From an uncultured Bacteroidales bacterium (GTDB lineage: Bacteria; Bacteroidota; Bacteroidia; Bacteroidales; Paludibacteraceae): a stretch of DNA of 35,094 nt. The notes below the pieces were generated by a model. It was not told where the DNA came from and made no database searches. It was given only the letters and a program-made list of their open reading frames with translations. Position 1 is the stretch's first letter. Each line of letters begins with the position of its first letter. The position numbers and the translations under genes are program-made. Positions 1-35,094 of the stretch are shown one piece after another. The stretch covers positions 1 to 35,094 of the forward strand of contig CALUML010000010.1 of assembly GCA_944321745.1 (NCBI GenBank), in the 5' to 3' direction.

Positions 1-54
1 AACTTGTCCCGATGCAATCGGGAAGGAGGGGATGTACCCATCCGCGTCAATTGG

Positions 55-186
55 GCAAGAGGCAAGAAGAAGGAAATCTGCGTCCATCCGCGCAATCTGC
101 GGGCAAATAAAACTTGCGTTCATTCGCGCAATTCGCGTCATTCGCGTTCCTCAATTCTCAATATGAAATTTGAAATCTGAAATAAA
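55..186 (+). repeat. Composite intergenic repeat leading into the PspC-family gene
   Basis: Two CAAGARG heptamers (about 55-70) are followed by a CTGCG/TTCGCG-rich quasi-palindromic stretch (79-150) and then by heptads GAAATTT, GAAATCT and GAAATAA (165-186), ending 6 nt before the start codon at 193. The same order and orientation recur before the genes at 16372 (minus) and 33688 (plus). The last 22 bases are identical at all three sites. The very start of the window also holds a 7-bp hairpin, TCCCGAT/ATCGGGA (about 7-23). Confidence 0.75.
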
Positions 187-192
187 ACAGCA

Positions 193-1971
193 ATGAAAAA
201 GACTTTGAACATCAACCTGAACAACGTGGCGTTTATCATCGATGAAGATGCTTACGAGGTGCTGAGGAAGTATCTGGCCGATATTGCCGGGCATTTCCAG
301 GACGACCCGGACCGGGACGACATCATGGCCGACATCGAGGGGCGCATTGCCGAATTGCTGGGTGAACGCCTGCAACGTGGCAAGGAGGTGGTGACGCTGG
401 CCGACGTGCAGGAGGTGGTTGCCATCATGGGGCATCCCAGCCAGTTTGCCGACGATGAGGAACAGCCCGAGACGCAGGCGGCGAAAAAGAAAAAGCGTCC
501 CCGCCGCTTCTACCGCGACCCGGAGGGTGCCGTGCTCGGTGGGGTGTGCGGGGGCATTGCCGCCCGCTTCGGTTGGGACGTGTCGGTGGTGCGTCTGGCT
601 TTGGCGGGCATCACGTTGCTCAGCATGGTGGTGGGAGGCGGGTGGTTCTTCCTGCTGGCCTACTTCCTGTTGTGGATAGTCGCTCCTGCAGCGGTCACAC
701 CCTCGCAACGGCTGGAGATGCAGGGCGAGGAGGTCACGGTGGACAATATCAAGGCCGAGTTCGACAACTGGAAAGCCTACGTGGCGGGCGAGGAATTCAA
801 GCGCAGCACCCGCACGGTGGGGCAGCGCATCGGGCAGGTGCTGGTCGGGGCGCTTAAGGTGTGCCTCGGCGTGGGAGGCGCGTTGCTGGTGGCGGCGGTA
901 GTGTTTGTGGTATTTATCGCGGTAGTGAGTCTGCTGTCCGTGGGCGGTGCGTTGTCTATCGCCGGGTTGGCGGAAGTGTTGCCCGACTTCGTGTGGTCGT
1001 GGCCCGACAATTGGGACGTGGTGCTGTTGCTGGTGGTGTCGGGTTTGCTCCTGGTGGGATGCCCGTTGTTTGCCTTGGTATATGCCTTGGTACGGGGAGC
1101 CTCGGGGCACCGCAGCAAGTCGAAGGTCACCTATTGGGTGGCGTTGTTGCTGTGGCTGGCGGGATTGTTCATGCTCATCGGGGTGCTGCGGGAGAGCCGT
1201 TGGCCTTCGCAGATGCACTTTCATTGGAACAGCGGGACGGCTTTGACAGCCCCCGTGGTGCATCCTGTCGCGCACAGTGTGCAGCAGCAGGAGGCGGACG
1301 AGGAGCCGGTGACCGACCAGTGGCGCGATGTGCCCCCGTTCCGTGCAGTGGACTTGCGGGGCTGCTTCGATGTGGAAATCACGCAGTCGCCCAACCGCAC
1401 GCTCATGGTGAGTGCATCGGACAAGCGGTTGCCCGGCATCGTCACCCGCGTGAGCGGTGATACCTTATATATATGGATGGATGAAGAGGTGAAGGAGAGC
1501 TATACATTCCGCTCGTTCGATGAGGCGCGCGATGCCCTGCGGCGCAACCGGGTGAGCCTGTCCGCCGACTGCATTGAGTCCATCCGTACCGAAGGCGTGG
1601 CGCGCATCGTGGGCACGACCCCCTTGAAAGGCAGGAATCTTCGTCTGCATGTGGAAGGCATGTCGAAGGTGGATTTGCAGTTGGACATGAAGCAGACTGT
1701 CGGGGTGCACGTGGAAGGCATGGGCAGCATGAACCTGAGGGGTCGTTGCGAGCGGACCGACTTGTACGTGGAGGGCATGTCCACGCTCGATGCCGAAGGT
1801 TTGCAGGCTACCCACGCCCGTTTGCGTAGCGAGGGCATTTGTCACCTTAAGGCCTACGCCACCGGGAGCGTGGATGCCCGCGCCGAGGGTATGGGCAAAA
1901 TCGTGTGTTACGGCAAACCGGAGCAAGTGACCGTGGCCGAGGACGGCCTGGCTCGGGTGAAGGTAAAGTAG
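193..1971 (+). CDS. PspC-domain membrane protein with C-terminal GIN (DUF2807-like) domain
   Basis: This 592-residue protein is most likely an inner-membrane envelope-stress or adhesin-like protein. Residues 1-90 are a conserved-looking cytoplasmic N-terminus rich in acidic residues. Residues about 104-167 form a PspC domain, with a basic RRFYRD start, VLGGVCGGIA, and a hydrophobic helix ending WIVAPAA. Further membrane helices lie at about 215-250, 275-300 and 310-330. From about residue 380 a GIN-type beta-helical domain begins; its turns carry repeated (V/S/A)EGM/EGI motifs, each about 20 residues apart. In Bacteroidota such genes often follow a PadR-type regulator, which would lie outside this window. 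The start at 193 is preceded by a repeat rather than a recognisable promoter. PspC and GIN calls are by motif; the biological role is not known. Confidence 0.85.
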   Translation: MKKTLNINLNNVAFIIDEDAYEVLRKYLADIAGHFQDDPDRDDIMADIEGRIAELLGERLQRGKEVVTLADVQEVVAIMGHPSQFADDEEQPETQAAKKKKRPRRFYRDPEGAVLGGVCGGIAARFGWDVSVVRLALAGITLLSMVVGGGWFFLLAYFLLWIVAPAAVTPSQRLEMQGEEVTVDNIKAEFDNWKAYVAGEEFKRSTRTVGQRIGQVLVGALKVCLGVGGALLVAAVVFVVFIAVVSLLSVGGALSIAGLAEVLPDFVWSWPDNWDVVLLLVVSGLLLVGCPLFALVYALVRGASGHRSKSKVTYWVALLLWLAGLFMLIGVLRESRWPSQMHFHWNSGTALTAPVVHPVAHSVQQQEADEEPVTDQWRDVPPFRAVDLRGCFDVEITQSPNRTLMVSASDKRLPGIVTRVSGDTLYIWMDEEVKESYTFRSFDEARDALRRNRVSLSADCIESIRTEGVARIVGTTPLKGRNLRLHVEGMSKVDLQLDMKQTVGVHVEGMGSMNLRGRCERTDLYVEGMSTLDAEGLQATHARLRSEGICHLKAYATGSVDARAEGMGKIVCYGKPEQVTVAEDGLARVKVK

Positions 1972-2506
1972 CCGGTGAATGGCAAGAGGCAAGAAGAAAA
2001 TGCAAGGAGTGCGAAGGGTGCTAAGGATGGATTATGGTCGACAGTCAACGGTCTACTGGCGCATCAATTCCTTTGCGCCCTTTGCGGTTAAGTGAGAACA
2101 CAATTTGTTGCAAGATTAGGCAAATAAGCGATCTGTTCGTTCTTTGTTTATGCACCTCCGGTATTTTGTATCACTTCTTCTGCCTTTAGGACTCCCCGTT
2201 GTACTGGTACTTCCGTCCCCTCTTGCTTTCTCGAAGGGGGCGAATCTTGTCTCGTCCTTAAGGTTTACACTAAAGCCTTTGTGTTACGATATTTCAAGTT
2301 GAACCTATCGCTAACACTTCTCTCTACAGAGGAGTGTTGCTTCATTGTCAACCATGGAGTGGCGTCAACAAATGATTTTTGTTCAGTGACTATAGAAAGC
2401 CGAGCGGGGAGCTATATCTTCACAATTTGTTGAAAATAACATCCGCTATAATCCGTGCAATCCCGTACAATCCGTATTGCCCGCACACTCCATCTGCCCC
2501 CCCCCC
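1972..2506. other. Gene-free stretch with hairpin and homopolymer
   Basis: No credible gene is seen. It holds two CAAGARG heptamers right after the upstream stop (about 1983-1996) and an 11-bp near-perfect stem with a 4-nt loop at 2313-2338 (ACACTTCTCT against AGAGGAGTGT) without a clear U-run. At 2497-2507 there is a run of eleven C. Read on the minus strand, this places a G-run immediately after the TAG stop of the gene ending at 2507. The rest is unassigned. Confidence 0.6.
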
Positions 2507-4552
2507 CTAAAACTTCCATCTTACCAAGGCTCTCACGGTGGTGCGGCGGTTACCGGGTGTGCGGTCGCGACCCGTGCCTACCTCTGTGCGGCCATCGGCG
2601 TAGACGGTTTGTGCAACCTTGAGCCACACGGTGAGGCAGTCCAGCAGGTCGTACTTGGCGTTCAGGTAGTAGCGGCTTCCCAGGCCGTAGTTCATCGGGA
2701 TGGAGAAGGCATGTAGCACATCGCGCTCGTAGCAGTAGATGCGGTTGTCGTAGTCGCGGGCATCGAAGAACTGGTAGCGGAAGTCGAGGCGGAGCGGGAT
2801 GTGGGCAAAGGTGTAGGACACGTCCTGCACCGCCGACACGCCATACGTCCACGCCGCATCTGCCCGGCGCGACAGATTGCCGTAGAGCAGGGTCTGGAAG
2901 CGGAAGCGGCCATAGGTGCGGTCGAGCACGTAGCGGAGTTGCCATTGGTCGCGCATCACCAGTTCCTCCGTGGGGCGCGTTGTGCGGGTGTCGGCAGCCT
3001 GGCGCAGCCTTCCCCGGACCCGCCAGTACATCCGCCAGTCGGATTGTGGCTGGTACTCCACGTGTAGCAGGCATTCCGTGCCTGTGGAGGGCGACGGCAC
3101 GCCGTACCTCGGCCACGGGTAGCGGCACAAGTCCACGTAGCCCGACATCCGCCATCTGCGGAACGGCTGCACTTCCACCCCCATATACACCCCGTGTTCG
3201 TTCATGCACCGGGAGGTAGTCTGGCTGAACATGCGGGCAAAGAACGTGTCATAGCGTGGCGACAGGTAGCGGTGCTGCACCACCAGTCCCAGGCGTGGTG
3301 TGGGGTTCACGCTGAAGCCGTTGACCGTGGCGGCTGCCCGCCCGCGGGTCATGGCCGTCTCGCCGTACACGTGCAGTTTGCCCAGCCGGAAACGGTAATG
3401 CAGCCCGGCGGTGGTTTGCCGGTCGCCCCGGAAGTACGTGCCGTTGTAAAGCATCGGCACGGGTTGCAGGACGTGACTCAAGCGGGTGTGCAGGGCGGTG
3501 GCCCCTACTTGCAGCCGTCCGTGCGTGTAGGTGACGTTGCCACCTGCCACCTGCTGGCGCACGGCATGCCGACGGCTCCGCTCTGTGGCTGTGCGATGCA
3601 GCCCCGTACGGGTGATGGAAGGGAACGAACCGCCCGCCGTGTCGCCGTCTATCTTCTTGTGGGAATAAAAGGCCGTCAAGTCAAAGTCGCCCAGCCGCAC
3701 CGTGGCTCCAGCACCGCGGAAGAAGTTGTATTCGTCTGCTGAACCCGACCTGCGCAGTCCGGAAGGAGGCCGATTGGTGTTCAGCACCTCCGCCGACTTG
3801 CCCAGACTGAACCCCGTGCGCACCACCAGTCCCTCGCCGAAAGCCGCCCGGTAGTCGCCCAGCACCAGGTTGTGGAGCACCCCCATGCCACTCACCTGGG
3901 CGTAGGCCGAATAAAAGTCATACCCTTTTTTATTTATCAGAAACGGCTCCCCCGCATCCTTTTCCATGGTCAGCCCCGCCCAAATGCGGTCCTTGTAATG
4001 GAAGCGGTATTTCAGCTGGTGATGCAGGGGCGATCCCTCATAGGCACGTTCCTCCCCCTCGGCAACCCGATAACCATCCGCCCGCTCCACATTACCCCCG
4101 AAACGGGCATATAGTTCGTGCCGTCCGTACCGCCATACCTCGCGTGCATAAAGCTTGTCGGGCTTGCGCTCCCCTGGCTCTACTACTACGAACGGCAGCA
4201 AGCGGCGGATGCTTTCCTCGTCCATGCCCTCCACTAGGCGCAGTTCGTACACCGTCTGCATGTCGCCATACATATATAAGTAGTATAAGAGATTTTCCAC
4301 CTGGATATCCGAGAGGAAGAAAAGCGACTCCAACTGTTCGCGGGTAGCCGTGTTCAGATTGAGCGGCGACTGTGCCCGTTCGTACAAATCGTCGTAATAA
4401 GAGGAATAATCCACCTCGTCCTCTTCCTCGTTCCCTTCAGCCAGTTGGGAGAGGATGTCCTCGATGATATCCTCCACCCGCCCTTCCATCGGACTTTGAG
4501 CCGAAGCGAAGAAGCCGACCAGGCAAAATATGAAAGGCAAAAGGCGATGCAC
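2507..4552 (-). CDS. Helix-hairpin-helix domain protein with predicted outer-membrane barrel
   Basis: This 681-residue protein has a signal peptide (about residues 1-18, ending ASAQS). An acidic segment (about 25-55) is followed by a ComEA-like helix-hairpin-helix region (about 62-135). That region contains LNLNTATREQLESLFFLS and a second HhH-like turn, VEGMDEESIRRLLPF. The remaining roughly 500 residues alternate short aromatic beta-strands typical of outer-membrane barrels and end in VRWKF. HhH-plus-barrel proteins of this size are common in Bacteroidales and have no established function; the HhH here is unlikely to bind DNA if the protein is exported. It is the last gene of an apparent operon with the barrel protein (28-nt gap) and the rhomboid protease upstream. 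The TAG stop is followed directly by a G-run on the coding strand. Confidence 0.8.
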   Translation of the reverse strand: MHRLLPFIFCLVGFFASAQSPMEGRVEDIIEDILSQLAEGNEEEDEVDYSSYYDDLYERAQSPLNLNTATREQLESLFFLSDIQVENLLYYLYMYGDMQTVYELRLVEGMDEESIRRLLPFVVVEPGERKPDKLYAREVWRYGRHELYARFGGNVERADGYRVAEGEERAYEGSPLHHQLKYRFHYKDRIWAGLTMEKDAGEPFLINKKGYDFYSAYAQVSGMGVLHNLVLGDYRAAFGEGLVVRTGFSLGKSAEVLNTNRPPSGLRRSGSADEYNFFRGAGATVRLGDFDLTAFYSHKKIDGDTAGGSFPSITRTGLHRTATERSRRHAVRQQVAGGNVTYTHGRLQVGATALHTRLSHVLQPVPMLYNGTYFRGDRQTTAGLHYRFRLGKLHVYGETAMTRGRAAATVNGFSVNPTPRLGLVVQHRYLSPRYDTFFARMFSQTTSRCMNEHGVYMGVEVQPFRRWRMSGYVDLCRYPWPRYGVPSPSTGTECLLHVEYQPQSDWRMYWRVRGRLRQAADTRTTRPTEELVMRDQWQLRYVLDRTYGRFRFQTLLYGNLSRRADAAWTYGVSAVQDVSYTFAHIPLRLDFRYQFFDARDYDNRIYCYERDVLHAFSIPMNYGLGSRYYLNAKYDLLDCLTVWLKVAQTVYADGRTEVGTGRDRTPGNRRTTVRALVRWKF

Positions 4553-4580
4553 GGGCAGAGATTTAGGGGGAATGTAAAGT

Positions 4581-5432
4581 TCACTTCAAGGGAGCGTTGG
4601 GGGTCAATGCATAATGCAAGGTAATTTTGGCGGTCAGCCCCAGCACGGGGTTTAATTCACAGTCCAGGTCGGCACTGTAGTCGGACACCCGCGCGGCAAA
4701 GCCCAGGCAAGGCACAAAGATGCGCCCTGTGGCATATCCGCCCGCCTTCACCCGGATGTGTCCCAGCATAGAGTACTCCAACCCGGTGGCAAAACGGTAT
4801 CGGCTGCTAATTTCCTTGTCTGCCTGCGTGCGCCACACCAGTTCAGGCAGGATGTAAAAGGCCGTGCCCAGGCTGTAGACCGATGGCAGGCGTTTTGTCG
4901 TCAGCTCCATACGCAGGTTGTTTTGAAAAGGATTGAACGTGCTGAAGCCGATAACCAGCCGATCTACCAGCCGCAACGACAACCCGATGCGTCCCAGCAA
5001 CGCCCCTTGATATCGCCCCGTGGCTGCTACATAGGCCATGTAATAGTCAAAGCCCAGCCCTAAGGCAAATTTGCCGCCGAAGTCGCGTGCCACATCGATG
5101 CCCATCAGCATGTCATGGTACAGCGAGTAACCGAAATGGGAAAACGAAGCCCCCACGTTGACATAGGGAGTGGCGAAGCCTGCCTGTATGCTCTTGGTGG
5201 ATAGTTCCTTCAGCAGATAGCGGTTCTCGTAGGCCACAGATAAGTCTACCGGGCGGATGTAGCCCAACATGGCAGGGTTGTGGAAAGCATTCCACGACGC
5301 ATCATCGGCCACTGCCGTTTGTGCCACCGACCGGGCCGACGGCACCACATGAGCCACCTGCCCCCGTGCCGCAAAGCAAAAGGAGAAAAAGAAGAGGAAG
5401 AGAGAGAAATAAGAAAGTGTCCGGTTGTTCAT
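4581..5432 (-). CDS. PorV/PorQ-like outer-membrane barrel protein
   Basis: This 283-residue protein has an N-terminal signal peptide (hydrophobic to about residue 24, ARGQ). The mature start contains SARSVAQTAVADDASWNAF and HNPAMLG, which resemble the N-terminal hatch of PorV/PorQ/FadL-like barrels (a conserved NPA near the start). The rest is amphipathic beta-strand and the protein ends in TLHYALTP. In type IX secretion systems PorQ- and PorV-like proteins act at the outer membrane, but this one could equally be an unrelated barrel. It sits 21 nt after the rhomboid gene and 28 nt before the HhH-barrel gene, so the three are probably cotranscribed. Membrane location is fairly secure; the family name is tentative. 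Confidence 0.65.
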   Translation of the reverse strand: MNNRTLSYFSLFLFFFSFCFAARGQVAHVVPSARSVAQTAVADDASWNAFHNPAMLGYIRPVDLSVAYENRYLLKELSTKSIQAGFATPYVNVGASFSHFGYSLYHDMLMGIDVARDFGGKFALGLGFDYYMAYVAATGRYQGALLGRIGLSLRLVDRLVIGFSTFNPFQNNLRMELTTKRLPSVYSLGTAFYILPELVWRTQADKEISSRYRFATGLEYSMLGHIRVKAGGYATGRIFVPCLGFAARVSDYSADLDCELNPVLGLTAKITLHYALTPNAPLK

Positions 5433-5453
5433 GGTCCTTGGGTTCTTTGGAGT

Positions 5454-6089
5454 TCACTTTTCCTTGTACACATAATACCCCAGTACCACCAGCGGAACAG
5501 CCATGAGGACAATAAATAGCAGGTTGTTGCTTAGGGTGGCGGGCCAGAAGGCGATGGCCAGCACGAAGCCTACCAACGCCCCGCCCAGGTGCGCTGCATG
5601 CCCCACGTTACCCAGCGTGCGCCGCATGCCATAAATGGAATAGGCCAAGTAGGCAATGGCGAATATCCAGCCCGGGATGGGAATGGGGATGAACATGATC
5701 ATGATGCCTATGTGCGGGTCGAGCGCGATGGCTCCGAACAACACGCCGCTCACCCCGCCGGATGCCCCGATGGCCGAATAATAGGGCTGCCGCCGGTACA
5801 TGAACAGCGACAGCAGGCTGCCGCCCAGGATAGCTCCGAGATATATCAGCAGGAAACGAGGCGTGCCCAAGAAGCGTTCCAACGTCGGGGCGAAGAAATA
5901 AAGTGTCAGCATGTTGAACAGCAGATGCATCCAGTCGGCATGGAGCAAGGCAGAGGTCACCAGCCGCTCCCACTGCCGCCGCTCCAGCACGTCGTACACG
6001 CAGAACTTCAAACGGTCGAACACCCGTGGGTTGCCGAACCCCACAATGCTCACCACCACCGTGACTGCTATGATGAGAAGGGTTGTCAT
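5454..6089 (-). CDS. Rhomboid-family intramembrane serine protease
   Basis: This 211-residue integral membrane protein has about six hydrophobic segments. The rhomboid signatures are present: HLLFN at residues 55-59 (the His/Asn of the oxyanion region), GASGGVSG at about 108-115 supplying the nucleophilic Ser (Ser110 in GASG is my first choice; Ser114 in the overlapping GVSG is an alternative), and the catalytic His in AHLGG (His167). A short proline/isoleucine-rich stretch (about 134-139) precedes a late helix. Such proteases cleave transmembrane segments of substrate proteins in the inner membrane. It is the first gene of an apparent three-gene operon with two outer-membrane barrel proteins, and a promoter is visible upstream. 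Substrate unknown. Confidence 0.92.
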   Translation of the reverse strand: MTTLLIIAVTVVVSIVGFGNPRVFDRLKFCVYDVLERRQWERLVTSALLHADWMHLLFNMLTLYFFAPTLERFLGTPRFLLIYLGAILGGSLLSLFMYRRQPYYSAIGASGGVSGVLFGAIALDPHIGIMIMFIPIPIPGWIFAIAYLAYSIYGMRRTLGNVGHAAHLGGALVGFVLAIAFWPATLSNNLLFIVLMAVPLVVLGYYVYKEK

Positions 6090-6115
6090 ACGCAGTTGTC
6101 TGTTTTATTGCACGG

Positions 6116-6147
6116 CAAAGATAAGACAAACCCCGTAACCGCACAAA
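6116..6147 (-). promoter_or_regulatory. Bacteroidota-type promoter for the rhomboid operon
   Basis: On the minus strand TTTG (6144-6147) lies 20 nt upstream of TATCTTTG (6116-6123), matching the Bacteroidota -33/-7 consensus. The start codon follows 26 nt downstream of the -7 element. Confidence 0.7.
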
Positions 6148-6172
6148 CAAAAGGCGTTCACACCATGCAACA

Positions 6173-6208
6173 CGAGGGTGCGCCCCATACCATGCGGACA
6201 CACCCTCG
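6173..6208 (-). terminator. Hairpin downstream of trpB2, possible terminator
   Basis: An 8-bp perfect stem (CGAGGGTG at 6173-6180 with CACCCTCG at 6201-6208) lies 26 nt past the trpB2 stop. It has no U-run on the minus strand, so it is only a candidate terminator or repeat. Confidence 0.35.
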
Positions 6209-6234
6209 CATCATCACATTGGCACATCAGCGCA

Positions 6235-7602
6235 TCATCCTATTATCCGCTCCAGCCCTTCTATGTTCTGGCGGATTTCCTCGTCGGGCAACTGGTAGTT
6301 CTGCAAGTCGCCGGAGAGGTAGCGGTCATAGGCCGACATGTCGATGAGGCCGTGGCCGGAGAGGTTGAACAGGATGACCTTCGGTGTGCCCTCCTCCTTC
6401 GCCTTCAGGGCCTCGGCGACGGTGGCGGCAATGGCGTGTGCCGACTCGGGGGCGGGCACGATGCCCTCTGTGCGAGCGAAGAGCACGCCTGCCTGGAACG
6501 AGTCGAGCTGCTTGATGTCCACCGCCTCCATGTAGCCGTCCTTCATCAGCTGGCTCACGATGGTGCCTGCCCCGTGGTAGCGCAGCCCGCCGGCGTGGAT
6601 ATGCGCAGGAGCGAACGTGTGGCCCAGCGTGAACATGGGTAGCAGGGGCGTGTAACCCGCCTCGTCACCGAAGTCGTATTGGAACACACCGCGTGTGAGC
6701 TTGGGGCATGAGGCCGGTTCGGCCGCCACGAAACGCGTGGCCCGTCCTTCCAGTATCGTATGGCGCATGAAGGGGAACGATATGCCACTGAAGTTCGACC
6801 CTCCCCCGAAGCAGCCAATCACCACATCGGGATATTCGCCCGCCATCTCCATCTGCCGCTCGGCTTCCAGCCCGATAATGGTCTGGTGCAAGGCCACGTG
6901 GTTCATCACGCTGCCAAGGGTATATTTACAATGCGGCACCGTCTGCGCCAGCTCGATGGCCTCGGAGATGGCCGTGCCCAGGCTGCCCTGGTACGTGGGG
7001 TTTTCGGTCAATATCTTGCGCCCCGCCTTGGTGGACATGCTGGGCGAGGCCACCACCTGCGCCCCCCACGTCTGCATGAGCGAGCGGCGGTAAGGCTTCT
7101 GCTCGTAGCTCACCTTCACCATGTACACGGCCAGCTCCAGGCCGAACACCCGCGCGGCATAAGCCAATGCCGTGCCCCACTGGCCCGCCCCGGTCTCGGT
7201 GGTGATGTTGGTCAGCCCCTCGCGTTTGCAGTAATAGGCCTGCGCCAGAGCGGAGTTGAGCTTGTGCGACCCCACGGGGCTCACACTCTCGTTCTTGAAG
7301 TAGATGTGCGCCGGTGTGTCGAGTGCCCGTTCCAGCCCGTAAGCCCGCACCAGGGGGGTGGAGCGGTACGCCTTGTACTGCTCGCGCACCTCGTCCGGGA
7401 TGTCAATCCAGCGGTCGGTCGTGTTCATCTCCTGGCGCGAAGCCTCTTCCGAGAATATGGGGAAGAGGTCCTCCGCCCGCAAAGGCTGCTTGGTGGCGGG
7501 ATGGAGCATCGGCATGGGCTTTACCGGCATATCGGCCACGATGTTGTACCACAGGCGGGGGATGTCCCGCTCTTCGAGGAAAAATCTTTTCTGTCGTTCC
7601 AT
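6235..7602 (-). CDS. trpB2: TrpB2-type tryptophan synthase beta chain (PLP enzyme)
   Basis: This 455-residue cytoplasmic PLP enzyme converts indole and serine to tryptophan. The length and the N-terminal extension before the fold (IPRLWYNIVADMP...) are typical of the TrpB2 class rather than the roughly 400-residue TrpB1. The PLP-binding lysine is Lys114 in GSHKLNSA. The ETGAGQWG loop (about 135-143), PHCKYTLGSVMNH and the phosphate-binding GGGSNFSG (about 270) are all visible. There is no trpA or other trp gene beside it. TrpB2 is thought to act as an indole-salvage enzyme or as partner of a divergent TrpA. Regulation is unusually clear: upstream lie a promoter, a Trp-codon leader peptide and an intrinsic terminator, which supports a true role in tryptophan supply. 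Confidence 0.95.
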   Translation of the reverse strand: MERQKRFFLEERDIPRLWYNIVADMPVKPMPMLHPATKQPLRAEDLFPIFSEEASRQEMNTTDRWIDIPDEVREQYKAYRSTPLVRAYGLERALDTPAHIYFKNESVSPVGSHKLNSALAQAYYCKREGLTNITTETGAGQWGTALAYAARVFGLELAVYMVKVSYEQKPYRRSLMQTWGAQVVASPSMSTKAGRKILTENPTYQGSLGTAISEAIELAQTVPHCKYTLGSVMNHVALHQTIIGLEAERQMEMAGEYPDVVIGCFGGGSNFSGISFPFMRHTILEGRATRFVAAEPASCPKLTRGVFQYDFGDEAGYTPLLPMFTLGHTFAPAHIHAGGLRYHGAGTIVSQLMKDGYMEAVDIKQLDSFQAGVLFARTEGIVPAPESAHAIAATVAEALKAKEEGTPKVILFNLSGHGLIDMSAYDRYLSGDLQNYQLPDEEIRQNIEGLERIIG

Positions 7603-7679
7603 ACTTGTAAGAATTATGAATAGTTAGTAAATGAAATGCGTTGAATGTTCCACCCGCTTGCCCGTGTGTTTCGGCGGGA

Positions 7680-7723
7680 TAAAAACAAAGCGGCCTGTCG
7701 TTTTGGTAAACAACAGGCCGCTT
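7680..7723 (-). terminator. Leader terminator of the trpB2 attenuator
   Basis: A perfect 11-bp stem (AAGCGGCCTGT at 7688-7698 with its complement at 7713-7723) has a 14-nt loop that can form four further pairs (GTTT/AAAC). On the minus strand it is followed at once by TTTGTTTTTA. This intrinsic terminator lies between the leader peptide and the trpB2 start, about 78 nt upstream of the ATG. It would stop transcription unless its first arm is sequestered. CGGCC in that arm (7716-7720) can pair with GGCUG in the leader (7760-7764). Confidence 0.88.
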
Positions 7724-7746
7724 GCTGATGATGCTGCTATCACAGT

Positions 7747-7818
7747 GCTATACACACGCCAGCCGTGCCCAATCGTTTACCACCATCGAGCATTGCCAAC
7801 GCCAAGAATATGTATAGC
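7747..7818 (-). promoter_or_regulatory. Leader RNA stem 1:2 of the trpB2 attenuator
   Basis: On the minus strand GCUAUACAUAU (7808-7818) pairs along 11 positions, including two G-U pairs, with GUGUGUAUAGC (7747-7757). The first arm lies in codons 5-8 of the leader peptide, just before the first Trp codons. The second arm overlaps the leader stop codon. A ribosome stalled at Trp codons 10 and 12 would cover arm 1, and one that finishes at the stop would cover arm 2. This is the geometry expected for ribosome-mediated attenuation. The pairing is seen; the regulation is inferred. Confidence 0.7.
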
Positions 7819-7831
7819 TGAAATGTGCCAT
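7748..7831 (-). CDS. Trp leader peptide (27 aa)
   Basis: A 27-codon ORF begins about 18 nt downstream of a promoter -7 element and ends in TAG. It encodes Trp at residues 10, 12 and 21 (WRW core), plus Tyr at 6 and 8 and Phe at 4. Three Trp in 27 residues, placed between a promoter and a terminator upstream of a tryptophan synthase gene, is strong evidence for a regulatory leader peptide. I recall a comparative-genomics RNA class in Bacteroidota called Bacteroid-trp that fits this description; membership was not tested. The peptide is not expected to have a function of its own. Confidence 0.85.
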   Translation of the reverse strand: MAHFSYTYSWRWQCSMVVNDWARLACV

Positions 7832-7848
7832 GTTTTGTGATTCTGTTG

Positions 7849-7879
7849 CAAAGGTAGGGATATTTTTTAATAAACAAAA
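7849..7879 (-). promoter_or_regulatory. Promoter of the trpB2 leader
   Basis: TTTTG (7875-7879, minus strand) and TACCTTTG (7849-7856) are separated by 18 nt, a close match to the Bacteroidota consensus. The leader peptide ATG follows the -7 element by 17 nt, so the transcript would have a very short 5' end before the peptide. Confidence 0.8.
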
Positions 7880-7958
7880 CAATCCGGCGAAAAATCATCG
7901 TATTTTTCTCGAAACATGCCGATAAGTTTCCTTGTTCCTGCTGACAGGTTTTTGTTTT

Positions 7959-8034
7959 TGCTCACGATTGGGGAAACATCTGCCCGGAAAAGGAAAAACA
8001 TCTGCTCACAATTGGGAAAACATTTGCCGGGAAA
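7959..8034. repeat. Two-copy imperfect direct repeat, 44-nt period
   Basis: The 32-nt segments 7959-7990 and 8003-8034 align with only a few substitutions (both start TGCTCAC and contain ATTGGG followed by AAACAT). They lie between the trpB2 promoter and the 3' end of the upstream pseudogene. No coding or binding function is visible. Confidence 0.65.
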
Positions 8035-8037
8035 CAG

Positions 8038-8082
8038 AAAAAATGAAAGAACGGCTTGCCGCACCGCATGGCGACAAGCCGT
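8038..8082 (-). terminator. Probable terminator after the broken paralogue
   Basis: ACGGCTTG (8051-8058) pairs with CAAGCCGT (8075-8082). On the minus strand the stem is followed by TCTTTCATTTTTTC, a T-rich tail. It lies 25 nt past the stop at 8107. Confidence 0.6.
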
Positions 8083-8106
8083 CCATCATATTCCTTAAGG
8101 TGTCCG

Positions 8107-8924
8107 TCAGAATGCCACGTACACGCCCGCCTGCACGCTCTGACCCCACGGCGAGGCGGGGATGAGGGGCATCTGCCAGGAGAAAAACTCGGCCTCGTAG
8201 GCCGCCGGCACGCCCGCCAACAGGCCACCCTCCAGCCCGGCCTTGCGGTTGCGGAAGGTGACAAAGCCGCCACCCGACACCTCCAGCGCCACCCGCGCCA
8301 CGGGCTGCACGCTCTGGTACACCACGCACGGGCTGCCGTCGGTGCACACCATGCCGTGGTACTGCTCGGCCAACCGTATCATGCCCTTGGGCTGAGCTTT
8401 GTCATCTTATTGATGTCCTGCTGCAAGGCGGGCGCGTCTTGCGTGAAGTAGTTGAGCGTGCCCGCGTGCAGCTTGTCGCGGGCATACTGCTTGCCGTCCA
8501 CCTCCACCATGCCGCTCACGGCGGGTACTTCGGTAAAGGGCATGCCGACCTTTTCCACGTAATAATGCTCGCCCGACTTTCCTTTGTAATAATACACGTC
8601 CAGTTCGCCCTGCACCAGCACTTCGAGGAACACCAACCTCTCGCCGTCCACCCGGCGCGACTGGAAGTAACGCCCTTCGTCGAAGTGGTAGGCGACCAGC
8701 TCGGCAGGCGAGTAGCGCACCTCGTCCGTCCCCCGCCCGGCGCGGAACGTGCATTGCCGCCCCATGAGGATGTTGCCGCGATAGTCTATCTCGCCCCGTA
8801 GCGTGTCGCCCGCGTTCGTCACCACGTAGCCCGGACGGAAGTCCGCCTGGGCAAATGCCGCCGCTCCACCCAGGGAGACGGCCAGGAGGAGGAACAAAAA
8901 CCTCCGGTATCGTTTGCCTTTCAC
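8107..8924 (-). pseudogene. Frameshifted, internally deleted paralogue of the downstream-named barrel protein (8944-10077)
   Basis: Two ORFs, 8379-8924 (181 aa, GTG start) and 8107-8382 (91 aa), together align with the single 377-residue protein encoded at 8944-10077. Shared stretches include DFRPGYVVT.AGDTLRGEI, LVFLEVLVQGELDVYYYK, AGMPFTEVPAV-like, YFTQDAPALQ, YHGMVCTDGSPCVVYQ and GQSVQAGV. The reading frame breaks after KLSP. One nucleotide appears to be missing, giving LSPRA-stop, and the second ORF starts at an ATG overlapping that stop (ATGA). The second part also lacks about 85 residues of the barrel between GVPAAYEAEFFSW and the C-terminus. Two independent lesions argue for a decayed duplicate. 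The ATGA overlap would however allow translational coupling, so expression of two fragments cannot be excluded. Confidence 0.8.
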
Positions 8925-8943
8925 ATTCTATGTTTTCAAAATA

Positions 8944-10077
8944 TCAAAACTCGAAATGCACGCCTGCCTGCACGCTCTGCCCGCCCCGGAAGGCAGGAGC
9001 GAAGGGGCGGAAGTTCCACGGCGCAAAATCTATGTCGTAAGAAAGCGTGAGGGCCATGTGCTCGGCCACGAAGAAGTCCGCCCCCGCCATGGCACTGGTG
9101 ATGACCCAGCCCGGCAGGTAGAGCGATATGCCCGCCGCCACCTTGGGGCGCACCACTCCTTTGCCGAAGCGGTAGCCCACCTGCACGGGTATCTTGTGGA
9201 AGTGGTTGCGGGTGGCAAAGATGAATTGGTCGTCGCGCGGGTCGCTGGTCTCGCCCCGGTACTGGTCGCCCAGGCTGTTGTACCACGTGCGCTTGCCGAA
9301 CCACTGGGGGCTGAAACCCGCCCGCAGGAAGAAGTGCTCGCTCACACGGGGCAGGAACAGGTAGATGTACAGCGAAGGCACGCCCGCCCATAGCTCGTTC
9401 TCCGGCTCGTCGGCCTTGTCGCGGAACACGCGGAACGCCCCGCCCTGTAGCTCGATGCCCACCCGCACCTTGGGCAGCACGGCCTGGTAGACCACGCACG
9501 GGCTGCCATCGGTGCACACCATGCCATGGTAAGCCTCGGCCAGGTGGATCATGTTGGCCGGGTTGAGGCGCGGCATCTTCGCAATGTTCCGCTGCAAGGC
9601 CGGTGCGTCCTGCGTGAAATAACTCAGCATGCCCACGTGCTGGTTGTTGCGCTCGTAGGTACGCCCGTCTATCGTCACGCTACCGTTCACGGCGGGCACT
9701 TCGGTAAAGGGCATACCGGCCTTTTCCACGTAATAATGCTCGTCCGCCCCTTTCTTATAATAATACACGTCCAGCTCGCCCTGCACCAGCACTTCGAGGA
9801 ACACCAGCCCCGCACCTTCCAACGGGTGTGACAGGAAATACTGCCCGCCCTCGAAGCGGTAAGCCGCCAAGTCGCCCGGCAGGTAGCGCGTGGCTGTTGC
9901 CTGCCCGTCGGGGCGGAACAGGCATTCGGCGCACAGGGCCGTGGCGTTGCCGTGGTTGATTTCGCCCCGCAGCGTGTCGCCCGCGCTGGTCACCACGTAG
10001 CCCGGGCGGAAGTCGCGGGCATAAACCGACGAGAAGCCCAGGAGGGCAAGGAGGAATGGGAAGATTGCTTTTTTCAC
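8944..10077 (-). CDS. Secreted/outer-membrane protein of unknown function (barrel-like C-terminus)
   Basis: This 377-residue protein has a signal peptide (about 1-20, ending SVYARD). The N-terminal half begins RPGYVVTSAGDTLRGEI, a pattern I associate with uncharacterised Bacteroidota envelope proteins. The C-terminal half (about 190-377) has alternating aromatic strands and ends in AGVHFEF, as outer-membrane beta-barrels do. Start is GTG at 10077; the neighbouring paralogue also uses GTG and neither has an in-frame ATG nearby. The broken paralogue lies 19 nt downstream, so the pair arose by tandem duplication. A conserved YHGMVCTDGSPCVVYQ with two Cys sits at the junction of the two halves. 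No function can be named. Confidence 0.75.
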   Translation of the reverse strand: MKKAIFPFLLALLGFSSVYARDFRPGYVVTSAGDTLRGEINHGNATALCAECLFRPDGQATATRYLPGDLAAYRFEGGQYFLSHPLEGAGLVFLEVLVQGELDVYYYKKGADEHYYVEKAGMPFTEVPAVNGSVTIDGRTYERNNQHVGMLSYFTQDAPALQRNIAKMPRLNPANMIHLAEAYHGMVCTDGSPCVVYQAVLPKVRVGIELQGGAFRVFRDKADEPENELWAGVPSLYIYLFLPRVSEHFFLRAGFSPQWFGKRTWYNSLGDQYRGETSDPRDDQFIFATRNHFHKIPVQVGYRFGKGVVRPKVAAGISLYLPGWVITSAMAGADFFVAEHMALTLSYDIDFAPWNFRPFAPAFRGGQSVQAGVHFEF

Positions 10078-10114
10078 GATGAAACGGCTTTTTTAATGGG
10101 TGAATAAAATTGGT

Positions 10115-10261
10115 TCATGGCTTGACGTGCACAACTCTCCCATCGCGCCATACGACAAGAGTGCCGCCCGTCCGGCGTTTTTCCTCGACAAGACGCTGGT
10201 AGTACAAATCCACACCTGCTTGGATTTTATCGAACAATTCTCTTTGCCTATTCTTTTTCAT
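10115..10261 (-). CDS. Short antitoxin-like partner of a zeta-type toxin (48 aa)
   Basis: This intact 48-codon ORF starts with ATG at 10261 and ends in TGA. The predicted helix (RQRELFDKIQAGVDLYYQRL) is followed by a basic turn and a beta segment LVVWRDGRVVHVKP. This resembles the small proteins found beside zeta-toxin-family genes in many bacteria (helix, then a VVWxDGKVV motif). Its start overlaps the 3' end of the zeta remnant by 14 nt, so the two were once one operon. The toxin is destroyed while this ORF is open and unbroken. The family match is from memory of the pattern and is moderately secure. Confidence 0.55.
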   Translation of the reverse strand: MKKNRQRELFDKIQAGVDLYYQRLVEEKRRTGGTLVVWRDGRVVHVKP

Positions 10262-10461
10262 AAAACAGCCTCATTTGATTAAACTTTTCTCTCTGTATGA
10301 TGCGCAACGGCTCGCCTTTTTCTTTTTCTGCAAGCAAGTCAGGCCTGTTGCCCGAGTTGTTTCTTGCAGTGGATGATGTCTGGCAGGATAGTGAACGAGG
10401 CGGTGGTTTTGCCCGCCCCGTTGCACCCTGCTATGATGTAAAGGTCTTTTTCCTCCGCCAT
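10248..10461 (-). pseudogene. Gutted zeta-toxin-family kinase gene
   Basis: From ATG at 10461 the sequence reads MAEEKDLYIIAGCNGAGKTT followed by ASFTILPDIIHCK. This is the N-terminus and Walker A loop of a zeta-type P-loop kinase, and it stops at 10339. In another frame, from about 10361 to the TAG at 10248, it reads NNSGNRPDLLAEKEKGEPLR and onward to LFYEKE, the usual C-terminal end of the same family. Everything between (most of the expected roughly 200-residue protein) is missing and the two ends are out of frame. The remnant starts 13 nt after the gcvT stop. A large internal deletion is the simplest explanation. Confidence 0.8.
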
Positions 10462-10473
10462 AGTTGTCTGTCA

Positions 10474-11544
10474 TCATTTCACCACCCGTGCCGGCACGTG
10501 CTTGTTGCGGATGGCCACGTAGATGCGGGCATCGGGATGGGCGTAGGCGGTTTGCACGTAGCCCATGCCGATGCCGGTCTTCGTGCCGGGCAGCATGGTG
10601 CCGGAGGTGACGTGGCCTATCCGCGTGCCCGCTTCGTCCACGATGTCGTAGCCGTGGCGCGGGATGGCGCGTTCCTCCATCTCGAAGCGCACCAGCTTGC
10701 GCTGCACGCCCTCGGCCTTTTGCCGTTCCAGGAACGGACGGTCGATGAAGTCCTTGCCTTCGACGAATTTCGTTATCCAGCCCAGGCCCGCTTCGAGGGG
10801 CGAGGTGGTGTCGTCAATGTCGTTGCCGTAGAGGCAGAAGCCTTTTTCCAAGCGCAACGTGTCGCGTGCCCCGAGGCCGATGGGCTTCAGGCCGAAGTCC
10901 TTGCCCGCTTCGAAGAGGGCGTTCCACACCCGCTCGCCTTCTTCAGGGCGGAAGTACAGTTCGAAGCCGCCCGCTCCGGTGTAGCCCGTGTTCGACAGGA
11001 TGACTTCCGGCACGCCAGCAAACTCGCCCACGCGGAAGGCGTAGTAGGGTATTTCGGCGAGGTCGACCGGCGTGAGGCGTTGCAGCATTTCGGTGGCTTT
11101 CGGGCCTTGCACGGCCAGTTGCGCCATGCGGTCGGAGGCGTTTTCCAGCACCGCGCCCTCGGTGTTGTGCTCGTTGCACCAGGCCCAGTCCTTTTCGATG
11201 TTCGAGGCGTTGACCACGAGCAGGTACTTTTCGTCTTCGTAGCGGTACACCACCAGGTCGTCCACGATGCCGCCGCGCCCGTTGGGCAGGCAGGAGTACT
11301 GCACCTTGCCCACGGTGAGGCGCGACACGTCGTTGGAGGTGATTTTCTGGAGGAACGGCAGGGCTTGCGGGCCTTTCACCCAGAACTCGCCCATGTGCGA
11401 CACGTCGAACACGCCCACGCCTTGGCGCACGGTGAGGTGCTCGTCGATGATGCCCGTGTATTCTATCGGCATGTTGTAACCCGCGAACTCGTGCATCTTT
11501 GCCCCGAGCGCGATGTGAATGTTGGTAAAGGGAGTTGTTTTCAT
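10474..11544 (-). CDS. gcvT: Glycine cleavage system T protein (aminomethyltransferase)
   Basis: This 356-residue protein is full length for GcvT. The enzyme transfers the aminomethyl carbon from lipoylated H protein to tetrahydrofolate, releasing ammonia. Visible family segments are [14 protein letters not shown] near the N-terminus, FDVSHMGEF (about 45-53), the folate-site loop [11 protein letters not shown] (about 91-101), [15 protein letters not shown] (about 185-200), [20 protein letters not shown] (about 224-243) and [11 protein letters not shown] near the C-terminus. The other glycine cleavage genes are not beside it. No glycine riboswitch is apparent upstream. pepT lies 136 nt upstream in the same orientation, separated by a large inverted repeat. 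Confidence 0.95.
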
Positions 11545-11578
11545 ATTATTGTTTGTGTTTGCGCTAAGATGTTTTTAT

Positions 11579-11673
11579 GTACGCCAAGACGCAAGGACGC
11601 AAAGAATATTTATCCTTATATTATATAGACACGAAAGGCCAAAAATCCTTTGCGTCTCCGCGTCTTTGCGTAC
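11579..11673. repeat. Inverted repeat between pepT and gcvT
   Basis: The 26-nt arms 11579-11604 and 11648-11673 are imperfect inverted copies (GTACGC, AAGACGC and GACGCAAAG shared) around a 43-nt AT-rich loop. The sequence belongs to the CTTTGCG/GACGCAA type of intergenic repeat also hinted at around 2070-2090. It may terminate or process the pepT transcript. Confidence 0.7.
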
Positions 11674-11680
11674 AAAAGAC

Positions 11681-12901
11681 TTACTTCGCCACGTTTTCGA
11701 TGATTTTCACCACCACCTGCATGGCCTTTTCCATGGAGGGCACGGGCAGGTACTCGAAGCGGCCGTGGAAGTTGTGCCCCCCGGCGAAGATGTTGGGGCA
11801 GGGCAGTCCTTCGAACGACAGCCGCGCCCCGTCCGTGCCGCCCCGGATGGGACGCACGCGCGGCTCCACGCCCACCTGCTCCATGGCCTGCTTGGCAGCT
11901 TCCACCACGTGCATCACGGGTTCCACCTTCTCGCGCATGTTGTAATATTGGTCCTTCAGCTCGATGGTGGCCGTGCCTTCGCCGTATTCGGCGTTGATTT
12001 TGTTCACCAGGTGCTGCATTTCCTTCTTGCGGCTTTCGAAGCGGGCGCGGTCGTGGTCGCGGATGATGTAGCTCATGGTCGATTCCTCTACCGACCCCTG
12101 CATCCCCACCAGGTGGTAGAAGCCCTCGTAGCCCTCGGTGTGTTCGGGCGTTTCGTGGCGGGGCAGCATGGTGGCGTATTGGTAGGCGATGCGCATGGAG
12201 TTCTTCATCTTGTGCTTGGCGTAGCCCGGATGCACGTTCAGCCCCCGGAAGGTGACCTTGGCCGAGGCGGCGTTGAAGTTCTCGAACTCCAGCTCGCCTA
12301 TCTCGCCGCCGTCCATCGTGTAGGCCCAGTCGGCCCCGAACTTCCGCACGTCGAAGTGGTCGGCTCCCTGGCCGATCTCCTCGTCGGGCGTGAAGCCGAT
12401 GCGCACTTTGCCGTGCTCGATGCCCGGGTTGGCCAGGAGGTATTCCATGGCCGACACGATTTCGGCGATGCCCGCCTTGTCGTCCGCCCCGAGCAGCGTG
12501 GTGCCGTCGGTCACGATGATGTCCTGTCCCTTGTATTGCAGTATCTCGGGGTATTTCTCCGTTTCCAGCATAATCAGCTTTTCCTCGTTCAGCAGGATGT
12601 CTTCACCGTCGTAGTCCTTCACGATGCGGGGTTTGATGTGCTTGCCGCTCATGTCCGGGCTGGTGTCCATGTGGGCAATGAAGCCGACGGTGGGCAGCGC
12701 GCGGCCGGTGTTGGCGGGCAGGGTGGCCATGATGTAGCCGTTGCGGTCCAGTTCCACTTCGGTCAGGCCGATGGCGTTCAGTTCTTCCACCAGGTATTTG
12801 GCAAACTTCATCTGCCCCGGCGTGCTGGGGGTCATGTTCGTGTTCTCGTCCGAAGTCGTCGGGAAGCTGACGTACTTCAGAAATCGGTCCGTAATGTTCA
12901 T
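11681..12901 (-). CDS. pepT: Peptidase T (tripeptide aminopeptidase, M20 family)
   Basis: This 406-residue cytosolic zinc aminopeptidase removes the N-terminal residue from tripeptides. Zinc-site segments are visible: [10 protein letters not shown] (metal His and Asp, about residues 75-84), LGADDKAG (bridging Asp, about 135-142), and TPDEEIG (catalytic Glu pair, about 168-174). Further segments are MDGGE, and near the C-terminus [15 protein letters not shown] and GGHNFHG. A longer reading could start at TTG 12934, but that codon lies inside the promoter -7 element, so ATG 12901 is preferred. Upstream is an octamer repeat array. Downstream, gcvT follows in the same direction. Confidence 0.95.
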
Positions 12902-12931
12902 ATCCGTTTGTGTTTTGGGGTTAATCTGGGG

Positions 12932-12939
12932 CAAAGATA
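12932..12939 (-). promoter_or_regulatory. pepT promoter -7 element
   Basis: TATCTTTG on the minus strand lies 30 nt upstream of the pepT ATG. The usual TTTG at -33 is not visible; that position is occupied by an octamer repeat array. Confidence 0.6.
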
Positions 12940-12940
12940 G

Positions 12941-12996
12941 TGATAATATGCTGATGTGATAATGTGCAGATGTGATAATATGCGAATATGCAAATT
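12941..12996. repeat. Seven tandem octamers upstream of pepT
   Basis: Seven contiguous 8-nt units fit TGNNNATN on the plus strand (for example TGATAATA, TGCTGATG, TGATAATG, TGCAGATG). The array begins 1 nt from the pepT -7 element and covers its -33 region. Confidence 0.75.
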
Positions 12997-13035
12997 CCTT
13001 GGCGGCGTTTTGGGAAATCGTCCGCCATACGGGGT

Positions 13036-13151
13036 GAAAACCGCCGGTATACCGCGCGTAAATTTCCGCTATACCGCGCGTAAACTTCCGCTATACCGCA
13101 CGTAAATTTCCAGTATACCGGAAATTTTCATGCGGTATAGCGGCGGTTTTC
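13036..13151. repeat. 22-bp tandem repeats enclosed by a 10-bp inverted repeat
   Basis: Three 22-nt units (13046-13067, 13068-13089, 13090-13111) share TATACCGC.CGTAAA.TTCC. A fourth is degenerate. A reverse-oriented copy of the GCGGTATAG core follows at 13132-13141. Outermost, GAAAACCGCC (13036-13045) is inverted at 13142-13151. The block fills the gap between the MFS gene stop and the pepT upstream region. Confidence 0.75.
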
Positions 13152-13171
13152 AGCTCGTATAACGGCAGTTT

Positions 13172-14383
13172 TCACGCGCTATTGCGGCGGTCGGAGGTGG
13201 GTCGCACGTCGGGCAGGAAGCCCGCCACCGCGCCCAGCAGGGGCAGCCACGAACTGACTTGGAAGACGAACGCGATGCTCGTGTGGTCGGCCAGCCAGCC
13301 GAAAAAGGCCGACCCCACCCCGCCCAGGCCGAACATGAGGCCGAAGAACAGGCCGGACACCAGCCCCACCTTGCCCGGCATGAGGTCGGTGGCGTAGACC
13401 AGGATGGCCGAGAAGGCCGAGGCGATGACCAAGCCCACCACCACGGCCAGCACGATGGTCCAGAACAGGTTGGCGTAGGGCAACAGCAGGGCGAACGGGG
13501 CCGCGCCGAAGATGGAACCCCAAATGACGTATTTGCGCCCGAAGCGGTCGCCCAGCACCCCGCCCGCCAATGTGCCCACGGCAAAGGCGGCCAGGAAGGC
13601 GAACAGGCACAGCTGCGACGCCTGCACCGAAACGCCGAAACGCTCCATGAGGAAGAAGGTGAAATAATTCGTCATCGAGGCGTTGTAGATGTATTTGGAA
13701 AACACCAGCACGATGAGGATGGCCATGGCCCGCCGCACTTGCCGCCGGGGCAAGGGGGCTTGCGCGGCGGCCGCCGCCGGGCTTTGCCGCTGGCGGTCCA
13801 GCCTGTCGCGGTACCAGCCGCCGATGCGCACCAGCACGAAGATGGCCAGCAACGCCGCCACGGCAAACCACCCGATGGCTCCCTGCCCGTGAGGCAGCAC
13901 CACCAGGGCCGCCGCCAGCGGGCCGAACGCGCTTCCCCCGTTGCCGCCCACCTGGAAGATGGACTGCGCCAGGCTCTTGCGCCCGCCCGAAGCCAGCTGC
14001 GCCACCCGCGAGGCCTCGGGGTGGAACACCGACGACCCGCACCCGATGAGCGCCACGGACACGAGCATCCACTCGAACCGCCCCACGAAGGCCAGCAGGC
14101 ACAGCCCCGCCAGCGTGAAGCACATGCCCGCCGCCAGCACGTAGGGGCGCGGATGCCGGTCGGCATACAGGCCGGTGAGGGGCTGTAGCAGCGACGAGGT
14201 GGCCTGGAACACCAGCGTAATCAACCCGATTTGCACGAACGAATAGCCATACTCCTCCTTGATGAGCGGGTAGATGGCCGGGATGACCGACTGTATCATG
14301 TCGTTCAGCAAATGGGCGAAGCCGATGGCCAGCAGCACCCCGTAGGCCGTCCGCGCGGGGGCATTCAACTGTCCATTGTTCAT
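13172..14383 (-). CDS. MFS transporter, fosmidomycin-resistance (Fsr) type
   Basis: This 403-residue inner-membrane transporter has about 12 hydrophobic helices. The N-terminal FAHLLNDMIQSVIPAIYPLI and the GCGSSVFHPEAS motif (about 124-135) are typical of the Fsr family of drug exporters. YADRHPRPYV fits the loop 2-3 MFS motif, and a basic central loop (about 195-220) separates the halves. Substrate is unknown; fosmidomycin export is known for the E. coli member only. The start ATG at 14383 lies inside a run of CAATGAA-type heptads. The upstream rarA stop is only 19 nt away, so it is probably cotranscribed with rarA. Confidence 0.9.
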   Translation of the reverse strand: MNNGQLNAPARTAYGVLLAIGFAHLLNDMIQSVIPAIYPLIKEEYGYSFVQIGLITLVFQATSSLLQPLTGLYADRHPRPYVLAAGMCFTLAGLCLLAFVGRFEWMLVSVALIGCGSSVFHPEASRVAQLASGGRKSLAQSIFQVGGNGGSAFGPLAAALVVLPHGQGAIGWFAVAALLAIFVLVRIGGWYRDRLDRQRQSPAAAAAQAPLPRRQVRRAMAILIVLVFSKYIYNASMTNYFTFFLMERFGVSVQASQLCLFAFLAAFAVGTLAGGVLGDRFGRKYVIWGSIFGAAPFALLLPYANLFWTIVLAVVVGLVIASAFSAILVYATDLMPGKVGLVSGLFFGLMFGLGGVGSAFFGWLADHTSIAFVFQVSSWLPLLGAVAGFLPDVRPTSDRRNSA

Positions 14384-14403
14384 TGTTAATTGTTCATTGA
14401 ATT
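14382..14403. repeat. Heptad repeats spanning the MFS start codon
   Basis: On the minus strand, units CAATGAA, CAATTAA, CAATGAA and CAATGGA run in 7-nt register from the end of rarA into the MFS coding sequence, so the initiation codon is part of the repeat. Confidence 0.65.
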
Positions 14404-15671
14404 TAGTACCGTCCTTTCCACAACGCCCGCAGCCGTTCGGCCATCACCCGCTCGGCGGGGTTGTCCTGGGCGTGCCAAAGGCGTTCGTTCGTCAGGCCGT
14501 CGGGCAGGAACTGCTGTTCCACGAAATTGCTTTCGAAGTCGTGGGCGTATTTGTAGCCCTTGTGGTAGCCCAAGTCCTTCATCAGCTTGGTGGGGGCGTT
14601 GCGCAGGTGCAGGGGCACGGGCAGGTTGCCGGTGCGGTTCACCAACGCCAACGCCTCGTCGATGGCCATGTAGGCCGAATTGCTCTTGGCCGACGTGGCC
14701 AGGTACACGGTGGTTTCGGCCAGGATGATGCGCCCCTCCGGCCAGCCTATCTTCTGCAAGGCATCGAAGCAGGCGTTGGCCAGCAGCAGAGCGTTGGGGT
14801 TGGCCAGGCCGATGTCCTCCGCCGCCAGGATGACGAGCCGCCGGGCGATGAACTTCGGGTCTTCGCCGCCCGCCACCATGCGGGCCAGCCAGTAGATGGC
14901 CGCGTCGGGGTCGCTGCCGCGCACCGACTTGATGAAGGCCGAGATGATGTCGTAGTGCACCTCGCCGTTCTTGTCGTAGGCCATGGGGTTCTGTTGCAGG
15001 CGTTCGGTCACCACCTCGTTGGTGATGTGCACCGTGTCGCCCTCGTCGGCCGAGGCCACCAGCTCCAGGATGTTGAGCAGCTTGCGAGCATCGCCCCCGG
15101 CAAAGCGCAAGAGTGCCTCCGTCTCGTCCAGCACGATGTGCCGCTTGCCCAGCTCCACGTCCGTCTTGATGGCGCGCTCGGCCAGTTCGAGCAGGTCTTC
15201 CCGTTCCAATGGTTTCAGCACATACACCTGGCAACGCGAGAGCAGGGGCGTGATGACCTCGAACGAGGGGTTCTCCGTGGTGGCCCCGATGAGCGTCACC
15301 GTGCCGTTCTCCACCGCCCCGAGCAGCGAGTCCTGCTGCGACTTGCTGAAGCGGTGTATTTCGTCGATGAAGAGGATGGGGTTCGCCCCTTGGTTGAAGA
15401 AGCGGGTCTGCTTGGCCTTGTCGATGACTTCGCGCACGTCCTTCACCCCCGAGGTCACCGCGCTCAGGGTGTAGAAGGGGCGGTCCAGCTTGTTGGCAAT
15501 GATGCGCGCCAGGGTGGTCTTGCCCACGCCCGGCGGCCCCCACAGGATGAACGAGGCGATGCGCCCCGACTCTATCATCTGGCGCAACACGGCGTGTTCG
15601 CCCACCAGGTGCTTTTGGCCGATGTACTCGTCCAGCGTTTTCGGACGAAGGCGTTCTGCTAATGGCTGCAT
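14403..15671 (-). CDS. rarA: Replication-associated recombination protein A (AAA+ ATPase)
   Basis: This 422-residue AAA+ ATPase is full length for the RarA/MgsA/WRNIP1 family, which acts at stalled replication forks. Walker A is GPPGVGKT (45-52) and Walker B is ILFIDEIHRF (about 99-108, Asp103/Glu104). The sensor 1 region IGATTENPSFEV and the sensor 2 side GDARKLLN are visible. The C-terminal tetramerisation part contains FIKSVRGSDPDAAIYWLARM and RIILAETTVYLATSAKSNSAY, hallmarks of RarA as opposed to the clamp loader. The start at 15671 gives MQPLAERLRPKTLDEYIGQ, the expected N-terminus. It lies between the B3/B4 gene and the MFS gene in one minus-strand run. Three TTAACGA heptads lie just upstream of the ATG. 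Confidence 0.96.
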   Translation of the reverse strand: MQPLAERLRPKTLDEYIGQKHLVGEHAVLRQMIESGRIASFILWGPPGVGKTTLARIIANKLDRPFYTLSAVTSGVKDVREVIDKAKQTRFFNQGANPILFIDEIHRFSKSQQDSLLGAVENGTVTLIGATTENPSFEVITPLLSRCQVYVLKPLEREDLLELAERAIKTDVELGKRHIVLDETEALLRFAGGDARKLLNILELVASADEGDTVHITNEVVTERLQQNPMAYDKNGEVHYDIISAFIKSVRGSDPDAAIYWLARMVAGGEDPKFIARRLVILAAEDIGLANPNALLLANACFDALQKIGWPEGRIILAETTVYLATSAKSNSAYMAIDEALALVNRTGNLPVPLHLRNAPTKLMKDLGYHKGYKYAHDFESNFVEQQFLPDGLTNERLWHAQDNPAERVMAERLRALWKGRY

Positions 15672-15679
15672 GGCTGCAC

Positions 15680-15706
15680 TAATCGTTAATCGTTAATCGT
15701 TAATCA
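15680..15706. repeat. TTAACGA heptads just upstream of rarA
   Basis: On the minus strand three TTAACGA units, flanked by related TTAGTGA/TTAGTGC units, fill the 35-nt gap between the B3/B4 gene stop and the rarA start. They end about 10 nt before the ATG. Confidence 0.75.
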
Positions 15707-16372
15707 CTAACCGTTGCCCGTTGCCCGCACTTCCTCCGCCCCGGCGTATCGGCACAGCAGGTCGGTGGCCAGGTCGAGGGCTTCGGGCAGGCCGTCGTGT
15801 CCGTTGTAGGCGTTCACTATCATGAGCAGGCGGGCGGTGTCGGCGGTCAGCTTGGTGCGTTCGTGGTCGCTGGTGGGCGTGCCGATGCCTCCCACGGCAT
15901 CGCGCCACACAGGCAACCCCTCGATGTTGAGCACGCCCCGCCCTATGCCCTCGAACACGTCATCGGCCGTGCCCACGCCCAGCGTGACGATGCCTCCCTG
16001 CACCCGGTCGGCATCGAAGCCCCCGATGGAAAAGCCGCTCCGCATGGAGACAATATTAATAATGTCCACCAGCGCACTGATGCGGTAGAGCGGCAGCCCC
16101 TTCACCGCCCGGCGGCACAAAGCCTCCGCCGAGGGGCGATAGCGGTTAGGGTCTTTGCCGAAAGCCTTGTATGCCTGCCGGGTGGCCTGTATGGCGGGAC
16201 GCTTGTTGATGTCCTCCAGGCGGTATGTGCCGGCCACGCGGCGGCATTCCGCCTCCACCTCGGCCCATAGCTCGTCGGTCGTGGCCGGGTTGCACACCCG
16301 GCACGCCAAGGCACCCACCGCCAGTTGCGGACATGCCGCCCGCACTTGTTCCGATATACGAAGTTCTATCAT
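15707..16372 (-). CDS. B3/B4 tRNA-binding-domain protein
   Basis: This 221-residue soluble protein consists largely of a B3/B4 domain as in the phenylalanyl-tRNA synthetase beta subunit. Recognisable stretches are RPAIQATRQAYKAFGKDPNRYRPSAEAL (about 59-86), LYRISALVDIINIVSMRSG (about 97-115) and the end of the fold, HERTKLTADT.RLLMIVNAYNG. Free-standing B3/4 proteins are widespread and are suspected to act in tRNA or aminoacylation quality control, but the role is not settled. It is probably the first gene of the B3/4-rarA-MFS run. The ATG directly abuts the GAAATYT heptad repeat, with no ordinary spacer. Confidence 0.88.
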   Translation of the reverse strand: MIELRISEQVRAACPQLAVGALACRVCNPATTDELWAEVEAECRRVAGTYRLEDINKRPAIQATRQAYKAFGKDPNRYRPSAEALCRRAVKGLPLYRISALVDIINIVSMRSGFSIGGFDADRVQGGIVTLGVGTADDVFEGIGRGVLNIEGLPVWRDAVGGIGTPTSDHERTKLTADTARLLMIVNAYNGHDGLPEALDLATDLLCRYAGAEEVRATGNG

Positions 16373-16455
16373 TTTATTTCAGATTTCAAATTTCAGATTT
16401 CAGATTTCAGATTTCAGATTGTTTCCCGCAGATGGCGCAGATGAACGCAGATGGT
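16373..16455 (-). repeat. Composite leader repeat abutting the B3/B4 gene
   Basis: Read on the minus strand, a stretch with three ATCTGCG-type units (about 16425-16455) leads through GGGAAACAATCT into heptads GAAATCT (three), GAAATTT, GAAATCT and GAAATAA, ending at the ATG at 16372. It is almost identical in order and sequence to 33624-33679 upstream of cstA. Next to it, at about 16466-16515, are two small palindromes (CGTAGGGC/GCCCTACG and AAGGCC/GGCCTT). Confidence 0.85.
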
Positions 16456-16539
16456 TTTCTCTGCCGTAGGGCGATGCCCTACGCTGAGGGCTACAAGGCC
16501 GTTGGCCTTGCATGGAAGGCGAAAGATTTTTCGCTTTTA

Positions 16540-16735
16540 CTTCTTGCTCCTTACTTCTTGCTCCTTACTTCTTGCTCCTTACTTCTTGCTCCTTACTTCT
16601 TGCTCCTTACTTCTTACTCCTTGCCTCTTGCCTCTTACTCCTTGCCTCTTGCTCTTTGCCTCTTACTCTTTGCCTCTTACTCCTTGCCTCTTGCCTCTTG
16701 CCTCTTACTCCTTGCCTCTTGCTTCTTGCTCTTTG
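16540..16735. repeat. 28-unit heptanucleotide array, pyrimidine-rich
   Basis: Exactly 28 contiguous 7-nt units fit CYYCTTR with few exceptions. First CTTCTTG and CTCCTTA alternate (ten units), then CCTCTTG, CCTCTTA, CTCCTTG and CTCTTTG are mixed. The plus strand is almost pure pyrimidine apart from the last base of each unit. The lack of stop codons leaves all three plus frames open, which produces false ORFs. It lies between the divergent B3/B4 and outer-membrane genes. Confidence 0.92.
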
Positions 16736-16843
16736 CCTGCAAAATTAGCATTTGTTTTTCATCCCGGCACATAAGTCTGCTTTTTTCCCGCCGGGAGAGG
16801 TAAAAAGCGGCGGCCATCATGCTGATATTTGGAAAGAATGCTT

Positions 16844-16851
16844 TACCTTTG
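16844..16851 (+). promoter_or_regulatory. Promoter -7 element of the outer-membrane protein gene
   Basis: TACCTTTG lies 34 nt upstream of the ATG at 16886. A TTTG upstream is only 12 nt away, so the -33 element is uncertain. Confidence 0.55.
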
Positions 16852-16885
16852 CGATGCGTATATAACCAACAAACCAGTTATAATT

Positions 16886-17581
16886 ATGAGAGCAACTAAG
16901 TTATGGCTCGCCTTCGTGGCGGCAAGCCTCGTGTCGATGGGAGCAATGGCACAAGGCATTCATGTGGGTTATGTTCAGTCCAGGTTCAGCACCGCCATCG
17001 GCGACGGCGCGCCCAGCAAGAGCGAGGCCATGAACGGCTTCGAGGCGGGCTTCGACCAGACGTTCAAGATTGCCAAGGGCATCATCGCCGTGGATTACGG
17101 GCTGAATTACACGTACCTGGCATCTGAGGCGGCATCCGCTGAAGCGGGCGACCTGATGAGCGTGTCCGGCAGAATGAAAAACCACTACCTCGACATCCCC
17201 GTACACCTGCAAATAGGCGTGCCCATCCTGGGAGTGGTACGCGTGTTTGCCTATGGCGGACCGAAGTTCATCGTGGGACTTTCGTCCAAGACCACCGTGG
17301 ACATGGACGTCGCAGGCACATCGACCACCGTGACCTACAACCACTACAACGGCAAGGTGACGGCTCCGGGACTGAGCGATGACGAATTGGGCAACGCCTC
17401 GGACGACACGGGCACTTTCAAACGCTTCGACATCATGATGGGCGTGGGCGGCGGCGTGGAACTGTTCAAGCACCTCACCGTGAAGGCAGGCTACGAATGG
17501 GGACTGATGAACCTGTCGAAGGCCGACGGCATGACCATCAACCGCAACCAGTTCGTGGTGTCCGCCGGGCTGTCGTTCTAA
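16886..17581 (+). CDS. Outer-membrane beta-barrel protein (small OmpX/OmpW-like barrel)
   Basis: This 231-residue protein has a clear signal peptide (KLWLAFVAASLVSMGAMAQ, residues 5-23). The mature part is made of amphipathic strands such as VDYGLNYTYLAS, YLDIPVHLQIGVPI and VFAYGGPKFIVGLSS, and ends FVVSAGLSF with a terminal Phe, as in 8-10-stranded barrels. YLDIPV.L is typical of the Bacteroidota outer-membrane beta-barrel family. ATG 16886 is chosen because an in-frame extension to 16829 overlaps the promoter and lacks a signal peptide at its start. It is followed by a large palindrome. Function unknown. Confidence 0.85.
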   Translation: MRATKLWLAFVAASLVSMGAMAQGIHVGYVQSRFSTAIGDGAPSKSEAMNGFEAGFDQTFKIAKGIIAVDYGLNYTYLASEAASAEAGDLMSVSGRMKNHYLDIPVHLQIGVPILGVVRVFAYGGPKFIVGLSSKTTVDMDVAGTSTTVTYNHYNGKVTAPGLSDDELGNASDDTGTFKRFDIMMGVGGGVELFKHLTVKAGYEWGLMNLSKADGMTINRNQFVVSAGLSF

Positions 17582-17596
17582 AGGATTTGGCAGGAC

Positions 17597-17666
17597 GCAA
17601 ATGGCGCGAATAGCGCGGGTGAACGCAAACCGATCTGCGTTTGTCCGCGCTATTCGCGTTGTTTGC
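17597..17666 (+). terminator. Large palindromic repeat, candidate terminator
   Basis: The 31-nt arms 17597-17627 and 17636-17666 are inverted copies with 25 matches, including a perfect 14-nt core (CGCGAATAGCGCGG). The loop is 8 nt. It sits 16 nt after the barrel gene stop and could end its transcript, but lacks an immediate U-run. It is related to the other CGCGNAT intergenic palindromes. Confidence 0.5.
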
Positions 17667-17711
17667 ATCCCGCCGCGCCGTGTGCCTTTTTCATCTTTTA
17701 ACAGAAAGTAT

Positions 17712-17719
17712 TATCTTTG
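17712..17719 (+). promoter_or_regulatory. Promoter -7 element of the GNAT-like gene
   Basis: TATCTTTG lies 24 nt upstream of the ATG at 17744; the -33 element is weak. It argues for ATG 17744 over the longer in-frame reading from 17717, which would begin inside this element. Confidence 0.6.
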
Positions 17720-17743
17720 CCCCGTAATTTAAACCAAATAAAC

Positions 17744-18880
17744 ATGCCGATAGAGATACGAGAAGCCCGGACGCGCCGCGAGATGAAACAATTCGTGCGC
17801 TTCGGCAACAAACTCTACGAGGGCAACGAGTACTTCTGCCCCCAACTGGAATTCGACGAGCTGGACACGCTCAACCCCAAGAAAAATCCCGCATTCGAAG
17901 TATGTGAATCCGTATATTACACCGCCTGGCGCGACGGGCGCATGGTGGGGCGCATCGCCGGCATCGTGAACCGCGAGGCCAACCAGCACTGGGGCGTGAA
18001 GAAGGTACGCTTCGGGTGGTTCGACTTCGTGGACGACCCCGAGGTGTCCCGCGCCCTGCTCGACAAGGTCGTGGAATGGGGCAAAGCCAAGGGCATGGAC
18101 ACCCTCAACGGACCGGTGGGCTTCACCGACTTCGACCACCAGGGGCTGCTGCTCGAAGGCTACGAATACAACTCGCCCATGGCCAGCCTGTACAACTACC
18201 CCTACTACGTGAAGCACTTCGAGGACTACGGCCTCACCAAGGAAAGCGACTGGATAGAATTCCGCATCTTTCCGCCCAAGGACGTGCCCGAACGTCTCGA
18301 ACGCATTGCCAACATCGTGATGCAGAAATACAACCTGAAGGTGGACAAGGTGCGCTCGGGCAAGGAAGCCATCCGCAAGTACGGCCACCAGTTCTTCGAC
18401 GTGGTGGACAAGGCCTACATGCCGCTGTACAACTACTCGCCCCTCACCCAACGGCAGAAAGAGCACTACACCAATATGTACATCCCGCTGGTGAACTACG
18501 ACTTCGCCACCATCATCACCAACGAGCACGACGAGATAGTGGGCTTCGGCGTGGGCATGCCCGACATCTCCGACGCGCTGCGCCGCTGCCGGGGGCGGCT
18601 CTTCCCCTTCGGCTTCGTGCACGTGCTGCGGGCGTTGAAGGCCAAAAAATTCACCGACTTCGACCTGCTGCTCATCGCCGTGCGCCCCGACTACCAGAAC
18701 AAGGGCGTGAACGCCATCTTCTTCCACGACCAAATCAAGTACTTCAACCAATACGGCGTGCTCCGCGCCGAAACCACCTCCATCCTGGAAACCAACGCCA
18801 AGAACCAGGCCAACTGGGAATACTTCGAGCGCATCCAGCACAAGCGGCGGCGGGCATACGTGAAGAGAATTGATAATTGA
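17744..18880 (+). CDS. GNAT-like N-acyltransferase of unknown substrate
   Basis: This 378-residue soluble protein is without a signal peptide. The C-terminal half has a GNAT-type layout: IITNEHDEIVGFGVGMPDIS (strand pair before the cofactor site), FDLLLIAVRPDYQNKGVNAIFF (a beta4-like V.P.YQ.KG acyl-CoA loop, about 313-334), then AETTSILETNAKNQANWEYFE. The N-terminal half carries GPVGFTDFDHQGLLLEGYEYNSPM. This architecture is conserved in Bacteroidota and is often annotated only as hypothetical. An acyl transfer reaction is likely; the acceptor is unknown. The gene stands alone. Its last codons and stop lie inside ATTGATA/ATTGAAA heptads (18871-18893). Confidence 0.75.
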   Translation: MPIEIREARTRREMKQFVRFGNKLYEGNEYFCPQLEFDELDTLNPKKNPAFEVCESVYYTAWRDGRMVGRIAGIVNREANQHWGVKKVRFGWFDFVDDPEVSRALLDKVVEWGKAKGMDTLNGPVGFTDFDHQGLLLEGYEYNSPMASLYNYPYYVKHFEDYGLTKESDWIEFRIFPPKDVPERLERIANIVMQKYNLKVDKVRSGKEAIRKYGHQFFDVVDKAYMPLYNYSPLTQRQKEHYTNMYIPLVNYDFATIITNEHDEIVGFGVGMPDISDALRRCRGRLFPFGFVHVLRALKAKKFTDFDLLLIAVRPDYQNKGVNAIFFHDQIKYFNQYGVLRAETTSILETNAKNQANWEYFERIQHKRRRAYVKRIDN

Positions 18881-18930
18881 AAATTGAAAACGGGCATCTT
18901 CAAACAAAAGCACTGACAATCATTTACCCT

Positions 18931-19116
18931 TAATCCCAAATCGATCATTAGGCTTTGTCTGATTTCTGTTCTTATAGTTATAGCGAGCGGTTTTTGGTTG
19001 CTTATCTCGAAGGTATAGCGGGCTATGTCGAGAGGAAAGGCGGCAAAAAACGCCGTCACAAGACGGAAAGAAGGTAAAGATATTCTGCGAATGGTCTAAT
19101 GACCGATTTGGGATAA
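18931..19116. mobile_element. MITE-like element with 20-bp terminal inverted repeats
   Basis: The ends 18934-18953 and 19094-19113 are inverted copies with 18 of 20 matches, starting TCCCAAATCG. Both outer edges are bordered by TAA in direct orientation (18931-18933 and 19114-19116), a possible 3-bp target duplication. The 180-bp interior has no transposase ORF and contains several hairpins (for example TCTCGA/TCGAGA enclosing ATAGC/GCTAT, and CCGTC/GACGG). I read it as a non-autonomous element or an IS deletion remnant. Confidence 0.6.
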
Positions 19117-19354
19117 TCTGACAAATTCGTGTCCGTTCTTGCTTTGATACGTCTTGATGAACCCTGCTACAGGAGTTTTGCAGACACTTTTTATGCAATA
19201 TTAACATGTGTCAGTGTCTGTGTTTGCAAATATCATCTTTTTCCTGTAACTTTGCTCATGCAAAGCAATAAGCGAAGTGCATTCCCGCACAAAAGCCGCC
19301 CACCTGCCCTTATCATCCCTCCACCCCTTCTTTCCTTTGTAAGCAACAGGTGCA

Positions 19355-19499
19355 ACCCTTTTGCCTAAAGGGGTACGACCCTTTTGCCTAAAGGGGTGCG
19401 ACCCTTTTGCCTAAAGGGGTATGACCCTTTTGCCTAAAGGGGTACGACCCTTTTGCCTAAAGGGGTATGACCCTTTTGCCTAAATGGGTGCGACCCTTT
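19355..19499. repeat. 23-bp tandem hairpin repeats, six units
   Basis: Six contiguous 23-nt units are followed by a partial seventh. Each carries ACCCTTTTGCCTAAAGGGGT, which can fold on itself (ACCC..TTT with AAA..GGGT, one bulge), plus a variable TACG, TGCG or TATG spacer. Nearly all differences between units are in that spacer. 23 is not a multiple of 3 and there are no unique spacers, so it is neither coding nor a CRISPR array. It lies in the gap between the GNAT-like gene and susC. Confidence 0.9.
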
Positions 19500-20012
19500 G
19501 TTCCATCTATACATATAGGATAATAATCAACGCATTATCGCCCATCCACCTCCAACCGGGCTTCACATGTTAAGGAGACCATCCGCCCCTACAAGTATCA
19601 TGCCAAAGAAAAGAAGTTGCGGAAAGATTGGTTAAATATCTTTAATGTACTTCCTTCAGGGAGATTGGGGGATTGTCCGTGTTTCCCGTGTATTTCGTGG
19701 GGCAAACGTCATCTTGATATACCTTCTACCCGTAAGGAGGAAGTTCATTAACGTTCATTCATGCCATTCACGCCATTTGTGTACCTCAGGGCAGATTTTC
19801 TGGGGGCAAAGAAAATTTTTCGTATTAAAATACATGACGAATCAATAAAGTTTCTTATCTTTGACCGCGAAAGGGTGGCGAAGCCATGCGGACAGGAAGG
19901 CCTCCCTTTTCATAATAAGTGCATATTCTTTCAGACTTGTCGCTTTTTGAGAATGAAAGCATGAAAATGTCATTGAAAAGCGAGAAAAAAGAAAAGGATT
20001 AACACTAAATTC
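19500..20012. other. Gene-free remainder of the gap before susC
   Basis: No credible gene is seen. It holds a TATCTTTG motif at 19856-19863 on the plus strand, without a convincing -33 element. A GTGTTTCCCGTGTATTTCGTG-type repetitive phrase lies at about 19679-19700. Short ORFs here lack any recognisable feature. Confidence 0.5.
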
Positions 20013-20043
20013 TTGTTTCGTTAGCATTATTTCAATAATTTTG
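20013..20043 (+). promoter_or_regulatory. Promoter of the susC locus
   Basis: TTG (20013-20015) lies 20 nt upstream of TAATTTTG (20036-20043). The transcript would carry a leader of about 145 nt with a CCGCAGAT-type repeat half (about 20065-20095) and four heptads CTTGTAA, CTTGTAA, CTCGTAG, CTTGTAG (about 20134-20161) before the ATG at 20196. Confidence 0.65.
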
Positions 20044-20195
20044 CGCTCCGTTTTGAGAGAGGTTCCCGCAGATGGTACGGGTGGACGCAGATGGGCAGGA
20101 CAAGAGTGACTCGTTCTTATAGGTTGGAATCCTTGTAACTTGTAACTCGTAGCTTGTAGCTATATATAATAATGTATAATGTTTAATTGAAGTAA

Positions 20196-23100
20196 ATGAG
20201 AAAACTGACTTTCTTTGTTACGTGCTTGTTTGTAAGCATTTTCTCATGTTTTGCTCAGGAGACCATCATTACCGGGACGGTGTATGATGACCAGGGCGAA
20301 ACGGCCATCGGAGCCAGCATCATGGTGGAAGGGACGACCGTGGGAACGGTGACCGACTTCGATGGTAATTTTTCATTGGCCGTGCCGGAAGGGGCAACGC
20401 ATGTGGTTGTGTCCTATGTGGGCTTCGAATCGCAGACGCTTCCCATTCAGCCGGTGATGAAAATTAATTTGAAGGGTGACACACAGGAACTGGAAGAAGT
20501 GGTGGTCACCGGGTATCAAAAGATAGACCGGAAGATGTTTACCGGTGCGGCTGCGATTGTGAGCGGTGAGGATGCGTTGGTAGACGGGGGATCGGACGTG
20601 AGCCGCATGCTGCAAGGTAAAACGGCAGGTGTACAGGTAACCAACGTCTCCAGCACGTTCGGGGCCGCACCGAAGCTGCGCGTGCGCGGTGCTTCCTCTA
20701 TATATGGCAACTCCAACCCCTTGTGGGTAGTCGATGGCGTGGTGCTGGACGACGTGGTGGATGTGTCGGCGGATGACCTCTCGTCCGGTAATGCGGAGAC
20801 CTTGATCAGTTCGGCTGTGGCGGGTTTGAACCCCGATGACATCGAGTCGTTCCAGATATTGAAGGATGCCTCGGCCACGGCTTTGTATGGGGCACGCGCC
20901 ATGAACGGCGTTATCGTAATCACCACCAAGCGCGGACGCAAGGGTAGCAGCTCCATTAACTACACGGGCGAATTTACCATGCGCCTGAAACCGAGCTACC
21001 GGGAATACGACATTATGAATTCGCAAGACCAGATGTCCGTGTTCCAGGAAATGGCGGCCAAAGGGCACTTGAACCCGGCCACCATGTACTTGGCGCAGGA
21101 TGGGGGCGTATATAATAAGATGTACCAGCTCATCGACCAGGCTTTGCCGGGCGGTGGTTATGCTTTGGCCAACACGGCGGAAGCCCGCACGGCCTACCTG
21201 CATGATGCCGAGTTGCGCAATACGGACTGGTTCGATGAATTGTTCCGTCCCTCGGTGCAGCAGCGTCACGCCGTGTCGTTCTCGTCGGGTACGGAAAAAT
21301 CATCCACCTACGCCTCGTTCAGTGCCTTGCTCGACCCGGGGTGGACGTATGCGGACAAAGTGAACCTCTATACGTTCAACATGAACACGAACCACGACAT
21401 TACCAAGTGGCTGAACATCGGCATCCTGGGTAGTGCCTCGTATCGTAAGCAGAAAGCACCCGGTACGCTCGACCAGACCACCGACGTGGTGACGGGCGAG
21501 TACACGCGCGACTTTGACATCAACCCCTTCAGCTACGCTTTGAACTCATCGCGCACGATGGATGCGCACGAAACCTACCGGCGTAACTATGCGGGCTTCA
21601 ACATTCACGATGAAATAGCCAACAACTACATCGACCTTGACATGTTGGACACCAAGATGCAAATCGACTTGTCTATCAAGCCGGTGGAAGGATTGGAACT
21701 GAACGCCTTGGGATCGGTGCGCTATGTGAAGACCACCCGCGAACACAAAATCACGGACAATTCGAACATGGCGAATGCTTACCGTGCGTACGACAACTCG
21801 ACCATCATTGACAGCAACAACTTCCTGTGGAGCGACCCGGACAACCCGGATGCCGACCCCATCGTGGTGATGCCGCAGGGCGGGTTCTACAACACGCAGG
21901 ACAATACCTTGTTGAGCATGTACGGACGTGCGTCGGCCAATTACAACAAGATGTTTACCAGTGGCGATTACAGTCACGCCATCAACTTCCTGGCAGGTGC
22001 TGAAGTGCGTTCGACCGACCGCATGGACCGCAGCAACGATGGTTACGGCTACTTGTGGGCTACGGGCGTGCCGGTAACGGACTACCGCCTCATGCGCAAG
22101 ATGCTCGACTCGGGCGACACGTATTTTACGATGACCGAAACGTTCGACCGTTCGGTAGGCTTCTTCGCCACGGGTACTTACTCGTTCAACGGTACATATA
22201 CGCTGAACGGTACTATCCGTACCGAAGGTTCGAACCAGATGGGTGAGTCGCCCCGCAGCCGCTGGTTGCCTACGTGGAATATCAGTGGTTCGTGGAACGC
22301 GAAGAACGAACCGTTCTTGCAGGACGTGAACGCCATCTCCAACTTGACCCTGCGCGCCACCTACGGGCTGACCGCTATCACGGGGGCTTATGTAAACGCC
22401 AACGCCATTTACTTGGCTGCTACCACGTACCGTCCCTTCCAGGACGACCGCGAAGTGTACTACTACATCGATGCGCTTGAAAACCGCGACATCACGTGGG
22501 AAAAGACCAAGGAAACCAACATCGGGTTGGATTTGGGTTTCGTCAACGGACGTATCAACTTCTCGGCCGACGTGTATTGGAAGAACGGGTACGACCTCAT
22601 CGGGCTGATGCGCAACTCGGGTGTCGGCGGGCAGTACTTGAAGTACGGTAACTTTGCCGACATGAAGTCGAACGGGTTCGAATTCATGATCAATACGCTG
22701 AACATCGACCGCAAGGACTTCAGCTGGAGCAACATGTTGACTTTCTCGTTCAACCAGAACGAAATTACCAACCTGCACACCACCAACCGCATCATCGACA
22801 TGGTGACGGGTACGGGTGCGCCGGTGGAAGGCTACAGTTCGCGAAGCTTGTTCTCCATCCCCTTTGCCGGACTGGACGAAGACGGTTTCCCCACGTTCTG
22901 GGACAAGGACGGCAACCGCGTGCATTACATCAACTTCCAGGACCGCACTAACATCGAGGATTATTTGAAGTACGAAGGCACCATCGACCCGAAAATCACG
23001 GGTGGGTTTGAAAACACGTTGAAGTATAAGAACTTCACTTTCTCGTTGTTCTTCACCTACCAGTTCGGCAGCGTGCTGCGCCTGTATGAATCGTTTGACT

Positions 23101-23504
23101 CGGAATATTCGGACATCGATGCGTTCACCAACGACATGAAGAACCGCTGGGTGCGCCCGGGCGATGAAAACGTGACGAACGTGCCGGTCATCCCCTCTGC
23201 TTTGCAGTTGCAGCAGAACTCCGACTTGGATGTAGCTTATAACGCTTATAACTATTCTACAGAGCGGGTGGCCAAGGGCGATTTCATCCGTTTGAAGGAC
23301 GTATCGCTTACGTACGATTTCGATCGTAAGCTCATCGAAAAGGCCAAACTGACCAAGTTGCAGTTGAAGTTTGTCGCTTCGAACGTGTGGCTGATTTATT
23401 CGGACAAACGTTTGAACGGGCAAGACCCCGAATTTACCCGCAGTGGTGGTGTGGCTCTGCCTACGCCCCACCAGTTCACCTTGTCCATCCGGGCCGGGTT
23501 CTAA
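20196..23504 (+). CDS. SusC/RagA-family TonB-dependent outer-membrane transporter
   Basis: This 1102-residue protein imports a bound ligand across the outer membrane with energy from TonB. The signal peptide is residues 1-20 (cut before QET). Residues 25-92 form a carboxypeptidase-regulatory-like domain (TGTVYDDQGETAIGAS, TDFDGNFSL, YVGFES). A TonB-box-like EVVVTGYQ lies at 101-108. The plug follows (VDGGSDVSRMLQGKTAGVQV, SIYGNSNPLWVVDGVVLDD, DASATALYGARAMNGVIVITTK), then the 22-strand barrel ending TLSIRAGF. Length is normal for SusC. It has no N-terminal sigma/anti-sigma signalling extension, and no regulator gene is adjacent. SusD follows 60 nt downstream. The substrate is not evident; the metallopeptidase downstream suggests peptide or glycoprotein rather than polysaccharide, and no glycoside hydrolase is present. 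Confidence 0.97.
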   Translation: MRKLTFFVTCLFVSIFSCFAQETIITGTVYDDQGETAIGASIMVEGTTVGTVTDFDGNFSLAVPEGATHVVVSYVGFESQTLPIQPVMKINLKGDTQELEEVVVTGYQKIDRKMFTGAAAIVSGEDALVDGGSDVSRMLQGKTAGVQVTNVSSTFGAAPKLRVRGASSIYGNSNPLWVVDGVVLDDVVDVSADDLSSGNAETLISSAVAGLNPDDIESFQILKDASATALYGARAMNGVIVITTKRGRKGSSSINYTGEFTMRLKPSYREYDIMNSQDQMSVFQEMAAKGHLNPATMYLAQDGGVYNKMYQLIDQALPGGGYALANTAEARTAYLHDAELRNTDWFDELFRPSVQQRHAVSFSSGTEKSSTYASFSALLDPGWTYADKVNLYTFNMNTNHDITKWLNIGILGSASYRKQKAPGTLDQTTDVVTGEYTRDFDINPFSYALNSSRTMDAHETYRRNYAGFNIHDEIANNYIDLDMLDTKMQIDLSIKPVEGLELNALGSVRYVKTTREHKITDNSNMANAYRAYDNSTIIDSNNFLWSDPDNPDADPIVVMPQGGFYNTQDNTLLSMYGRASANYNKMFTSGDYSHAINFLAGAEVRSTDRMDRSNDGYGYLWATGVPVTDYRLMRKMLDSGDTYFTMTETFDRSVGFFATGTYSFNGTYTLNGTIRTEGSNQMGESPRSRWLPTWNISGSWNAKNEPFLQDVNAISNLTLRATYGLTAITGAYVNANAIYLAATTYRPFQDDREVYYYIDALENRDITWEKTKETNIGLDLGFVNGRINFSADVYWKNGYDLIGLMRNSGVGGQYLKYGNFADMKSNGFEFMINTLNIDRKDFSWSNMLTFSFNQNEITNLHTTNRIIDMVTGTGAPVEGYSSRSLFSIPFAGLDEDGFPTFWDKDGNRVHYINFQDRTNIEDYLKYEGTIDPKITGGFENTLKYKNFTFSLFFTYQFGSVLRLYESFDSEYSDIDAFTNDMKNRWVRPGDENVTNVPVIPSALQLQQNSDLDVAYNAYNYSTERVAKGDFIRLKDVSLTYDFDRKLIEKAKLTKLQLKFVASNVWLIYSDKRLNGQDPEFTRSGGVALPTPHQFTLSIRAGF

Positions 23505-23563
23505 GGAAAAATGAGCAGGAAGTAAAAAAGGAGAAAGTGAAAAGTAATTTCAATAAGATGTAT

Positions 23564-25279
23564 ATGAAGAAATATATTGCAATGTGTGTGGTGGTGCTGG
23601 GCTTCATGAGTTGCAACAACTTCTTGAGCAAGAACCCGGACAACCGTACGGATATAGACTCCAAGGAAGCGATACAGTCCATGCTGGTGTCGGCCTATCC
23701 CGATTGGTCGTATGTGTGGATGGCTGAACTGATGAGCGACAATGTGACTGATGTAGGGACGATTGCCCCGTATTCAGATGTAACCGTGCAACAGATATAC
23801 AACTGGCAGGATGTGGATGATGAAACGCAGGACACCCCGGCGGGGTATTGGAACCGGGCGTACAATGCCATCTCGCACGCCAACACGGTGCTCGAAGCTA
23901 TCGACCGCCTGGTGGCCGATGGAACCTATGCCGAGAGCGACCTCTCGGCGCAGCGCGGCGAAGCCTTGATGGCGCGTGCCTACGCCCACTTCATGCTGGT
24001 GAACCTCTTTGCCGAGCATTACAACCCCAATACGGCGGCTACTACGCTGTCCATCCCGTACGTGACGGAAGTGGAAAAAGTGCCCAATGTAACTTACACG
24101 CGCTTGTCGGTACAGGAAGTGTACGACTTGATTGAAAAAGACATCCAGACGGCTATGCCGTATGACCCGGCGAAATCGGATGCAGAGCAAGCTCCGACGC
24201 TGATGAGCGATGCGGAAATGTCCAACAAGTCTTGGCACATGAACACAAAGGCGGCTGCCACGTTTGCTTCGCGTTTTTATTTGTGGCGAGGTTTGAAAGA
24301 CAAAAACGATTGGAAACGGGTTGTCCATTATGCGGACATAGCGTTGGGTAATGACCCGGTGGCTGCTTTGCGCGATTGGTCGTTGGCCAGTTCTACCATG
24401 AGCGGTGAAAATGCCATGTCGTGGGATGCGTTTGCGCAGGAATATACCCGTTCGCGCGTGTCGGCCAATTTGGAGCTGAAGGAGTGCATCTCCAGCGGGG
24501 CCAATGACCGTGCGGCATTGTATCGTTACACCATGTCGGATGCCTTGCAACGTGAAATCATCGGTTTTTCCAGTGATGTATTCCCTACTGCTACGCGAAT
24601 TAACCACTTGTTTTATTGCATGGCGTTGGGTTATACCACGTATGATTGCTATTTCATTTATAAGTTGAAGGAAGAGTTTCAGCGTGACGGGGTGAATGCC
24701 AATTACGGCATACCTTATGTGATGTATCCCCTGTTTGTGACCGAAGAAGCACTCTTCAACAAAGCGGAGGCTTTGGTGATGATGGAGGACTACCAAGGAG
24801 CGATTGACTTGTTGGATGTTTATTTTGAAAAGCGTACCGAGATACCCGAAGGTCAGTCTTACAGCAAGGAAGTATATGGGGTAACCCCTGAACGTATTCG
24901 CGCTTTGTATAGCGGTACGGAGAACCATGGTGATATCAATCCGCATTACGCGCTGACTGAAGAGCAGAAGACATATTTGAAATGCCTCATGCGTATTCGT
25001 CGCACGGAGTTCATTCACGAAGGGTTGCGGTGGTTTGATATCAAGCGGATGCATATAGAGGTGCGCCATGCTAATATGAATGGTGTGACTAATGTGTTGA
25101 CACCGGACGACGAACGGCGTGTTTTAGCTATTCCGGAAGCGGCTTTGGCTTCGGGTTTGCTTCTTGACGGTCAGTTGCCGGAAGTGAAAAAAGTGCAGGC
25201 AGTGACGGTGGAAGATAAGCCGCAGGCCATGTATACAAGGCCAAAATTTGATGCCGAAGGAAACGAAATAGATTTTTAA
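23564..25279 (+). CDS. SusD/RagB-family substrate-binding lipoprotein
   Basis: This 571-residue surface lipoprotein caps the SusC barrel and binds the ligand. The lipobox ends in Cys17 (LGFMSC), followed by NNFLSKNPDN. Helical TPR-like segments are recognisable: RAYNAISHANTVLEAIDRL, AQRGEALMARAYAHFMLVNLFAEHY, LSIPYVTEVE, VYDLIEKDIQTA, and the C-terminal YLKCLMRIRRTEFIHEGLRWFDIKR with VLAIPEAAL close to the end. These are hallmarks of RagB/SusD. In-frame ATGs exist at 23558 and 23564; both give the same lipobox and I chose the second. It is in one apparent operon with susC and the three genes downstream. Confidence 0.95.
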   Translation: MKKYIAMCVVVLGFMSCNNFLSKNPDNRTDIDSKEAIQSMLVSAYPDWSYVWMAELMSDNVTDVGTIAPYSDVTVQQIYNWQDVDDETQDTPAGYWNRAYNAISHANTVLEAIDRLVADGTYAESDLSAQRGEALMARAYAHFMLVNLFAEHYNPNTAATTLSIPYVTEVEKVPNVTYTRLSVQEVYDLIEKDIQTAMPYDPAKSDAEQAPTLMSDAEMSNKSWHMNTKAAATFASRFYLWRGLKDKNDWKRVVHYADIALGNDPVAALRDWSLASSTMSGENAMSWDAFAQEYTRSRVSANLELKECISSGANDRAALYRYTMSDALQREIIGFSSDVFPTATRINHLFYCMALGYTTYDCYFIYKLKEEFQRDGVNANYGIPYVMYPLFVTEEALFNKAEALVMMEDYQGAIDLLDVYFEKRTEIPEGQSYSKEVYGVTPERIRALYSGTENHGDINPHYALTEEQKTYLKCLMRIRRTEFIHEGLRWFDIKRMHIEVRHANMNGVTNVLTPDDERRVLAIPEAALASGLLLDGQLPEVKKVQAVTVEDKPQAMYTRPKFDAEGNEIDF

Positions 25280-25294
25280 ATATTGAAAACGGAT

Positions 25295-26194
25295 ATGAAA
25301 TATAGAGTGAAATATGGCGTATTCGCCTTGTTGGCAGTTGGTTTGTTTGCATTTTCCTCTTGTCAGGAAGAACCGTTGACGGGTACGGTACTTGCCGAAC
25401 CGGAATCCATGACGGAACTGGACTTGTGGATAGACACGGTGTACCGCCAGTCGTACAACATCCGGGTGCAGTACAAGTGGGACGAAGCCGATACCGACCA
25501 CGGACACGACATAGTACCGCCCAAATTGGAATTGGTACAACCGTTCTTGAAAGTTGTGAAGAAAGTGTGGGGGGAGCCTTATGTGGAAGTGTCGAGCATA
25601 GGTGATGAATTCCTGCGTCAATACTCGTTTCGTGAGTTGAAGCTCATCGGTAGTGGTAGTTGGCAGAACACATCGGTGACGCTCGGGTTGGCCGAAGGCG
25701 GTTATAAAATCACCCTTTATACGGTGAACGATTTCGACCTGGAGGCGGGCGTGCCGCGTAATGCCTTGCAGCAGTTCTTTCAGACCATGCACCACGAGTT
25801 CGGTCATATCTTGAATCAACGGAAAAAATATGACGAGCAGTTTAAAAACATTTCCGGTGGTTATGTGGCCAGTTGGACATCGTTTGCAGATACAACGGCT
25901 TTGCAGCGTGGCTTTGTGTCGGCCTATTCCATGAGTGGTGACGGGGAAGACTTTGTGGAAATCTTGGCTCATTATGTGTGCCGCACCGCTGAGGAATGGG
26001 AGGAGTTGCTCGCACCGTTGCCCCCTTATACTGCGGAGCGCCTTTTGATGTATGAGGAAAGCCGTCGTATGATTGACGAAAAGTTGCAAGTGGTGCGGTC
26101 GTATATGCAGGATTCGTATGGAGTGGACATCGACCAGTTGCGGGATGCTATTCTACGGAATATAGACGAAGTGGCCAATGGTGATTTGGAATAA
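25295..26194 (+). CDS. Zinc metallopeptidase lipoprotein (Peptidase_Mx1-type)
   Basis: This 299-residue lipoprotein has the lipobox ending in Cys23 (FAFSSC). The zinc-peptidase motif HEFGH is at residues 167-171 (HHEFGHILNQ). A candidate third ligand or stabilising acid is Glu222 in GEDFVEILAHYV, about 50 residues later. This arrangement and the genomic setting match the putative zinc-binding metallopeptidases found in SusCD loci (Peptidase_Mx1), whose substrates are unknown. It is predicted to sit on the cell surface or facing the periplasm and to cleave the protein ligand handled by SusCD; this is inference. ATG 25295 is chosen because the in-frame TTG at 25283 is a poorer start. It lies 15 nt after susD. 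Confidence 0.88.
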   Translation: MKYRVKYGVFALLAVGLFAFSSCQEEPLTGTVLAEPESMTELDLWIDTVYRQSYNIRVQYKWDEADTDHGHDIVPPKLELVQPFLKVVKKVWGEPYVEVSSIGDEFLRQYSFRELKLIGSGSWQNTSVTLGLAEGGYKITLYTVNDFDLEAGVPRNALQQFFQTMHHEFGHILNQRKKYDEQFKNISGGYVASWTSFADTTALQRGFVSAYSMSGDGEDFVEILAHYVCRTAEEWEELLAPLPPYTAERLLMYEESRRMIDEKLQVVRSYMQDSYGVDIDQLRDAILRNIDEVANGDLE

Positions 26195-26222
26195 TATAAT
26201 CTTATAAAAGAAAATAAGAAAG

Positions 26223-27512
26223 ATGAAAAAGAAGCTATTTTATATAACGGGCGTATGTGCCTTGTTGGCTCTCCAAACGGCGTGTAGCCCCCAGTTTGAA
26301 GACTTGTTCGACAAGTCGGCTTCCGAACGCTTGGAGGAGGCGATGGACGATGCCGAGTCGGTGTTGACCGCAGCCGACAAAGGGTGGGCCATGGGGTATT
26401 TCCCCAATACAGAAACGCGTGGCTATGTACTGTTTGCTAAGTTCAACACGGATGGCACGGTGACTTTGACCGACTACAACAACGGAGGCTTGTCTTCTAC
26501 TTCCACGTATAGTATGAACACCAGTCAAGGCCCGGTGCTCAACTTCGATACGTATTCCGAAGTGTTGGGGCGCTATACTGACCCCGGTACTTGGTTGGGA
26601 GGCTCGACCGGCAATGCGGGTGATTTCGAATTTGTCATTTTTAGTGTGAACGAGGATGAAGTGATATTGAAAGGAAAAAAGTATCATGCCAAAGTGGTGC
26701 TTCGTAAAATAACGGGTGATGGCGACCAAGAAACGTTGTGGCGGCAGCATTATGATGCGTGCGAGGTACGTTTCCTAAGTTTGTTCTCCAACGTGGTGGA
26801 TCCGTTGTTGAAAGTGGGTAATGTTTTTCATTACACCTTGACCACACCGATGACGCGTGTATTTACCATGTTCCCCTATGGCAGTACGAATCCGGAGGAA
26901 GCAACGAATCTGTCATTTGTGGCTACGGTAGATGGCATTGACTTCTCGTCAGAGTTGGAGGTAGGTAATGGTGTGTCGTGCCGTTCTTTTGTGTACAATG
27001 CAGCAGAAAATGCTTTGGTGTCGCAGGAAAATGCGGATGTGAAGATTGTCATCCCTGATGTATATGATTACTTCCTTGGCCTTTCGGTTGAGCACTTGGC
27101 CACGGTGGATAGAGTGTCGGGTACATTCGCTACAGCTTTCGCCTCCTTGGCAGCTGGGTTTGTAGAGCGGTATGAAGACCGCCAAGTGTTGGAGTCGGTA
27201 GGCTTTTCACGTATGCGCGATGGTCGATTTGCTTTTATGTTGAAAACTGCCCGTGCTTCGGCTATGTACGCAATTCCAGTACATGTGGAGGATGGCATTT
27301 TTGTCATCGACGCTTTTGATGCGCAGAATATGCAGGCAGATGATATGGACGACAATGGGGCATTGTTTTATACCAATGTACCCGCTGTAAAAGATATGTT
27401 GGTTGCGTTGCCGGGGGCATATACTTTGCAGAACAACGGAGCTTTTTTGCTGAATGAGATCGAAATGACTTCGGTTGTCAATGCGGAAAATAAGTTGAAC
27501 TTATCTCGTTAG
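26223..27512 (+). CDS. DUF4302-type surface lipoprotein
   Basis: This 429-residue lipoprotein has Cys21 in LQTACSPQ. The first 60 residues of the mature form, FEDLFDKSASERLEEAMDDAESVLTAADKGWAMGYF with its Y/P/N-rich continuation, match what I know of DUF4302 proteins. These travel with SusCD and Mx1-type peptidases in Bacteroidota. Strand-rich sequence follows; no catalytic motif is visible. It is likely a surface-exposed accessory binding protein of the locus. The gap to the metallopeptidase is 28 nt and to the next gene 30 nt. Codon use is clearly more AT-rich than in susC. Confidence 0.75.
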   Translation: MKKKLFYITGVCALLALQTACSPQFEDLFDKSASERLEEAMDDAESVLTAADKGWAMGYFPNTETRGYVLFAKFNTDGTVTLTDYNNGGLSSTSTYSMNTSQGPVLNFDTYSEVLGRYTDPGTWLGGSTGNAGDFEFVIFSVNEDEVILKGKKYHAKVVLRKITGDGDQETLWRQHYDACEVRFLSLFSNVVDPLLKVGNVFHYTLTTPMTRVFTMFPYGSTNPEEATNLSFVATVDGIDFSSELEVGNGVSCRSFVYNAAENALVSQENADVKIVIPDVYDYFLGLSVEHLATVDRVSGTFATAFASLAAGFVERYEDRQVLESVGFSRMRDGRFAFMLKTARASAMYAIPVHVEDGIFVIDAFDAQNMQADDMDDNGALFYTNVPAVKDMLVALPGAYTLQNNGAFLLNEIEMTSVVNAENKLNLSR

Positions 27513-27542
27513 GTTAATATGTATCTTATAAAATAAGTAGTT

Positions 27543-29546
27543 ATGAAAAAGAGTTTATTATTAAGTACTGTCTTGCTGGGTGGGCTGGTGCTTAGCGCAC
27601 AGCAGCAGGCTGTGAGGCTGCCGTTGGAAGCTTTGGAAAAATCGGAAATCAAAGTGCTGGAGCGAGTAGAGACAAATGAAAAGATGATGGCCGCTCCTGC
27701 CAAATTTGTAAAGAAGGAAAAAATTTCTGGGGTGCTGCAACATCCTACTACGCAGGCTGTGTATAGAGCGTTGACCCCTAAGAATACGTTGCACTTAAAA
27801 GCAGCAAGTGCTTCGGAGATGCTGAATGGAACGATGTATCTTCGGGGGCACAATTGGATGAATGGAGAAGGAGTGGCCTGGGAAACAGACGTGACACTTG
27901 GTGAAAACAACATATACACTTTTGAAAATGTATTGGGTTTCATCGATGTCCCCGTAACGGCAACCTTGTCGGGCAATACATTGACTTTTGTGGATAGCAT
28001 TGGTGAATTTAACTTGCAAGGTATTCCTGTTACGTTGGAAATGATTAAGATTGAAATGGAGGAGACGGAACAAGGTTATGTGCCAAACTATGTTGATGAA
28101 CCGGTTACCGCAACGGTTGACCCAGCGGCGGAAACAATATCTTTTTCTGGCATCTATGCCTTGTCAATACGGGAACTTCGAGAGGCAAGCATGTTGACTG
28201 ACGCTTTAATGTCTATATATGGTGATGTGATAATCTATACGGCCAATTCTTTCCCGCTTGAAGATCTCGGCTTCTTGAAGCCTGAGGGTGCTTTGTATTA
28301 TGGTTATGCTACAGATGCCCAGTCGATGTATGTTTGGCCTGATTTGATTTTGGCAACCCCATCATCCGTTCCGTTTACTTGGCTTAACACCTCGGTTCAG
28401 CCGGTCGCTACTTGGGAATGGAACTATAGCAAATTGGAAAACTACATGATGGAAAACGAATCGAGCGTACCGGCTACTGCCGTAACCACAACAGACTTGG
28501 AAATGACCGGTCTCCAGTTCGGCGATGTGTACACCTATCCGGTATTGACGGCTACGGCTGGCGAAGAAAGCCGGGATGTAACGTATGAATTTTTGGAAGT
28601 ACCAGATGAAAGATATGAAATTTATCCGTTGCAGGGTAGAGAGCCTCGCGCTGTGTTCCAAGTAGGTGCTCTCCCATATCAATTGGCCGAAAACGTGTAT
28701 ATAAACCTGACCAACTTTAATATTGATGCAGGTTTAGCTTGGAATGGCGCAAATGGTGGAAATATGTATGGTACTGCCACGGTGGATGGCAAAACGATGG
28801 AAACAGTGTACTCTTATTTTGAAGCTCCGCATGACGCGCTTTCTTTCATGGGAGTACAAGTCCGCGCTGCTAACTTTGAAACGCTTCCGGCAAATGCCTT
28901 GACAATGTATGTTATCGAAACCAGCATTTCGGAACAGGGAAATCTGGTTTTTGGTGATACGTTGGCTCAATCTTCCAGTTGCGAAGAAGCGGGCACGCAG
29001 CTTTTGATGTTCTACGATTTTGTTGCCAAAGATGAAGATGGTATTACCAGTACGCTGGATGAAGTCGCAATAAAAAATCCTGAGAATGGATTTGTGTTGG
29101 CTCTTACGGGTTTTAATGTAGAAGGTGCTGACTTTGCTGTGTTTTCGGAAGTGATGCCGCGCCCCGATGGCATGAGCTATTCTTATTTTACGTTGAAGAA
29201 TGCAGACGGCACGCTGGATGATGGATTGTATTCTTGGGTGGGAAACACTTCTACCATGTACATGGAACTCTATGGAGCGATATTGGGTAATCCTGAACAG
29301 AGTGGCATTGCCCCGGTTGAAACCAACAACACCACCAAGCTTTTCTCCACTTCCGATGCGTTCAACTTCACCTACACGGATGACTTTACCTCGGTAGACG
29401 TGTATAACGTGAACGGTCAGAAAGTGTCGACCTACGCTTTGCCGCAGACAGGTACGTTCAGCATCGCGAAAGCGGGCTTGGCCGATGGCGTGTACATGTT
29501 CCGCATGAACGGCAAGACCACCGAAGTGCTCCGTGCCGTGAAATAA
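27543..29546 (+). CDS. Secreted protein of unknown function with sorting-type C-terminal domain
   Basis: This 667-residue protein has a signal peptide (MKKSLLLSTVLLGGLVLSAQ) and no lipobox. The middle is strand-rich with many Thr, Glu and aromatic residues; I recognise no catalytic motif. The last roughly 80 residues (FTYTDDFTSVDVYNVNGQKV, later ADGVYMFRMNGKTTEVLRAVK) match the pattern of type A C-terminal sorting or anchoring domains used in type IX secretion (VYNxxGQ, then GxYxxxxxxK). It is the last gene of the SusCD locus and may be a secreted partner. Codon use changes within the gene: AT-rich through about 29290, then GC-richer in the tail domain. A terminator follows. Confidence 0.65.
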   Translation: MKKSLLLSTVLLGGLVLSAQQQAVRLPLEALEKSEIKVLERVETNEKMMAAPAKFVKKEKISGVLQHPTTQAVYRALTPKNTLHLKAASASEMLNGTMYLRGHNWMNGEGVAWETDVTLGENNIYTFENVLGFIDVPVTATLSGNTLTFVDSIGEFNLQGIPVTLEMIKIEMEETEQGYVPNYVDEPVTATVDPAAETISFSGIYALSIRELREASMLTDALMSIYGDVIIYTANSFPLEDLGFLKPEGALYYGYATDAQSMYVWPDLILATPSSVPFTWLNTSVQPVATWEWNYSKLENYMMENESSVPATAVTTTDLEMTGLQFGDVYTYPVLTATAGEESRDVTYEFLEVPDERYEIYPLQGREPRAVFQVGALPYQLAENVYINLTNFNIDAGLAWNGANGGNMYGTATVDGKTMETVYSYFEAPHDALSFMGVQVRAANFETLPANALTMYVIETSISEQGNLVFGDTLAQSSSCEEAGTQLLMFYDFVAKDEDGITSTLDEVAIKNPENGFVLALTGFNVEGADFAVFSEVMPRPDGMSYSYFTLKNADGTLDDGLYSWVGNTSTMYMELYGAILGNPEQSGIAPVETNNTTKLFSTSDAFNFTYTDDFTSVDVYNVNGQKVSTYALPQTGTFSIAKAGLADGVYMFRMNGKTTEVLRAVK

Positions 29547-29565
29547 GATGATGGATCGGGCTGTA

Positions 29566-29587
29566 GAGACAAGGCATGCCTTGTCTC
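29566..29587. repeat. 22-bp perfect palindrome
   Basis: A perfect inverted repeat of GAGACAAGGCA with no loop lies 19 nt after the stop of the secreted protein gene. It is of a type I associate with dispersed Bacteroidota palindromes. Confidence 0.75.
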
Positions 29588-29614
29588 CGCGCTCGGACAA
29601 ACCGATAAAAACAG

Positions 29615-29655
29615 AGAAAAGGGAATACGTCCCATGATGGACGTGTTCCCTTTTT
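29615..29655 (+). terminator. Intrinsic terminator of the SusCD locus
   Basis: AAAAGGGAATACGTCC pairs with GGACGTGTTCCCTTTT (one mismatch) around CATGAT, followed by TTTTTGTG. It ends the plus-strand operon about 105 nt past the last stop. Confidence 0.85.
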
Positions 29656-29708
29656 GTGTACGTGGAGAGGGGGAGGTGTGCCCGAAATTTGGCGGTATTG
29701 CCTGGCGC

Positions 29709-29759
29709 AAAAAAAAATCCTTGCAACCAACTGTTGGATTCAGTTTGTTGCAAGGATTT
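29709..29759 (-). terminator. Intrinsic terminator of tRNA-Cys
   Basis: The perfect 13-bp inverted repeat AAATCCTTGCAAC (29715-29727 with 29747-29759) is followed on the minus strand by a run of nine T. It starts 6 nt past the tRNA 3' end. Confidence 0.92.
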
Positions 29760-29764
29760 CGGCG

Positions 29765-29835
29765 AGGTTCCTGGCGGACTCGAACCGCCGTAAACGGTTT
29801 TGCAGACCGGTACCTAGCCACTCGGTCAAGGAACC
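29765..29835 (-). tRNA. tRNA-Cys (anticodon GCA)
   Basis: The 71-nt cloverleaf on the minus strand has acceptor GGTTCCT/AGGAACC with discriminator U, as usual for cysteine tRNAs. The anticodon stem-loop is CGGTC-TGCAAAA-CCG with GCA in the loop, and the T arm is GGCGG-TTCGAGT-CCGCC. The CCA end is not encoded. It is flanked by its own consensus promoter and a strong terminator, so it is a monocistronic unit. Confidence 0.97.
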
Positions 29836-29851
29836 TTGATGTTTGTGGGCG

Positions 29852-29882
29852 CAAAGGTAATACAATTTTGCTTTCAAGCAAA
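29852..29882 (-). promoter_or_regulatory. tRNA-Cys promoter
   Basis: TTTG (29879-29882) and TACCTTTG (29852-29859) are separated by exactly 19 nt on the minus strand, an ideal Bacteroidota promoter. The mature tRNA begins 16 nt downstream of the -7 element. Confidence 0.88.
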
Positions 29883-29964
29883 GGGTTTGTGGATAAATTA
29901 GCGGAAAAATAACGGACCGCAGACTCTTCCTTGCATTTCTCTTTTACCAATCAAATAAAATTCA

Positions 29965-29972
29965 TACCTTTG
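29965..29972 (+). promoter_or_regulatory. Promoter -7 element of rpsF-rpsR-rplI
   Basis: TACCTTTG lies 55 nt upstream of the rpsF ATG. The -33 element is not clear. The leader of about 50 nt is AT-rich with no evident S6:S18-binding hairpin. Confidence 0.6.
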
Positions 29973-30027
29973 CACCCACAAAATCAAAACCAACCATTTT
30001 TATTAATCAAAAAAGGTAAAGACAGGT

Positions 30028-30378
30028 ATGTTAAACCATTATGAAACCGTTTTCATTTTGACTCCCGTTTTATCTGATGTTCAGATGAAGGAAGCGGTAG
30101 AAAAGTTCAAGGCCGTCCTCACCGAGAATGGCGGAACTATCACCAATGAAGAGAATTGGGGGCTGCGCAAGCTGGCTTATCCCATTCAGAAGAAATCGAC
30201 TGGGTTCTACTCGTTGCTCCAGTTCGACGTGGAACCGGCTGTAATCAAGGTGCTGGAAACCCAGTTCCGGCGTGATGAACGCGTGCTTCGTTTCTTGACT
30301 TTCCGTTTGGACAAGTATGCTTACGAATACGCTGAAAAAAGAAAAGGACTCAAATCAAAAGAACAAAAGGAGGATTAA
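30028..30378 (+). CDS. rpsF: 30S ribosomal protein S6
   Basis: This 116-residue protein binds 16S rRNA together with S18 in the platform of the small subunit. The N-terminus [17 protein letters not shown] and the segments [19 protein letters not shown] and [18 protein letters not shown] are typical of S6. The basic C-terminal extension ([13 protein letters not shown]) is common in Bacteroidota. It is the first gene of the rpsF-rpsR-rplI operon, with rpsR starting 3 nt after the stop. Confidence 0.97.
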
Positions 30379-30381
30379 GAC

Positions 30382-30651
30382 ATGGCTAACAACAATGGTG
30401 AAATCAGATATTTGACTCCTCCGACCGTGGATGTCAAAAGGAAAAAATACTGCCGTTTCAAAAGAAGCGGGATTAAATACGTGGATTATAAAGATCCGGA
30501 ATTCCTGAAGAAGTTCTTGAACGAACAAGGGAAGATTCTTCCTCGCCGCCTTACCGGCACCTCATTGAAGTTCCAGCGCCGCGTGGCTCAGGCCGTGAAG
30601 AGGGCTCGCCATCTGGCTTTGCTTCCTTACGTGACGGATATGCTGAAATAA
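30382..30651 (+). CDS. rpsR: 30S ribosomal protein S18
   Basis: This 89-residue small-subunit protein is the partner of S6. The S18 core is visible as [41 protein letters not shown] and [17 protein letters not shown]. It lies between rpsF and rplI, 21 nt before the latter, in the conserved gene order. The single Cys is not part of a zinc ribbon. Confidence 0.97.
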
Positions 30652-30672
30652 ATTTAAGAAGGAGGAGACAAC

Positions 30673-31116
30673 ATGGAAATTATATTGTTGGAAGATGTGA
30701 CCAATTTGGGTTACAAAGGTGATATACTGAAAGTGAAGGACGGGTACGGGCGTAATTACCTGTTGCCCCAAAAAAAGGCTGTCCTGGCCACCGAATCGGC
30801 CAAGAAACGTTTGGCGGAAGACTTGAAACAGCGTGCCCATAAGCTGGAACGCATCAAGAACGAATGCCTTGAACTGGCTGAAAAGCTGAAAGACGTGAAA
30901 CTGACAGTTGGTGCCAAGACCAGCTCGACGGGCAAGATCTTCGGTGCGGTAGGCCCTATCCAGTTGGCCGATGCCTTTGAAAAGGCAGGTTACACGGTAG
31001 ACCGCAAGGTGATTGTGTTGAAAGAACCGGTGAAGGAAGTCGGCTCGTATGTGGCCACGTTGAAGCTTCACAAGGAAGTGGCAGTGGATGTCGCTTTCGA
31101 CGTGGTTAGCGAATAA
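30673..31116 (+). CDS. rplI: 50S ribosomal protein L9
   Basis: This 147-residue large-subunit protein has two domains joined by a long helix. The N-terminal domain is MEIILLEDVTNLGYKGDILKVKDGYGRNYLLP. The connecting helix is rich in Lys, Glu and Ala (about 40-75), and the C-terminal domain includes KTSSTGKIFGAVGPIQLADA. Length is normal. It is the last gene of the operon and is followed by an intrinsic terminator. Confidence 0.97.
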   Translation: MEIILLEDVTNLGYKGDILKVKDGYGRNYLLPQKKAVLATESAKKRLAEDLKQRAHKLERIKNECLELAEKLKDVKLTVGAKTSSTGKIFGAVGPIQLADAFEKAGYTVDRKVIVLKEPVKEVGSYVATLKLHKEVAVDVAFDVVSE

Positions 31117-31136
31117 ACCGCATCTTTATAGAAAAG

Positions 31137-31176
31137 AAACAGGCGGCTCGCATGTGTTGCGGGTCGCCTGTTTTTA
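31137..31176 (+). terminator. Intrinsic terminator after rplI
   Basis: AACAGGCG...TCGCA pairs with TGCG...CGCCTGTT around TGTG-type loop bases, followed by TTTTTA. It lies about 20 nt after the rplI stop. Confidence 0.88.
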
Positions 31177-31338
31177 TGCCTGCTCCCATTGTGTCTGGAG
31201 TTGTGGCTGCTGCTGTAAAAAGGCAATAGCTTTCGGGAAATGAGAGGAAAGCACGGCAAGTGTCTTAAAAAATGTAAAAAAAGAAGACGAGCCTTGCATT
31301 TTATGCGGAAAGACACTTCGGGATTGGACTTAATCCGC

Positions 31339-31346
31339 TATATTTG
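31339..31346 (+). promoter_or_regulatory. Promoter -7 element of the Hc1-like gene
   Basis: TATATTTG lies 49 nt upstream of the ATG at 31396. The -33 element is not at ideal spacing. The AT-rich leader is A-rich just before the start, as in highly expressed Bacteroidota genes. Confidence 0.6.
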
Positions 31347-31395
31347 CACAGCTAAGTAAAACATCATTTTATTATTAACTAAAACAAAAATCAAG

Positions 31396-31569
31396 ATGAA
31401 AGATCTAGTAGCAAAACTTCAGGCGGATGTTGATGCTTTCTTCAAGGATGCGGAAGCTCAAATCGAAAAAGGTAACAAGGCAGCCGGGACTCGTGCCCGC
31501 AAGGCTTCTTTGGGAATTGAAAAGGCGTTGAAAGAATTCCGCAAGAAATCATTGGAAGCATCGAAATAA
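31396..31569 (+). CDS. Histone H1-like Hc1-family protein (57 aa)
   Basis: This short basic protein begins MKDLVAKLQADVDAFFKDAE and carries KGNKAAGTRARKASL (about 25-39), then a lysine-rich helix ending KKSLEASK. The KGNKAAGTRARK core is characteristic of the small Hc1-like proteins of Bacteroidota. They are thought to bind DNA and are very highly expressed. Length (57 residues) is normal for the family. It has its own promoter element and a strong terminator and so is monocistronic. Confidence 0.92.
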   Translation: MKDLVAKLQADVDAFFKDAEAQIEKGNKAAGTRARKASLGIEKALKEFRKKSLEASK

Positions 31570-31594
31570 GATGTGCCCATTCGAACTTATGAGA

Positions 31595-31631
31595 GAAGGC
31601 ATTCCTGCAAGTGGGATGCCTTCTTTTTTTT
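31595..31631 (+). terminator. Intrinsic terminator of the Hc1-like gene
   Basis: GAAGGCAT.CC pairs with GG.ATGCCTTC around a TGCAAGT-type loop, followed by nine T. It lies 25 nt past the stop. Confidence 0.92.
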
Positions 31632-31792
31632 GCACTAATGAAATTTTCGCTGCGTTGGTACGGAGTTTTCATTGCCTTAGTACGGAAATCCGGCTGCGTC
31701 CGTGCGCTATTCCGGGGCGGCAGGTGGCCGTTGGGGGTGTCAAGTGTTTGTGCAGGTTGATGTTCAAGTGGGCATTTTCTTGTTCAACCTGA

Positions 31793-31821
31793 TTGTTTGC
31801 GCTTTACTTTCATTATCTTTG
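31793..31821 (+). promoter_or_regulatory. Promoter of the InlB-repeat protein gene
   Basis: TTG (31793-31795) lies 18 nt upstream of TATCTTTG (31814-31821). The predicted transcript would begin about at the small upstream ORF at 31826. Confidence 0.65.
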
Positions 31822-31825
31822 CAAC

Positions 31826-31870
31826 ATGAAGTTTATCCTGTTCGAAATACTTAAAACGCGAAGATTATGA
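31826..31870 (+). CDS. 14-codon upstream ORF overlapping the next start (ATGA)
   Basis: ATG at 31826 opens a 14-residue frame (MKFILFEILKTRRL) whose TGA overlaps the ATG of the secreted protein gene at 31867. It begins only 4 nt after the -7 element. Translational coupling, a near-leaderless start or a chance ORF are all possible. No amino-acid bias is obvious beyond three Leu and two Phe. Confidence 0.35.
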   Translation: MKFILFEILKTRRL

Positions 31871-33534
31871 AATGCCCTTGTGTGATAAAAGTTTGTCTGC
31901 TGCTGGCTTTGTGGGCGTGCGGTATAGCCCGGGCGGAGGATTATGTGCTGGATTTTTCGACCAAGGCCTTTAGCGGTACATATAGTTCTATTTGGACATG
32001 GACGGAACAGGGAATAGAGTGGGAGCTGGATGGTGCCTACAATGGAGGTAAAAACGCTTTGTATAACTTTGTCCGTTTCGGTGGTCATGGCGAAAGCAAC
32101 GGCATTTCTTATATCAAAAGCAACCAGCCATTGCCCATAGCCGTGAAGGAGATGGTGATGAACGTGTTGGAAGTGGATGAGGAGGTGGAGGAGTTCCGGC
32201 TTTACATAGCGGAAGATCCGCTGTTTGAAAACACGGTAGAGATCGTCAAGCACGATGCGGTGGCAGGCGAGGTGTCGTTCCTGCCCCAGCAGGACACGGT
32301 GTGGTTGCCCGATTTGTATTATAAGTTGGAGGTGCGTTGGGATAATCCGAAAGAAGACAATAAAGTTGCGCAGGTATCATCCCTTACGTTTAAAGAAGGC
32401 GTCCCGCCACCGGTTTATACCGTTACGGCGGTGGCGAATGACGAGACCCTCGGCACGGTGACGGTGGAGGGGAAGGTGATAACGGCCGTGCGGGGCGAAT
32501 GCGTGGCGTATGCCGACCCGGCTTATACGGTGACGGAAGGCACGGCGGAGGTGACGCAAGAGGGGGATGTGTTTGCTGTTTCTCCTCAAAGCGATTGCAC
32601 GGTGCGAATCAACTTCGCCCCGGCGGAAGTGGCCACGGTGACGTTGGATGCGGGCGGAGGCACGTTGCCGGGTGCGGCGGAGTTGGTGCAGGCGGACTGC
32701 GCTTCGTCGGTCGGTTTGCCCGAGGCGGTGCCGCCCTGTGCGGGATGGACGTTTGCCGGATGGTCGGAAACGCCTGTTGACGCTACGGAGACCATGCCGC
32801 AGTTGATACCGGCGGGTGATTACCTGCCGGCAGGCGATGTGACGTTGCATGCCGTGTATCAGTACGCCCAAGGCGGCGAAGCGGAACAGGTCTTGCGGAT
32901 GATGGTGGGGGCGACGACTGGCTGGGAAGTGCAGGGGGCGTTGATGGGCGAGAACCAGGAGGATGGCGAATACTACATACTTCCTTTGGGTGCGGCGATT
33001 TATTCCCCGGCGTTTGACTTGGCTACCTTGGTCAGGGTGTCGGCGCAAGTGAGAAAATACAATAACAGGTCGGTGCTCCTGGTGACGGATGAAGCGGGTA
33101 ATGAGTGGGGAACAGTGACGGCACAGGAGACTCGACTTTCTATAGAGGAAGGAGAAAAGTCCCAAGACCTTAATGGGATAGGGCGGCTGATGTTTACCTG
33201 TTCGGATGCCACCACGGAAAAGCAGGGCGTGGGCGTGGCGGGCATCACGGTGTATTACCGGGACGTGCCGGTGACGTATGCCACCTATCCCGATTGCGAG
33301 TCCGGTTCGGGCGTGGGCATACGCCCGTTGGAGCATGGCACGGGCTGGTATGTGGCGGGGCATGCCGTGTACGTGGAGGCGGATGGGGAATGGCCGTTCG
33401 CCGTGTATGACCTCTCCGGCCATGAGGTGTGCAATGGCGTAACCCGGCAGGGCATCAACCGGATAGCGTTGCAGGCAGGCTGTTATTTGTTGCGTGTAGG
33501 GGAAAAAGTGCAGAAGATTGTCATAGCGGAATAA
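31867..33534 (+). CDS. Secreted protein with InlB-type repeat and sorting-type C-terminus
   Basis: This 555-residue exported protein has a signal peptide (CVIKVCLLLALWACGIARA). An N-terminal beta-rich region (about 25-175) is followed by a bacterial-repeat module (VTAVANDETLGTVTVEGKV). An InlB/Listeria-Bacteroides repeat then runs from VATVTLDAGGGTLPG to GWTFAGWSETPVD and VTLHAVYQY (about 255-335). The C-terminus (FAVYDLSGHEVCNGV, GCYLLRVGEKVQKIVIAE) matches a type A sorting or anchoring domain. It is probably a cell-surface or released adhesin-like protein. The gene is monocistronic with its own promoter and overlaps a 14-codon upstream ORF. Confidence 0.75.
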   Translation: MKCPCVIKVCLLLALWACGIARAEDYVLDFSTKAFSGTYSSIWTWTEQGIEWELDGAYNGGKNALYNFVRFGGHGESNGISYIKSNQPLPIAVKEMVMNVLEVDEEVEEFRLYIAEDPLFENTVEIVKHDAVAGEVSFLPQQDTVWLPDLYYKLEVRWDNPKEDNKVAQVSSLTFKEGVPPPVYTVTAVANDETLGTVTVEGKVITAVRGECVAYADPAYTVTEGTAEVTQEGDVFAVSPQSDCTVRINFAPAEVATVTLDAGGGTLPGAAELVQADCASSVGLPEAVPPCAGWTFAGWSETPVDATETMPQLIPAGDYLPAGDVTLHAVYQYAQGGEAEQVLRMMVGATTGWEVQGALMGENQEDGEYYILPLGAAIYSPAFDLATLVRVSAQVRKYNNRSVLLVTDEAGNEWGTVTAQETRLSIEEGEKSQDLNGIGRLMFTCSDATTEKQGVGVAGITVYYRDVPVTYATYPDCESGSGVGIRPLEHGTGWYVAGHAVYVEADGEWPFAVYDLSGHEVCNGVTRQGINRIALQAGCYLLRVGEKVQKIVIAE

Positions 33535-33560
33535 GAAAAAGCTTAATTTTGCGTCATGTT

Positions 33561-33679
33561 TTTCCCGCAGATAACGCGGATTTGGCAATTGGAAGTCGGA
33601 AAAGAATACAGAAATCTGCGTCTATCTGCGCAATCTGCGGGAAACAATCTGAAATCTGAAATTTGAAATCTGAAATAAA
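33561..33679 (+). repeat. Composite leader repeat upstream of cstA
   Basis: The left arm 33561-33581 (TTTCCCGCAGAT...) is inverted at 33624-33644 with three mismatches. The right arm runs on through ACAATCT into heptads GAAATCT, GAAATTT, GAAATCT and GAAATAA, ending 8 nt before the cstA ATG. Order, orientation and sequence match the elements before the genes at 193 and 16372. Confidence 0.85.
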
Positions 33680-33687
33680 GTCGTATC

Positions 33688-35094
33688 ATGATTAGTTTTT
33701 TGGTATCCATAGTCGTGCTGGTGTTAGGCTATGTGTTTTATGGAAAACTGGTGGAGCGCATATTCGGTGCCGACACCAAGAGGCCCACGCCAGCCGTGGC
33801 CAATCCGGATGGGGTGGACTATGTGGAGTTGCCTTGGTGGAAAGCCTTTTTGATTCAGTTTCTGAACATTGCCGGGTTAGGCCCCATATTCGGTGCGATT
33901 ATGGGGGTGATGTTTGGCGAGGCTGCTTTCCTGTGGATCGTGCTGGGCACGATATTCGCAGGAGGGGTACACGACTATCTGTCGGGCATGATTTCGTTGC
34001 GGCGCAACGGGGCGAGCCTGCCAGAGATTGTGGGCATGGAGCTTGGCAATGGCGTGAAGCAGTTCATGCGGGTATTCTCCCTGTTGCTGATGATATTGGT
34101 GGGGGCGGTGTTCGTGTCCGGACCGGCGGGATTGCTGGCGGGACTGACGCCCGAGTCGCTCGACATGACTTTCTGGGCGGTAGTCATCTTCCTGTATTAT
34201 GTGCTGGCCACCTTGTTGCCCATAGACAAGCTGATAGGCAAGATATATCCCGTATTCGGGTTCGCTCTCCTGTTTATGGCAGTCGGCATCTTTGTGGCCA
34301 TGCTGGTGAACAAAGCCCCGATAGCCGAGTTTACGGAAGGTTTTGCCAATCAGCATCCCGAGCACCTGCCGGTGTTCCCCATCATGTTCGTGTCGATAGC
34401 CTGCGGGGCCATCTCGGGTTTCCATGCCACGCAGTCGCCCCTCATGGCGCGTTGCTTGCAGAATGAGCGGTATGGCCGCCGGGTGTTTTACGGCAGCATG
34501 GTGGCCGAAGGTATCGTGGCGTTGATATGGGCGGCGGCGGCTTCCAGCTTTTGGGGGTCGGTGCAGGGCTTGCAGGAATTTGTGGCCGGGTTGGCTCCCA
34601 CGGAGAATAAGGCCGCCGTGGTGGTGGATGTGATTTCCAAGGAGTGGCTGGGCACGTTCGGTGGCATCCTGGCTTTGATTGGCGTGATTGCCGCACCGAT
34701 CACGTCGGGCGACACGGCCCTGCGGTCGGCGCGGCTGATTGCAGCCGATTTCCTGAAACTGGACCAGCGCACCATGAAGAAACGCCTGCTCATCTCTGTG
34801 CCCATTTTCATCCTGACGTTTGTGGTGTTGCAGATTAACTTCGATGTGTTGTGGCGTTATTTTGCCTGGTGCAACCAGACGCTGGCCATGTTTACTTTAT
34901 GGGCGGTGACGGTGTATCTGGCCAGGCGGCGCAAGGTATATTGGGTGTCTTTGCTGCCCGCCTTGTTCATGACGGCGGTCAGCGTGTGCTACATCCTGAT
35001 AGCTCCGGAGGGATTCGGCTTGTCGGGTGCCATCTCGTATCCCATCGGCATCGTGGCGTGCCTGGCCACGGGTGTCATGTTCTTCCTGAAATGG
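33688..35094 (+). CDS. cstA: Carbon starvation protein A (pyruvate/peptide transporter), 3' end cut by window
   Basis: An open frame runs from ATG 33688 to the window edge (469 codons, no stop). The N-terminus MISFLVSIVVLVLGYVFYGK is followed by ALPWWK-like VELPWWKAFLIQFLNIAGLGPIFGAIMG, HDYLSGMISLRRNGASLPEIVG, and later CGAISGFHATQSPLMARCL. All are hallmarks of the CstA family of inner-membrane transporters, linked to peptide or pyruvate uptake. The short form typical of Bacteroidota (about 480 residues) would end just past the window. No promoter -7 motif is seen between the upstream gene and the ATG; the composite repeat occupies the leader. Confidence 0.93.
   Translation, partial: MISFLVSIVVLVLGYVFYGKLVERIFGADTKRPTPAVANPDGVDYVELPWWKAFLIQFLNIAGLGPIFGAIMGVMFGEAAFLWIVLGTIFAGGVHDYLSGMISLRRNGASLPEIVGMELGNGVKQFMRVFSLLLMILVGAVFVSGPAGLLAGLTPESLDMTFWAVVIFLYYVLATLLPIDKLIGKIYPVFGFALLFMAVGIFVAMLVNKAPIAEFTEGFANQHPEHLPVFPIMFVSIACGAISGFHATQSPLMARCLQNERYGRRVFYGSMVAEGIVALIWAAAASSFWGSVQGLQEFVAGLAPTENKAAVVVDVISKEWLGTFGGILALIGVIAAPITSGDTALRSARLIAADFLKLDQRTMKKRLLISVPIFILTFVVLQINFDVLWRYFAWCNQTLAMFTLWAVTVYLARRRKVYWVSLLPALFMTAVSVCYILIAPEGFGLSGAISYPIGIVACLATGVMFFLKW

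Follow-up and report, generated by a model that had tools for sequence, protein, structure and literature searches.

Introduction

In Escherichia coli, the trp operon is controlled by attenuation, through a leader peptide and competing antiterminator and terminator structures. TRAP, TrpR and T-box systems control trp genes in other organisms. Attenuation in E. coli and TRAP control are both also described in PMC6504234. In Bacteroidetes, the Bacteroid-trp RNA (RF01692, Weinberg et al. 2010, PMC2864571) has been described as a Trp-rich leader ORF followed by a terminator, placed before tryptophan genes. Other candidate attenuators precede tryptophan synthase genes. One of them has been proposed for trpRBA of Chlamydia trachomatis (Merino and Yanofsky 2005, cited in PMC6504234), for which PMC6504234 states that robust experimental evidence is lacking. 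In Corynebacterium diphtheriae, candidates have been reported for trpB1EDGC and for trpB2A (PMC1262725).

The role of stand-alone TrpB2 proteins has been debated, and a serine-deaminase function was once proposed (PMC1854888). The same paper describes Pyrococcus horikoshii as keeping trpB2 and lacking all other trp genes, and calls the selective function of this lone trpB2 unidentified. TrpB2 enzymes are reported to depend on O-phosphoserine (Busch et al. 2014, cited in PMC11917138).

Here we analyze a leader region upstream of a lone trpB2 in an uncultured bacterium of the Paludibacteraceae. As in the E. coli trp attenuator (Trp_leader, RF00513), it has close Trp codons in a leader peptide and competing antiterminator and terminator structures. 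Unlike the E. coli leader, it would control one stand-alone gene and not an operon. RF01692 loci are found at the head of trp biosynthetic genes, whereas this leader precedes trpB2, which is followed by a rhomboid protease gene. C. trachomatis shares with it a predicted Trp-dependent attenuation and, probably, Trp auxotrophy and the use of a tryptophan synthase for indole salvage, but belongs to another phylum and has trpBA in an operon with the TrpR repressor, according to PMC6504234. In C. diphtheriae, too, a Trp leader attenuator is predicted for an additional trpB copy, which need not belong to the TrpB2 family; this copy is paired with trpA and found alongside trpB1EDGC. P. horikoshii is the case with a similarly isolated trpB2, but it is an archaeon, and the parts of PMC1854888 consulted describe no attenuator. 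The mechanism is of a known kind; what is new is the target (a lone trpB2), the antiterminator and the setting, in which the pathway is missing. We found no description of an attenuator on a stand-alone trpB2 in the parts consulted of the open-licence literature on Bacteroid-trp, attenuation in Bacteroidetes, TrpB2, Trp attenuators and Paludibacter.

Results

The leader region and its gene

The window is the whole stretch of DNA analyzed, 35,094 nucleotides of contig C10 from an assembly of 2.66 Mb (207 contigs, 89% complete). The gene at 7602-6235 is a trpB2 and clearly not a canonical trpB. In a profile search its product scores 697 bits with NF009057 (cut-off 366) and 592 bits with TIGR01415 (cut-off 519), while the canonical model TIGR00263 gives 146 bits, far under its cut-off of 392. 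The next gene downstream codes for a rhomboid protease, so trpB2 stands alone. Among named genomes, the trpB2 genes closest to it are found in Bacteroidales. The features are as follows:

6235-7602, minus strand: trpB2, a stand-alone TrpB-like PLP enzyme of 455 amino acids (curated TrpB2 profile models).
7849-7878, minus strand: Bacteroidetes-type promoter, TTTG-N18-TACCTTTG (sequence; the -7 element recurs in relatives).
7748-7831, minus strand: leader peptide ORF, 27 codons plus stop, MAHFSYTYSWRWQCSMVVNDWARLACV, with Trp at codons 10, 12 and 21 (ORF reading; Trp-cluster leaders in relatives).
7808-7818, minus strand: 5' strand of stem 1, GCUAUACAUAU, in the codons before the Trp codons, a possible protector of the antiterminator strand (folding).
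7747-7757, minus strand: 3' strand of stem 1, GUGUGUAUAGC, overlapping the leader stop codon (folding).
7772-7781, minus strand: antiterminator 5' strand, GGUAAACGAU, in leader codons 17-20, immediately in front of the ribosome when it stalls at Trp 10 or 12 (covariation, nascent folds).
7705-7714, minus strand: antiterminator 3' strand, GUUGUUUACC, in the 5' arm and loop of the terminator (covariation, nascent folds).
7688-7723, minus strand: intrinsic terminator hairpin of 16 bp with a 4-nt loop, arms 7723-7708 and 7703-7688 (folding, covariation).
7681-7687, minus strand: T-rich terminator tail, TGTTTTT (sequence).

The original prediction, made from the letters of this region, placed a promoter, a leader ORF, a stem and a terminator with a T-run on the minus strand within 7680-7879. 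All of them are present, as is the 27-codon leader with its three Trp codons. Its perfect 11-bp terminator is the beginning of a longer hairpin: the first 11 bp are indeed Watson-Crick pairs, but the stem continues to 16 bp, with one G.U among them. Stem 1, between the pre-Trp codons and the leader stop, has the 11 bp that had been proposed, two of them G.U pairs. The fold of region 7676-7848 has an energy of -68.2 kcal/mol (z -5.47), and none of 200 shuffled sequences is equally stable. From the positions of promoter and terminator, we estimate that termination would give a separate leader RNA of about 160 nt. Upstream of the promoter, at 7974-8039, there are three imperfect direct repeats of 22 nt.

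Recurrence in other genomes

Loci with trpB2 were collected from named genomes (80 loci) and from genomes of the family, where 177 of 300 contain trpB2. They gave 190 upstream regions, reduced to 173 distinct ones by removing 14 duplicates and three short regions (L127, L146 and L078). L011 and family genome G054 have identical upstream regions. A short ORF starting with ATG and containing a Trp cluster is found in 52 of the 173, against 4.1 per 173 in shuffled sequences. Both the leader and a hairpin with a T-run are present in 45, against 0.5 expected (5 of 1730 dinucleotide shuffles); these upstream regions are related sequences, not independent ones. The three relatives found in the same genus all carry WRW or WHW leaders: MTRFGNTYFWHWQGSIVVNDCGS, MNNFCNTYFWRWLGSVVINDWV and MNLLNNTFSWRWQNLVVVSNEV.

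In 20 of the 21 loci listed, the -7 promoter element TAnnTTTG is found at a distance of 52-74 nt before the first Trp codon. L091 has none, and L083 has a second one at 86. The -33 TTTG is present in ten of these 21 loci. The leader peptides vary greatly outside the Trp cluster. In an alignment of 20 loci, the conserved parts are the Trp codons, the antiterminator strand and the terminator. The proposal of a Trp leader-peptide attenuator before a stand-alone trpB2 is supported and extends to relatives, which keep the Trp codons and the terminator.

The leader is not universal in the family: It is found in 38 of the 109 genomes examined (the window's own genome, 29 loci and 80 stretches, less L127, which has 10 nt upstream). 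Spurious matches in G036, G004 and G023 were omitted from this count, and leaders with one Trp codon were counted as absent. Four leaders of the latter kind, L096, L100, L110 and L090 (genomes G001, G034, G129 and G177), keep an antiterminator-like segment and the terminator, which may reflect decay or retuning of the switch. L045, from Petrimonas, resembles them. L087 and L088 (G171 and G079) have no leader ORF and show a terminator-like remnant, CAGCCTG ... CAGGCTG, before trpB2.

Antiterminator and terminator

The 20 aligned loci were chosen after the antiterminator had been seen by eye, and L095 (a WRW leader, p 0.27) was left out. In this alignment the pairing GGUAAACGAU:GUUGUUUACC is formed in 90.9% of cells, against 36-53% when one strand is slid by 1-3 columns; given this choice of loci, the percentage is not an independent measure. 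Six of 13 pairs are changed on both sides, a number reached by one of 500 shuffles. The 19 doubly changed cells and the covariation score were each reached by none. The count of further pair types is not above shuffles (reached by 85 of 500). Loci that are related to one another may score above shuffles, and these had been selected after the fact; the compensating changes and the register control therefore carry more weight than the percentage paired. One paired change is found inside the genus: L084 has GAUAAAC with GUUUAUC. The terminator is paired in 88.7% of cells in the same 20 loci, with 8 of 15 pairs changed on both sides and a covariation score reached by none of 500 shuffles; further pair types are again not above shuffles (190 of 500).

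Two other pairings fared differently. A shorter antiterminator, GGCUG:CGGCC, had been proposed at first; it is paired in 62% of cells and shows no covariation above shuffles (score reached by 459 of 500), and we have rejected it. Stem 1 is paired in 50% of cells over the 20 loci. Four of five measures were reached by at least 31 of 500 shuffles and the fifth, the covariation score, by 13. In a duplex test covering 14 of the 20 loci, one had p <= 0.05, and the window had p 0.063. We have therefore dropped it as a conserved element. The expectation that the Trp codons and both stems would be conserved in aligned orthologues holds for the Trp codons and the terminator and fails for stem 1, which, judging from fold and alignment, is real in the window and not general.

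A wider test of the antiterminator covered 48 of 63 loci with a Trp-cluster ORF. We dropped L003, L005, L023, L046, L057, L147 and L163 as spurious, and L097, L105, L117, L121, L123, L135, L138 and L140 as duplicates or near-duplicates. A terminator was found in 47 of the 48 (not in L187), and 19 of these 47 have an antiterminator with p <= 0.05. The combined p of 1e-15 is overstated, because the rows are related and the automatic terminator is wrong for at least L099. Other groups of leaders have pairings with the same role and different sequence, among them AUGGAGG:CCUCCAU, CGGAGG:CCUCCG, AGUGGAG:CUCCACU and GGUGGAU:AUCCACC. The signal is weaker outside the WRW group, with p <= 0.05 in 6 of 25 loci, three of which are near-identical rows.

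We also folded the nascent RNA from the edge of the ribosome up to the terminator loop in eight of the 20 loci, assuming a ribosome footprint of 13 nt counted from the first base of the A-site codon. With the ribosome at the first or second Trp codon, the antiterminator comes out as the optimal fold in 15 of 16 cases; only L083, stalled at its first Trp codon, does not form it. When the ribosome is left out, the antiterminator strand is hidden in other structures in six of the eight loci, including the window, while L008 and L098 form the antiterminator even then. In the folds made, the complete RNA favours the terminator energetically, so antitermination must be kinetic. The decision in E. 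coli trp attenuation is generally held to be kinetic as well.

Relation to Bacteroid-trp and other RNA families

The original prediction considered that the leader probably belongs to Bacteroid-trp. As a direct assignment this does not stand, since RF01692 has no match to the window at E up to 10. Its cut-off (49 bits) is passed in one of 17 trpB2-leader loci, L054 from Dysgonomonas, with 49.2 bits. None of 18 further trpB2-leader loci is matched at E up to 1. RF00513 finds nothing in the window region at E up to 10; in one relative, L136, it gives a weak match of 27.1 bits, against a cut-off of 41. A search of the window region with Rfam leader families and T-box (E up to 10) gave a single match of 12.8 bits, on the other strand and to an unrelated sRNA family, which we attribute to chance.

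Across the order, RF01692 matched 37 of 393 genomes, and 21 of these exceed its cut-off. Its 30 best loci, which include these 21, all have a Trp-rich leader ORF. Downstream of them, trpB1 or trpE motifs are found in 28, and there is no motif call in two, one of them at a contig end. A trpB2 motif is found in none of the 30. Profiles identify TrpB over the cut-off in L202 and L197, and TrpE under the cut-off in the truncated stretch of L220; the short TrpE piece of L202 has no profile match.

The original assignment does hold in the form of kinship. A model built from the 20 trpB2 leaders only, R1, finds 27 of the 30 best RF01692 loci on the right strand with E < 0.001, taking E-values as rough. 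Of the remaining three, one has an E of 0.007, and L204 and L208 are missed. Such recovery of loci placed on the trp operon argues that trpB2 leaders and operon Bacteroid-trp leaders are diverged relatives.

R1 has matches at E up to 0.01 in 97 of 300 family genomes. Of 81 listed places whose E is at most 1e-4, 27 are at trpB2, 19 are 4.2-5.1 kb upstream of trpC on the same strand, by inference the head of the trp operon, and three are opposite a trpB2 leader. The other 32 are outside these classes, which were drawn with part of the trpB2 and trpC coordinates. We fetched 17 of them: three lie before trpB1, two before trpB2, five before leuA, and seven are without a gene call. Gene names come from profiles for L260, L263, L266, L255 and L264, and from sequence likeness for the others. 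Several genomes have two leaders each, one for the operon and one for trpB2: G189, G215, G177 and G034. In the last two, the trpB2 leader has a single Trp codon.

The five matches upstream of leuA, the gene for 2-isopropylmalate synthase, are L254, L256, L258, L260 and L261; L260 was identified by profile and the other four by the same N-terminal sequence. Their leader peptides are rich in Leu and Ile, for example MNNFYTNIILLGIIILLHNKTK. From their sequence, they look like a leucine attenuator with a similar terminator. A weak full-length R1 match (28 bits) upstream of lepA, L264 (G101:C43), has no Trp leader and is probably due to chance. The leader model also matches the antisense strand in G058, G101, G093 and the window itself (7679-7726, plus strand), most simply because the terminator is a near-palindrome.

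Tryptophan pathway

The window's own genome has no match to TrpF, TrpA or TrpC (controls 14 of 14 for each). All four genomes of the genus lack TrpC, including one with a completeness of 99%. TrpE is absent in all 11 genomes tested among the 17 which have the leader and no TrpC, including the four of the genus (controls 14 of 14). None of the same 11 has a canonical TrpB over the cut-off (control 13 of 14); matches of this model under the cut-off correspond to trpB2 itself and to one weak extra place. The rest of the trp pathway thus appears to be lost in the genus, as judged from TrpE, TrpC and canonical TrpB across the genus and from TrpA and TrpF in the window's own genome.

No association is found between the leader and the loss of the operon: 17 of 43 genomes without TrpC have the leader, and 21 of 66 with TrpC (odds ratio 1.4, p 0.42, n=109). 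For example, genus g2 has ten genomes with both TrpC and the leader, while the 16 genomes examined in g22 have neither. Within g2, decay has left some leaders with a single Trp codon or with no more than a terminator relic.

Discussion

The leader has a Trp-rich upstream ORF, an intrinsic terminator before the gene and a computed antiterminator which excludes the terminator. We consider it, with a probability of about 0.88, to be a classical ribosome-mediated transcription attenuator which senses charged tRNA-Trp and controls trpB2. At low Trp, the ribosome would stall at Trp codon 10 or 12. Codons 17-20 would then be left free, and their antiterminator strand could pair with its partner in the 5' arm and loop of the emerging terminator. 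The terminator would form too late, and RNA polymerase would continue into trpB2. With ample Trp, the ribosome would clear the Trp codons, and the antiterminator strand would be either covered or folded into stem 1 and an inner hairpin. The 16-bp terminator would form, and transcription would halt ahead of trpB2. Trp 21 is situated where the antiterminator strand extends downstream, and a ribosome halted at this codon should promote termination. The sequences show the parts, their return in relatives and the covariation in both pairings, while leader translation, stalling and read-through governed by Trp are inferred.

The leader might instead be a decaying relic, a constitutive terminator with a short ORF left from a former attenuator, which no longer responds to Trp in this genus. 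The four genomes with one Trp codon and the two with a terminator-like remnant could be examples of such decay in the family, and the lack of association with TrpC would also fit. Nevertheless, in the window and its three relatives in the genus the antiterminator and a strong terminator are both kept, with two or three Trp codons in the leader, and the paired change in L084 took place inside the genus, all of which make a relic unlikely here. Somewhat less likely still is a role of the terminated leader in trans, either as a small RNA itself or via a functional peptide, with control of trpB2 secondary or absent. There is a reported precedent in the trp leader of Sinorhizobium meliloti (PMC7298713), and the leader is estimated to give a discrete transcript. 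The peptides, however, differ strongly beyond the Trp cluster, and conservation is concentrated in these codons and in the antiterminator strand and terminator.

A Trp-binding protein or direct sensing of tRNA (TRAP-like, TrpR or T-box), with an incidental short ORF, seems very improbable. Although trp genes are controlled by such systems elsewhere, the Rfam search of the region (E up to 10) revealed no T-box or other leader family, and ORF Trp codons kept at a constant distance from a covarying antiterminator would not be expected from sensing by a protein or directly by tRNA.

Since the trp pathway appears to be otherwise lost in this genus, the regulated reaction is most likely the formation of Trp from indole and serine (or phosphoserine). 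The presence of a conserved Trp attenuator immediately before the gene is regulatory evidence that TrpB2 produces Trp, probably from scavenged indole. We lean, by a small margin over even odds, towards a wider scheme, in which de novo Trp synthesis has disappeared from this genus and several related ones. The only step left to make Trp would be a lone TrpB2, controlled by an attenuator of the trp operon type that was kept and has diverged, and this tRNA-Trp-sensing switch would be devoted to the scavenging of indole from the community. If this is true, such control would by itself demonstrate that stand-alone TrpB2 works in Trp synthesis, as opposed to, for example, serine deamination.

In summary, we regard the attenuator as genuine and recurring; its mechanism is well supported by the sequences compared, and a salvage role is a reasonable reading. 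Trp attenuation in Bacteroidetes is extended from the operon to a second gene, with an antiterminator which can be tested. The finding also suggests an indole-scavenging life style for these bacteria, in a setting where Trp auxotrophy and indole exchange matter.
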